From assembly GCA_016937695.1 (NCBI GenBank), contig JAFGWC010000022.1:1-49853 (forward strand): a stretch of DNA of 49,853 nucleotides, read 5' to 3'. Made by a program: the position numbers and the translations under genes. Shown in pieces: positions 1 through 49,853 of this stretch; the first letter of the stretch is position 1, and each line of letters opens with the position of its first letter. The notes beneath the pieces were generated by a model. The model had not been told where the DNA came from, searched no databases, and saw only the letters and a program-made list of their open reading frames with translations. Origin of the DNA: Bacteroidales bacterium. Lineage in GTDB: Bacteria; Bacteroidota; Bacteroidia; Bacteroidales; NBLH01.

Positions 1-19
1 AACTAACTAATTATTTATC

Positions 20-2218
20 ATGAAGAACTATTTATTAATTTTAATAATTGCCTTTTTGTTGCCAAATTTTTTAATTGGACAAGAAGATTCAACAAAAGTT
101 GATGACATGTCAGATCTTTTAGATTTATCGCTTGGAGATTTAATGAATATAGAGGTTTCAGGAGTAAGTAGATATGCACAAAATTTGTCAGACGTCCCAA
201 ATTCAATTCAGGTCATTAGTCAACAACAGATAGCAGATAGAGGCTATAATGACTTATCCGATTTATTAAAAGATGTTCAGGGATTTGATATAACTTCAAA
301 TGCAGGGCAATTTGGTGAATTTTATTCTTTTCGTGGAATTGCCGGAAATGACAGATTTTTAGTGTTAGTAAACGGGCATAAATTAAATCCAGCAAGCGGA
401 ACATATATTTCTATAGGAAATTCAATTTCAATTCGTTATGCCGAAAGAATTGAAATTATATCCGGACCGGCATCGGCAGTTTACGGAGCAGATGCATTTT
501 CAGGAATAATAAATATTGTGTTTAAAGATATAGCGTCAGAAGATAAAAACACAAACATTTCAGGATATATTAATTACGGAAGCTTAAACACTATTGACGG
601 TGCTTTTAATGCTTCTGTTAAAGTAAATAATGATTTTTCAATTAATACAAGTGCACGAATTTATAAATCAGACGGGCCTAACTTTATAGGAACTGATTCT
701 AAATATTATGATTATGACCTTATAAAAGACTATCCTTCACCTTTGACTGATAATTTTGAACAACCTACTTTTGACCATAATATTTATTTTAATGCTAAAT
801 ATAAAAATTTTTCTATTAATTATTTTCGACAACAATTTGATGAAGGAAATGCATTAAGTTTTGATCCTTTAATTTATATTTATAATAAAGATAATAAATG
901 GAAAACTTCAACAGATATTTTTTGGGCTGATTATGAAATAAAATTTAATAATGATGGAAATCTAAAATTTGATGTTAGTTATAAAAGACATATCCAAGAT
1001 AACAATACAATTTATTATAAATGGAACATACCCGGAGTATTTGACGCAGACGAAACTTACAAACAGTTTATGACAGGAAAAGATAACTCAATACAAGCGG
1101 TATTAACATATAATCAATTAATTTCAGATAAATTTCAGTTTATTGCGGGTATAGAAAATGAATATACAACAAGTGTTCCGCCTTATGCTAATGATGAAGT
1201 TCTTGGATATTCATCAAAGTATGAAGGTGAAAATGCAAAACAAATTGATGAAGAATTAACAATTACCGAAAATAGAGTTTCCGGTTTCGGACAATTTGTT
1301 TATTCACCAATTAAATATATTAATATTACTTTTGGGGCAAGATACGATTACTCAACAAGGTATAAAGGCGTTTTTAATCCTCGTGCCGGAATTATTATTT
1401 CGCCTACTAATTCAACAAAAATAAAATTTATATACGGAAGAGCTTTCCAATCGCCTTCGCTATTTGTTCAATACGAACAATGGGGTGCACCTGATATTGC
1501 ATTTATTTCAACTGCAGAAATAAGAAACAGAGATATTGATCCTAATTGGGAATTAAAAAATCAAATTGTAAATTCTTATGAAGCAAGTTTAACACAAAAA
1601 ATTGGTAAAAACCTTGAATTCAAGATAGGCGCTTTTTACAATGATTTAACAAATCTTATTGAAAGAAATTTATTTGCAGCTTATCCTGTAGACTCTGTTT
1701 ACAATAAGTACTTTGACAATTATACAAGCGGATTAAGAAATGAAAATATCGGCTCGCAAAAAATAATTGGAGGTGATTTTTCTTTAAATGCTAAAATTTC
1801 TAAAAACATTATACTGTATACGTACTATTCATATACTGATGCTGTTTCTGTTTTAAACAATGGAGATGAAACAAAAATACCTCGTATTGCAGACCATAAA
1901 GTTTGGATAGGTGTTACAGCACAAAATCTTTTTAATTATCTTACAATATCGCCTCGTTTAAGGTGGAGTAGCGATATGTATAATGCAAATGCAACTATTT
2001 TTTCGGATAATATACAGCCAGGATTTTATACTTTGGATTTGAACTTGTCTGTTAATAATTTAAGTAAATATTTTAGGATTTACGCAAATTTTGAAAACAT
2101 AACAGATGAAAAGCAAGAACATGGAGGACTTTACGACCAAACAGGTGTTTATACTGCAGTAATTCCACAACAAGGTTTTACATTCAGAGCAGGGATAGAA
2201 GTTTTCTTTAACAAATAA
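20..2218 (+). CDS. TonB-dependent outer-membrane receptor
   Basis: A 732-residue protein with an N-terminal signal peptide (hydrophobic stretch about residues 4-20, ending in IGQ). A plug domain follows (about 45-165), with the family-like lead-in LLDLSLGDLMNIEV, then VPNSIQVIS, FSFRG-type and GPASAVYGADAFSGIINI signatures. The rest is a long alternating-polarity beta-barrel region ending in aromatic strands (FRAGIEVFFNK), as in TonB receptors. It should import a bulky ligand (siderophore, cobalamin, metal chelate or glycan) across the outer membrane using TonB energy; the ligand cannot be told from sequence. There is no N-terminal carboxypeptidase-regulatory domain and no SusD partner beside it, which argues against a SusCD glycan system. 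The ATG follows a purely AT-rich leader with no Shine-Dalgarno site. Class assignment is secure; substrate is unknown. Confidence 0.9.
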   Translation: MKNYLLILIIAFLLPNFLIGQEDSTKVDDMSDLLDLSLGDLMNIEVSGVSRYAQNLSDVPNSIQVISQQQIADRGYNDLSDLLKDVQGFDITSNAGQFGEFYSFRGIAGNDRFLVLVNGHKLNPASGTYISIGNSISIRYAERIEIISGPASAVYGADAFSGIINIVFKDIASEDKNTNISGYINYGSLNTIDGAFNASVKVNNDFSINTSARIYKSDGPNFIGTDSKYYDYDLIKDYPSPLTDNFEQPTFDHNIYFNAKYKNFSINYFRQQFDEGNALSFDPLIYIYNKDNKWKTSTDIFWADYEIKFNNDGNLKFDVSYKRHIQDNNTIYYKWNIPGVFDADETYKQFMTGKDNSIQAVLTYNQLISDKFQFIAGIENEYTTSVPPYANDEVLGYSSKYEGENAKQIDEELTITENRVSGFGQFVYSPIKYINITFGARYDYSTRYKGVFNPRAGIIISPTNSTKIKFIYGRAFQSPSLFVQYEQWGAPDIAFISTAEIRNRDIDPNWELKNQIVNSYEASLTQKIGKNLEFKIGAFYNDLTNLIERNLFAAYPVDSVYNKYFDNYTSGLRNENIGSQKIIGGDFSLNAKISKNIILYTYYSYTDAVSVLNNGDETKIPRIADHKVWIGVTAQNLFNYLTISPRLRWSSDMYNANATIFSDNIQPGFYTLDLNLSVNNLSKYFRIYANFENITDEKQEHGGLYDQTGVYTAVIPQQGFTFRAGIEVFFNK

Positions 2219-2221
2219 TAT

Positions 2222-2229
2222 TATCTTTG
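2222..2229 (+). promoter_or_regulatory. Bacteroidota -7 box before the radical SAM gene
   Basis: TATCTTTG matches the Bacteroidota -7 consensus TAnnTTTG. It lies in the 19-bp gap after the receptor gene, with only 8 bases between the box and the ATG at 2238, so the transcript would be leaderless or nearly so. No clear TTG -33 element is present, only a T-rich tract. Confidence 0.45.
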
Positions 2230-2237
2230 TTCTAAAT

Positions 2238-3191
2238 ATGAAGAAAAAAAAATATAAATGGGGGCATAATCGCCCCTTTAATGATTATTCTACATATTTC
2301 AAGAAAATATTTAACGAGCGTATTCAAAAAATTTCTATTGACGCCGGATTTTCTTGTCCAAACAGAGACGGAACAAAAGGAGTAGGCGGCTGTAGTTATT
2401 GCAATAACGATACATTTAATCCATTTTATTGTACGCCTTCAAAATCTGTAACTCAACAATTAAATGAAGGAATTGCTTTTTTTGAGCCAAAATACAAAAC
2501 ACAAAAGTATTTAGCTTATTTTCAGGCTTTTTCAAATACATACGGAAGTTTAGATTTATTAAAAAAATTATACGAAGAGGCTTTAACGCATGAAAAAGTT
2601 ATAGGCTTAGTTATTGGCACCAGACCCGATTGTGTTAATAATGAGATTTTAGATTATATAGCGGAATTATCGGAAAAGTATTTTATTGTTGTTGAATATG
2701 GTATTGAATCAACTTTAAATAGAACTTTAAATCTGATAAACAGATGTCATACTTTCGAAGATTCTGTATTTGCAATTAATGAAACTGTTAAAAGAAATAT
2801 CGAAACAGGAGTTCATATGATTCTTGGTTTACCTGAAGAAACTGATGAAGAAATGATTAATCATGCAAAGATAATATCTGAGCTTCCAATTAAAAGTTTA
2901 AAACTTCATCAGTTACAAATTATTAAAAATACGGTTATGGCAAAACAATTTAAACAAAATCCTGAAAGTTTTAATTTGTTTTCTGCTGATAGCTATATTG
3001 AGCTAATAATCAAGTTTATAGAAAATTTAAGTCCTGATATAATTTTAGAGAGATTTATTAGTGAATCGCCTGCAGATTTATTGATTGCACCCAAATGGAA
3101 TGGTTTGAAAAATTTTGAAATAGTTAGCAGAATTGAAAAACGACTTTTGGAATTAGACACATTTCAAGGTAAGTTTTTTAATGTTAAATAA
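2238..3191 (+). CDS. TIGR01212-family (YhcC-like) radical SAM protein
   Basis: A 317-residue cytosolic radical SAM enzyme. The iron-sulfur cysteines are C40, C52 and C55, within SCPNRDGTKGVGGCSYC. That gives a wide C-x11-C-x2-C spacing, as in the YhcC/Elp3-like branch rather than the common C-x3-C-x2-C. Downstream elements such as VIGTRPDCV, VEYGIESTLNRTLNLINR and GVHMILGLPEETDEEM are conserved features of this family. The physiological substrate of YhcC proteins is not well established, so no reaction is assigned. It starts 19 bp after the receptor gene and appears to have its own -7 box. Its stop codon overlaps the 3' end of the convergent kinase gene by 8 bp. Family call is strong; function is open. 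Confidence 0.9.
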   Translation: MKKKKYKWGHNRPFNDYSTYFKKIFNERIQKISIDAGFSCPNRDGTKGVGGCSYCNNDTFNPFYCTPSKSVTQQLNEGIAFFEPKYKTQKYLAYFQAFSNTYGSLDLLKKLYEEALTHEKVIGLVIGTRPDCVNNEILDYIAELSEKYFIVVEYGIESTLNRTLNLINRCHTFEDSVFAINETVKRNIETGVHMILGLPEETDEEMINHAKIISELPIKSLKLHQLQIIKNTVMAKQFKQNPESFNLFSADSYIELIIKFIENLSPDIILERFISESPADLLIAPKWNGLKNFEIVSRIEKRLLELDTFQGKFFNVK

Positions 3192-6189
3192 TCTTTATTT
3201 CTAATGGTTTAATATACTTTTCAATAGCAGATAATAAAATTTGACGCTTAATTGGTTTAGTAATAAATTCATCGCAGCCTGCGGCAATACTTTTTTTCTT
3301 ATCTTCCGTTAAAGCATGTGCTGTTTGAGCAATAATTGGTAAAGAAGGTTTAATCTTTTTTATTTGTTTTGTAGCTTCATAGCCATTAACTCCTGGTAAT
3401 TGAATATCCATTAATACTATATCAATATCAGAATTTTTTCTACATATTTCGTATGCTTCAATACCGTTAGTTGCTCTGTATATTTTTAGTTTTGTTTTAT
3501 TTAGAATTTTTTCCAAATACAAATAGCTAATATCATCATCTTCAACTATTAAAACAGAGTTATTATTCCAATTATATTCTTTACTTAATTTTGCTTCAAT
3601 TTTTTTAATTAATTTTGGATTTCCAATTTTATATGGTATTGTAAAATAGAACGTTGAGCCTTTTTTTTCTAAAGATTCGTGCCAGATTTTACCACCTAAA
3701 AGTTCTACAAAACCTTTAGAAATAGCTAATCCTAAGCCTGTTCCGCCATATTTTCTTGTATGCGATTCATCTGATTGTCTAAATCTGTCAAAAATAATTT
3801 CACGTTTATTTATAGGAATTCCTATCCCTGAATCTTTTACATAAAATTGTATAAATGCAAGTTTATTAATATGATTTGTTTCAGAAGGCATTAAAATATA
3901 TCCAAATTCAACTAATCCATTTGATGTAAATTTTATAGCATTATTAATTAGGTTTGTTAAAATTTGACGCACTCTCATTCCATCTGTTGTTATTATGCTA
4001 TCTTTATCATCTAAATCTTTGTGCAAGCTAAATTCTATATTTTTTTTATCTATAAAATCAGGTTTAAATAATGTAAATAAATCATCCATCAATTCGTTAA
4101 TCGAACAATCTTCTTCATTAATTTGAATTTGGCCAACTTCTATTTTAGAAATATCCAGTATATCATTTATTATATTTAAAAGCTGTTTTCCACTTTTATG
4201 TATTATATCTATATAGCTTTTTCTCTCTTCAGGAGTTGTTAAATCATTTTTTAATAAATCAGAAAAGCCAAGAATTCCATTCATCGGCGTTCTTATTTCA
4301 TGCGACATATTTGCCAAAAATGTAGATTTTATATTATCTGCTTCTTCAGCTTTTTCTTTAGCTAGTATAAGTTCTTCCTCAATTTTTTGTTGTTGTGTGA
4401 TATCTAATATTGTTCCAATTAATCTTGTTGTTTCGCCGGATTTATTTCGTAGTGCAACTCCTTTATCTAAAAACCATCTTATATTTCCATCTATATCTTT
4501 AGCTCTGAATTTACAGTTTAGCTCTTTTATTTTATTATGAATTAAGGCGTCATTTAATTGTTGAATTTTTTCTAAATCTTCGTCCAATATGTAATTTTTC
4601 CAACGACTAAAACTGTCTTCAACAGCAGGAATAGGATAGCCAAGAATTTCAAATAGTACAGAATCGGCGTGTCCAACACCAGTTTCCGGATTTCTTTCCC
4701 AAACTGCAACTTTTGTTTCTTCTGTTGCTATTCTATATCTTTCTTTTGTTTTAATTAAATCAAATTCAGATTTTTTTCTTTCAGTAATATCATCGTAAAT
4801 AACTACAATTTCATTTGATGGAAGTTTATAAATAAAATTCTCTGTCCAGCTTATTACTTTATTATTGTCATCAAAAATAATTACTGGATGGTCTGTTGCT
4901 GTTCCAGTTTTCCATACTTTTTTAAAAGATTCTAAAAGTCCGTATTTACTTAAAGCCGGAAAAACGCTTACTGCATTTTTTCCAAGAATGTTTTCTCTTT
5001 TTACATTTTCAAGCTTTTCTGCTGATGAATTAAAGTTTTTAAAAATAAATTCATTTCCATCATCAAATACTTCAAAAATTGCAACATTATTACTCATGTT
5101 TTCAAACAATGAGCGAAACCTTATTTCGTTTTCTTTTAATAGTTCTTCTGATCGTTTTCTTTCCGAAACATCTCTGAAAATAGCATGATATCTTCCGTCC
5201 GAAAGTTGTTTTATATTTATTTCAACAGGTACTATACTGCCGTCTTTTCTTAATATTAATTTTTCTGATGTAAATGCTTGACCTGATTTTACTTTATCAA
5301 ATATGGTTTCCGATTGTTTAGGTTTTTTATTTATGAAAAATAAATCATTAATTTTAAATTTTTTTAATTCGCTAACGTTATAACCTGTTAGTCTACATCC
5401 GCTATTATTTATGTTCATCAGATAACCATTTTCATCACTAATAAAAATACCATCACCTGCTTGTTCTATTGCTACTTTATATTGATCTTCACTTCTTATA
5501 AGTGCTTCGTTTTTTTGTAATAATTCTTTATTAGAATTTCTTAGTTCTTCGTTTGTTTCTATATATTCTTCATTTAAAGCTAAATATTCAATATTTTTCT
5601 TTTTTAGATTCAGTTCTGCTTGTTTTCTGTTTGTTATATTACTTATTGAACCTTCAATTGCAATAGCAGTGTGTTGATTGTCGGTTATAATATTTATGTG
5701 TTGATATAACCAAACTATATCGCCGTATTTTGTATATGATTGAAATTCAAGTGGTTTTACTCTTTTGTCTTCTAATAGTTTTTTCCAATTTTCATCATAA
5801 ATTTCTTTCCAATCTTCAAGAATGCTATTTCTGAATAACGAAGGCTTTTTATAAAACTCTTCTGGTGTATATTCTAATATATTATAAACTGCATGGTTAA
5901 TAAACTCATATTTTTTTTCTTTGAGTGAATATCTATATATAATATCTTTTGCATTATTTGTTATTAAGCGAAATTGTTTTTCAATATTTTCAATGTGCTT
6001 TTTTAACGAATCTGTTTGAGCTGTTTTTTGTTGGAGTTTTTTTTCGGATATTTCTAGTTCATTTGCAATAGAATTAATCTGAGCAGGATTATTATCAGAA
6101 ATTGAAACAGAGCTATTTGAATTAATTAGCTGTTTTTCAAGTTCTGCTATTTTCTTTTCAAGCTCTACTATTCTAGAATTCTTTGTCAT
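3184..6189 (-). CDS. Soluble hybrid histidine kinase with four PAS domains and a receiver
   Basis: A 1001-residue sensor kinase with no signal peptide or membrane helix, so probably cytosolic. Order: N-terminal coiled coil (about 1-65), PAS1 (70-190), a second coiled coil, PAS2 (230-345), PAS3 (350-475), PAS4 (480-605), HisKA with the phosphoacceptor H630 in NMSHEIRTPMNG, a GHKL ATPase with N box (NLINNAIKF), G1 (DSGIGIP) and G2 (GGTGLGLAIS), then a C-terminal receiver (about 875-995) with phosphoacceptor D928 in VLMDIQLPG. Each PAS domain ends in a DIT/DVSERK-type motif. It probably autophosphorylates at H630 and relays to its own receiver; no DNA-binding output or partner regulator is adjacent. 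I use the ATG at 6189. A TTG reading to 6231 would begin inside the promoter -7 box, so it is unlikely. The signal sensed is unknown. Confidence 0.92.
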   Translation of the reverse strand: MTKNSRIVELEKKIAELEKQLINSNSSVSISDNNPAQINSIANELEISEKKLQQKTAQTDSLKKHIENIEKQFRLITNNAKDIIYRYSLKEKKYEFINHAVYNILEYTPEEFYKKPSLFRNSILEDWKEIYDENWKKLLEDKRVKPLEFQSYTKYGDIVWLYQHINIITDNQHTAIAIEGSISNITNRKQAELNLKKKNIEYLALNEEYIETNEELRNSNKELLQKNEALIRSEDQYKVAIEQAGDGIFISDENGYLMNINNSGCRLTGYNVSELKKFKINDLFFINKKPKQSETIFDKVKSGQAFTSEKLILRKDGSIVPVEINIKQLSDGRYHAIFRDVSERKRSEELLKENEIRFRSLFENMSNNVAIFEVFDDGNEFIFKNFNSSAEKLENVKRENILGKNAVSVFPALSKYGLLESFKKVWKTGTATDHPVIIFDDNNKVISWTENFIYKLPSNEIVVIYDDITERKKSEFDLIKTKERYRIATEETKVAVWERNPETGVGHADSVLFEILGYPIPAVEDSFSRWKNYILDEDLEKIQQLNDALIHNKIKELNCKFRAKDIDGNIRWFLDKGVALRNKSGETTRLIGTILDITQQQKIEEELILAKEKAEEADNIKSTFLANMSHEIRTPMNGILGFSDLLKNDLTTPEERKSYIDIIHKSGKQLLNIINDILDISKIEVGQIQINEEDCSINELMDDLFTLFKPDFIDKKNIEFSLHKDLDDKDSIITTDGMRVRQILTNLINNAIKFTSNGLVEFGYILMPSETNHINKLAFIQFYVKDSGIGIPINKREIIFDRFRQSDESHTRKYGGTGLGLAISKGFVELLGGKIWHESLEKKGSTFYFTIPYKIGNPKLIKKIEAKLSKEYNWNNNSVLIVEDDDISYLYLEKILNKTKLKIYRATNGIEAYEICRKNSDIDIVLMDIQLPGVNGYEATKQIKKIKPSLPIIAQTAHALTEDKKKSIAAGCDEFITKPIKRQILLSAIEKYIKPLEIKII

Positions 6190-6228
6190 TAAATTTAATT
6201 TACTCCAAAATAAATTTCTGTTTTGATA

Positions 6229-6257
6229 CAAATATACTTAAATTGTAACAAAATCAA
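6229..6257 (-). promoter_or_regulatory. Promoter of the hybrid kinase gene
   Basis: On the minus strand, TTG (6257-6255), an 18-base spacer and TATATTTG (6236-6229) match the Bacteroidota pattern TTG-N17-20-TAnnTTTG. Transcription would start near 6222, giving a leader of about 33 bases. This supports the ATG at 6189 as the start. Confidence 0.6.
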
Positions 6258-6278
6258 CAGTTTGATATTAAATAATAA

Positions 6279-6310
6279 ATGGTTCAATTATTAATAGATA
6301 ATTGAACCAT
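6279..6310 (-). terminator. Hairpin after the thioredoxin-fold gene
   Basis: A perfect 13-bp inverted repeat (ATGGTTCAATTAT / ATAATTGAACCAT) with a 6-base loop starts 15 bases past the stop codon at 6326. The tail on the minus strand is T-rich but interrupted (TTTATTATTT), so termination may be moderate. Confidence 0.6.
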
Positions 6311-6325
6311 CAATTATATTAAAAT

Positions 6326-7981
6326 TTATTTACTTTTTTCTTTTTTCTCGTTTTCTAAAATTTCATTAATTATACTAATTGCTTGATCGTATCCAATTCT
6401 TTTTGCAATAATTTTCTTGTTTTCGTCAAGTAAATATAAAACTGGTGAACTTGAAATGTCATATTTATCTCTAAAATGCGAGTAACCAATTGGCTCCCAA
6501 ACATTTATGAGTTTTAACATGTCGTGTCCTAATACAAAATCCATCCATTTTTCAATATGTTTTGTGTATTTATCCCATTCGTTTATATTTCTATTTAGAT
6601 AAACTGAATATACGGTAACTCCTTTTTCTTCAAGCTTTTCTGTATCGTAAGCTTTTGCAAGTTGAGGTGTTAAAGTTTTGCAATGACTGCAATCATGTTC
6701 CCAAAACCACATTATTATAAATTTTGATTTTATTTGGTCTAATGAAATATAGCCTTCAAATTCAGGAATGAAATCATCCTGAATAATCTGAGCTAACTCA
6801 TTTATAATTACTTGCGATTGTATTGCAGAATCATTTAAGTTTGGATACGTTTTTTTATATTCTTTAGCTTTTTGATCAAGATATTGTTTATTTTCTTGTA
6901 GATTAATCCCTTTTTCTTTTACTGTTTGCAATTTATCTTTAATAACTGATATTCCTGTTTCTGATTTTGGAAGCATTATCATATTTATTTCAGGAGCTGT
7001 ATTTCCAATTAGTCCTGGTTTACGTCTTCTTATTTTTTCTTTTAATTCAGATATAAATTCGCGATCGCTCCATTCTGCTTCTTCAGTATAATAGTTTTCG
7101 GCTAAATAAACATATACATTTTCCATTCCCATAATTTGCGCCGATGCATATTTATTAAACAAATGAACCATCATATATCTAAATAGCTCTTTGTCATGTC
7201 TAGATTTGTTGATTAATTTATCAACTTCAGGAATTATTGAATCCGGAACTTGTGGAATTATTTTGTCAAGATAATAGTCTAATTTATTTTCATAAATCGG
7301 ACTTCTTAAAAGTCTGGAATCTGCAAAATCAAAATATTTAAAATACTGATTTCTATAATAATAGTATCTATCTTTTTGTTCTTTAATTGAGTCAGGAATT
7401 TGTATTTCTTGAGTTGCTTTTAAGAATTTAGAAAAGAAAAAGTCAGGGTTTTCTTGTATTATCTTTTCCACTTCATTAGTAACATTTCTGTTTATTTCAT
7501 TTAAATCGGCATCAATTTTTTTAATTTTTTCTTTATCGTCTTTAAATTCAGTTCTTTTATTAGTTAATTCAGTAGCTTTATTTCTTTGGTTCGATAAAAA
7601 TATTTGATATTTTGAAAATATATCATTTTCTGCACTTCCTTCGGCCTTGAAATTTTTAATATAATCTTTTGGTACTGTATCATTAATTATAGTAAATGTT
7701 TGATCTTTATCAACAATTAAATCAAAATAACTTTTATTTGGTAAAAATAAGAAATACATGCCTCCGGGTAATGATTCACTATTTTTGAAAATACCTTCGC
7801 CTTTAATATTTACTTTTGCAGTATCGTCAGGAATTAGTTGATTACCAAAATGATGGCCAAGAATAACTTCTTGATTTTTTAGATTAGAAATTTTTATTTT
7901 TATTTCATATCCTTGAGCTGAAATATTTATGTATATTGCTGATAATAATAATGTTAATGTAATTAATCTCTTTTTTTTCAT
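6326..7981 (-). CDS. Secreted thioredoxin-like protein (DUF4369-DUF5106-thioredoxin)
   Basis: A 551-residue exported protein with a signal peptide (residues 1-22, ending ISAQG). The N-terminal region (about 22-130) resembles DUF4369, a Bacteroidota domain often found before thioredoxin folds. A helical middle with YFDFADSRLLRSPIYENKLDYY and KYASAQIMGMENVYVYLAENYY resembles DUF5106. The C-terminal part (about 325-545) is an AhpC/TSA-thioredoxin fold with the redox pair C431-S-H-C434 in WEHDCSHCKTL, a cis-proline region SSPVLYLLDENKKI, and an unusually large helical insert between the first strand and the CxxC strand. It probably acts as a periplasmic or surface thiol-disulfide oxidoreductase, but the direction of electron flow and substrates cannot be told. 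It is a single-gene unit with its own downstream hairpin. Confidence 0.85.
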   Translation of the reverse strand: MKKKRLITLTLLLSAIYINISAQGYEIKIKISNLKNQEVILGHHFGNQLIPDDTAKVNIKGEGIFKNSESLPGGMYFLFLPNKSYFDLIVDKDQTFTIINDTVPKDYIKNFKAEGSAENDIFSKYQIFLSNQRNKATELTNKRTEFKDDKEKIKKIDADLNEINRNVTNEVEKIIQENPDFFFSKFLKATQEIQIPDSIKEQKDRYYYYRNQYFKYFDFADSRLLRSPIYENKLDYYLDKIIPQVPDSIIPEVDKLINKSRHDKELFRYMMVHLFNKYASAQIMGMENVYVYLAENYYTEEAEWSDREFISELKEKIRRRKPGLIGNTAPEINMIMLPKSETGISVIKDKLQTVKEKGINLQENKQYLDQKAKEYKKTYPNLNDSAIQSQVIINELAQIIQDDFIPEFEGYISLDQIKSKFIIMWFWEHDCSHCKTLTPQLAKAYDTEKLEEKGVTVYSVYLNRNINEWDKYTKHIEKWMDFVLGHDMLKLINVWEPIGYSHFRDKYDISSSPVLYLLDENKKIIAKRIGYDQAISIINEILENEKKEKSK

Positions 7982-8167
7982 TTGTTGAAATTTTTTTGTT
8001 ACTAATTTATATAAATCAAATTGGAGAATTTAAAATATATACTTTTTATCTGTAAATTTTCAAAAATAAATAAGTTTTTAAATAAAAAATTCAATTTAGG
8101 CTTGGTATAAAAAACGTAACAAATATAATAAAAGTCTATAAAATATTAGTCTTGAAGGAAATTTAAA

Positions 8168-8206
8168 ATAAAAATACCTGATAAGTTTAATAAAATTATT
8201 AGGTAT
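8168..8206 (-). terminator. Terminator after folD
   Basis: On the minus strand an 11-bp stem with one mismatch (8206-8196 pairing with 8184-8174) is followed by TTTTTATTTT, about 28 bases after the folD stop. It fits an intrinsic terminator for the ffh-folD unit. The remaining spacer up to 7982 is AT-rich and holds no gene I can see. Confidence 0.65.
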
Positions 8207-8233
8207 AAAAGTTATATTTATTAAAAAATTATC

Positions 8234-9115
8234 TTAAAAATAAATTTCTTTTTTTGCAGCTAAAAGTGTGTTTTTTAATAGAGAAACAATAGTCATCGGG
8301 CCAACTCCACCAGGTACCGGAGTAATAAAACTACATTTGGATGCAACTTCGTCAAATTTTACATCACCTTTTAATTTCCATCCTGATTTTGTTTTATCTG
8401 ATTTAACTCTTGTAATTCCAACATCAATAACAACCGTGCCTTCTTTTACCATATCAGCAGTTAAAAATTCAGCTTGCCCAAGTGCAACTATCAGAATATC
8501 AGCTTGTAAGGTAATCGATTTTATGTCTTTTGTTCTACTATGACAAAGTGTAACAGTTGAATCGCCTGGATAAGTTTTTTGTCCCATTAAAACGCTCATT
8601 GGCTTACCAACAATATTGCTTCTTCCAATAACAACACAATGTTTACCGCTTGTTTCTATTTTGTACCTTTTAAAAAGTTCCATAATTCCTGCAGGAGTAG
8701 CTGAAATATATGAAGGCAATCCAATTAACATTCTTCCAACATTAGTCGGGTGAAAGCCATCAACATCTTTTTTTGGGTCTATTGTTTCAATAACTTTTTG
8801 TTCTGAAATATGTTTTGGAATTGGCAACTGTACAATTAATCCATCAATATTTGAATTATTGTTAATTTCTTTAATTTTATTTAGGAGCTCTTCTTCTGAA
8901 ATGTTTTCGTCATATCTGATAAGCGTTGAATCAAAATTTGCTTGTTCACATGCTTTAACTTTATGAGCCACATATGTTTCACTTGCACCATCATTTCCAA
9001 CCAAAATTGCAGCTAAATGAGGTGAGCGCCCAAATTTATTTTTAAATTCAATTGCTTCTGCAGATATTTCTTTAATTATTTCTTCTTTTTTTAATTTACC
9101 GTCAATTAGTTGCAT
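8234..9115 (-). CDS. folD: Bifunctional methylenetetrahydrofolate dehydrogenase/cyclohydrolase
   Basis: A 293-residue FolD, close to the usual length. It interconverts 5,10-methylene-, methenyl- and 10-formyl-tetrahydrofolate in the cytosol using NADP, supplying one-carbon units for purines and formyl-Met-tRNA. Catalytic residues expected from E. coli FolD are present: Y48 and K52 in [11 protein letters not shown]96 in VQLPIPKH and D119 in KDVDGFHP. The Rossmann part shows [12 protein letters not shown], and the C-terminus has the hallmark [11 protein letters not shown]. It lies 68 bp downstream of ffh on the same strand, followed by a terminator, so the two are probably co-transcribed. Confidence 0.97.
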
Positions 9116-9183
9116 TTTTTATATCTTAATTTACAATTTGAAAGTAATAATTTTTAATTTGTAATTGACATTTCGTAATTAAA

Positions 9184-10521
9184 TTAACGTTTTCCGCCTA
9201 AATTCATTCCACTCATCATTTTGGCAAGATTTTTACCGCCGGAAAGCATTTTCATCATTTTTCTTGTTTCTTCAAATTGCTTTATCAATCTGTTAACATC
9301 TTGAATGCTTTTGCCACTGCCTAATGCAATGCGTTTTCTTCTGCTTCCGTTTATTACAAACGGCTTCTCTTTTTCAAGAGGTGTCATAGATTGTATAATT
9401 GCTTCAATTTCTTTAAAGGCATCATCATCAATATCCAGATTTTTAATTGCTTTTCCAACTCCAGGAATCATACCTGCAAGATCTTTTATGTTACCCATTT
9501 TTTTAATTTGTTGAATTTGGGTCATAAAATCATTGAAATTAAATTGGTTTTTAGCAATTTTCTTTTGTAGTTTTCTTGCTTCGTCAACATCAAATTGTTC
9601 TTGGGCTTTTTCAACCAAACTAACAATATCACCCATTCCTAAAATTCTGTCAGCCATCCTTTCGGGATGAAAAACATCAAGTGCTTCCATTTTTTCACCT
9701 GTACCAACAAATTTTATTGGTTTGTTTACTACTGATCGAATTGATAATGCAGCACCTCCTCGTGTATCACCATCAAGTTTTGTTAATACAACTCCATCAA
9801 AGTCTATTTTGTCGTTAAATTCTTTTGCAGTATTTACAGCATCCTGACCAGTCATTGAATCAACTACAAATAAAGTTTCATGTGGCGAGACTGCTTTTTT
9901 AACATTTGCAATTTCTTTCATCATTTCTTCATCAATAGCTAAACGGCCCGCAGTATCTATTATAACTGTGTTATAACCATGTAGTTTGGCGTGTTTTATA
10001 GCTGCTTTTGCAATATCCACAGGGTTTTTATTGCCTTCTTCAAAATAAACAGGCACATTAATTTGTTCGCCAAGAATTTTTAATTGTTCAATCGCAGCTG
10101 GTCTATAAACGTCGCCGGCAACTAATAATGGTGATTTTCCTTTTTTACTTTTTAATAAGTTGGCTAATTTTCCTGAAAATGTAGTTTTACCTGAACCTTG
10201 TAAACCAGCAATTAATATAATATTTGGATTGCCTTTTGTTTCAATTTCAACTTTTTCGCCGCCCATTAACTCTGTTAGTTCATCATGAACTATTTTTATC
10301 ATCAATTCATTAGGCTTAATTGATGTTAATACATTTTGTCCTAATGCCTTTTCTTTTACAGTAGTTGTAAAGTTTTTTGCTATTTTAAAATTTACGTCGG
10401 CGTCTAATAAAGCTCTTCTTACATCTTTTAATGTTTCAGCAACATTAATTTCAGTAATTCTTCCTTGTCCTTTTAAAAGCTTAAACGATTTTTCTAATCT
10501 TTCTGATAAATTGTCAAACAT
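9184..10521 (-). CDS. ffh: Signal recognition particle GTPase Ffh (SRP54)
   Basis: A 445-residue SRP protein that, with 4.5S RNA and FtsY, delivers nascent membrane proteins to the translocon. The N domain (1-90) is followed by the G domain with G1 GLQGSGKTT, DTAGRL, and G4 TKLDGDTRGGAALS. The methionine-rich M domain (about 300-445) includes MGNIKDLAGMIPGVGKAI, the RNA-binding region INGSRRKRIALGSG and KMMKMLSG. The end, KMMSGMNLGGKR, is compact, as is common in bacterial Ffh. No SRP RNA gene was recognised nearby. A -7 box lies 41 bases upstream. It leads an ffh-folD unit. Confidence 0.97.
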   Translation of the reverse strand: MFDNLSERLEKSFKLLKGQGRITEINVAETLKDVRRALLDADVNFKIAKNFTTTVKEKALGQNVLTSIKPNELMIKIVHDELTELMGGEKVEIETKGNPNIILIAGLQGSGKTTFSGKLANLLKSKKGKSPLLVAGDVYRPAAIEQLKILGEQINVPVYFEEGNKNPVDIAKAAIKHAKLHGYNTVIIDTAGRLAIDEEMMKEIANVKKAVSPHETLFVVDSMTGQDAVNTAKEFNDKIDFDGVVLTKLDGDTRGGAALSIRSVVNKPIKFVGTGEKMEALDVFHPERMADRILGMGDIVSLVEKAQEQFDVDEARKLQKKIAKNQFNFNDFMTQIQQIKKMGNIKDLAGMIPGVGKAIKNLDIDDDAFKEIEAIIQSMTPLEKEKPFVINGSRRKRIALGSGKSIQDVNRLIKQFEETRKMMKMLSGGKNLAKMMSGMNLGGKR

Positions 10522-10561
10522 ATTATTTGAAAATTATTTGTTAACTTGAAATTTTTCGCTG

Positions 10562-10569
10562 CAAAAGTA
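10562..10569 (-). promoter_or_regulatory. -7 box of ffh
   Basis: TACTTTTG on the minus strand matches TAnnTTTG; a start near 10555 gives a leader of about 34 bases before the ffh ATG. No TTG lies at the right distance upstream, so the -33 element is weak. The rest of the 10522-10767 spacer contains only this and the opposing promoter at 10721-10748. Confidence 0.5.
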
Positions 10570-10720
10570 ATAAAAAAACAATAAATTTGAGAATTTGATT
10601 TTGTTAATTCTTTGCTTTTTAAATTTGCTTTTGATTATTTTATTTTACATTATAAACTTTAAATTGATGACGTTTAGAAAATTATTAATTTATTGATATT
10701 TAATTGTTATTTGTAAATTA

Positions 10721-10748
10721 TACATTGTAAATTGTTTTTGTATTTTTG
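10721..10748 (+). promoter_or_regulatory. Promoter of the nitronate monooxygenase-like gene
   Basis: TTG (10721-10723), a 17-base spacer and TATTTTTG (10741-10748) fit the Bacteroidota promoter pattern. The leader then carries ATAAACTTTAATTAT (10752-10766), which is also found in the leader of the DUF1573 gene at 17472. Confidence 0.6.
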
Positions 10749-10767
10749 TGAATAAACTTTAATTATT

Positions 10768-11721
10768 ATGAGCAATAGAATTTCTAATCTTTTTAAAATT
10801 AAATATCCAATTATTCAAGGAGGAATGATTTGGTGTAGTGGATGGGAACTTGCAAGTGCGGTTAGTAATAATGGCGGATTAGGTTTACTTGGTTCTGGAT
10901 CAATGTATCCTGCTGATTTAAAGGAGAATATAAAAAAAGTAAAGCAAGCTACAAATAATCCTTTTGGTGTTAATATTCCTTTAATTTACCCAAATGTTGA
11001 AGAAATTATTAAAATAATAATTGAAGAAAAAGTACCAATTGTTTTTACATCTGCAGGAAATCCGAAAACATGGACAGAAATATTACAAAAGGAAGGCGTA
11101 AAAGTTGTTCATGTTATTGCAAATACCAAATTTGCTATAAAAGCAGATGAGGCAGGAGTTGATGCTATTGTTGCTGAAGGATTTGAAGCCGGAGGACATA
11201 ATGGGAGAGAAGAAACCACAAGTTTAACATTAATCCCTTTAGTTCGTTCTGTAACTGCTTTGCCTCTTATTGCTGCAGGAGGAATTGCTACCGGAAGAGC
11301 CATACTTTCTGCAATGGTACTTGGTGCTGATGCTGTTCAAATGGGAACTAGATTTGTTGCTTCTATTGAATCTTCTGCTCATCAAAACTTTAAAAATCAG
11401 ATTGTTAAGGTGCCGGAAGGTGGAACCAGATTAGCTTTAAAACAGCTTATTCCTGTGAGATTAATTAAAAATAAATTTTCTAATGATATTGAAAAGGCAG
11501 AATTAGAAGGAAAATCATCTTTATATTTATCAGAATTATTAGGAAATAGAAGAGCTAAATTGGGTATGTTTGAAGGAGATATTGATGAAGGTGAGTTGGA
11601 AATCGGACAAGTTTCGGCATTGATAAATTCAATTAAGCCTGTTAAAAATATTTTTGATGATATTTTACTTGAATTCAGGGTTGCAAGAGAACAAATTTCT
11701 CATGACAGATTTAAATTTTAA
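10768..11721 (+). CDS. Nitronate monooxygenase / FabK-like FMN enzyme
   Basis: A 317-residue flavin TIM-barrel enzyme of the 2-nitropropane dioxygenase family. Visible marks are the N-terminal KYPIIQGGMIW, the histidine-bearing loop VAEGFEAGGHNG (residues about 131-142), the phosphate-binding strands LIAAGGIATG and GADAVQMGTRF, and a C-terminal helical part. Members either oxidise alkyl nitronates (nitronate monooxygenase) or reduce trans-2-enoyl-ACP (FabK); both keep the AGGH loop and sequence alone does not separate them here. No fatty-acid gene is adjacent, so I prefer the general call. The ATG sits just after a clear promoter and short leader; the gene is probably monocistronic. Confidence 0.85.
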   Translation: MSNRISNLFKIKYPIIQGGMIWCSGWELASAVSNNGGLGLLGSGSMYPADLKENIKKVKQATNNPFGVNIPLIYPNVEEIIKIIIEEKVPIVFTSAGNPKTWTEILQKEGVKVVHVIANTKFAIKADEAGVDAIVAEGFEAGGHNGREETTSLTLIPLVRSVTALPLIAAGGIATGRAILSAMVLGADAVQMGTRFVASIESSAHQNFKNQIVKVPEGGTRLALKQLIPVRLIKNKFSNDIEKAELEGKSSLYLSELLGNRRAKLGMFEGDIDEGELEIGQVSALINSIKPVKNIFDDILLEFRVAREQISHDRFKF

Positions 11722-11774
11722 ACTTTAGATTATAAACGCTATTGTTTATATTTTTTGTGATATTTTAAATATTT

Positions 11775-11937
11775 GCATTGCTTGTTTTTTTTTTTTTTTG
11801 TAAGTGATTAGTATACAGGTAATTAGTATTCAAGAATACTAGAAGTTCATTTTTAATTCCCAATTACTAATTTCTAATTACCTGATAATTAATGCAAAAC
11901 AAATATTATTAGTTATCACAGTTATTTTAAACCAAAG
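11775..11937. repeat. Intergenic repeat copy A, interrupted by an inverted-repeat insert
   Basis: This block matches 19283-19372 at both ends: (g)nATTGCTTG, a T run, GTAAGTnATTAGTATA and GGTAATTA on the left; ATGnAAAACAAATA, a TTTAGT-like core and ACCAAAG on the right. Copy A has a 15-T run (11785-11799) where copy B has 6, and about 66 extra bases. The extra segment is bounded by perfect 11-bp inverted repeats CAGGTAATTAG (11816-11826) and CTAATTACCTG (11874-11884), with TAATTA directly repeated at 11820-11825 and 11886-11891. The alignment was made by eye. Confidence 0.6.
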
Positions 11938-11963
11938 TCATTATAAATAATAAATATCTGTAA

Positions 11964-13202
11964 ATGATTGAATTTCAGAAATGTACATTAGAAAATGGAC
12001 TTAGATTAATTGTTAATGAAGATAAATCAACTCCTTTGGTTGTTGTTAATACTCTTTATAATGTTGGATCTAAATATGAAGATCCGGATAAAACAGGATT
12101 TGCTCATCTTTTTGAGCATTTAATGTTTGGTGGTTCAAAAAACATTGCCGATTTTGATAAAGAAATTCAATTAGTTGGTGGCGATAATAATGCATTTACA
12201 AATAACGATGTTACAAATTTCTATATTAGTTTACCGGCAAATAATATTGAAACAGCTCTTTGGCTTGAATCTGACAGAATGTTACAACTTGATTTTTCTC
12301 AGAAAAAACTTGATATTGAGAAAAATGTAGTAATTGAAGAATATAAAGAAAATTATTTAAATCAGCCTTATGGCGATGTTTGGTTAAACTTAAGGCCTTT
12401 AGCTTATGGAAATCATCCATATTCGTGGCCAACTATTGGCAAGGATATTTCGCATATCCAAAATGCTAATATTGAAGATGTTAAAGATTTTTTCTATAAA
12501 TATTATGCGCCTGATAATGCCATTTTATCTATTTCGGGAAACGTTAATTTTGAAAATGTTAAAAAAATTGTAGAAAAATGGTATTCGGACATAAAAGCTT
12601 CAAATTATAAAAAGAAATTAATTTATGAAGCGCCAAAATTAACAAAACCAAAATTTTTGGAATTAAAAAGGGAAGTTCCTTACGATGCAATATATAAAGT
12701 ATATCAAATGGGAAAAAAAACAAATCCCGATTTTTTTGCAGTTGACTTATTGTCTGATGTTTTGTCTAATGGTAGATCTTCAAGATTGTTTCAAAAATTA
12801 ATGATAAAAAATCCTTTATTTGCTTCAATAGATGCTTATTTATCCGGCGATATTGATGGAGGTTTATTTATTGTTTCCGGACGTTTATCTGAAGGAGTTA
12901 AAATAAAAGATGCAGAAAAACATATTTTAGAAGAAATCGAAATTATTAAAAATGAATTGGTTTCTGATTATGAGCTAGAAAAGGTTAAAAATAAAGTAGA
13001 ATCGACAAATGTTTTTGGCGAAATTAGTATAATGAATAAATCTTTTTCTTTAGCAATGCATGAATTAGTAACTGATGCTGAGGATTTTAATAATGAAATA
13101 TTAGAATATAGAAAAGTTACTAAAGAAGATATTAAACGAGTAGCTAATGATATTTTATCTGAAAATAATTGTGCTACTCTTTATTATTTTGCTAAAAAGT
13201 GA
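11964..13202 (+). CDS. M16 family zinc metallopeptidase (processing-peptidase-like)
   Basis: A 412-residue, half-size M16 protein. The inverted zinc motif is H48-L-F-E51-H52 in GFAHLFEHLMFGGS, and the third ligand should be one of the glutamates in VVIEEYKEN (about 125-129). NQPYGDVWLNLRPLAYGNHPYSWPTIG is typical of Bacteroidota M16B members, and a second inactive-type M16 domain (about 185-400) holds SNGRSSRLFQKL. Unlike many relatives it has no obvious signal peptide, so it may act in the cytosol or leave by an unusual route; this is inference. M16 enzymes often pair with an inactive partner, but none is adjacent. No TAnnTTTG box is evident upstream; the leader contains repeat copy A. Confidence 0.92.
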   Translation: MIEFQKCTLENGLRLIVNEDKSTPLVVVNTLYNVGSKYEDPDKTGFAHLFEHLMFGGSKNIADFDKEIQLVGGDNNAFTNNDVTNFYISLPANNIETALWLESDRMLQLDFSQKKLDIEKNVVIEEYKENYLNQPYGDVWLNLRPLAYGNHPYSWPTIGKDISHIQNANIEDVKDFFYKYYAPDNAILSISGNVNFENVKKIVEKWYSDIKASNYKKKLIYEAPKLTKPKFLELKREVPYDAIYKVYQMGKKTNPDFFAVDLLSDVLSNGRSSRLFQKLMIKNPLFASIDAYLSGDIDGGLFIVSGRLSEGVKIKDAEKHILEEIEIIKNELVSDYELEKVKNKVESTNVFGEISIMNKSFSLAMHELVTDAEDFNNEILEYRKVTKEDIKRVANDILSENNCATLYYFAKK

Positions 13203-13241
13203 AAAACTAAAGTAAACAACTTGTAATTCAAAACTCGTAAT

Positions 13242-14642
13242 TTATAAATTACTTGCTTCATAAGCACCAATATCAGGAGCTGCATCTAAAACTCGGCTTT
13301 CATTATTTAAATCAAAATTTAAATAAGAAGGATACAAATCAATAAAAGTTATTGAAGCTTTGTCTTTTGCAGGCGATTGATTATCAATTTTATAATTGTA
13401 ATTTTCTATATCAAAAAAAAGCGGATCTTCATTTAAAATATTATTTTTAAACTTAGTAATATCTGTAATTAAATTTTCATCAATATTTAAAAGACAATTT
13501 GTGAATTTATAGTTAAAAATCCCACTTGTGCTGTTATCAAAATATATTTCATTGTCTTTATTGCCATATATTATGCAATTATTAAACTCAGCTTTGTCTA
13601 AATTTCTGGTTATTAGACTATTATTGTAAGTATAATAATTATTTAAAATTACAGATGGCGTATTTCTTATTGTATTTTGCCAGTAATTTGCAAAAGTACA
13701 ATGATAAAATTCATAGCTTCCACCAATTGTTAATGCTAATGTATAATATCCACAATCATCTATTAAACAATTAGTTGCAAAAACGGTTGAGCCTTGAGCA
13801 TAAATTCCTGCAAAACTCATATGCTCAATTTTTGTATTTGATATAGTTAAAGTTGGAATGCTTAAATCAGCAATTGTATCTACTTTAATTCCTATAACAG
13901 CATTTTTTATTTCTGCAAAATTAATTCTATTATGTTTACTTCCATTCATCAGCCAAATTCCGTCCCATTGTCCCGGAACATCAGAATACATTTGCTCTAA
14001 TCTATCAGCTTGCAGAGTAACAGGTTCTTCAAAAGTGCCTTTTATTTCAAGTGTTCCGGCAATATACATACTGCTTCCTCGATGAAAATATAGTTTGCTG
14101 CCTGCTTCAATTGTAAGAGTTTTATTTTCTTCTACAAGCATAGAATTATAAATCAAATATGGTTTATCGTTTTGCCATATTTCATCACCAATATACTCAG
14201 CATCAATAAAATGCACATCTTGTCCCCAAGCTAATAATTTTATATCTTGTAAATTATTATTTGTGATGAAAATAATTGAGTCTTGTTCTAAAAGAGCATC
14301 TTCTGTTGTATTAATTTTAACTTGCACAAAAACATAAATGCTATCATTAGAGTTTATTTGAAGGTTTTTGAAAGTGGTATTTGCCTGACCATCAACATTT
14401 AACATATATTTTGAAGCGCTTCCTTTACCAATATAAATATCAGAAATAATTAAAGATTTATCTGACTTATTATAAATTTTAAAAGATTTAGTTACCGAAC
14501 CAATACCTGAAAAAATTGTATCAAAAATTAAGGAATCTGTTGAAAAATTTAAACTTGAATTATTTGAATAATCAATTTCAGTTTTATTACAAGAAAAGAT
14601 AAAAATTATAAAAATTGATATAAATACAAGTATTTTGTGCAT
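13242..14642 (-). CDS. Beta-helix lipoprotein (choice-of-anchor Q type)
   Basis: A 466-residue lipoprotein: the hydrophobic start ends at a lipobox-like FIFSC with the lipidated cysteine at C18. An N-terminal beta-sandwich (about 30-150) begins NFSTDSLIFDTIFSGIGSVTKSFKIYNKSDK, quoted only for its SLIFDTIFSGIGS core, a pattern common in Bacteroidota surface lipoproteins. From about 165 to 450 there are repeating short strands with asparagine turns, consistent with a right-handed parallel beta-helix. The C-terminus (SPAKDKASI...DIGAYEAS) matches the ending of choice-of-anchor Q proteins. Likely anchored in the outer membrane. No catalytic residues can be named, so any polysaccharide-related role is speculation. 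Single gene with its own -7 box. Confidence 0.8.
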   Translation of the reverse strand: MHKILVFISIFIIFIFSCNKTEIDYSNNSSLNFSTDSLIFDTIFSGIGSVTKSFKIYNKSDKSLIISDIYIGKGSASKYMLNVDGQANTTFKNLQINSNDSIYVFVQVKINTTEDALLEQDSIIFITNNNLQDIKLLAWGQDVHFIDAEYIGDEIWQNDKPYLIYNSMLVEENKTLTIEAGSKLYFHRGSSMYIAGTLEIKGTFEEPVTLQADRLEQMYSDVPGQWDGIWLMNGSKHNRINFAEIKNAVIGIKVDTIADLSIPTLTISNTKIEHMSFAGIYAQGSTVFATNCLIDDCGYYTLALTIGGSYEFYHCTFANYWQNTIRNTPSVILNNYYTYNNSLITRNLDKAEFNNCIIYGNKDNEIYFDNSTSGIFNYKFTNCLLNIDENLITDITKFKNNILNEDPLFFDIENYNYKIDNQSPAKDKASITFIDLYPSYLNFDLNNESRVLDAAPDIGAYEASNL

Positions 14643-14664
14643 TGTGATTGTTTATTTAAGACTT

Positions 14665-14672
14665 CAAAAGTA
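14665..14672 (-). promoter_or_regulatory. -7 box of the beta-helix lipoprotein gene
   Basis: TACTTTTG on the minus strand fits TAnnTTTG, 22 bases before the ATG. No good TTG -33 element is seen. Nothing further was recognised in the spacer up to 14850. Confidence 0.45.
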
Positions 14673-14850
14673 TAAATTTATCGTAACTTCTAAAATATTC
14701 TAAGTTTAAATCTCAACAGCCATGATATAATATTTTGTAGCTTTTTTAACTAAGAAAATCATAAAAATATTTGGTATAATTTCTGCAATATAATTAATCG
14801 TTCTGAGAACTAAGGACTTAATATTATTTTTTAGATTAATTAGAGCTTAT

Positions 14851-17286
14851 TTGCAGAAAAATATATACATATTTTTGTTGTCATTTTTTTTTATAATATT
14901 GGCTGAGAATGCTAATTCTCAAGTTGAAAGAAAACTTTATGTGGCTAAACGAATTACAGATGCACCAATAATTGATGGTTATATAAGTGAAGAAGTTTGG
15001 GATTTTGCAGATAAAGACACAAGTTTTATACAATATATGCCGTATAATGGCAAAAAACCTTCTCAAATTACCGATTTTAGAATATTATATGATGATAAAG
15101 CACTTTATGTTGCTGCTTTTTTATACGATAATTCACCTGATTCAATAATTCACGGACTTGGCAGAAGAGATGATGCTTACGATTTAAATGCTGATCAATT
15201 TGTTGTTGATATTGGACCATATAATGATGGTATTAATTCATTTTCTTTTATGGTTTCAAGTTCAGGAATTCAATCTGATATTAAAAATTATTACAATAAT
15301 CAAGATAAAACTTGGGATGCTGTTTGGATTAGCAAAGTAAGAATTAGAGAAGATGGTTGGATTGTTGAAATGAAAATTCCTTATTCGGCTATTATGTTTA
15401 CTCAAAATGTTTTTCAGGTATGGAGTTTAAATGTTTTTAGACTTATTAAAAGAAAAGAAGAAATTGTTTCATGGAATTTTATTGATAGAGATATTAAAGG
15501 AGTAATAAATCAAACCGGTGAACTTATTGGTATTAAGGAGGTTTTGCCGCCATTAAGATTATCTGTAACTCCTTGGTTTACAGGGTTTTTAAATAATAAC
15601 CAAATAGATAGAAAATACGAAAAATTTTTGGAAGCAGGTTTAGATTTGAAATTTGGAATTAATCAAAGCTCTACTTTAGAAGCTGCTATTTTACCTGATT
15701 TTGAACAAGTAGAATCTGATGATAAAGTATTAAATATCAGTGCTTATGAAACTAAATACGACGAAAAAAGAAAGTTTTTTAATGATGGAAATGAACTATT
15801 TTCAAATGCTGATATTTATTATTCAAGACGTATCGGTTTGTTAAATGATAATAATCATATTCATTTGGATAATTTGAAAAACACAGAAATTGTTTTTAAA
15901 GAACCAAGCTCCACAAAAATTGTAAATGCAACAAAATTAACAGGCCGTACAAATAATCAATTGAGTTATGGAATTTTAAATACAGTTAGTATTCCAAGCT
16001 ATTCAATTTTTAGAGATACAATTACAGGCTATGACAGAGAAGTACGTGTTGGCTATACTACAAATTATAATGTTTTTGTATTAGATAAATCTTTTGAAAA
16101 TAATTCATTTGTAAGTATTATAAATACAAATTTCAGTAGAAATGGTAAAGATTATATTGCAAATGTATGCGGAACTGATTTTAATTTTTCAAACAGAGAA
16201 AATTCATACGCTATTGCCGGAAATGGAGCAGTAAGTTTTATTGTTGATACTTCAAAAATAAGCAAATATGGATTTAAATCAAATATATACTTAGAAAAAA
16301 CAAGTGGAAAATTTCAATTTACTCTTGCTAATGAACTTATTAGTGATAAATATGACCAAAATGATATGGGCTATTTGCCTTTTAAAAATGAGATATCAAA
16401 CTTTTTAGATTTAAATTACAATATTTTTGATCCTTTTTGGAAAATCTTGAGCTTTAAAAATTCTTTAAAAATCAGATACACAACTCTTTATAGCTCAATC
16501 AATTTTGTAGATTTAAAACTTAGTGCAAATAGTAATGTGTTGTTTAACAATCATTTATCTTTAAACTTAAATGGTTTTTATCGTCCATTGGGCAATCACG
16601 ATTATTATGATGCAAGAGTAGAAGGCAGAGTTTTTAAAAAAGCACCTTCATTTCAGTCTGAAGTTAAATTGCAAACAGACCCAAAAAAAATGGTTTCTTT
16701 AGGATTATATCATAAATATTGGGGATCAACATCTTCAATCGGTATGAAATGGAATAATTATGGAATTGCTCCATGGCTTAGGTTTTTTAGCAAATTTCAG
16801 TTGGGATTAGATTCTTATTACGATGAATTTATAAATTCAATTGGTTTTGTTGAAATAGAAGGCGATAGTATTTATATGGGAAAGAGAGATTTACGTACTA
16901 TTTCCAATACTTTTTCTTTAATTTACTCATTTAGCAATAAAGCTTGGTTAAGTGCTAAATTAAGATATTATTGCTCATCAGTAAAATATAATTTATTTTA
17001 TGTTTTAACAGAAGATGGAAAATTAAATGTAAGTGAAACTTATAATAATAATGCTGATATTTATTTTCAAAATTTCAATTTAGATATAGCTTTAAAATGG
17101 GAATTCGCACCAGGAAGCCAAATATCTATTGTCTGGAAAAATAATTTTGATAATCGTGAAAATATCATTAATGAAAATTATTTTGATAATGGAGAAAAGA
17201 TGTTAAACGCAGTACATTCTAATAGCTTTTCTATAAGGTTTTTGTATTATTTCGATTTTTTGTATTTTAAAAAGAATGGACATTAA
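14851..17286 (+). CDS. DUF5916 outer-membrane protein with N-terminal CBM9-like domain
   Basis: An 811-residue exported protein. The start must be non-ATG: the frame is open from a stop at 14791 and contains no ATG before residue 71, while TTG at 14851 gives a good signal peptide (QKNIYIFLLSFFFIILAENA, then NSQ). Residues about 30-230 resemble a family 9 carbohydrate-binding fold: APIIDGYISEEVWDFADKD, FRILYDDKALYVAAFLYD, and WIVEMKIPYSAI. The remainder resembles DUF5916, with alternating beta strands ending in RFLYYFDFLYFKKN, typical of an outer-membrane barrel. The family is widespread in Bacteroidota and of uncertain function; carbohydrate binding is inference only. No promoter box was recognised. 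Confidence 0.85.
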   Translation: MQKNIYIFLLSFFFIILAENANSQVERKLYVAKRITDAPIIDGYISEEVWDFADKDTSFIQYMPYNGKKPSQITDFRILYDDKALYVAAFLYDNSPDSIIHGLGRRDDAYDLNADQFVVDIGPYNDGINSFSFMVSSSGIQSDIKNYYNNQDKTWDAVWISKVRIREDGWIVEMKIPYSAIMFTQNVFQVWSLNVFRLIKRKEEIVSWNFIDRDIKGVINQTGELIGIKEVLPPLRLSVTPWFTGFLNNNQIDRKYEKFLEAGLDLKFGINQSSTLEAAILPDFEQVESDDKVLNISAYETKYDEKRKFFNDGNELFSNADIYYSRRIGLLNDNNHIHLDNLKNTEIVFKEPSSTKIVNATKLTGRTNNQLSYGILNTVSIPSYSIFRDTITGYDREVRVGYTTNYNVFVLDKSFENNSFVSIINTNFSRNGKDYIANVCGTDFNFSNRENSYAIAGNGAVSFIVDTSKISKYGFKSNIYLEKTSGKFQFTLANELISDKYDQNDMGYLPFKNEISNFLDLNYNIFDPFWKILSFKNSLKIRYTTLYSSINFVDLKLSANSNVLFNNHLSLNLNGFYRPLGNHDYYDARVEGRVFKKAPSFQSEVKLQTDPKKMVSLGLYHKYWGSTSSIGMKWNNYGIAPWLRFFSKFQLGLDSYYDEFINSIGFVEIEGDSIYMGKRDLRTISNTFSLIYSFSNKAWLSAKLRYYCSSVKYNLFYVLTEDGKLNVSETYNNNADIYFQNFNLDIALKWEFAPGSQISIVWKNNFDNRENIINENYFDNGEKMLNAVHSNSFSIRFLYYFDFLYFKKNGH

Positions 17287-17414
17287 TTTTTCTTAATTTA
17301 CAAACATACAAAACATATAGAGTAAATATACATTAAACTTGTCAAAGCTTTTTAATCATTCATCAACATTATGTCGTATAATTGCAATATTTATATTTAT
17401 TTAGCCGTTAAATA

Positions 17415-17445
17415 TTGAACGCAAGCTATTTTTTTATTAAATTTG
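17415..17445 (+). promoter_or_regulatory. Promoter of the DUF1573 gene
   Basis: TTG (17415-17417), a 20-base spacer and TAAATTTG (17438-17445) match the Bacteroidota promoter. Start is expected near 17452, giving a leader of about 20 bases. The sequence ATAAACTTTAATTAT (17450-17464) that follows is shared with the leader at 10752-10766. Confidence 0.65.
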
Positions 17446-17471
17446 CATTATAAACTTTAATTATAGAAATT

Positions 17472-17900
17472 ATGAAAATTAGACACATTTCTGCTTTACT
17501 TCTTTTATTATTTGCTTTCTCAATTACAGGATTCAGCCAAGTTGAAGACGAAGAAGTTCAAATGTTTTCGTTTGGTAATTCAAGAGGAATTGGTTCAAAT
17601 GTACACGATTTTGGTGTAATAAAAGACGTTAAAGCTGAATTTCAAATTGAAATCACTAATACTGAAAAAACTGATTTAATTATTGGCGAAATAATTATTC
17701 CGGGTGGTGTTGGTGTTACTGTAATGAATAGAAAAGTTATGCCAGGTAAAAAGGCTGTTATTCTTGTAACTGTTGATCCTAAATATATGGAGCAAGGTCA
17801 GTTTCAAAAGAAACTTATTATTACTACTCATGCAGTTGATCAAAAAGGAATTAAAGTTAGTACAACAACAGTTTATGGTTTAAAAGGACAAATATTATAA
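17472..17900 (+). CDS. Exported DUF1573 domain protein
   Basis: A 142-residue exported protein with a signal peptide (hydrophobic residues about 8-20, cleavage after GFSQ). The rest is one DUF1573 Ig-like domain: VHDFGVIKDVKAEFQIEI, the NTEKTDLIIGEI strand, the PGKKAVILVTVDP turn and a final strand. DUF1573 domains are ASH-like beta-sandwiches common in Bacteroidota envelopes and have no known catalytic role; a structural or binding function is likely. It has its own well-formed promoter and a strong terminator, so it is a monocistronic unit and may be well expressed. Confidence 0.85.
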   Translation: MKIRHISALLLLLFAFSITGFSQVEDEEVQMFSFGNSRGIGSNVHDFGVIKDVKAEFQIEITNTEKTDLIIGEIIIPGGVGVTVMNRKVMPGKKAVILVTVDPKYMEQGQFQKKLIITTHAVDQKGIKVSTTTVYGLKGQIL

Positions 17901-17925
17901 AAATTTTGTTCCTGAAAAATTTATG

Positions 17926-17959
17926 AAGCTGTCTTTTTTAAGACGGCTTTTTTTTTATT
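17926..17959 (+). terminator. Terminator of the DUF1573 gene
   Basis: A 10-bp stem, AAGCTGTCTT / AAGACGGCTT (one G-U pair), with a short loop is followed by a run of Ts. It starts 25 bases after the stop codon at 17900. Confidence 0.85.
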
Positions 17960-17996
17960 TTTTCAGAAACAATAAATTAATTTTATCGAATTAAGT

Positions 17997-19214
17997 TTAA
18001 TTTACAAAATTTATAATTTTTAATTTAGCCTTTAAGTTTTTAATTTTCACATCTTTATAGTAAAATTTTATTATGTCTTCAAAATTATATCCTTTTTTAG
18101 CCATATTCATAGCGCCTTCCTGACACATTCCAACTCCGTGTCCATATCCTTTTCCTTTTAAAATTAATTTGTCTTTATCCGGAATAATTGAGAAAAAAGT
18201 AGATCGTAAATTTAAACCAAATCTAATTGTGGAAAGTTTAATTTCATGATTATTAAAACTATAATTTTTCAATCTTTTTTCCTGATTAAAATATAAAGAA
18301 TCAGAAATAATAGTATCAGAGATTTCTACGGAGTTTTTTCTTAAAAAATCTTTCCAATCCTTAACTGAAATTTCTTTTGTCCATGTTGCTTGTCTTTGAT
18401 TAGTGCAAAAAGAATCAGTTACAGAACGAAGATAAGGCACTTCCGAAATCCAAACATCTTCTGAATTGTTAGTTTGCCCACCGCAATTTGCACTAAACAC
18501 TGCAGAAATTAATTCGTCATTTTTATCAACAATTACTAAATCTTTTGTTTCCTTAACAGCACTTATAATTTTTTCATTTGAAGTGCTTTTTCCTTTATAT
18601 GCCTGACAATGAACACCATCGCAAAGGTTAAATCCATCATTTTTATGTTTATCAGAATTTTTTATTGCATAAGTACGACAAATAACAGCTTGATTTTTAT
18701 AATATTCAAATTCTGCTTTTGAGCCACTTTCTGCTTCAACTACTCCTGCAATATAGTTTGGCATTTCTACTTTATTAATAAGTTGTAAATTTCCTTTTTT
18801 TGAAAATACATATATGTCATTATCGTATTTTCGAGTTTTTTGTTCAGGATTTATTAATTTAACATTCAAAATATGGTTTCTATTTTTTTTTGCAACAAAT
18901 AATTTTCTAAAAAAGCCGTATTTTTTACCAATAATCTTTATTGAATTATGCAAGCCAAAGTCTTTGTTCATGTTGCTTAGGCTTATGCCATTTTTTGTTG
19001 TATTTAAAATTAAAGAACGTTCTTTTTTTAAAGAATATATTCTTTTATTGTCTGATTTTACAATGTATTTTCCGGCATTCGATTCAATAAATACTTTTTT
19101 AACTGTTTTATCATTAAAAATACCAATATCAATAGTTTGCGAATTACTGATATTTATAAATTGAAAACTAATTATTATTAAAATATATTTAAGATTATTT
19201 TTATTTCGTAACAT
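17997..19214 (-). CDS. SpoIID/LytB domain protein, secreted
   Basis: A 405-residue exported protein with a signal peptide (about residues 8-26, ending NISNSQ). After a beta-rich lead (about 27-140) it has the SpoIID core: MPNYIAGVVEAESGSKAEFEY-type opening, the KNQAVICRTYAIKN segment, CDGVHCQAYKG, SANCGGQTNNSEDVW, and the signature GYGHGVGMCQEGAMNMAKKG near the C-terminus. In Bacillus SpoIID is a lytic transglycosylase that trims stripped peptidoglycan, and LytB modifies an amidase; Gram-negative relatives presumably act on peptidoglycan too. Sporulation is not implied. It lies 181 bp after lpxB on the same strand; repeat copy B occupies the gap. Confidence 0.88.
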   Translation of the reverse strand: MLRNKNNLKYILIIISFQFINISNSQTIDIGIFNDKTVKKVFIESNAGKYIVKSDNKRIYSLKKERSLILNTTKNGISLSNMNKDFGLHNSIKIIGKKYGFFRKLFVAKKNRNHILNVKLINPEQKTRKYDNDIYVFSKKGNLQLINKVEMPNYIAGVVEAESGSKAEFEYYKNQAVICRTYAIKNSDKHKNDGFNLCDGVHCQAYKGKSTSNEKIISAVKETKDLVIVDKNDELISAVFSANCGGQTNNSEDVWISEVPYLRSVTDSFCTNQRQATWTKEISVKDWKDFLRKNSVEISDTIISDSLYFNQEKRLKNYSFNNHEIKLSTIRFGLNLRSTFFSIIPDKDKLILKGKGYGHGVGMCQEGAMNMAKKGYNFEDIIKFYYKDVKIKNLKAKLKIINFVN

Positions 19215-19282
19215 GCTGATTATGAATTTATTATATGATTTATTCGTTATATTTTAGATTTTCTGTAATATTTAAAATTTCT

Positions 19283-19372
19283 GTATTGCTTGTTTTTTGT
19301 AAGTAATTAGTATATTGGTAATTAATGTAAAACAAATAATATTTAGTAATCTCATCTATTTTTTTACCAAAG
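19283..19372. repeat. Intergenic repeat copy B (uninterrupted form)
   Basis: About 90 bases matching the ends of 11775-11937, in the same orientation, without the inverted-repeat insert and with a 6-base T run. It lies between lpxB and the SpoIID gene. Two copies in intergenic positions suggest a small dispersed non-coding element. Confidence 0.55.
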
Positions 19373-19395
19373 CCTTCTATTTTATTCGAATATAT

Positions 19396-20511
19396 TTATT
19401 GCAAATCAGCATAAATAATTTCTGCTGTTCTTTTAGATGCACCTTTTTCACCTAGTTTGTTCTTTAATTCCAAATAGTTTGTTAAAATATTATTTTTATA
19501 GATTTTATTAAATAAAATTAAGTCTAATTCTGTTTTTATGTTTTCAGAAATATTGTTTTGCAGCAATTCTTTCACAACTTCTTTTTGCATTACAATGTTT
19601 ACTAACGAAAAAAATCTCATTTTAATAAAATGCTTTCCAATAGAATATGTTAGGCTATTCATTTTATATACAACAACTTGAGGAATATTAAACAAAGCAG
19701 TTTCTAAAGTAGCTGTTCCGGAAGTAACAATTGCAGCTGTAGAATGTTTTAACAAATCATAAGTCTGATTAAAAATAAGTTTAACATCAAAACCATTTGT
19801 AAGTTGCTGATAATCTTTTACTTCAAAGCTTGGAGCTCCAGCTAAAATAAACTGATAATTAGGATAAAACTTAATTATTTCTAACATTTCGGGGAGAATA
19901 AGATTTATTTCTTGTTTTCTGCTGCCAGCAAGTAATGCAATTATTGGTTTTTCCAGTAAATTATTTTTCGATTTAAATGTCTGTAAATCTGTAAGCAACA
20001 CTTTTTTTTCTTCTAATTCATCAACAAGTGGATTTCCAACATATTCAACATCATAATTATAGCTTTTGTAAAAATCTTTTTCAAAAGGAAAAATTACAAA
20101 CATTTTATCTATAAATTTTTTAATTTTCCAAGCTCTTGATTTTTTCCAAGCCCATATTTTTGGTGAAATGTAATAATAGGTTTTTATATTATTGTTTTTA
20201 GCAAATTCTGCCATTCTTAAATTAAAACCCGGATAATCGACAAGTATCAGAATATCAGGATTATAATCTAATAAATCTGTTTTGCAAAGTTTAAAGTTTT
20301 TTCTGATTTCGCCTAAATTCATCAAAACTTCATAAAAACCCATAAAAGCAAGTTCTTTATAGTGTTTTACTATTTTTCCGCCCTGATTTTGCATTAAATC
20401 TCCTCCCCAAACTCTGAAATTTGCATTTTTGTCAAGCTTGTTAAGTTCTTTCATTAAGTTTGACGCATGCAAATCACCTGATGCTTCACCTGCAATTATG
20501 TAATATTTCAT
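19396..20511 (-). CDS. lpxB: Lipid-A-disaccharide synthase
   Basis: A 371-residue GT19 glycosyltransferase that joins UDP-2,3-diacylglucosamine and lipid X to form the lipid A disaccharide on the inner face of the cytoplasmic membrane. Recognisable regions are the N-terminal [85 protein letters not shown] and the donor-site [11 protein letters not shown] followed by PQVVVYKM. Length is usual. It follows surE and a small membrane protein on the same strand; the surE-lpxB neighbourhood is familiar in Bacteroidota. It shows the organism makes lipid A. Confidence 0.96.
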
Positions 20512-20626
20512 GTGTTTATTATAAATTGAATTTTTAAAAAGCCAGAAAGTTTAATTCAGCCTATTTCTTTTGCTGATTTTGTTTATTGTAATATATTGAT
20601 ATACAATAATATATTAGAAAAATAAA

Positions 20627-20932
20627 CTATATAAAATATTTTAATATCAGAATTATTATTGCATAAATAAAAGTTGCACCAATAACGCCTCTTGCAGAAA
20701 GCATTCTGTTTGTCCAGATAAAAATAAAGAATAATAATAGGTTTGGAACAACGCAAACACTTATCAGTTCAGAATAAATATTAACTCCTATAATTTGATT
20801 AATAAAGATTTTAAAAGAATCAGGATTTTTTACCAGAAAAAAAACAAAAATTGTAATAACAGGTAAAATTAAGCCTGTTATTAGCCCAATTTTTTCCTTG
20901 TTGTATTTTAATAATGGCTGTTTGTTTATCAT
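20627..20932 (-). CDS. Small three-helix membrane protein
   Basis: A 101-residue hypothetical protein with a hydrophilic start (MINKQPLLKYNKEKIG) and three predicted membrane helices: about 16-35, 54-74 and 80-100. The segment between helices 2 and 3 (WTNRMLSARGV) is short and basic, so probably cytosolic. I do not recognise the family. It sits between surE (44 bp) and lpxB (115 bp) on the same strand, so a co-transcribed envelope role is plausible, but function is unknown. Confidence 0.7.
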   Translation of the reverse strand: MINKQPLLKYNKEKIGLITGLILPVITIFVFFLVKNPDSFKIFINQIIGVNIYSELISVCVVPNLLLFFIFIWTNRMLSARGVIGATFIYAIIILILKYFI

Positions 20933-20976
20933 CGTCTGTGTATGTTTTAGTTAATTTTTTATAAACTAATTTGCGA

Positions 20977-21753
20977 TTAAAAATTCCATTTATTTAATTC
21001 ATCTAATACTTTGTATGACGTTAAATCTACTTCAATCGGGACAATAGAAACATAATTATTTTCAAGTGCCCATTCATCGGTATCTTTAGATTCAGGTTCG
21101 AAATTTGAAAACTTACCTGTAAGCCAAAAATATTCTTTATTATTCGGATTAATTCTGTGATTAAATTCTTCAACCCATTTTCCTTTTGTTTGGCGGCAAA
21201 CTTTAATTCCATTTATTTGATTTTCATGGATATTAGGAATATTTACATTTAAACAAGTTCTTTTTGGAATACCGTTTTCAAAAACTTTTTCAATAATTTT
21301 TTCAGCAAATATAATCGAAGCAGTAAAATCGGCTTCAGGCGAATGGTCTAATAATGAAAAACCAACAGAAGGAATATCGTTTAAGCTTCCTTCTCTTGCA
21401 GCGCCTATTGTTCCTGAATAAATTGCGCTAACAGAAGCATTCGAACCATGATTAATTCCTGAAATAATCAAATCTGGTTTTTCATCTAAAACATGATGTA
21501 ATGCAATTTTTACGCTATCAACAGGAGTTCCACTGCAACTGTATTGTAAAGTATTATTATTTGAAGTAATTTTTTTTAAATAAATAGGTTCATTTAAACT
21601 TACAGAGTGCGACATTCCGGATTGCCCTTTTTCAGGTGCAACAACTACAACTCTTCCAAATTTTTCTGCAATTTTTATTAATTCTTTTATCCCTTTAGCA
21701 TCAATTCCGTCATCATTTGTTACTAAAATCAGCCTTTTTTCTTTATCTTTCAT
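20977..21753 (-). CDS. surE: 5'/3'-nucleotidase SurE
   Basis: A 258-residue SurE. The metal-binding start RLILVTNDDGIDAKGI, the SGTPVDSVKIALHH region, DLIISGINHGSNA, and YSGTIGAAREG are diagnostic. SurE dephosphorylates nucleoside 5'- and 3'-monophosphates with a divalent metal. I place the start at the ATG 21753 (MKDKEKRL). A TTG seven codons upstream (21774) lies inside the promoter -7 box at 21772-21779, so cannot be the start if that promoter is real. It is first in a likely surE-small membrane protein-lpxB unit. Confidence 0.95.
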   Translation of the reverse strand: MKDKEKRLILVTNDDGIDAKGIKELIKIAEKFGRVVVVAPEKGQSGMSHSVSLNEPIYLKKITSNNNTLQYSCSGTPVDSVKIALHHVLDEKPDLIISGINHGSNASVSAIYSGTIGAAREGSLNDIPSVGFSLLDHSPEADFTASIIFAEKIIEKVFENGIPKRTCLNVNIPNIHENQINGIKVCRQTKGKWVEEFNHRINPNNKEYFWLTGKFSNFEPESKDTDEWALENNYVSIVPIEVDLTSYKVLDELNKWNF

Positions 21754-21771
21754 ATTAAATATTTTAATCTG

Positions 21772-21802
21772 CAAATATATTGAAAGTATTATTCAGTTGC
21801 AA
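21772..21802 (-). promoter_or_regulatory. Promoter of the surE unit
   Basis: On the minus strand, TTG (21802-21800), a 20-base spacer and TATATTTG (21779-21772) fit the Bacteroidota promoter. The transcript would start near 21765, about 12 bases before the ATG at 21753, and this fixes the surE start. Confidence 0.65.
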
Positions 21803-21928
21803 TTGAAACTTATTTATTAAGCTTATTTCACTTATAAAGAATTATTCAGCATACGATATAAATCATTTTTCTTAAATTTTATCATCAATTGACAAAATAA
21901 ATATAGATCAATTTTAATTTTTAAAAAG

Positions 21929-22537
21929 CTAAATTACTGATTCCCAGATATATTTGCTTGCTAATGTTTTATACGGATGCCATTTTTCGGCTATTTCTAC
22001 AAGCTTATTTCTTAATTCTTTTTTTTCTAAATCAATATTATACCAAGCTTTCATTTTTGTTTGAATGCCTAAATCATCAACAGGAAAAATATTTAGTCTG
22101 TCCATCGGAAACATTAATATCATCTGCACAGTCCATTTGCCAATTCCAACAATTTGGCTTAAGTAACTGATAATTTCATCATCTGTTTTCTTATTTAAAT
22201 ATTCGAATGAAATATCATTATCTAATGAAAATTGAGCAACATTATTGATGTATTTTATTTTTTGTCGCGACAAGCCAATAGCGCGTAAATCTTCATCTTC
22301 TGTTAATAAAATTTGTTTGGCATTTGGGTATTGATCATGAAATAGCAAGGTTAATCGTCGCCATATAATTTGCGCAACTTTTACCGATAATTGTTGCGAT
22401 ACAATTGAGTTTAAAAGTGAATAATAGACATCAATGTCTGGTGACGGCTTAATTTCTTTTTCTACCGTTTCAATAGCTTTTGCTAAAATTAAATCTTTTT
22501 TAGCTAATTCTTTTGTTATTTCCTGATATGATTTCAT
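21929..22537 (-). CDS. HhH-GPD DNA glycosylase, AlkA/3-methyladenine type
   Basis: A 202-residue base-excision repair enzyme of the helix-hairpin-helix GPD superfamily. It shows the LLNSIVSQQLSVKVAQIIWRR segment in outline (NSIVSQQLS), the hairpin LSQIVGIGKWTVQMI (126-140) and the FPVDDLGI motif, where D155 should be the catalytic aspartate. There is no iron-sulfur cysteine loop, which excludes MutY/endonuclease III. It is shorter than E. coli AlkA and lacks its N-terminal domain, like many DNA-3-methyladenine glycosylase 2 family proteins. It likely removes alkylated purines. Upstream, a -7 box is present; it is probably a single-gene unit. Confidence 0.88.
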   Translation of the reverse strand: MKSYQEITKELAKKDLILAKAIETVEKEIKPSPDIDVYYSLLNSIVSQQLSVKVAQIIWRRLTLLFHDQYPNAKQILLTEDEDLRAIGLSRQKIKYINNVAQFSLDNDISFEYLNKKTDDEIISYLSQIVGIGKWTVQMILMFPMDRLNIFPVDDLGIQTKMKAWYNIDLEKKELRNKLVEIAEKWHPYKTLASKYIWESVI

Positions 22538-22594
22538 TTACATATTTCAAGTAAAAAGCTCTTTATTTCATTAATTGCATTGTTTATTGCAAAA

Positions 22595-22602
22595 CAAATA
22601 TA
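22595..22602 (-). promoter_or_regulatory. -7 box of the DNA glycosylase gene
   Basis: TATATTTG on the minus strand, 57 bases before the ATG at 22537. No TTG element lies at the right distance upstream. Confidence 0.45.
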
Positions 22603-22692
22603 AATATTTTTCGTACTTAAAAATTAATATTTTTCAATACATTAATAAGTGCAAAAAAGCTACATTTAAATATATTAGAAAATTTATAGTTA

Positions 22693-22780
22693 TAACTTTA
22701 AGGGGATTTACATTTTTTAATAAAAGGATTATTCAATTTTTTAAAAGTCTGTAAATGTTTTTTTTACAGACTTTTTTTTT
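22693..22780 (+). ncRNA. Possible short transcript ending at an orphan terminator
   Basis: In the 375-bp spacer between two divergent genes, a good terminator (22743-22780) has no coding gene ahead of it on the plus strand. A weak -7-like box TAACTTTA (22693-22700) would start a transcript of roughly 70-75 bases. No start codon with a meaningful frame lies inside. The promoter is poor, so a small RNA is only a possibility; the coordinates run from the box to the terminator. Confidence 0.3.
22743..22780 (+). terminator. Orphan intrinsic terminator
   Basis: A 13-bp perfect stem AAAAGTCTGTAAA / TTTACAGACTTTT (22743-22755 with 22763-22775), a 7-base loop and a continuous T run to 22780. The T run favours the plus strand, where no gene precedes it. 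Confidence 0.75.
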
Positions 22781-22912
22781 ATTAAAAATTAAATCATTTT
22801 ATGGATTTTTCAAATTTTTGTATCTTATTAAATGTATAAAAATAATTGATAAGAAATAAAAATGTATTAATTTTAGATAATAAATCAGAATTTTAATTAA
22901 AAAACCATAAAT

Positions 22913-25900
22913 ATGAAAAAAGCCTTATTTATTTTAAGCCTTATTTATTTGCATTTATTTAATGGATATTTTACATATAATGCTAATTCTCAGATACTTA
23001 ATGACGTGAAAAAAAATAAAACAGAGTGGGCAAAAGTTGATTCGCTAGATAAATTAGCATTACCGGAATCAGCATTGAAATTAGTTGAAGATATCTATAA
23101 AATTGCCAAAAAAGATAATAATCATGATCAAATTATAAAGGCATTTATTTATAGAATGAAATATATTAATGCTACAAAGGAAAATTCTTTCGAAAACTTA
23201 ATTCAAGATACAAAAGTTGAAATTTCTAATAGCGATTTTCCAAATAATGCAGTTTTGAATTCTATGCTTGCAGAAATGTATTGGATGTATTATACAAATA
23301 ATCGCTATAATTTTTATGAAAGAACCAATACTATTGATTATAATTCTGATGATATAAAAACTTGGACTTTAGATCAATTAATTGATAAAGTGATTAAACA
23401 TTATCTGATTTCATTATCTGAAAAAGAAAAACTTCAAAATACATTAACAAATTCTTATGATGAAATAATACAATTTGGAAGTAATTCTAGAGAATTAAGG
23501 CCAAGTTTATACGAGTTTTTAGCTTGGCGTGCTTTAGATTTTTTTAAAACTTCTGAATTAAGTCTTTCTAAACCAGCCGATTATTTTCAACTTAAAGAAG
23601 ATTTTTACTTTTCCGATGCTGAATCTTTTTCTAAAATTAAAATAAACACAAAAGATACACTTTCATTGCATTTTTATGCGATTTTAATTTATAAAGAAAT
23701 TCTAAATTTTAGATTAAACGATAAAAATTTACCTGCTCTTATAAATTCAGATTTAAGCAGAATAGAGTTTGTTAACAGGTTTTCTGTAAATGCAAATAAA
23801 GATACATTATACTTAAATTATCTTAGAAAGCTTCAATTTAAATACGCTGATAAAGAAGAATTTGCGGAAATTAGCTATTACATTGCAGATTACTACAATA
23901 AAAATTCAATAAAATATAATCCTGAAATTGAAAATACAAAAATATTTAAAAATTTTAAACAAATTGCATATAATTTATGTGAAAATGCTATCGATAAATT
24001 TCCAAAATCTTATGGCGCTTCAATGTGTATGAATCTGAAATACAATATTTTAAATGCAAATTTATCTTTTAAAACAGAAAAAGTTTTGTCGGTCGGACAA
24101 AATTTTTCTTCTTTAATTTCATATCGAAATATTGACACAGTATTTATAAAAGTAGGTAAAATTGATAGAGAATTATTATCAAAATTAAAAGATAAATATT
24201 ACGGAAAAGAACTTTACGATAAAATAAAATCATCAGTAAAAGCTATTAAATCTTATACTGAAATTTTACCTGAATCTAATGACTTTAATGCACATAAAAC
24301 AGAATTTGTTTTTGATAAACTAGATTTCGGAACATACATTATTTTTATTGCAAATAATGAAAAATTTGAATACGATAAAAATATTACAACTTATTCCGAA
24401 ATTAATATAAGTAATATCGCTTATTTTAAAAGAAAACTACAAAATGGTTCTTTCGAGTTTCATGTGATGGACAGAACAAAAGGAACACCATTAAATAATG
24501 TAACTGTAAAAGCGTATTATCAAAAATATAATTATACTTTACGAAAATACAGGAAAATTCTTAACGGAACCTACACTACAAACGAGCAAGGATATTTTAT
24601 TGTTGATGCTGTAAAAGGTCAGGATTCTAAATATTTAAGTTTTGAGTTTATTAACGGAGCAGATTATTATGATTCAGAGAGTTCAGCTTATCTTTATTTT
24701 TCTGAATATAATCCTCAAAAAAGCAAAAAAGTATTTTTATATACCGATAGAGCTATTTATCGTCCCGGACAAACAATTTATTTTAAAGGTATAATGATTA
24801 ATACCGATGGCGAAAATAATGAAATAGTTGCTAATCAGAAAGTTAATGTCATTTTATATGATGTTAACTATAAAAAAATTGCTGACCAAAACTACACAAC
24901 AAACGAATTTGGCTCTTTCAACGGCACTTTTTCAATTCCGCAAGGCTTGTTAAACGGTCAAATGCAGATTTATTGTAGTGGATATGGATATAAATATGTT
25001 TCGGTTGAAGAATATAAAAGACCTAAATTTGAAGTCGAAATTTTGCCTTTTGAAGGGAATTATCTTTTAAACGATACTGTAAGTATAAAAGGAAAAGCTA
25101 AAGCTTTTGCAGGCTCAATGATTAGCGACGCAAAAGTAAAATATCGAATTTCAAGAACACCAATCTGGCATGGTTGGTGGTATTATTCAATTCCTTCAAT
25201 AGAAATACAAATTGCTGATGGTGAGTTAATTACTGATGAAAAAGGCGAATATGAAATTGATTTTGTGGCTTTACCAGATTTATCTATAAATAAAAGCGAA
25301 CATGTGCTTTTTAATTATAAAATTGATATTGATGTTACCGATTTGAATGGCGAAACCCATTCTGTAAGTAAAAATATGCTTGTCGGATATACATCTTTAA
25401 AACTAAGTTTGGATATTCCTAATGATGTTAATAAAGATGATATTATTGATAAGTTTAAGATTAACACTTCAAATGTAAACGGCGAATTTATTACAGCAAA
25501 AGGAGAAATTAATGTTTATAAACTTCAAAAACTAAATTCAGCTTTAAGAGAAAGAATGTGGGAAAAACCTGATCAATATTTATACTCAAATCAAGAATGG
25601 GAAAAATTATTTGCCGGAAATGTTTTTGATGATGAAAATAATATCCAAAAACGAAAAATTGAAAAATTAGTTTTTAATTCAAAATTTGATACCGAAAAAT
25701 CAAAAGAAATAGAATTTTCGAAAATAAATAAATGGGAAAGTGGTTTATATTATGCTGAAACTAAATCTGTTGACGCTTTTGGAAATTCGGTAAGCTGGAA
25801 AAATTATTTTGTTGTTTTTTCTGAAAAAGATAAGCAAACTGCCGATAAAATAATAGACTATTTTATTCCATTAAAAACAAATGCCGAACCAGGAGAAAAT

Positions 25901-28900
25901 GCTGAATTTTTAATTGGAAGTGCAGAAAAAAACATAAAAGTATTGTACGAAATTGAGCATAAAAATAAAATTATTGAAAAAAAATGGTTACAATTAAATG
26001 ATAATCAGCATGTTATTGAAATTCCTGTAAAAGAAGAATATCGTGGAAATTTTGCAGTTCATTTTAATTATATTTTAAATAACAGATATTATAAACACAC
26101 AGAAACAATTATAGTTCCATATTCTAATAAAAGGCTAGATATAGTTTTCGAAACATTCAGAGATAAGCTGTATCCGGGACAAAATGAAGAATGGAAAATG
26201 AAAATTTCGGGTAAAAATGGCGAAAAAGTTGCTGCCGAATTTTTAACAACGCTTTACGACGCGTCTTTAGATATGTTTAAAGCAAATTATTGGGATTTTA
26301 ATATTTACAGAAGCTATTATTCTTCATTGGCTTGGAATTCTGATGCTTTTAATACTCTTGCATCGCAGCTTTACAGTATTAATTTTAATAAAAATTTTTA
26401 TTTTCCATACAGAGCTTTCGACCAATTTAATTGGTTTGGTTTTTCATATTACTATTACAACGATAGATATTTTAGTTTTGGTGGTGTTGAAACTGAAGAA
26501 GAAGCGCCAATGCTAGAGAAAGTAACTAGAAAAGAATCAAAAAAGAATGGAAATAAAAGAACTGCATTACCTGTTTCTGATATGAAAGCCAATGGCGATG
26601 AATTTGACGATAGTTTGCCTGGCGAGCCTACTGTTGAGGCAATTGAAGATAATGATAAAGAGTTACAAACAGGCGAAAATTTTGAAAACGTACATATACG
26701 TACAAATTTTAACGAAACTGCTTTCTTTTATCCTGAATTACAAACAAATAGCGAAGGCGAACTAATTGTGAAATTTACAATTCCAGAATCTTTAACAAAA
26801 TGGAAAATGATGGGTTTTGCGCATACTAAAGATTTAAAGTATGGATTTGTTAATAATCAGCTTGTTACACAAAAAGATTTGATGATTCTTCCAAACGAAC
26901 CACGTTTTTTCCGCCAAAGCGATAAAATTATTTTTCCTGCAAAATTAAGTAATTTAACTGATGAAAAAATGAATGGCGTTGTTCGGTTAGAATTATTCGA
27001 CGCAATTACAATGGAACCAATTGAAGGTATTTTTTCTAAAAAAGAAAGTGCTGAAAAAAGTTTTGATGTTGATGGAAAAAGAAATATTTTGATTGAGTGG
27101 GAACTTAATATTCCTGAAAATATTGGCGCTGTTACTTATAAAATTGTAGCTAAAGCTGATAAATTTTCTGATGGCGAACAAAAAGCAATTCCTGTATTAT
27201 CAAACAGAATGCTTGTTACAGAAAGCTTGCCATTGCCAATTCGCGGAAAACAAACAAAAGAGTTTGAATTAACCAAATTAGTAAAATCTAAAAAATCAGA
27301 AAGTTTAAAAAACTTTAAATTAACACTCGAATTTACTTCAAATCCTGCTTGGTACGCATTGCAAGCATTGCCTTACATTATGGAATATCCTTACGAATGT
27401 TCCGAACAAACTTTTTCTAGATTTTATGCAAACAGTATTGCTTCTCATGTTGTTAATTCATCTCCTAAAATAAAACGAGTTTTTGATAGTTGGAAAGACA
27501 CGCCTGATTCAAAAGCATTTCTTTCAAATCTTGAAAAAAATCAAGAACTTAAATCTGTACTTTTAGAAGAAACTCCTTGGGTGTTAGATGCTGTAGATGA
27601 ACAAGTTAGAAAAAAACGTATTGGTTTACTCTTCGATTTAAATACTATGGCAGACCAATTAAACCGAGCTAAAACGAAATTAGAAAAAGCACAAAAGTCT
27701 AACGGTGCTTGGCCTTGGTTTGATGGAATGCCTGAGAGCAGATATATAACACAATATATTGTCGAAGGTTTTGGGCATTTAGATCATTTAGGTATTGAAA
27801 ATATCAGAAAAGATGAAAAAATTTGGAAAATGATTACTGATGCTGTTAATTATTTGGATATCAGACTAAAAGAAGATTATGATTGGCTAAAAAAGAACTA
27901 TAAAAAAGATGAATTGGAAAAAAATCATTTAAGTAATATTGCAATTCATTATTTATATGGCAGAAGCTATTTTAAAGATATTCCTGTACCTGAAAAATCT
28001 CAAAATGCATTTGATTATTACAAAAATCAATCAGAAAAATATTGGACATCTCAGGATTTATATTCAAAAGGCCTAATTGCTTTATTTTTAAATAGATATA
28101 ATTCTTCAAAAGTTGCAGGAGATATTGTTAAATCACTAAAAGAATATTCTCTTGATAATGAAGAACTTGGAATGTATTGGAAAAATAATGTTGCCGGATA
28201 TTATTGGTATACAGCACCAATCGAAACTCAAGCTTTAATGATAGAAGTTTTTGACGAAGTAGCTCAAAATCAAGTAGATGTAGAAGCTTTAAAAGTTTGG
28301 CTCCTAAAACAAAAGCAAACTCAGGATTGGAAAACTACAAAAGCAACTACCGAAGCTGTTTACGCTTTACTTTTAAAAGGAGTAAAATTGCTCGATAGCG
28401 ATAAAATGGTTAATATCCAACTTGGCGATTTAAAAATTGAACCTGATAAAATGGATGGCGTTCAAATTGAAGCCGGAACCGGATATTTTAAAACTTCATG
28501 GAGTGGTTCAGATATAAAACCTGAAATGGGAAAAGTTAAAGTTAAAAAAGAAGATGAAGGAGTTGCTTGGGGAAGTTTATATTGGCAATATTTTGAAGAT
28601 TTAGATAAAATTACAATTCATGAAACTCCTCTTAAACTTGATAAAAAATTATTTGTAGAAAGAATTACTGAAAGAGGAAAAATTATAGAACCGATTTCTA
28701 AAAAAACAAACTTTATTCTTGGCGATAAAGTTATTGTTAGAATTGAACTTAGAGTTGACAGAGATATGGAATATGTTCACATGAAAGACATGAGAGCATC
28801 CGGTTTTGAGCCAATTAATGTTTTTTCTACATATAAATATCAAGGTGGTTTAGGATATTACGAATCAACAAAAGATGCGGCAACAAACTTTTTTATGGCG

Positions 28901-29047
28901 TATCTTCCAAAAGGAACTTATGTTTTTGAATATCCGTTAAGAGTTACTCATAAAGGCGACTTTTCTAATGGAATTACAACAATCCAATGTATGTATGCAC
29001 CAGAATTTACTTCTCATAGCGAAGGAGTTAGAGTTAAAGTTGAATAG
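22913..29047 (+). CDS. Alpha-2-macroglobulin-like protein with thioester motif
   Basis: A 2044-residue exported protein with a signal peptide (residues 1-27, ending NANSQ). The N-terminal 480 residues are mainly helical, then MG-type beta domains follow; the MG2 hallmark VFLYTDRAIYRPGQTIYFKG lies near residue 606-625. A low-complexity acidic/basic stretch (about 1195-1260: EEEAPMLEKVTRKESKKNG...DDSLPGE) is the probable bait region. It is followed by the A2M domain (FFYPELQTNSEGELIVKFTI, TKWKMMGFAH) and the thioester C1496-S-E-Q1499 in YPYECSEQT within an alpha/alpha toroid. Bacterial macroglobulins are thought to trap attacking proteases by covalent thioester capture. No pbpC partner is adjacent, unlike the proteobacterial arrangement. 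No lipobox is seen. A strong terminator follows. Confidence 0.95.
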   Translation: MKKALFILSLIYLHLFNGYFTYNANSQILNDVKKNKTEWAKVDSLDKLALPESALKLVEDIYKIAKKDNNHDQIIKAFIYRMKYINATKENSFENLIQDTKVEISNSDFPNNAVLNSMLAEMYWMYYTNNRYNFYERTNTIDYNSDDIKTWTLDQLIDKVIKHYLISLSEKEKLQNTLTNSYDEIIQFGSNSRELRPSLYEFLAWRALDFFKTSELSLSKPADYFQLKEDFYFSDAESFSKIKINTKDTLSLHFYAILIYKEILNFRLNDKNLPALINSDLSRIEFVNRFSVNANKDTLYLNYLRKLQFKYADKEEFAEISYYIADYYNKNSIKYNPEIENTKIFKNFKQIAYNLCENAIDKFPKSYGASMCMNLKYNILNANLSFKTEKVLSVGQNFSSLISYRNIDTVFIKVGKIDRELLSKLKDKYYGKELYDKIKSSVKAIKSYTEILPESNDFNAHKTEFVFDKLDFGTYIIFIANNEKFEYDKNITTYSEINISNIAYFKRKLQNGSFEFHVMDRTKGTPLNNVTVKAYYQKYNYTLRKYRKILNGTYTTNEQGYFIVDAVKGQDSKYLSFEFINGADYYDSESSAYLYFSEYNPQKSKKVFLYTDRAIYRPGQTIYFKGIMINTDGENNEIVANQKVNVILYDVNYKKIADQNYTTNEFGSFNGTFSIPQGLLNGQMQIYCSGYGYKYVSVEEYKRPKFEVEILPFEGNYLLNDTVSIKGKAKAFAGSMISDAKVKYRISRTPIWHGWWYYSIPSIEIQIADGELITDEKGEYEIDFVALPDLSINKSEHVLFNYKIDIDVTDLNGETHSVSKNMLVGYTSLKLSLDIPNDVNKDDIIDKFKINTSNVNGEFITAKGEINVYKLQKLNSALRERMWEKPDQYLYSNQEWEKLFAGNVFDDENNIQKRKIEKLVFNSKFDTEKSKEIEFSKINKWESGLYYAETKSVDAFGNSVSWKNYFVVFSEKDKQTADKIIDYFIPLKTNAEPGENAEFLIGSAEKNIKVLYEIEHKNKIIEKKWLQLNDNQHVIEIPVKEEYRGNFAVHFNYILNNRYYKHTETIIVPYSNKRLDIVFETFRDKLYPGQNEEWKMKISGKNGEKVAAEFLTTLYDASLDMFKANYWDFNIYRSYYSSLAWNSDAFNTLASQLYSINFNKNFYFPYRAFDQFNWFGFSYYYYNDRYFSFGGVETEEEAPMLEKVTRKESKKNGNKRTALPVSDMKANGDEFDDSLPGEPTVEAIEDNDKELQTGENFENVHIRTNFNETAFFYPELQTNSEGELIVKFTIPESLTKWKMMGFAHTKDLKYGFVNNQLVTQKDLMILPNEPRFFRQSDKIIFPAKLSNLTDEKMNGVVRLELFDAITMEPIEGIFSKKESAEKSFDVDGKRNILIEWELNIPENIGAVTYKIVAKADKFSDGEQKAIPVLSNRMLVTESLPLPIRGKQTKEFELTKLVKSKKSESLKNFKLTLEFTSNPAWYALQALPYIMEYPYECSEQTFSRFYANSIASHVVNSSPKIKRVFDSWKDTPDSKAFLSNLEKNQELKSVLLEETPWVLDAVDEQVRKKRIGLLFDLNTMADQLNRAKTKLEKAQKSNGAWPWFDGMPESRYITQYIVEGFGHLDHLGIENIRKDEKIWKMITDAVNYLDIRLKEDYDWLKKNYKKDELEKNHLSNIAIHYLYGRSYFKDIPVPEKSQNAFDYYKNQSEKYWTSQDLYSKGLIALFLNRYNSSKVAGDIVKSLKEYSLDNEELGMYWKNNVAGYYWYTAPIETQALMIEVFDEVAQNQVDVEALKVWLLKQKQTQDWKTTKATTEAVYALLLKGVKLLDSDKMVNIQLGDLKIEPDKMDGVQIEAGTGYFKTSWSGSDIKPEMGKVKVKKEDEGVAWGSLYWQYFEDLDKITIHETPLKLDKKLFVERITERGKIIEPISKKTNFILGDKVIVRIELRVDRDMEYVHMKDMRASGFEPINVFSTYKYQGGLGYYESTKDAATNFFMAYLPKGTYVFEYPLRVTHKGDFSNGITTIQCMYAPEFTSHSEGVRVKVE

Positions 29048-29064
29048 AATAATTTTATAAACAT

Positions 29065-29099
29065 AAAAAAGAGGCAGTTTTCGAAGCTGCCTCTTTTTT
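29065..29099. terminator. Bidirectional terminator
   Basis: A 13-bp perfect stem AAAAAAGAGGCAG / CTGCCTCTTTTTT with a 9-base loop, 18 bases after the macroglobulin stop. A/T flanks on both sides suit both the plus-strand gene and the convergent small gene at 29126. Confidence 0.9.
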
Positions 29100-29125
29100 A
29101 TTATACCTTAATTAATCGAAATTTT

Positions 29126-29332
29126 TTAAATTGATTTAAAAACTGAAGCAATACTTAACTCAGAAGCATTAATATTAACCTTATTTATTATTTCTGAAAT
29201 TATAAAATGTGAAAATTTAAATGCAAAAAGTATAAAAAACGGAATTATTGTAAATAAAAAAATTATTGAAATTAAAATTTTATATAAAACAGCTTCTTTT
29301 CCTTCTAAATATATTAAATCTTTTGGTTCCAT
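29126..29332 (-). CDS. Small single-helix membrane protein
   Basis: A 68-residue hypothetical protein with one long hydrophobic segment (about residues 18-40, ISIIFLFTIIPFFILFAF) between a charged start (MEPKDLIYLEGKEAV) and a polar tail. I do not recognise the family. It ends before a bidirectional terminator and follows another small membrane protein on the same strand by 56 bp, so the two may be a tiny operon. It could be spurious, but the regular membrane-protein layout favours a real gene. Confidence 0.5.
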   Translation of the reverse strand: MEPKDLIYLEGKEAVLYKILISIIFLFTIIPFFILFAFKFSHFIISEIINKVNINASELSIASVFKSI

Positions 29333-29388
29333 TTTATAATTATTTTAATTGATAGCGTTAATTTATTATATGTTATTATTAAAAAAGT

Positions 29389-29619
29389 TTATTTTTTTAT
29401 TTGATTATACATATTTGCTGCATAATTTATATATAATGCAATTAATACGATTATAAATGCAGAAATAGCAAGTGTAATCAGGAATATTGGTAGTGCTTTT
29501 GATTGTGGACTAATTAAAATTAATAATCCAAAACCCAAAAAAACCATTAAAATAATATTAAAAATTACTTTTATAACTAAAGATGTATTAGGTTCTTTAT
29601 TTTTATTATTTATCGGCAT
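29389..29619 (-). CDS. Small two-helix membrane protein
   Basis: A 76-residue hypothetical protein with a polar N-terminus (MPINNKNKEPNTS) and two predicted helices, about 16-36 and 43-66, joined by a short SPQSKALP loop, ending in MYNQIKK. The family is not recognised. It is upstream of the 68-residue membrane protein on the same strand and may be co-transcribed with it. No TAnnTTTG box was found upstream. Function unknown. Confidence 0.55.
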   Translation of the reverse strand: MPINNKNKEPNTSLVIKVIFNIILMVFLGFGLLILISPQSKALPIFLITLAISAFIIVLIALYINYAANMYNQIKK

Positions 29620-29720
29620 TTTTATTAATCTTTTTTTGTCTTGTAATTCGCAATTTAAGTGCCAATTAATAAATTCTTTTTTATTTTTTATAATATTTTT
29701 TTTTTATTAATTATTTTTAA

Positions 29721-29728
29721 TATTTTTG
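29721..29728 (+). promoter_or_regulatory. -7 box of the giant T9SS cargo gene
   Basis: TATTTTTG fits TAnnTTTG and would give a leader of about 84 bases. Upstream is a T-rich run rather than a clear TTG. The long leader holds no recognised riboswitch. Confidence 0.45.
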
Positions 29729-29818
29729 CCCAACACTTGAACTCAATATAGCTACACCATAACCACACTTAATAATAATTTTTGTTTATTATTAAATTAC
29801 TCTACAAAACATAATTAT

Positions 29819-32800
29819 ATGAAGCAATTTTTTTTATTCTTTATTTTTATTTCAATAATAATATTATTTTTTCCTAATCAGAAAGTTAATTCACAGCCAT
29901 GGCTTTATGATTTATCTGTTAAAAAGAGTTCAAAAAGCAACTTTTTTGATATACAGAAAGCCTTTGAAGATTATTGGAAGCCATATAATGTTAAAGGCGG
30001 ATATTATATTGACAGTAAAGGCGATAAACATAAAGCTGCAGGTTGGAAACAATTCAAACGCTGGGAATGGTATTGGAAATCAAGAGTAGACAATGTTACC
30101 GGCGATTTTCCTATATATTCAAAAATCGATGCGTTAAAAAAATTAGAAACATTAAAGCCTAAAAAGAGTCAGGTGAAATCAACACTTGGAAACTGGCTAG
30201 CTTTAGGACCAAGTAATGTTAATTCGCCAGATTTTGGTACAGGACGTATAAATTGCTTAACTTTTGATCCTAATAGTAATAGCAGATTTTGGGTAGGTGC
30301 ACCTGGAGGAGGAGTTTGGCGTACTGATGATAATGGTGGTGGATGGACTTGTTTAACTGATAATAACCCTGTACTTGGAGTTAGTGTTATTGAGTTACAT
30401 CCTGGATATAATGGAACAACAAATAGAACAATATTTATAGCAACTGGAGATAGAGATGCAATGGATAATCCAAGTGTTGGATTATTAAAATCAACAGATG
30501 ATGGTGCTACTTGGCAAGAAACAGGTTTTTCTGCAGGACCTGGTGAAGGAATGACAATTGGAGGACTGAAAATTAATCCTACCAACCCGGATATTATGTT
30601 AGTAGGAGCTTCCACAGGATTGTACAGAAGTACGGATGGAGGAAATACATGGACATTGAAGCAAAGCGGAAGTTTTACTGATATGGAAAGAAAACCTGGT
30701 AGCACAACAATATATTATGCTTCAACAAATGGTTGGAACCCAAAAGTTTATAAAACTATCGACGCTGGTAATACATGGACCTTAGTACGAACAATTACCG
30801 GACATTTTAGATGTGAAATAGCTGTTACAGATGCTGATCCTAATTATGTTTATATTATTACAAGCGAAAATGCAAATGATAGCGGAAACATTGAACGTTC
30901 AACAAACTCTGGTGATACTTGGACTATTATGTATGATACTAGTGATCCTAATTTATTTGGATGGCGAACTGATGGCGCTGATGATGGAGGTCAAGGTTTT
31001 TACGATATTGCAATTGCAGTTTCAAACACAAATAGAGATTATGTATATATAGGTGGTGTAAATTCTCATTTTTCAACAAATGGAGGAACATCTTTTACTG
31101 GTGTTACATGCTGGACATCTAGTTCTACATATAACAGAAATGGTTCAGCTGTAATCCATGCTGATCATCATAATGCTTATTTTCATCCTGTTACAAACAG
31201 ATTATACGATGTTAATGATGGAGGTGTTCATTATACAGATAATATTACTTTGCTTAATAATTCTACATGGACTGATATTACCAGAGGCCTTGCAAATGGT
31301 CAAATATATGGAATTGGAGTATCACAATTAAGTGCAGATGAAACAGTTGCAGGTTTTCAGGATAATGGAACAAAATTATTAGCAAGCGGAACAGCTCTTT
31401 GGTCAGATGTAAAAGGTGGAGACGGAATGCATTGTGATATAGATGTTACAACTGATGAAGTTCAATACGGAACTTATGTTGAACTACAGGTTGATAGAAC
31501 AACAAATGGCTGGACTTCAAGAGGAAGTATCAGAAATGGTGGAGGAGCTGACTGGGCAGGACCTTTAGAAGGTGATCCTTATCTGCCTGGTGTTATATAT
31601 ATTGGAACTGATGCTGTTGAAAGATACAATGGTTCTTGGTCTGATATGTCTACTTCATTAAACTCAACTTCATACTTATTAGCACTTGATGTCCATAACG
31701 ATGGAACAAACTTAGTTATTTATACTGCAGATAATACAAATTTATGGCGTTCAAATACTAGTGGAACTTCTTTTGTTAGTGTAAAAAATAATTTACCATC
31801 TAATATGGTAAAAGATATTGCAATCGATTATCTTAATCCTACAACTACAGCTTGGGTGGCATTAGGCGGATATGATGATAATAATGTCTATATGACAACT
31901 GATAATGGCGCTACCTGGACAGATATTTCTGAGGGATTACCTGAGTTGCCTTGTAATACTATCGTTCAAAACAGACAAAATACAATACAAAATGAATTAT
32001 ATGTTGGTACTGATGTGGGTGTTTATGTTAAGCTTGGAAATGCTCCTTGGCAACTATTTGGAGAAGGACTTCCAAATGTGGAGGTTTCAGATTTAGAGAT
32101 TTATTATGATTCTAATCCTGCAAACTCAAGATTAAGAGCAGCAACTTATGGACGAGGTGTATGGGAATCAGATATTTACAATCCGCCAGCTCTTGATGCA
32201 GCAATTTCTGCTGTTATTGAACCAAGTTCAGAGTACTGTGGACTTGGAGATTTCACACCTACTTTTACTCTTGCAAATATTGGAACTACTTCATTAACAA
32301 CAGCTGATATAAGTTATTCGCTTGATGGAGGCGCTAGTGTTAATCAAGCATGGTCAGGAAATCTTGCTCAAGGTGAATCTACAAATATTATATTTCCTAT
32401 TGAAAGCTTATCATATGGAACTCATGATATTGTTGTTACTGTTTCAAATACCAATGGTGCAACTGATGATGTTAGTATTAACGATATAAACCAGAAAACA
32501 TTTGAAGTATGGAATAATACTCTTCCATATACTCAAAATTTTGATGATTTTACAAATGGTGGTAATTATAGTGGTTATGGTGGAGAGAGTGTATCATTAT
32601 CAGAATGTTGGATAAATGGTGACGAAAGCGGTGTTGATTGGAGCGTAAATTCTGGCGCAACTGGTTCTTCAGGAACTGGGCCGGATACATACGGTGATCA
32701 TACATCAGGTTCTGGAAAATATTTATATACAGAAACATCCTCTGTTTATTCGAAAAGAGCTGATGTTTTAACACCAACTTTTGATTTAACAAATTACTTA

Positions 32801-35800
32801 GGTGCCAATATTTCATTTTGGTACCATATGCTTGGAACAAATATGGGTATTTTAAATGTTGATTTGCATTATGGAGGCGTTTGGCATAATAATATTACTG
32901 TTTCTTTTAATGGTGTTAGTGCTACAAGTTTAAGTGGAAATCAAGCTGATGAATGGCGTGAAGCAACTGCTGACATTTCTGTTGCTGATGGATATGATGA
33001 TGTTATTGTTAGATTGAGAGCTGAACCAACAGCATCAGATTATTCAGGCGATATGTCTATTGATGACTTTACTCTCGATGCTACTATTGCATGTACTCAA
33101 CCATCAACTCAGGCTAGTAATTTTAATGCTACACCAGATTATGATTATATTGATATCTCTTGGTCAAGAGGAACTGGTGATAATTTAATTATTTTAGCAC
33201 ATGAAGGTGCTGCTGTAAATAGTGAACCTTTGTATAGTATATCATATAGTGCTAACACTTTATTTGGATTAGGTGATGAAATTGGAGCTGGTAATTTTGT
33301 TGTTTATAATGGCACAGGAACTTTTGTCAGAGTTACAGGCTTGAATCAAGGAACTGAATATCATTTTGCAATTTATGAATATAACAGTATTGATAATTGC
33401 TATTTGACTGCAGGAATTACAGGATATAGTACAACTTTAACTTATCCGCCTCTAATTTCTGCTATAATTCCAGATAATTTTTTTGCTGATTTAGGAAAAC
33501 AACTAACAATTAAAGGTTCAAATTTTAATGGCGTTTCTTCTGTTGAATTAGGTGGAATATCAGGATCCATTTTCTCAAATGATGGCTCAACATTAACTGT
33601 AGATTTTCCTGCTGGAAATTATTCTGATAATAATTTAGTTATTACAAATTCTGGAGGTAATGATAATTTTACTTGTACTGTAAATACTAGAAATACTATA
33701 CCTGTTGGAAATGGAACAGATTCTCATTTAACAATAACAAGTGCTTTGGAAGGCTTATTTGCATGGTGGGGAACAAATTCCTTTGACGCAGAAAAAACAA
33801 TTGATGTATATTCAGGAACTTACACCGAAACTGTTACACCTAATTTAAATTTAAGTCCAACGGTTGCAAATATGCTTGTTATTAAAGCTCATACTGATGA
33901 AACACCAGTTATTAATGCTAGCACTAATGCGAATGGCGTTAATATTGGAAATTTAGATTATGTTAAATTTGAAGGATTTACTGTTTTTGGAGCTACTGAA
34001 GATAATATTTATTCGGAAGGAGATTATAATCAAATATCTTTTAACAAATGTTACGGCTCAATAACTGGGTCTGGAATTAAATTAAATTCTGCGAACAATA
34101 CATCTTTAACTAACAATTTACTTTATAATAATTATAATTACGGAATACAAATAACTGGTTCAGATAATCTTACAGTAAAAAATAATACTATTTCAGATAA
34201 TGGGCATAATTTAATTTTAGAAACTAATATTCAGTTATATTATCAGGATTTTGAAACTGATAGAAACAATTGGACTACAACAGGAGGTCATTGGAGTTTT
34301 TATAATGATGCTGCATATGCAAATTCAGGTACTTATTCTGCTATGTGTGAAAGAACTCAAAATATTCCTGATATTTTTACATATTCTAATACGATTAATA
34401 TTAGTGGGTTTGATAATATTGTTATATCATGTTGGGTTGAGGATGATAATCCTTCTGTTAATCTAGAAGCTGATGATTTTATTAAAGGTGAGTTCAGATT
34501 AGATGGAGGAGCATGGACTGAATTTTTTAGTGTTTATGATGATTTGAATACTTATACTAAATTTTCAAGTTCGCCAATTATTGGCTCATATTCAACAATT
34601 GAATTTAGATTTACAGGAGATTTGGATAATAATGAATGGTGGCAGTTGGATGATATTGAAATTCGAGGTGATGAAGCTGGAGCTAGTGGTACAGAAGGTT
34701 CTGCATTATATGTAGAATCTGGAAATTCGATAATTCTTGAAAATAATATTTTAGTTGCTAAAACAGGAACTGATTATTTAGCAATGAAAACAGAATTTGG
34801 AACTTCAATTTTATCTAATTATAATACTTATTACAAAGATGCCGGAAATACAAATCTTGTAAATTATTTGGGTACATATTATATCGATTTTATTGATTGG
34901 CCTAATGAAGGATTAGATGATTCAGAAGCAAATCCTCTTTTTGTTATTTCCGGAACAGATTTTCACCTTCAATCAACTTTTGGCTCATTTCAAGGAGGAC
35001 AATGGCCGCCTATTTCTGCAATTGGTGGTGTTTGGAATACTGATGCTTCTGATTCACCTGCAATTGATGCAGGTAATGCAGATGATTACTTTAACGAGCC
35101 ACTAATAAATGGTGATGTGATTAATATTGGTTGTTATGGAAATACCCAACAAGCATCTAAATCAGGTTTTAATAGTGGAACAGAAGGATTATGGACTGGC
35201 GCAATATCTTCGAATTGGTTTGTTTCAGGCAATTGGGATGATGGTAATGTTCCTATTGAAAATACTGATGTTGTAATACCTGTTGTTGCTCAATTACCTG
35301 TTATAAATTCAGAAGCTGTTTGTAATAATTTAATAATAAATTCTGGAGCTTCTATCACAATAGACATTGTCGGAAATCTAAAAGTTAATGGTATTTTAAC
35401 AAATAATTCAGGAATAAGCGGATTAATAATAAATTCAACAGAAATCGGCGATGGTTCTATAATTCATAATAATTCAGGAATTAATGCAACTGTAAAACGA
35501 TTTTTAGATGCGCCTGTTTCAAGTACGCAGTGGCATTATTTATCTTCACCAATTACAAATGCGCCTGTTAGTTTATTTAGTTCTGATTTTTATAAATATG
35601 ATGAAACAACTGATGATTGGTGGTCAGACGCAAATCTATACGGAAATTCTGGTTGGTTGCAGCCAACAGGAAATTTAGTTCCAACAACCGGTTACATTTT
35701 TAACAGTACTGAAATAACCAAGAATTTCGAAGGAGAACTAAATTATTCAAGCTCTAATTATGATGTAAGTGTTTTATACACAGAGCATTCTGGTGATGCA

Positions 35801-37099
35801 GCTAATGTTGAACCTTACTCCAACTTCGATGGATGGAATTTAGTGGGAAATCCTTATCCTACAAAACTAGATTGGGATGCAATAATAAAAACTAATGTTG
35901 ATGCAACAATTTATTATTACAATGATTTAACTCATAATTATGCATATTATATAGAAAATGTAGGTAGTGTTAATGGTGGAAGCAGATACATACCTTCAAT
36001 GCAGGGATTTTTTGTTAAAGCAAGTACTAATACTGGTGGAAATTTAAGTATTACACTTTTAGCAAGAGAAAATTCTGATAATTCATATTTTAAAAATTCA
36101 GATAAAAATTTAACTTATAATGTATTAAAATTGTCTGTCTTAGATAAGGATTTTAAAGATGAATTAATCATTAAATTAACTGATAATGCTAGTTTATTGT
36201 TTGATAATCAGTTAGATGCATATAAACGATTTTCATGGGATGATGAAATTCCTCAGATATTTTCTTTAAATGCAGAAAAGAATTCTTCATATTCTATTAA
36301 TTGCTTACCTCTATCTGAGAACAAGTTAATAATTCCTATTGGATTTAAATTTAGAAGCGAAGGCAAATTTATTTTGAATATTGAAGAATTAAATTTTGAT
36401 GGATTTCATGTTTTTATTGAAGATATTTTTGATAAAATATCATACAATTTAAATGAAATAAATCAGATAAAAATTGATTATAACGACGACTCAAAGATAG
36501 ATAGATACCAATTAAATATATCAAAGAATAATGCTCCTGAAGTAATGTCCGAAATTCCTAATCAGGAAATAGAATTAGGTGGCGATTTTGAGTATTCTAT
36601 TGCAGAGAACACTTTTTTTGATGCTGATTTAAATGATAAATTAAGTTTTAAAGCTGTTTTATCTAATGGTAATTCTTTACCTAAGTGGTTAAGTTTTGAT
36701 GCAAAAAGTATTAGTTTTAAAGGCGTTCCGGATGTTGAACAAACTATTGAAATTATGATAATTGCAGAAGATTTGTTAAAAGCTGCTGTTTCTTCTAATT
36801 TTAAGATTAATGTTAGTTCAGCAACGGTAATTGAAATTCCGGAAAATGAAAAATCATCATTATGTAAAATTTATCCAAATCCAAATAATGGTATATTTTA
36901 CATTGAAGTTGATAGCAAGTTTAATCTTATTCATTATGAAATTACTTCGATTAGTGGAAAATTAATTAAAAGTATGGATTTAATTAATAAAGGTACAAAC
37001 AATGTTGATATGAAAGGAATAGCAAATGGATCTTATATATTAAATATTATATTAGACAATAATATTAAAATAAAAAAATCAATAATTATTGAGTATTAA
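29819..37099 (+). CDS. Giant multidomain T9SS-secreted protein with BNR/sortilin-like propeller
   Basis: A 2426-residue secreted protein. Domains by eye: signal peptide 1-26; BNR/sortilin-like beta-propeller repeats about 123-786 with recurring STDGGNTWT, TTDNGATWT and GRGVWESDI; CARDB-like Ig domain 791-895; a jelly-roll (MAM-like) domain 901-1090 (LPYTQNFDDF ... MSIDDFTLD); FN3-like 1095-1207; IPT/TIG 1210-1290; right-handed beta-helix about 1294-1780, interrupted by a second jelly-roll at about 1471-1620 (YYQDFETDRNNW ... WQLDDIEIRG); a Bacteroidota-type extracellular region 1790-2235; a cadherin-like Ig domain about 2237-2334; and a T9SS type A sorting domain 2348-2426 (CKIYPNPNNGIFYIEV). 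It should pass the outer membrane by the T9SS and be attached or released. No peptidase triad was found; adhesion or glycan binding is inference. No T9SS machinery genes lie in the window. Confidence 0.93.
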   Translation: MKQFFLFFIFISIIILFFPNQKVNSQPWLYDLSVKKSSKSNFFDIQKAFEDYWKPYNVKGGYYIDSKGDKHKAAGWKQFKRWEWYWKSRVDNVTGDFPIYSKIDALKKLETLKPKKSQVKSTLGNWLALGPSNVNSPDFGTGRINCLTFDPNSNSRFWVGAPGGGVWRTDDNGGGWTCLTDNNPVLGVSVIELHPGYNGTTNRTIFIATGDRDAMDNPSVGLLKSTDDGATWQETGFSAGPGEGMTIGGLKINPTNPDIMLVGASTGLYRSTDGGNTWTLKQSGSFTDMERKPGSTTIYYASTNGWNPKVYKTIDAGNTWTLVRTITGHFRCEIAVTDADPNYVYIITSENANDSGNIERSTNSGDTWTIMYDTSDPNLFGWRTDGADDGGQGFYDIAIAVSNTNRDYVYIGGVNSHFSTNGGTSFTGVTCWTSSSTYNRNGSAVIHADHHNAYFHPVTNRLYDVNDGGVHYTDNITLLNNSTWTDITRGLANGQIYGIGVSQLSADETVAGFQDNGTKLLASGTALWSDVKGGDGMHCDIDVTTDEVQYGTYVELQVDRTTNGWTSRGSIRNGGGADWAGPLEGDPYLPGVIYIGTDAVERYNGSWSDMSTSLNSTSYLLALDVHNDGTNLVIYTADNTNLWRSNTSGTSFVSVKNNLPSNMVKDIAIDYLNPTTTAWVALGGYDDNNVYMTTDNGATWTDISEGLPELPCNTIVQNRQNTIQNELYVGTDVGVYVKLGNAPWQLFGEGLPNVEVSDLEIYYDSNPANSRLRAATYGRGVWESDIYNPPALDAAISAVIEPSSEYCGLGDFTPTFTLANIGTTSLTTADISYSLDGGASVNQAWSGNLAQGESTNIIFPIESLSYGTHDIVVTVSNTNGATDDVSINDINQKTFEVWNNTLPYTQNFDDFTNGGNYSGYGGESVSLSECWINGDESGVDWSVNSGATGSSGTGPDTYGDHTSGSGKYLYTETSSVYSKRADVLTPTFDLTNYLGANISFWYHMLGTNMGILNVDLHYGGVWHNNITVSFNGVSATSLSGNQADEWREATADISVADGYDDVIVRLRAEPTASDYSGDMSIDDFTLDATIACTQPSTQASNFNATPDYDYIDISWSRGTGDNLIILAHEGAAVNSEPLYSISYSANTLFGLGDEIGAGNFVVYNGTGTFVRVTGLNQGTEYHFAIYEYNSIDNCYLTAGITGYSTTLTYPPLISAIIPDNFFADLGKQLTIKGSNFNGVSSVELGGISGSIFSNDGSTLTVDFPAGNYSDNNLVITNSGGNDNFTCTVNTRNTIPVGNGTDSHLTITSALEGLFAWWGTNSFDAEKTIDVYSGTYTETVTPNLNLSPTVANMLVIKAHTDETPVINASTNANGVNIGNLDYVKFEGFTVFGATEDNIYSEGDYNQISFNKCYGSITGSGIKLNSANNTSLTNNLLYNNYNYGIQITGSDNLTVKNNTISDNGHNLILETNIQLYYQDFETDRNNWTTTGGHWSFYNDAAYANSGTYSAMCERTQNIPDIFTYSNTINISGFDNIVISCWVEDDNPSVNLEADDFIKGEFRLDGGAWTEFFSVYDDLNTYTKFSSSPIIGSYSTIEFRFTGDLDNNEWWQLDDIEIRGDEAGASGTEGSALYVESGNSIILENNILVAKTGTDYLAMKTEFGTSILSNYNTYYKDAGNTNLVNYLGTYYIDFIDWPNEGLDDSEANPLFVISGTDFHLQSTFGSFQGGQWPPISAIGGVWNTDASDSPAIDAGNADDYFNEPLINGDVINIGCYGNTQQASKSGFNSGTEGLWTGAISSNWFVSGNWDDGNVPIENTDVVIPVVAQLPVINSEAVCNNLIINSGASITIDIVGNLKVNGILTNNSGISGLIINSTEIGDGSIIHNNSGINATVKRFLDAPVSSTQWHYLSSPITNAPVSLFSSDFYKYDETTDDWWSDANLYGNSGWLQPTGNLVPTTGYIFNSTEITKNFEGELNYSSSNYDVSVLYTEHSGDAANVEPYSNFDGWNLVGNPYPTKLDWDAIIKTNVDATIYYYNDLTHNYAYYIENVGSVNGGSRYIPSMQGFFVKASTNTGGNLSITLLARENSDNSYFKNSDKNLTYNVLKLSVLDKDFKDELIIKLTDNASLLFDNQLDAYKRFSWDDEIPQIFSLNAEKNSSYSINCLPLSENKLIIPIGFKFRSEGKFILNIEELNFDGFHVFIEDIFDKISYNLNEINQIKIDYNDDSKIDRYQLNISKNNAPEVMSEIPNQEIELGGDFEYSIAENTFFDADLNDKLSFKAVLSNGNSLPKWLSFDAKSISFKGVPDVEQTIEIMIIAEDLLKAAVSSNFKINVSSATVIEIPENEKSSLCKIYPNPNNGIFYIEVDSKFNLIHYEITSISGKLIKSMDLINKGTNNVDMKGIANGSYILNIILDNNIKIKKSIIIEY

Positions 37100-37134
37100 T
37101 AAAAAACTTTAATTATTAAAATAAATTTTAATGT

Positions 37135-37152
37135 TTTATAATATATTATAAA
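37135..37152. repeat. AT-only perfect palindrome upstream of the small-RNA promoter
   Basis: TTTATAATATATTATAAA is an 18-bp perfect palindrome 36 bases after the giant gene and 5 bases before the TTG of the next promoter. It might be a weak transcript end, an UP-like element or chance in AT-rich DNA. Confidence 0.35.
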
Positions 37153-37156
37153 GGTT

Positions 37157-37185
37157 TTGTAATTCTAAATCTAATTATACTTTTG
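37157..37185 (+). promoter_or_regulatory. Strong-looking promoter of the small-RNA candidate
   Basis: TTG (37157-37159), an 18-base spacer and TACTTTTG (37178-37185) match the Bacteroidota promoter pattern in full. The start should be near 37191, with no gene before the terminator at 37246. Confidence 0.7.
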
Positions 37186-37190
37186 CAGCC

Positions 37191-37276
37191 GATTAAATTA
37201 GCATTGCTAAGTTAATTGATTAGTTAGTTTTAGGTTAAGGAAAGGAAGTGTTGTCGATTTCGGCAGCACTTTTTTT
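37191..37276 (+). ncRNA. Candidate small RNA (about 85 nt) upstream of argS
   Basis: A compact transcription unit lies between the giant gene and argS: a full-consensus promoter (37157-37185), about 85 bases with no credible reading frame, and a GC-rich intrinsic terminator (37246-37276). The 5' part can form a small hairpin TTAGC-ATT-GCTAA (37198-37210), followed by a purine-rich single-stranded stretch TTAAGGAAAGGAAG. argS has a separate -7 box downstream, so the element could be an independent small RNA. The alternative is an argS leader with an attenuator, but no T-box features or arginine-rich leader peptide are visible. I do not recognise an Rfam family. Confidence 0.55.
37246..37276 (+). 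terminator. Terminator of the small-RNA candidate
   Basis: An 11-bp stem AAGTGTTGTCG / CGGCAGCACTT with two G-U pairs and an ATTT tetraloop, followed by a T run. It is located 87 bases before argS. Confidence 0.85.
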
Positions 37277-37301
37277 ATTAACTTAATTGGTGCTTTTTTT
37301 T

Positions 37302-37309
37302 TATCTTTG
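37302..37309 (+). promoter_or_regulatory. -7 box of argS
   Basis: TATCTTTG matches TAnnTTTG, downstream of the small-RNA terminator and 53 bases before the argS ATG. The nearest TTG (37287-37289) is too close (12-base spacer), so the -33 element is uncertain. Confidence 0.5.
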
Positions 37310-37362
37310 TTTCAATTTTGAAATCGTAAAAGGCAAAAACCAAAACCGAAAATAATATTAAT

Positions 37363-39156
37363 ATGAAATACGCATTATTTTTAAAAGAAAAAGCTATTGA
37401 AGCTATTATAAATTTATATAATATAAAACCTGAATTAGATAAAATTCAAATACAATCTACTAGAAAGGATTTTAAAGGCGATTTTACTTTAGTTACTTTT
37501 CCTCTTTTAAAATATTCAAAAAAATCAGCAGAACAAACTGCCGATGAAATTGGAAATTATTTAGTTGATAAAATTATTGATATTCAGGGTTTTAATGTAA
37601 TTAAAGGATTTTTAAATCTAGAACTTAACGAAACTTATTGGGTAAATAATTTTTATGAAGCTTTATGTGAAGAAAGATTTGGAATAACTAAAGTGGAAAA
37701 AGATTCAAAAACTGTTTTAGTAGAATATTCTTCGCCGAATACTAATAAACCTCTTCATCTTGGGCATATTCGTAATAATTTAATCGGATTTTCAATTTCT
37801 CGAATTTTAGAAGCTAACGGAAAAAAAGTTATAAAAACCAATATTGTTAACGATAGAGGAATTCATATCAGTAAATCTATGCTTGCTTGGGAAAAATGGG
37901 GAAACGGACAAACACCTGATTTAGCAGGAATAAAAGGCGATTTACTTGTTGGAAAATATTATGTGAAATTTGACCGAGAATATAAAAAAGAAATAAATGA
38001 ACTGATTGAAAAAGGTCAGACGAAAGAAGAAGCAGAAAAAAATGCTCCTTTAATTCTTGAAGCAAGAGAAATGCTTAGAAAATGGGAAGCCGGCGATGAA
38101 AAAGTAATTGATTTATGGAAAAAAATGAACAATTGGGTTTATGAAGGTTTTGATATTACATACGATAAACTTGGTGTTGATTTTGATAAAATATACTATG
38201 AATCAGATACTTACAAGCTTGGAAAATCAATTATTCTTGACGGATTAAAGAAAAAGAAGCTTATTTTAAAAGATGATGGCTCTGTTTGGGCTAATTTAAC
38301 TGATAAAGGACTTGATGAAAAATTGTTGTTGCGTTCTGATGGAACTTCTGTTTATATGACTCAGGATATTGGAACTGCTTACATCAGATATAAAGATTTT
38401 AAATTTGACGAACACATATATGTTGTTGGTAATGAGCAAGATTATCATTTTAAAGTATTGAAAATTGTTTTACTGGAACTTTCATATAAATGGGCGCATT
38501 CAATACATCATTTATCATATGGAATGGTTGAATTGCCTGAAGGTAAAATGAAATCGCGAGAAGGAACTGTTGTTGATGCCGATGATTTAATTGATGAAAT
38601 GATTGATACTGCAAAAACAATTTCGGCTGAATTAGGCAAATTTGAAGGATATTCTGATGAAGAAATCAACGAAACTATTAATACAATTGCTTTAGGTGCT
38701 TTAAAATATTTTTTATTAAAAGTTGATCCAAAAAAGAATATGACTTTTAATCCTAAAGAATCTATTGATTTTAATGGGAATACAGGACCTTTTATTCAAT
38801 ATACTTATGCTAGAATTCAATCTTTAAAAAGAAAAGCTGAAGAAAATAAAATTGTTATTTCTAATGATAAAATTGAAAATTTAGAAATATCAGAAAAAGA
38901 AATACAATTGATAAAAACTTTAAATGCATTTCCTAATATTGTTAAAGAAGCTGCTGAAATTTTAAATCCGGCTTTAGTTGCTAATTATATTTATGAACTT
39001 GTTAAAGAATTTAATCAGTTTTATCATGATTTTGTTATTCTTAAAGAAGAAAATGAAAATTTGAAATTATTTAGATTACAAATTTCTATATTATCAGGAA
39101 AAGTAATTAAAGAATCTATGTATTTGCTTGGAATAAATGTTCCGGAAAGAATGTAA
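37363..39156 (+). CDS. argS: Arginyl-tRNA synthetase
   Basis: A 597-residue class I synthetase that charges tRNA-Arg. It has the N-terminal Add1 tRNA-binding domain (about 1-110), the signature H132-L-G-H135 in SSPNTNKPLHLGHIRNN, the catalytic Rossmann fold, the KMSKS-equivalent K395-M-K-S-R in EGKMKSREGTVV, and the all-alpha anticodon-binding DALR domain ending in GINVPERM. The degenerate KMSKS is normal for ArgRS. Length is usual. It follows the small-RNA candidate, has its own -7 box, and ends at a strong bidirectional terminator. Confidence 0.98.
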   Translation: MKYALFLKEKAIEAIINLYNIKPELDKIQIQSTRKDFKGDFTLVTFPLLKYSKKSAEQTADEIGNYLVDKIIDIQGFNVIKGFLNLELNETYWVNNFYEALCEERFGITKVEKDSKTVLVEYSSPNTNKPLHLGHIRNNLIGFSISRILEANGKKVIKTNIVNDRGIHISKSMLAWEKWGNGQTPDLAGIKGDLLVGKYYVKFDREYKKEINELIEKGQTKEEAEKNAPLILEAREMLRKWEAGDEKVIDLWKKMNNWVYEGFDITYDKLGVDFDKIYYESDTYKLGKSIILDGLKKKKLILKDDGSVWANLTDKGLDEKLLLRSDGTSVYMTQDIGTAYIRYKDFKFDEHIYVVGNEQDYHFKVLKIVLLELSYKWAHSIHHLSYGMVELPEGKMKSREGTVVDADDLIDEMIDTAKTISAELGKFEGYSDEEINETINTIALGALKYFLLKVDPKKNMTFNPKESIDFNGNTGPFIQYTYARIQSLKRKAEENKIVISNDKIENLEISEKEIQLIKTLNAFPNIVKEAAEILNPALVANYIYELVKEFNQFYHDFVILKEENENLKLFRLQISILSGKVIKESMYLLGINVPERM

Positions 39157-39160
39157 AGCA

Positions 39161-39208
39161 AAAAAAACGAATAGTGAATGATAATTTTACATTCACTATT
39201 CGTTTTTT
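39161..39208. terminator. Bidirectional terminator between argS and the barrel protease
   Basis: A 13-bp perfect stem CGAATAGTGAATG / CATTCACTATTCG (39168-39180 with 39190-39202) flanked by A run and T run, placed between two convergent genes. Confidence 0.9.
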
Positions 39209-39233
39209 ATTTTATTGAAAGCAGTGTTTAAAT

Positions 39234-42044
39234 TTAAAAAGGTAATCCAACTAATAAAATTGAAATCTGATATTTGTTATCTTCCAGTCTATAAGCGTAT
39301 TGAATACCAATATCAAAATCATACTTAATTCTAAAAAGATTAAATTCAAAATTTATATTTCCACCAAAAGATTGAAAATTCTTTGACGCATTTCCTAAAA
39401 ATCCATCAGCATAATCGTAAAAAGCGCCTAGTTTAATCCTTTTTACATAAGCTAAAGGTCCAACGCTTAAATCAGGATACCAAAGTGGTAATTGATAATC
39501 GGCCGAAAATTTATAGAGCTTATCTAATGTTACAGCATCATATCCACGCGGAAAACCAGTTTGACTGGAAAAATAGTAAATATCCTGATTATTAGAGTTA
39601 TACGTTAATTGTTCTTCGTAAGCTCCTGATAATTTAATGCTGTTATGCGGTAAAATTCCCGGAAAATATAAACTGGCTTTTGATGAAAAAATGTAACCTT
39701 CGTAATCATCGTAATCCATAATTTTTTTATAGATAACATTAATTGATTGACCAAACATTGGATTAAAATCGCGCCAAGCTTTTTGTCGGAGATGATTAAA
39801 TGAGAAATTTCCAAATAATGGAGTAAAATTTCCATCAAAAGATTCTGAAATTGTACGTATTTCTTTTCCTTTAACGTAAGTATACTCAGCGCCACCGCCA
39901 ACAGACATTGTTGTTGTATAAATTCCTCTTGAAAAGTTGAATGGTAAGCTGAAACCTGAATTTATTCTGTATTCATTCCATTCATCAGTATAGAATTGAC
40001 CATTATATCTATAAGTTTCAATTCGTTGATTATATTGTGAAATTGCAGAAAATACAGGATAATATTTCGAATATGCAAAGCCTAAATATCCGCCATTTGT
40101 TTTTTCATTATAATTGTATAAATATCCGGCAATAATTTCTAAGGTATTTAAATAATTTTTCGACATAATTCCAATATCAATATAAGGAGTATTTGGATAA
40201 ATTCCCCAACTATGAATATTAATTGCGTCTTTATATTTCTTATAATCAGTTACTTGATATTCTTCATTTGGAATTTTTTTATCAAAAATACTACCGTTTG
40301 TTTCTTGCTCTGCTAGTTTTGAAGAGTATGATTGCTCTTTTATTTCAATAGCGTCAATTTTTTCCCAATTATTTTCATCAATATCAATTTCTACAATATC
40401 AAAACCCGATTTATTATAATTTTGATATGATATTTTTTTTAAATCTTTGGAAATAGCAGGATTATAAGCTCCATATTTGCTAGAAACTACTCTGAATTTT
40501 TCTTTTGTGTTAATATTTACAGCGTAAATATCTCCAATGCCCGAAAATGGTGAATTATAAATAATAAAATTTTTATAAAAAACAGGTCTTCCTATATTTT
40601 CAAAAGAATATGGCAAAATTTGTTTAATTTTTTCTGATTTTAAATCAAAAACTGATAAAGCAGAACCATTGAATTTCGCATGAGTAAAAGCAATACTTTT
40701 GCCATCTTTCGACCAAGTTGGAGTTCTAATGTAATCATTATCACCTACTTGCGTTTTGTTTAAAATTGTTGAATCTACAATATTAATAATTACTAAATGT
40801 GTTTGCTGATTTGATAAATGTTCAACAACCGCTATTTTAGAACCATCAGGCGATAAAGCCGGAGACATATATTTGGCTTTATAAGTTAATCTTTTTTCTT
40901 TTTTTGTATTTAAATCATAAATAAAAATATCTGTAAACTCTTTTTCGCCCCATCTTAAATCAGGAATTGTTCTTGTCCAAACAATTTTATTGTTTGAATA
41001 ATTGAAATATGAAGCATCTGTTGAAGTTAATTTTTCTTGATTTCCATCTTTATCGAATTTATAAAACGCCGAAATTTTATCTAAACTTTCCTTTTGGCAA
41101 ATAATATTTCCATTTTCATCATATTGCGGATTATAATAATTTGTCCAACTGCGTTTTTTTGTATTATTTATAGTTTTAAATTCAGTAGGTTTTATGTTTT
41201 CGTCCTGAGAAGTCCATTCCGTTTTTAAATCAGACATTGCAGTATTATAGAACTTATTGATATTCAGGCCAGTATATTTTTTCAAACTTCTGTTAAAAGC
41301 AAAAGGCCAAAAAGAATATTTATTTGTTCTTTCCAAAACTTTATCCCAAATATCGGCGCCGTATTCAACTCTTGCATAAGCTGCAAGCGGATATCCCAAA
41401 TAATAATGATTTGGATAATATCTTTTAAACGAACGCAAATATGCTTGGTTATAAGTAAAGTGCTCATTTTCAAGTAAATAGTTTCTAATATACATCGAAA
41501 AAGCAGGAATTCTTCCTCTTCCGCCATTAGATAATGCAGTTTCTACACAAATTGCATCACCTTCAAAAAACCAGTCAGGAATTGACCATCTCATCATATT
41601 TTGTCCAACATCACCAAAGAAAAAAGTAATAAATTTTGTGAAATGCTGTTTGTTTTTTTGATACTGAACTATGTGTCTGTATTCATGAATTGCCAGATTT
41701 TGCGCCCAATCTGTACTTCCAAGATTTTCAACAGTTTGCGGCGGAGTTAAATACCAAGCCATTCGGCGCGGCACTAAAGCAGCATAAGCATTTGAAGTAT
41801 TAGATTGATTAAAAAGTAAAACAGAAAGTGGTTTTACATTAGCTTTTAAACTTAAAGTATCATATTTAGAAACCCATTCTAAAGTGTTTGCAATTATTTG
41901 TGCACTTGGCGTGATTTCTTTAGGAAAAATAATGTTAAAATGCTCTGTTTCAATGTTCTTCCATAAAATATTTGGTGGATTTTGCTGACTAATTAATTGG
42001 AAAGAAAAAAAAAGTGCTATAAGAATAAAGTAGAAACGTTTCAT
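39234..42044 (-). CDS. Predicted HExxH metalloprotease-TolB propeller-outer-membrane barrel protein
   Basis: A 936-residue exported protein (signal peptide 1-20, ending LISQ). Residues about 27-180 resemble the peptidase-MA-like family: H120-E-Y-R-H124 in LAIHEYRHIVQYQK and a downstream WFFEGDA giving E161 as likely third zinc ligand. Residues about 290-560 carry TolB/PD40 propeller repeats (SPALSPDGSKIAVVEH, TPTWSKDGKSIAFTHA). From about 620 to the end there are alternating amphipathic strands (IYTTTMSVGGGAEYTYV, FPRGYDAVTLDK) ending in VGLPF, typical of an outer-membrane barrel. It may be an outer-membrane protein with a periplasmic or surface protease. Similar layouts occur in Bacteroidota as uncharacterised proteins; activity is inferred, not known. 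A -7 box lies upstream. Confidence 0.82.
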   Translation of the reverse strand: MKRFYFILIALFFSFQLISQQNPPNILWKNIETEHFNIIFPKEITPSAQIIANTLEWVSKYDTLSLKANVKPLSVLLFNQSNTSNAYAALVPRRMAWYLTPPQTVENLGSTDWAQNLAIHEYRHIVQYQKNKQHFTKFITFFFGDVGQNMMRWSIPDWFFEGDAICVETALSNGGRGRIPAFSMYIRNYLLENEHFTYNQAYLRSFKRYYPNHYYLGYPLAAYARVEYGADIWDKVLERTNKYSFWPFAFNRSLKKYTGLNINKFYNTAMSDLKTEWTSQDENIKPTEFKTINNTKKRSWTNYYNPQYDENGNIICQKESLDKISAFYKFDKDGNQEKLTSTDASYFNYSNNKIVWTRTIPDLRWGEKEFTDIFIYDLNTKKEKRLTYKAKYMSPALSPDGSKIAVVEHLSNQQTHLVIINIVDSTILNKTQVGDNDYIRTPTWSKDGKSIAFTHAKFNGSALSVFDLKSEKIKQILPYSFENIGRPVFYKNFIIYNSPFSGIGDIYAVNINTKEKFRVVSSKYGAYNPAISKDLKKISYQNYNKSGFDIVEIDIDENNWEKIDAIEIKEQSYSSKLAEQETNGSIFDKKIPNEEYQVTDYKKYKDAINIHSWGIYPNTPYIDIGIMSKNYLNTLEIIAGYLYNYNEKTNGGYLGFAYSKYYPVFSAISQYNQRIETYRYNGQFYTDEWNEYRINSGFSLPFNFSRGIYTTTMSVGGGAEYTYVKGKEIRTISESFDGNFTPLFGNFSFNHLRQKAWRDFNPMFGQSINVIYKKIMDYDDYEGYIFSSKASLYFPGILPHNSIKLSGAYEEQLTYNSNNQDIYYFSSQTGFPRGYDAVTLDKLYKFSADYQLPLWYPDLSVGPLAYVKRIKLGAFYDYADGFLGNASKNFQSFGGNINFEFNLFRIKYDFDIGIQYAYRLEDNKYQISILLVGLPF

Positions 42045-42125
42045 AATTTATTTTAAATTAAAATACTGTTTATTAGAAGATTATTAAATTAAAAAATAAA
42101 TGAGAGATAATAAACATTGATTAAT

Positions 42126-42133
42126 CAAAGATA
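42126..42133 (-). promoter_or_regulatory. -7 box of the barrel protease gene
   Basis: TATCTTTG on the minus strand matches TAnnTTTG, giving a leader of about 75 bases. No TTG at the expected distance. Confidence 0.45.
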
Positions 42134-42293
42134 GCATATTTTTTTTATTTATTGTTTAGCTTTATATTGATTGGGTATCATATTTGTTTTATTAATAATC
42201 GATATTTTTTTATAATTGTACATAATATATTACTTTTATAATTACATTTGACTTATAATGATTATTAAAATAATATTATATTAATAAATTGCT

Positions 42294-42311
42294 TATAATC
42301 AATTGATTATA
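42294..42311. promoter_or_regulatory. Perfect 18-bp palindrome ahead of the sensor gene
   Basis: TATAATCAATTGATTATA is perfectly symmetrical and ends 13 bases before the sensor ATG at 42325. A related half-site CTTATAATGATTATT lies at 42252-42266. It is placed where an operator would sit, but AT-rich chance is possible. Confidence 0.4.
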
Positions 42312-42324
42312 TAAATTATAACAC

Positions 42325-44646
42325 ATGAAATTAAAGATTCAAACCAAGTTGCTTGCTTATATTTTATCAACATCGTTGTTGATTTATTTAATAGCCTTTG
42401 GATATTTGAGTTATAATGATCATAAAATGGCGATGCAAGAATCAGAAAATCTTACTGATGCATATTCTGAGAAATTTGCAAATGACATTATGATTAAATT
42501 AAATTCAGATATGAGCATTGCAAGAACACTAACCCAATCATATGAAGATTATGAAAAAATATTTTCTTCAGGAATGCAGAATTTGTTTGTTGATATGTTG
42601 AAAAATGTATTGATAAATAATCAGCAATTCTATAATGCAGCACTAAATTGGGAGATTAGCTCAATTGATAAAAACTATAAAAAAACTTTTGGACGAGTTA
42701 GATATATATACTACAGAGCTGAAGGTAGAATAATTAAAAGAATTGATACTCTGGAAACTGACGGTGATATAATTGGAAGTCCGTATTACGATATGAAAAT
42801 TAATCCGAGAGAAGATTTATCTGAACCTTATTTATTTTCTTCATCAGGAAAGAACGATGATTTAGCATTGGTTTCAAGTATATCTATTCCAATTATGGAT
42901 GATAAAAAATATATTGGCTTGTTACAGTTTGATGTTAATCTTGAACGTTTTCAGTATATGATAAATCAAGTAAGACCATTTAAAAATTCTTATGGATTTT
43001 TAGTTTCAAATAGTGGAACTTATATTGCAAATCATAACGCAAAACTAATAAATCAAAAAATTGGAGAAGTAGATGCTTTAGAAAATGTTGAAAATAAAAT
43101 TTTAGATAAAATAAATAACGGAAATCATTTTTCATATATTAAAAAAGACTCAACAGGGGTTGATTATTATGTTTCAATGTATCCATTAAAAATTGGAAAA
43201 TCAAAGTCATATTGGTCATTTGGAATTGCTGTACCTATTGATGTTATGTCAAAAAAAGCAAATGTTAATGTACTATATTCTATAATTGTTGCAATTATAG
43301 GATTTTTGATTTTAATAATTGTAATATGGTATATATCTAAAAGTATCAGTAAACCATTAAATTATACATCAGATATAATAAAAGAAATGGCTAAAGGTAA
43401 TATTTCATCAAATATTAAAATTAAAGTAAAAGGAAATGATGAAATATCAGATATTCACAACTCATTGAACAAATTAATAGATGGTCTTGAAAGTAATTTA
43501 AAATTTGCACTTCAAATCGGAAAAGGAAATTTGGATTATGAATCAAAATTGTTGACAGAAGAAGATGCTTTGGGAAAAGCACTTTTGGAAATGAGAAAAA
43601 GTTTGAAAATTGCAGCACAAGAGGAACAAAAAAGGAAATTTGAAGATCAAAAATTAAATTGGGCTACAAACGGAGCTGCCAAGTTTGCTGAAATTATGAG
43701 AGAAAATACTGATAAATTATCAGAATTTTCATATAATGTTATCAGTAATTTGGTTAAATACTTAAATGCAAATCAAGGTGGTTTATTTATTATTAATGAT
43801 AATAATAAAGATGATGTAATTGTTGAATTATCAGCAAGTTATGCATATGATAGAAGAAAATATATTGATAAAAAGATAAAATTGGGTGTTGGGCTTGTAG
43901 GTAGATGTATTAAAGAGGCTGAAACTATTTATATGACTGATTTTCCTGAGGATTACATAAATCTTTCTTCCGGACTTGGAGAATCTAAGCCAAAAAGTTT
44001 GCTTTTAGTCCCAATTATTTTTAATCAACAAGTATTTGGTGTTGTTGAAATGGCTTCAATTGGCGAATTTGAAAAATATCAGATAGATTTTGTTGAAAGA
44101 ATAGGCGAAAGTATAGGTTCTACAATTTTAAATGTGAAAATGAACGAAAGGACAGCCAGATTACTTGAAGAATCAAATCTAAAATCTGAAGAATTAGTAG
44201 GACAGGAGGAAGAGATGCGACAAAATCTGGAAGAAATGAAGGCTACACAAGAAGAACTTGAAATAAAAGCTGCTGAATTTAAAAGTATGAAAAATGCTTT
44301 AAATAAAGTTGCCTTAGTTGCTGAATTTGATATGCAAGGCCGTTTACTGGATATTAATAAAAACTTTTTAAGAGTTTTAAATAAAACCAGAGAAGAAATG
44401 ATTGGAACTTTTCAAGGTGTTTTTACTATTCATGAAGATGAATCATCGGAACTTTTCAGAAATTTTTGGAATGATTTAAGACAAGGAAATTCGAGAAAAT
44501 CTATTCAGCATGTAAAAATAAACAACAGAGATGTTTGGATTTCAGAATCTTATTCGCCAATGTTTGATAAATCAGGTGAGCCTTTTAAAGTTTTGAATAT
44601 TTCTTTTGATATTACCAAAACAATGAAAGAGCAGATGAAAAAATAG
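42325..44646 (+). CDS. Membrane sensor: Cache, HAMP, GAF and PAS without an output domain
   Basis: A 773-residue protein. TM1 about 8-27, a double-Cache extracytoplasmic sensor about 34-305 (YIGLLQFDVNLERF, GFLVSNSGTYIANHN), TM2 about 315-338, HAMP about 340-395 (SISKPLNYTSDIIKEMAKGN), a helical linker, GAF about 460-600 (LGVGLVGRCIKEAETIYMTD, LLVPIIFNQQVFGVVEM), a coiled coil 600-665 (EEEMRQNLEEMKATQEELE), and a PAS domain 670-770 ending FDITKTMKEQMKK. No histidine kinase, GGDEF/EAL, phosphatase or methyl-accepting region is visible. It ends at a natural stop overlapping a terminator, so it is not cut by a frameshift I can see. It likely signals through protein contacts; ligand unknown. Confidence 0.88.
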   Translation: MKLKIQTKLLAYILSTSLLIYLIAFGYLSYNDHKMAMQESENLTDAYSEKFANDIMIKLNSDMSIARTLTQSYEDYEKIFSSGMQNLFVDMLKNVLINNQQFYNAALNWEISSIDKNYKKTFGRVRYIYYRAEGRIIKRIDTLETDGDIIGSPYYDMKINPREDLSEPYLFSSSGKNDDLALVSSISIPIMDDKKYIGLLQFDVNLERFQYMINQVRPFKNSYGFLVSNSGTYIANHNAKLINQKIGEVDALENVENKILDKINNGNHFSYIKKDSTGVDYYVSMYPLKIGKSKSYWSFGIAVPIDVMSKKANVNVLYSIIVAIIGFLILIIVIWYISKSISKPLNYTSDIIKEMAKGNISSNIKIKVKGNDEISDIHNSLNKLIDGLESNLKFALQIGKGNLDYESKLLTEEDALGKALLEMRKSLKIAAQEEQKRKFEDQKLNWATNGAAKFAEIMRENTDKLSEFSYNVISNLVKYLNANQGGLFIINDNNKDDVIVELSASYAYDRRKYIDKKIKLGVGLVGRCIKEAETIYMTDFPEDYINLSSGLGESKPKSLLLVPIIFNQQVFGVVEMASIGEFEKYQIDFVERIGESIGSTILNVKMNERTARLLEESNLKSEELVGQEEEMRQNLEEMKATQEELEIKAAEFKSMKNALNKVALVAEFDMQGRLLDINKNFLRVLNKTREEMIGTFQGVFTIHEDESSELFRNFWNDLRQGNSRKSIQHVKINNRDVWISESYSPMFDKSGEPFKVLNISFDITKTMKEQMKK

Positions 44647-44682
44647 ATTGTCGAAAATTTATTTTGCGACAATCTATTTTTT
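44644..44682 (+). terminator. Terminator of the sensor gene
   Basis: A 10-bp perfect stem TAGATTGTCG / CGACAATCTA followed by a T run; the stop codon TAG forms the foot of the stem. Confidence 0.85.
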
Positions 44683-44730
44683 ATAAATATAAACAGCTGA
44701 TGCACAGTGTTTTATAAATAAGAGCTTTGA

Positions 44731-45234
44731 TTAATATTCGTCCTCAATAACGAAATTATATTTTTTTGAAAACTCTTCTTGGACTTTAATTAGTTTATTA
44801 ACTTCTTTATCTACTTTATCTATAGATTGGTTTCTTAATATTTCAAACTCTTTAATTTCAGGTTTTCCATACCTGTCATCAGGAAGAATAAGCAATTCAA
44901 TTATTCTTTTATGCTCATTTTCTAAAACTTCCTTATAAACATTGAATAAATGCAAAGCACTATTTTTAAACATTGTATCACTATCAAAGGCTTCTAGTTT
45001 TTGTATTTCATTTATTCCTTTAAGTGTTTGATCTAGAGCTGATTTGTGTGCTAACTTCATTTCTTCAGCAATATAATTGTCGTAAGAATCATTTAAAATT
45101 TCTATTTTCTCACTAATTTTAGTTTGTTCAGTTGTTATTTTATTATTATACTTCATTGCTTCTTCAACACTTGGTGTGCAAGAAAAGATAAATGACATTA
45201 AAATACCTAAACTTATAAACATTACTTTTTTCAT
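44731..45234 (-). CDS. Small helical lipoprotein
   Basis: A 167-residue lipoprotein: hydrophobic start and lipobox-like FIFSC with the lipidated cysteine at C19. The mature part is almost entirely charged helices (KYNNKITTEQTKISEKIEIL, NEHKRIIELLILPDDRYGKP), probably a helical bundle or coiled coil. It loosely recalls small surface lipoproteins of the LIC11966 type, but this is uncertain. It lies convergent to the sensor gene, which does not prove a link. Function unknown. Confidence 0.75.
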   Translation of the reverse strand: MKKVMFISLGILMSFIFSCTPSVEEAMKYNNKITTEQTKISEKIEILNDSYDNYIAEEMKLAHKSALDQTLKGINEIQKLEAFDSDTMFKNSALHLFNVYKEVLENEHKRIIELLILPDDRYGKPEIKEFEILRNQSIDKVDKEVNKLIKVQEEFSKKYNFVIEDEY

Positions 45235-45260
45235 TGAATGAATTTTTGTTATTAAAAATA

Positions 45261-45268
45261 CAAATATA
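45261..45268 (-). promoter_or_regulatory. -7 box of the small lipoprotein gene
   Basis: TATATTTG on the minus strand, 26 bases before the ATG. A TTG 16 bases upstream (45287-45285) is a little close for the -33 element. Confidence 0.45.
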
Positions 45269-45380
45269 ATAAAATCAATTAAGCCAAAAAATTCAATTTA
45301 TATTTTGTAATCTTCATCAATAAATTTAATGTCTTTATCACATAATTTTATTTTATGATTTTAATTCATTTATATTTATT

Positions 45381-45408
45381 TTGAATAATTTGAAATTGCA
45401 TACTTTCA
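45381..45408 (+). promoter_or_regulatory. Near-consensus promoter of the GH3-like/serine hydrolase gene
   Basis: TTG (45381-45383), 17-base spacer and TACTTTCA (45401-45408), which differs from TAnnTTTG in the last two bases. It would give a leader of about 43 bases before the GTG at 45458. Confidence 0.35.
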
Positions 45409-45457
45409 GTGTCAATCAAATATTTCTTTAGTAGTAAAAAAATAATAAACATAGATT

Positions 45458-48367
45458 GTGAAAAATAAAACATATATTTTTCTTGTAAAATATTTTCTAT
45501 TACTGATTTTATCTTTATTTATAGTTTATATTTCAAAATCTGTTAATTCTGAAATTAAAATTAATAATTACTCTGTAGAATTTTTAAATTTTCCAGATAA
45601 AATTATTGATTCTGTAATTTTAAAATTAAATATCGATGAAAAATTAGATTTAATTATAATTGAAAATAAAACTGAACTCGAAATTAATGACGATTCTACT
45701 TTACATTTTTGTTCTTCAGAAACATTTAATTCTATAAACGACACTACTTTTTTAAAAGAATATTTAAATTTTATTGCTTCTCAATATGCAGAAAATCAAT
45801 ATTTTAAGTTTGATTTTTTAAAATTAGACAGCTTAAATTATTTGAGCACTAATTATTCCGAATTTATTTTTTCAAGATATAAATTAATAAATGAAATTTT
45901 TGAACAAAAAAATAAAATTGCCGGTATTCAAATTTCAAAACCATATTTTGATTTTCTAAAATCAAATGACAATGAAATAAATAAAACAGCTTTTAAAATA
46001 GATTCTTTTGTTAGAAAACAATTACCATTAATTTTTATAAAATATTCTGAAGATATATTAAAAAATATTTATAAATATAATGGATTAACTATTATAGAAA
46101 TTGATAGGTTGCAAAAAAATATTGATTTAAATGAAATAATTAATTCGGAGATTAATATCGTAAAAATAGATATTGAAAGAAAAAATGATTTGCTTAATGA
46201 TTTAAAAAAACAAATTGAAACAAATAAAATTGATATTAAAATAATTGATTCTAAATTAAGAAAAATATTAAAAGCAAAATTGTGGTATAAAAGCAAATTA
46301 AATATTTTAAATAAAAATGATACAATTAAGTTGCTTAATATCAATAAATTAAATAATTATTTGCTGAAAAAAAAATCAATAACTTTAGTATCTAATTCAC
46401 ATAATATTATTCCAATAAAAAAAACCGAAAATGTTAAATTTGTTGTTTATTCTGATATTGGAAAAGAAGCAAACGAGTTTTTAAATATTTTTAAATTTTA
46501 CGCATCATATAATTTTTACAAATTAAATTTTGCAAAACTTAAAAAAATCGAAAACAAAAACGATGTTTATAATATAGTTTTAATAAATCAAAAACTAAGT
46601 GATACTGTTGATAATGAGAATATTACAAAAGTTTTTACAAACTTTCCTATTGAAAATACAATTTTCCTAAACTTTTCAAATTATCAAAATTTAAGATATT
46701 TTAATAAAAATCAAACAATAATTCAGTTATCAGGAAATGAATTAACAGATTTTAATTTAGCTTTACAAGCAATTTTTGGAGGAATTAAAATTGAAGGAAA
46801 ACTTCCATATAATATCAGTAAAAATTTTAATATTGAAAATTTTAATAAAACTGAAAAAATTAGGCTTTCGTACACAATACCTGAAGAAGCAGAAGTTAAC
46901 TCTGAAAAACTCAGCGAAATTGATAATATAGCAAATGAAGGAATATCAGCAGGCGCTTTTCCAGGATGTCAAATTTTTGTTGCCAAAGATGGAAAAGTTA
47001 TTTATAACAAATCGTTTGGATTTCAAACTTATGGTAAACAAAATAATGTAAAATGGGACGATGTTTATGATTTGGCTTCCGTTACAAAAATATCTGCAAC
47101 AACAATTGCAGCAATGAAAATGATTGACCAAGGCAAAATTAAACTTAACGATAAACTGGCCAAATTTTTTAAAGATAAAAACATTGATTATACAAGAATA
47201 AAACCCGATACAGTTATTAATATTGATACTTTTTTTAATAACTCAATTGTAAACTGGAAAAAATTTTTAAAAGACAGAGATACCACAAATATAAGCGACA
47301 CAAGCTTTATTAGTAAAGAAATTGTTATTACACGCTTAACACCTAAAATAAATATTTTTAAAGTGCAAGTAATTGATTTACTGAAACATAAATCAGGAAT
47401 TGTGCCTGCTTTGCCAATTTTTAGATACATATATTATAGAAAAGAATATTTTAAAAATTTGAAAATTAAAATTTCAAATTTGGAAGTGCCTTATATTGAA
47501 TATGTTAAGATGATTGCCAAAAATATTCCAAATACAATTGATAAAAACGAATTATTGCCAGACAGCATTAAACTAATTATTAAAAACGGACTTTCAGATT
47601 TATATTTTAAATATTTTTCGAATAAAAAAATTAAAGATACTGCTGATATTCAAATAGTTGACAATTTATTTTTAAGAAACGAATTTTTTGATACTATTTG
47701 GCGAGATACAAAACAATTGCCGGTTTATTCAAGAAAAGTTTATCAATATAGCGATATTAACATGATTTTATTACAAATGGCAATAGATTCTGTTAACAGA
47801 ATGAGTATTGATAAATACATGAAAAAACAGTTTTTTAAACCATTATCATTAAAAAATATTAGCTATTCGCCTTTAAAATATTTTTCAAAAAATAGAATAA
47901 TTCCTACCGAAAATGATGATACTTGGCGTTTTGGTTTATTAAAAGGCTATGTTCATGATCCTTCTGCTTCATTGTTGGGCGGAATTGCCGGAAATGCCGG
48001 ATTATACTCGAATGCTCACGATTTAGGTGTTTTATTTCAGATGATTTTAAATGGAGGAAATTATGGCAAGCAGCAATATATTAAACAAAAAACCATAGAA
48101 AAATTTACTAAAAGATTTGACGATACTCAAAGAGCTCTAGGTTTTGATATGCCAAACAGAAAGGCAATTATCGGAAATTTAGCTTCAAAAAATACTTTTG
48201 GACACAGCGGATACACCGGAACTTGTGTTTGGGTTGATCCTGATACTAAACTTGTTTACGTTTTTTTGTCAAACAGAAATTATACCGATTCAAATAACTG
48301 GCGCATTGTTAATTATAAAATTCGCGAAAGAATTCATGATGCTGTTTACAAAGCAATTGTAAAATAA
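45458..48367 (+). CDS. Serine hydrolase (class C beta-lactamase fold) fused to a degenerate GH3-like region
   Basis: A 969-residue exported protein from a GTG start, with a signal peptide or anchor (about 9-30). Residues about 485-969 are a penicillin-binding/class C beta-lactamase fold with S541-V-T-K544 (SxxK), Y764-S-D766 (YxD/N) and H916-S-G918 (the KTG-equivalent), so an active serine hydrolase such as an esterase, DD-peptidase or amidase. Residues 1-480 look like a worn-down GH3: RKILKAKLW, KKKSITLVSNSHNIIPIKK and GKLPYNIS match GH3 C-terminal landmarks, but the KHFPGHGD-type and nucleophile motifs are missing and the TIM-barrel portion is short. Full-length GH3 N-acetylglucosaminidase-beta-lactamase fusions are known in Bacteroidota. 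The N-terminal half is very rich in Lys, Asn and Ile. Confidence 0.82.
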   Translation: MKNKTYIFLVKYFLLLILSLFIVYISKSVNSEIKINNYSVEFLNFPDKIIDSVILKLNIDEKLDLIIIENKTELEINDDSTLHFCSSETFNSINDTTFLKEYLNFIASQYAENQYFKFDFLKLDSLNYLSTNYSEFIFSRYKLINEIFEQKNKIAGIQISKPYFDFLKSNDNEINKTAFKIDSFVRKQLPLIFIKYSEDILKNIYKYNGLTIIEIDRLQKNIDLNEIINSEINIVKIDIERKNDLLNDLKKQIETNKIDIKIIDSKLRKILKAKLWYKSKLNILNKNDTIKLLNINKLNNYLLKKKSITLVSNSHNIIPIKKTENVKFVVYSDIGKEANEFLNIFKFYASYNFYKLNFAKLKKIENKNDVYNIVLINQKLSDTVDNENITKVFTNFPIENTIFLNFSNYQNLRYFNKNQTIIQLSGNELTDFNLALQAIFGGIKIEGKLPYNISKNFNIENFNKTEKIRLSYTIPEEAEVNSEKLSEIDNIANEGISAGAFPGCQIFVAKDGKVIYNKSFGFQTYGKQNNVKWDDVYDLASVTKISATTIAAMKMIDQGKIKLNDKLAKFFKDKNIDYTRIKPDTVINIDTFFNNSIVNWKKFLKDRDTTNISDTSFISKEIVITRLTPKINIFKVQVIDLLKHKSGIVPALPIFRYIYYRKEYFKNLKIKISNLEVPYIEYVKMIAKNIPNTIDKNELLPDSIKLIIKNGLSDLYFKYFSNKKIKDTADIQIVDNLFLRNEFFDTIWRDTKQLPVYSRKVYQYSDINMILLQMAIDSVNRMSIDKYMKKQFFKPLSLKNISYSPLKYFSKNRIIPTENDDTWRFGLLKGYVHDPSASLLGGIAGNAGLYSNAHDLGVLFQMILNGGNYGKQQYIKQKTIEKFTKRFDDTQRALGFDMPNRKAIIGNLASKNTFGHSGYTGTCVWVDPDTKLVYVFLSNRNYTDSNNWRIVNYKIRERIHDAVYKAIVK

Positions 48368-48430
48368 AATTTAAAATATCTTATTGTGTCTAATGTCTTG
48401 ATAATGAGTATATTCAATAAATTCTAGATT

Positions 48431-49348
48431 TTACTTATCGATGTTTAATCTTGAACGCGGATGAAATTCGAGAATTGTTTGTTTTAAATAATCTTTCGAT
48501 AAATGTGTGTAAATTTCGGTTGTGATAATAGATTCATGTCCAAGCATTTCTTGAACGGCTCTTAAATCGGCTCCGCCGTCAACTAAATGCGTTGCAAAAG
48601 AATGCCTGAACGTATGCGGACTAATATTTTTTTTTATTTCTGCGATTTCTGCCAATTTTTTAACAATTGTAAATATCATTACGCGTGTAAGTTTTTTACC
48701 GCGCCTGTTTAAAAACAGATAGTTTTCAAAATCTTTATCAATATTTAGTTTATTTCTGTATTCGGCAATATAAATATTTATTTCTTTAACAGCTTTTTCG
48801 CTAATTGGCACTAATCTTTCTTTCTTTCCTTTTCCAATTACTTTAATAAATTCAAGATCGAAAAAAAGATTTGTAATTTTTAGGTTTATTAACTCCGAAA
48901 CTCTTAATCCACAGCTATATAGCGTTTCAATTATTGCTCTGTTTCTGTGTCCTTCTGGTTTGCTTAAATCTATTGCAGCTTCAATTTTGTCAACTTCATT
49001 TACCGATAAAAAAATTGGAAGTTTGCTGCCAATTGTTGGTAATTCAAGAAGTAAACTCGGGTCTGTATCAATTTTGTCTTCTATGATTAAAAATTTAAAA
49101 AAAGAACGAATTCCTGATATTATTCTGGCCTGCGAACGTGCAGAAATTCCAAAACTATTTATCCATTCTACAAATTCTTTTAAATGATTAATATTTATTT
49201 CTTGTAAAGGAATTTTGTTGTTTGATTGTTCAAAATAAAAAATAAGTTTTTCTAAATCAGAAATATATGCACTAACTGAATTCTCTGATAATGATTTCTC
49301 AATTGCTAGAAATATTTTATAATTCTCTATTTCATTTTCGATATACAT
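48431..49348 (-). CDS. xerD: Tyrosine recombinase XerD
   Basis: A 305-residue site-specific recombinase, the usual length for XerC/XerD. The SAM-like N-terminal core-binding domain (1-100) is followed by the catalytic domain with R149 (YSCGLRVSEL), K173 (GKGKKERLVP), H245 and R248 (HTFRHSFATH), H271 (LGHESI) and nucleophile Y280 (TEIYTHLS), matching E. coli XerD R148, K172, H244, R247, H270 and Y279. It resolves chromosome dimers at dif during division. All residues are intact. The divergent aroQ beside it and the lack of mobile-element genes favour the housekeeping enzyme over an integrase. XerC versus XerD cannot be fully separated by eye. Confidence 0.93.
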   Translation of the reverse strand: MYIENEIENYKIFLAIEKSLSENSVSAYISDLEKLIFYFEQSNNKIPLQEININHLKEFVEWINSFGISARSQARIISGIRSFFKFLIIEDKIDTDPSLLLELPTIGSKLPIFLSVNEVDKIEAAIDLSKPEGHRNRAIIETLYSCGLRVSELINLKITNLFFDLEFIKVIGKGKKERLVPISEKAVKEINIYIAEYRNKLNIDKDFENYLFLNRRGKKLTRVMIFTIVKKLAEIAEIKKNISPHTFRHSFATHLVDGGADLRAVQEMLGHESIITTEIYTHLSKDYLKQTILEFHPRSRLNIDK

Positions 49349-49354
49349 AAAGCT

Positions 49355-49490
49355 AAATTAGAAATTAAAAATTAGAAATTAGTTATTAAAAACAAGAAAC
49401 TACTAATTAGTTAAAATCCTGCAAGCGTCTGTAAGACCTTGTAGCGTTTTCTTACAAATAGGAAAATAAAAATTAGAAATTAAAAATTTA
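49355..49490. repeat. Direct AT repeats around a hairpin between xerD and aroQ
   Basis: Two near-identical tracts, AATTAGAAATTAAAAATT at about 49357-49374 and 49469-49486, flank a segment with an imperfect inverted repeat CTGCAAGCGTC / GACCTTGTAG (49419-49444). The hairpin is the most GC-rich patch of this spacer. It resembles small intergenic elements with a CTGCAAGG-like stem seen in Bacteroidota, from memory. The AATTAGAAATTAG core also occurs, inverted, in repeat copy A at 11866-11879. Confidence 0.45.
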
Positions 49491-49537
49491 AAATTATAAA
49501 TTAGCAGAAATTATGATTTCAAAAATTAATATTTACA

Positions 49538-49853
49538 ATGAAAATACTTATTATAAATGGTCCAAATTTAAATCTTTTAGGAAAAAGAGAACCGGAAATT
49601 TATGGAAATCAAACTTTTGATGATTTTTTACTCGATTTAAAAGGCGAATTTAAGAATTTTACAATCGATTATAAACAATCCAATCACGAAGGTGAAATTA
49701 TTGATTTTTTACAACTTGCAGATAATAAATATGATGGAATAATTTTGAATGCTGCTGCTTATACTCATACTTCAATTGCTATTGCCGATGCAATTTCAGC
49801 TATTAAAACTCCTGTAATTGAAGTACATATATCAAATATTTTTAAACGAGAAG
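49538..49853 (+). CDS. aroQ: Type II 3-dehydroquinate dehydratase, 5' part
   Basis: The first 105 codons of a class II dehydroquinase, cut off by the window end. It catalyses trans-elimination of water from 3-dehydroquinate in the shikimate pathway, as a cytosolic dodecamer. Visible active-site residues: N10 in NGPNLNLLG, R17, the catalytic tyrosine Y22 in EPEIYGNQTF, N71 and H77 in LNAAAYTHTS (the family more often has NPGAYTHTS), H97 in EVHISNIFKRE, and the R104 that follows. About 35-45 residues are missing downstream. It is divergent from xerD across a 189-bp repeat-bearing spacer. Confidence 0.93.
   Translation, partial: MKILIINGPNLNLLGKREPEIYGNQTFDDFLLDLKGEFKNFTIDYKQSNHEGEIIDFLQLADNKYDGIILNAAAYTHTSIAIADAISAIKTPVIEVHISNIFKRE

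Follow-up and report, generated by a model that had tools for sequence, protein, structure and literature searches.

A short intergenic unit upstream of the arginyl-tRNA synthetase gene argS very probably represents a real sRNA gene, judging from its conservation. We propose that its product is a base-pairing sRNA of about 87 nt, FopS-like, present in a single copy, conserved beside argS and controlled by Cur, and we regard this full proposal as evenly balanced between right and wrong. The unit is located in the window, by which we mean the whole stretch of 49,853 nucleotides analysed here. It is conserved among relatives in synteny with argS, its terminator hairpin covaries, a Cur-type site precedes its promoter, and one gene of the genome, itself carrying such a site, codes for a probable Cur orthologue. 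The two most informative features are the unpaired core with its likeness to FopS and the Cur-type site 5′ of the promoter. Both lie outside the first-pass annotation of the region, which had described a promoter, a non-coding span with a 5′ mini-hairpin and a purine-rich middle, and a terminator.

The argS-linked unit and its conservation

The interval that contains the unit (Table 1) comprises 263 bases between argS and a 2426-aa ORF (29819-37099), which has a secretion sorting domain match at its C-terminus. Some of the features described in the first-pass annotation are retained. The -7 box is found at the expected place and is identical in the five genus copies, the separate -7 box of argS lies 3′ of the terminator, and the transcribed part contains no plus-strand ORF of at least 20 aa. 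The start of the RNA was set 5 nt past the -7 box, where position 1 of the Rfam FopS model falls in the FopS loci, and the extent obtained in this way is close to the 37191-37276 given before. The terminator is also confirmed: the segment 37240-37276 folds with -18.9 kcal/mol, where its shuffles average -5.3 (z -6.9), and none of 200 shuffles was as good. This hairpin is not in the output of a simple terminator scan of the window. The purine-rich middle is only partly a separate element, as some of it makes up the 5′ side of the terminator stem. We dropped the 5′ mini-hairpin as a structural part, since the segment 37188-37250 folds no better than its shuffles (z -0.54; 57/200 as good); the sequence of this hairpin also varies among the relatives. 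The TTG claimed at -33 is present in the window copy, but the four relatives do not have it at a similar distance.

Table 1. Features of the argS-upstream interval and related sites in the window
Feature	Position	Strand	Remarks
Candidate pairing site AACTAACTAAT	1..11	+	complementary to the core over 11 nt; weak and post hoc; at the contig start
Cur/BT4338-type near-palindrome ATGTTTTATAATAT	37131..37144	+	one departure from the published consensus core ATGTTnTAnAACAT
sRNA promoter, -7 box TACTTTTG	37178..37185	+	sigma-ABfr type TAnnTTTG; identical in 5/5 genus copies
Predicted sRNA, about 87 nt	37190..37276	+	start predicted from where the Rfam FopS model begins in the FopS loci
Invariant 31-nt core AGTTAATTGATTAGTTAGTTTTAGGTTAAGG	37210..37240	+	mostly unpaired in the predicted fold; identical in 5/5 genus copies
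Terminator hairpin and T run	37241..37276	+	stem 37241-37256 / 37261-37276
Separate -7 box TATCTTTG of argS	37302..37309	+	comparable box a short way upstream of argS in many of 60 other genomes (by eye)
argS, arginyl-tRNA synthetase, 597 aa	37363..39156	+	PF00750, PF05746, PF03485; syntenic neighbour

The core contains TTAGTTTTAGGTTAA, the FopS counterpart of which is TTAGATTTAAGGTTAA, and it is the probable seed region of the RNA. When the longer segment 37188-37300 of the window copy is folded, part of the core can pair with the sequence beyond the terminator. A tRNA search of the window found none, and the Rfam/Infernal scan, a check proposed in the first-pass annotation, returned no family at gathering threshold in the window. 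Past argS, a perfect 15-base inverted repeat with a T run (39166-39204) is located between convergent genes and is probably a two-way terminator.

The same spacer was compared among relatives, as also proposed earlier. A DNA search of 60 relatives located the unit in four of the six other genus genomes (G001, G003, G005 and G006), where it precedes argS on the argS strand at a distance of roughly 70-330 bases. It was not found in the genus genomes G002 and G004, which are 82% and 59% complete. Across the five copies the -7 box and the core are invariant in an alignment with a mean identity of 70%. In the hairpin the sequence changes and the pairing is kept. In a model-fitted alignment (A12), which is biased towards structure and consists of five sequences, two of them close, 98% of the cells are paired and the covariation score is 0.47, values that were not reached in 500 shuffles; two-sided changes occur at three of the 11 hairpin pairs, and as many were seen in 20 of the 500 shuffles. 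All slid versions of the hairpin alignment pair worse. In several MAFFT alignments the hairpin was out of place in part of the rows, and the alignment A9 was used for the model R1. An invariant core next to a changing but still paired hairpin is what a functional RNA predicts, and the recurrence of the unit at one place in four of the six other genus genomes indicates that it is more than a product of chance. DNA search and model R1 both give one copy in the window genome (G000). A search for 29 core bases with up to three mismatches in 295 class genomes, a sample without other members of the genus, returned the window genome alone.

Outside the genus, the argS upstream regions of 60 genomes, which represent the higher-scoring part of the 186 order genomes with an argS match, were inspected by script and by eye. 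The unit is present in five of them, clearly in G049 and G448 (family f44) and G013 (f8) and partially in G012 (f7) and G461 (f133), and it was not seen in the other 55. A further clear argS-linked unit was found in G540 (f44) by the R1 scan. Among 80 named argS loci, four have the unit, namely L215 (identical to G006), L268 (identical to G461), L275 and L283, the last two being clear. The distribution is patchy, yet it concerns one locus, with three families clear, two more partial, and two MAGs (L275 and L283). The clear copies outside the genus consist of UUUUCAUAG, then UUAGUUUUAGGGUU, then the hairpin. The arrangement UUUUCAUAG..UUAGUUUUAGGG in argS-linked terminator units is clear in G013, G049, G448, G540, L275 and L283 and partial in G012 and G461. 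In most of the other-genus units a TAnnTTTG box was not found close upstream. The loci L275, L283 and L090 have in common a TTAACATTTTTT-like sequence upstream of the argS-linked unit; neither a Cur-type site nor a clear TAnnTTTG box was found close to the RNA in these three. The R1 scan of 295 order genomes gave matches with E <= 0.01 in 25. Those with argS in the fetched locus belong to three genus genomes, the window genome included, and otherwise only to G049 and G540. The remaining R1 matches have no argS in their loci, several of them resemble gene-end terminators, and they were dropped from the family count.

Cur-type sites and the probable Cur orthologue

Cur (BT4338) is a Crp-like master regulator of carbohydrate use. 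Its published consensus is wwwTATGTTnTAnAACATAwww (PMC6989115 and PMC3878776). The inverted repeat used here was defined as ATGTTNTANAACAT from FopS promoters, before this consensus was met. The exact pattern ATGTTNTANAAYAT has its sole window match at the site upstream of the sRNA promoter; 0.19 matches are expected, and at least one was found in 15 of 100 shuffles. With respect to ATGTTNTANAACAT, four of the five genus promoters have the site with at most one mismatch and all five with at most two (dinucleotide-shuffle means 0.03 and 0.25). In each of the five promoters 33-34 nt separate the site from the -7 box, and all five deviate from the consensus at one shared right-arm base. The relaxed pattern occurs four times in 845 kb of the window genome, the window included; two occurrences are outside predicted ORFs, and one of these is the sRNA site. 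The combination of site and -7 box has nine matches in six genus genomes, four of which are this sRNA, and the reversed control has two. A perfect Cur-type site with a -7 box is also located ahead of similar PF01553 acyltransferase genes in G001 and G003 (L328 and L330).

The same repeat is found in the promoters of FopS genes. Within 100 bases upstream of 30 FopS loci, one per genome, 14, 20 and 23 loci have it with no, at most one and at most two mismatches, respectively (dinucleotide-shuffle means 0.00, 0.10 and 1.32), although the loci are related and the counts are not independent events. Of these 23 sites, 19 are located 8-11 nt, three 41-42 nt and one 53 nt before the -7 box. Among 20 further FopS copies from three genomes, 12 have the site with at most two mismatches, all at 8-9 or 41-42 nt. 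The FopS loci (L295-L324 and L384-L403, for example L304 and L403) thus mostly show two layouts, with the site 8-11 or 41-42 nt before the box. No site with at most two mismatches was found in any of eight other-genus argS-linked units tested, nor in two Ancylomarina loci described below. Cur control of the argS-linked RNA, if real, would thus be a genus-level trait or would have been lost elsewhere.

The regulator itself was searched for with a CRP/FNR tree of 50 rows from 26 genomes, in which some paralogues were left out. The protein G000:C60 of the window genome falls in one cluster (support 100/99) with a single protein from G049, another from G013, and the best CRP/FNR match of each of 18 FopS-bearing genomes; in 17 of these 18 the best match is the only one at threshold. 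The region SREDxANLSNMTTSNAIRTLS is common to the C60 protein and its group. The C60 gene has GTGTTGTATAACAT, with one mismatch, 13 nt before its start, in agreement with the predicted autoregulation of cur (PMC3878776). The offset of this site from the -7 box recurs in four FopS-bearing genomes, whose sites are weaker (2-3 mismatches); several of the 18 have no good site at the cur-type gene by this test. The C60 protein is a probable Cur orthologue, placed by its site and by a tree of CRP/FNR proteins from these 26 genomes. A CRP/FNR gene of G002 with a perfect site was rejected as Cur: it is located outside the Cur clade, and the site of its G000 orthologue has three mismatches. In G002, G005 and G001 (L334, L336 and L337), a CRP/FNR gene from outside the Cur clade is preceded by a Cur-type site with 0-1 mismatch, the distance from site to -7 box being 27-28 nt, and cross-regulation is possible.

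Likeness to FopS and the search for targets

The FopS sRNAs (Rfam RF04319) of Bacteroides thetaiotaomicron bind SusC-type mRNAs by pairing close to the start codon, are found associated with the RRM-1 protein RbpB and are the reported controllers of glycan-transporter translation in gut Bacteroides; a possible transcriptional regulator of FopS, which is not named, is raised in the same paper (PMC11697453). The window copy reaches 18.7 bits with the Rfam FopS model (E 1.2 in a 291-base scan), where the cut-off is 56, so that it is below the family score. In a permissive Rfam scan of nine argS loci, FopS matches are located at the unit and on its strand in G013 (35.4 bits, E 0.033) and G049 (29.3 bits, E 0.49); the other seven loci have no FopS match at E <= 1. 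In the same scan G001 and G005 match L20_leader below its cut-off. FopS passes the Rfam cut-off in 55 of 295 order genomes, which goes beyond the Bacteroidaceae covered in the paper (PMC11697453), and G000 has no FopS match at E <= 0.001.

The model R2 was built from 23 of the 30 fetched FopS loci. On 65 argS sources it ranks G013 first (30.0 bits, E 0.0012), and at the unit it gives 20.6 to 10.9 bits for G049 and G540 (20.6), G461, G448, G006 and G003. The fourth rank of this list is taken by L102 (18.8), which is not a unit by the criteria used. On the 80 named loci, the matches at the unit are L275 (25.6), L283 (23.3), L268 (17.9) and L215 (15.2). This list is headed by L245 and L247 (both 29.8), while L246 (19.0) and L219 (18.5) precede L268, and all four are off-unit. 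The matches in L245 (54-120, minus strand) and L247 (89-156, minus strand) belong to two Ancylomarina genomes and represent a FopS-like unit that lies some 900 nt away from argS and is oppositely oriented. When R2 was run on 845 kb of the window genome, the window copy came last of the 13 matches listed (15.4 bits, E 9.8). It is therefore by way of the intermediate copies that the unit is linked to FopS, and membership in the family is not claimed.

At the level of single elements, the comparison with the FopS seed-region sequence UUUUUCAU..UUAGAUUUAAGGUUAA, which in our reading of the alignment corresponds to R1/R1′ of FopS, is mixed: UUAGUUUUAGGUUAA is present, and the UUUUCAU segment is found in G001 and G005 and missing in the window copy. 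As in FopS, an unpaired 5′ part leads into a terminator hairpin in the window RNA, which does not have the multicopy character of FopS. One RRM-1 gene is encoded in G000, and its product may bind the RNA as RbpB binds FopS.

Targets of the RNA were searched for in several ways. Duplex energies show no overall excess (mean -13.40 vs -13.02 in shuffles, sd 0.51), and complementarity of at least 10 nt is found in seven of 605 start regions compared to 8.2 in shuffles. The top five ungapped complementarities reach 33.6 vs 30.6 (sd 1.6), and 38 words were returned by the 8-mer enrichment, of which TAACTAAT occurs 13 times vs 3.8, a count reached in none of 40 permutations. Complementarity of at least 10 nt is present in two of 19 TonB-plug genes vs seven of 605 sampled genes, with a p value of 0.028 that is uncorrected and belongs to a class chosen after looking. 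One of the two is the first gene of the window (20-2218, TonB-dependent receptor), which directly follows the candidate pairing site of Table 1 and has an upstream region truncated by the end of the contig. Taken together, the duplex, ungapped, 8-mer and 10-nt tests are weak or negative, and no set of targets that convinces emerges from them. For the reverse-complemented core middle (17 bases, up to three mismatches) there are 31 genome matches vs 41 for the reversed control, and the anti-start pattern CTAAAACTAACCTATGAAAA has 19 matches in 12 genomes, three of them being the RNA genes themselves, vs 27 for the control. One CTAAAACTAACCTATGAAAA match with two mismatches, in G540, overlaps the start of a protein that by eye has a SusC-receptor-like N-terminus.

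These results have to be weighed against the possibility that the unit encodes a real sRNA with neither FopS descent nor FopS-type targets, and that the likeness, consisting of an unpaired U/A/G-rich core, UUAGGUUAA and a terminator, is a convergence in AT-rich sequence. Such an RNA could have another role, for example titration of the RRM protein. We consider this explanation rather unlikely, but it has to be reckoned with: the window copy is at background with the FopS models, UUUUAGGUUA-like stretches are seen by eye before terminators at several unrelated loci, and the target tests are weak. On the other side, the intermediate argS-linked copies outscore the window copy with the FopS models, and the Cur-type site is common to the genus and FopS promoters.

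Linkage to argS and the proposed circuit

The first-pass annotation had left two readings side by side, a stand-alone regulatory RNA and an unusual argS leader. The former is well supported, with promoter box, core and terminator conserved and argS having its own box; the latter is disfavoured. As a cis-acting leader or attenuator of argS, the hairpin would stop transcription begun at the upstream promoter, and a signal such as low charged tRNA-Arg would allow read-through into argS. The five genus copies, and those of several other families, precede argS in the same orientation, and this one-gene synteny is typical of leaders, and the pairing of part of the window core with the post-terminator sequence would also fit such a mechanism. 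However, the -7 box of argS is located after the terminator, and a comparable box is present in many genomes in which no unit was seen. There is no arginine codon in the short ORFs ahead of the terminator, no Rfam leader or T-box reaches the gathering threshold, the L20_leader matches of G001 and G005 being sub-threshold, and no unit was seen in 55 of the 60 argS upstream regions inspected from other genera. From this sequence evidence, a leader function is quite improbable in our estimate. It is least probable, to the point of being hardly tenable, that there is no RNA gene and that the unit is a conserved promoter remnant with the terminator of the upstream gene: the 2426-aa ORF would need a terminator after its end at 37099, but the 31-nt core between box and hairpin is invariant in five genomes whose alignment has 70% mean identity, and the unit is kept in four relatives whose fetched flanks (up to 1.5 kb) have no match to the upstream protein.

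We thus favour the Cur-controlled, FopS-like sRNA. The Cur orthologue would control the sRNA promoter, with either sign, and the RNA transcribed from it would end at the 3′ hairpin acting as terminator. The RNA would act in trans, with the largely unpaired 31-nt core as the seed, by pairing with the translation-initiation regions of mRNAs for exported or outer-membrane proteins. The single RRM-1 protein of the genome possibly works with or against the RNA. Carbon status would thereby be tied to the expression of envelope or transport genes, in a logic similar to that of Spot 42, and the RNA would be a divergent relative or a functional counterpart of the Bacteroides FopS sRNAs.

A wider proposal, which we put forward tentatively and with somewhat less than even confidence, is that across Bacteroidales the FopS sRNAs are Cur targets and that the argS-linked unit represents an old lineage of this circuit, with a single copy, acting on surface transporter mRNAs. 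If this is true, Cur would be the FopS regulator left unnamed in PMC11697453. No report of a link between Cur and FopS, or of a Cur site in FopS promoters, was found among the published papers listed in the literature searches. The accessible text of PMC11697453 does not contain BT4338, Crp, palindrom, inverted repeat or operator, and it names Cur once, for comparison. In the accessible text of PMC12596196 there is no FopS and in that of PMC10861873 no Cur, and neither links the two. The nearest prior statement is that of PMC10294740, according to which some B. thetaiotaomicron sRNAs raised upon carbon limitation are located near BT4338 sites; BTnc140, BTnc195 and BTnc364 were tested there. 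The presence of the Cur-type site at narrow spacing in most of the FopS promoters examined, and its presence at the argS-linked RNA, make Cur a candidate regulator that can be tested, and a BT4338 mutant is described in PMC6989115. A single-copy FopS-like RNA would also sidestep the redundancy that hampers FopS deletion work.

In enterobacteria, Spot 42 and CRP combine a Crp-family carbon regulator with an sRNA acting on uptake or catabolic mRNAs. The likeness to this system concerns the proposed logic alone, and there is no sequence relation between Spot 42 and the window RNA. The GibS sRNA of Bacteroides can be likened by description, as it is intergenic and has a conserved unpaired 5′ seed that acts at translation starts; unlike the window RNA, it has the promoter motif PM2 and two seeds (PMC7366714). 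With the Cur regulon the unit shares an operator that, apart from its one departure, fits the consensus of PMC6989115 and PMC3878776. The regulon genes given in the accessible text of these papers are sugar genes and fusA2, with no sRNA and no argS-linked RNA among them. The window RNA differs from FopS in being far below the family cut-off, in its single copy and fixed position at argS, in its length of about 87 nt vs 65-70, in having no UUUUCAU, and in the spacing of the genus Cur-type site, which is 33-34 nt before the -7 box vs 8-11 or 41-42. It resembles FopS in the sigma-ABfr -7 box, the short length, the unpaired 5′ part followed by a terminator, the UUAG.UUUA.GGUUAA stretch, the Cur-type site that is also present in many FopS promoters, and the RRM-1 gene in the genome, and some of the argS-linked copies additionally share UUUUCAU with FopS.
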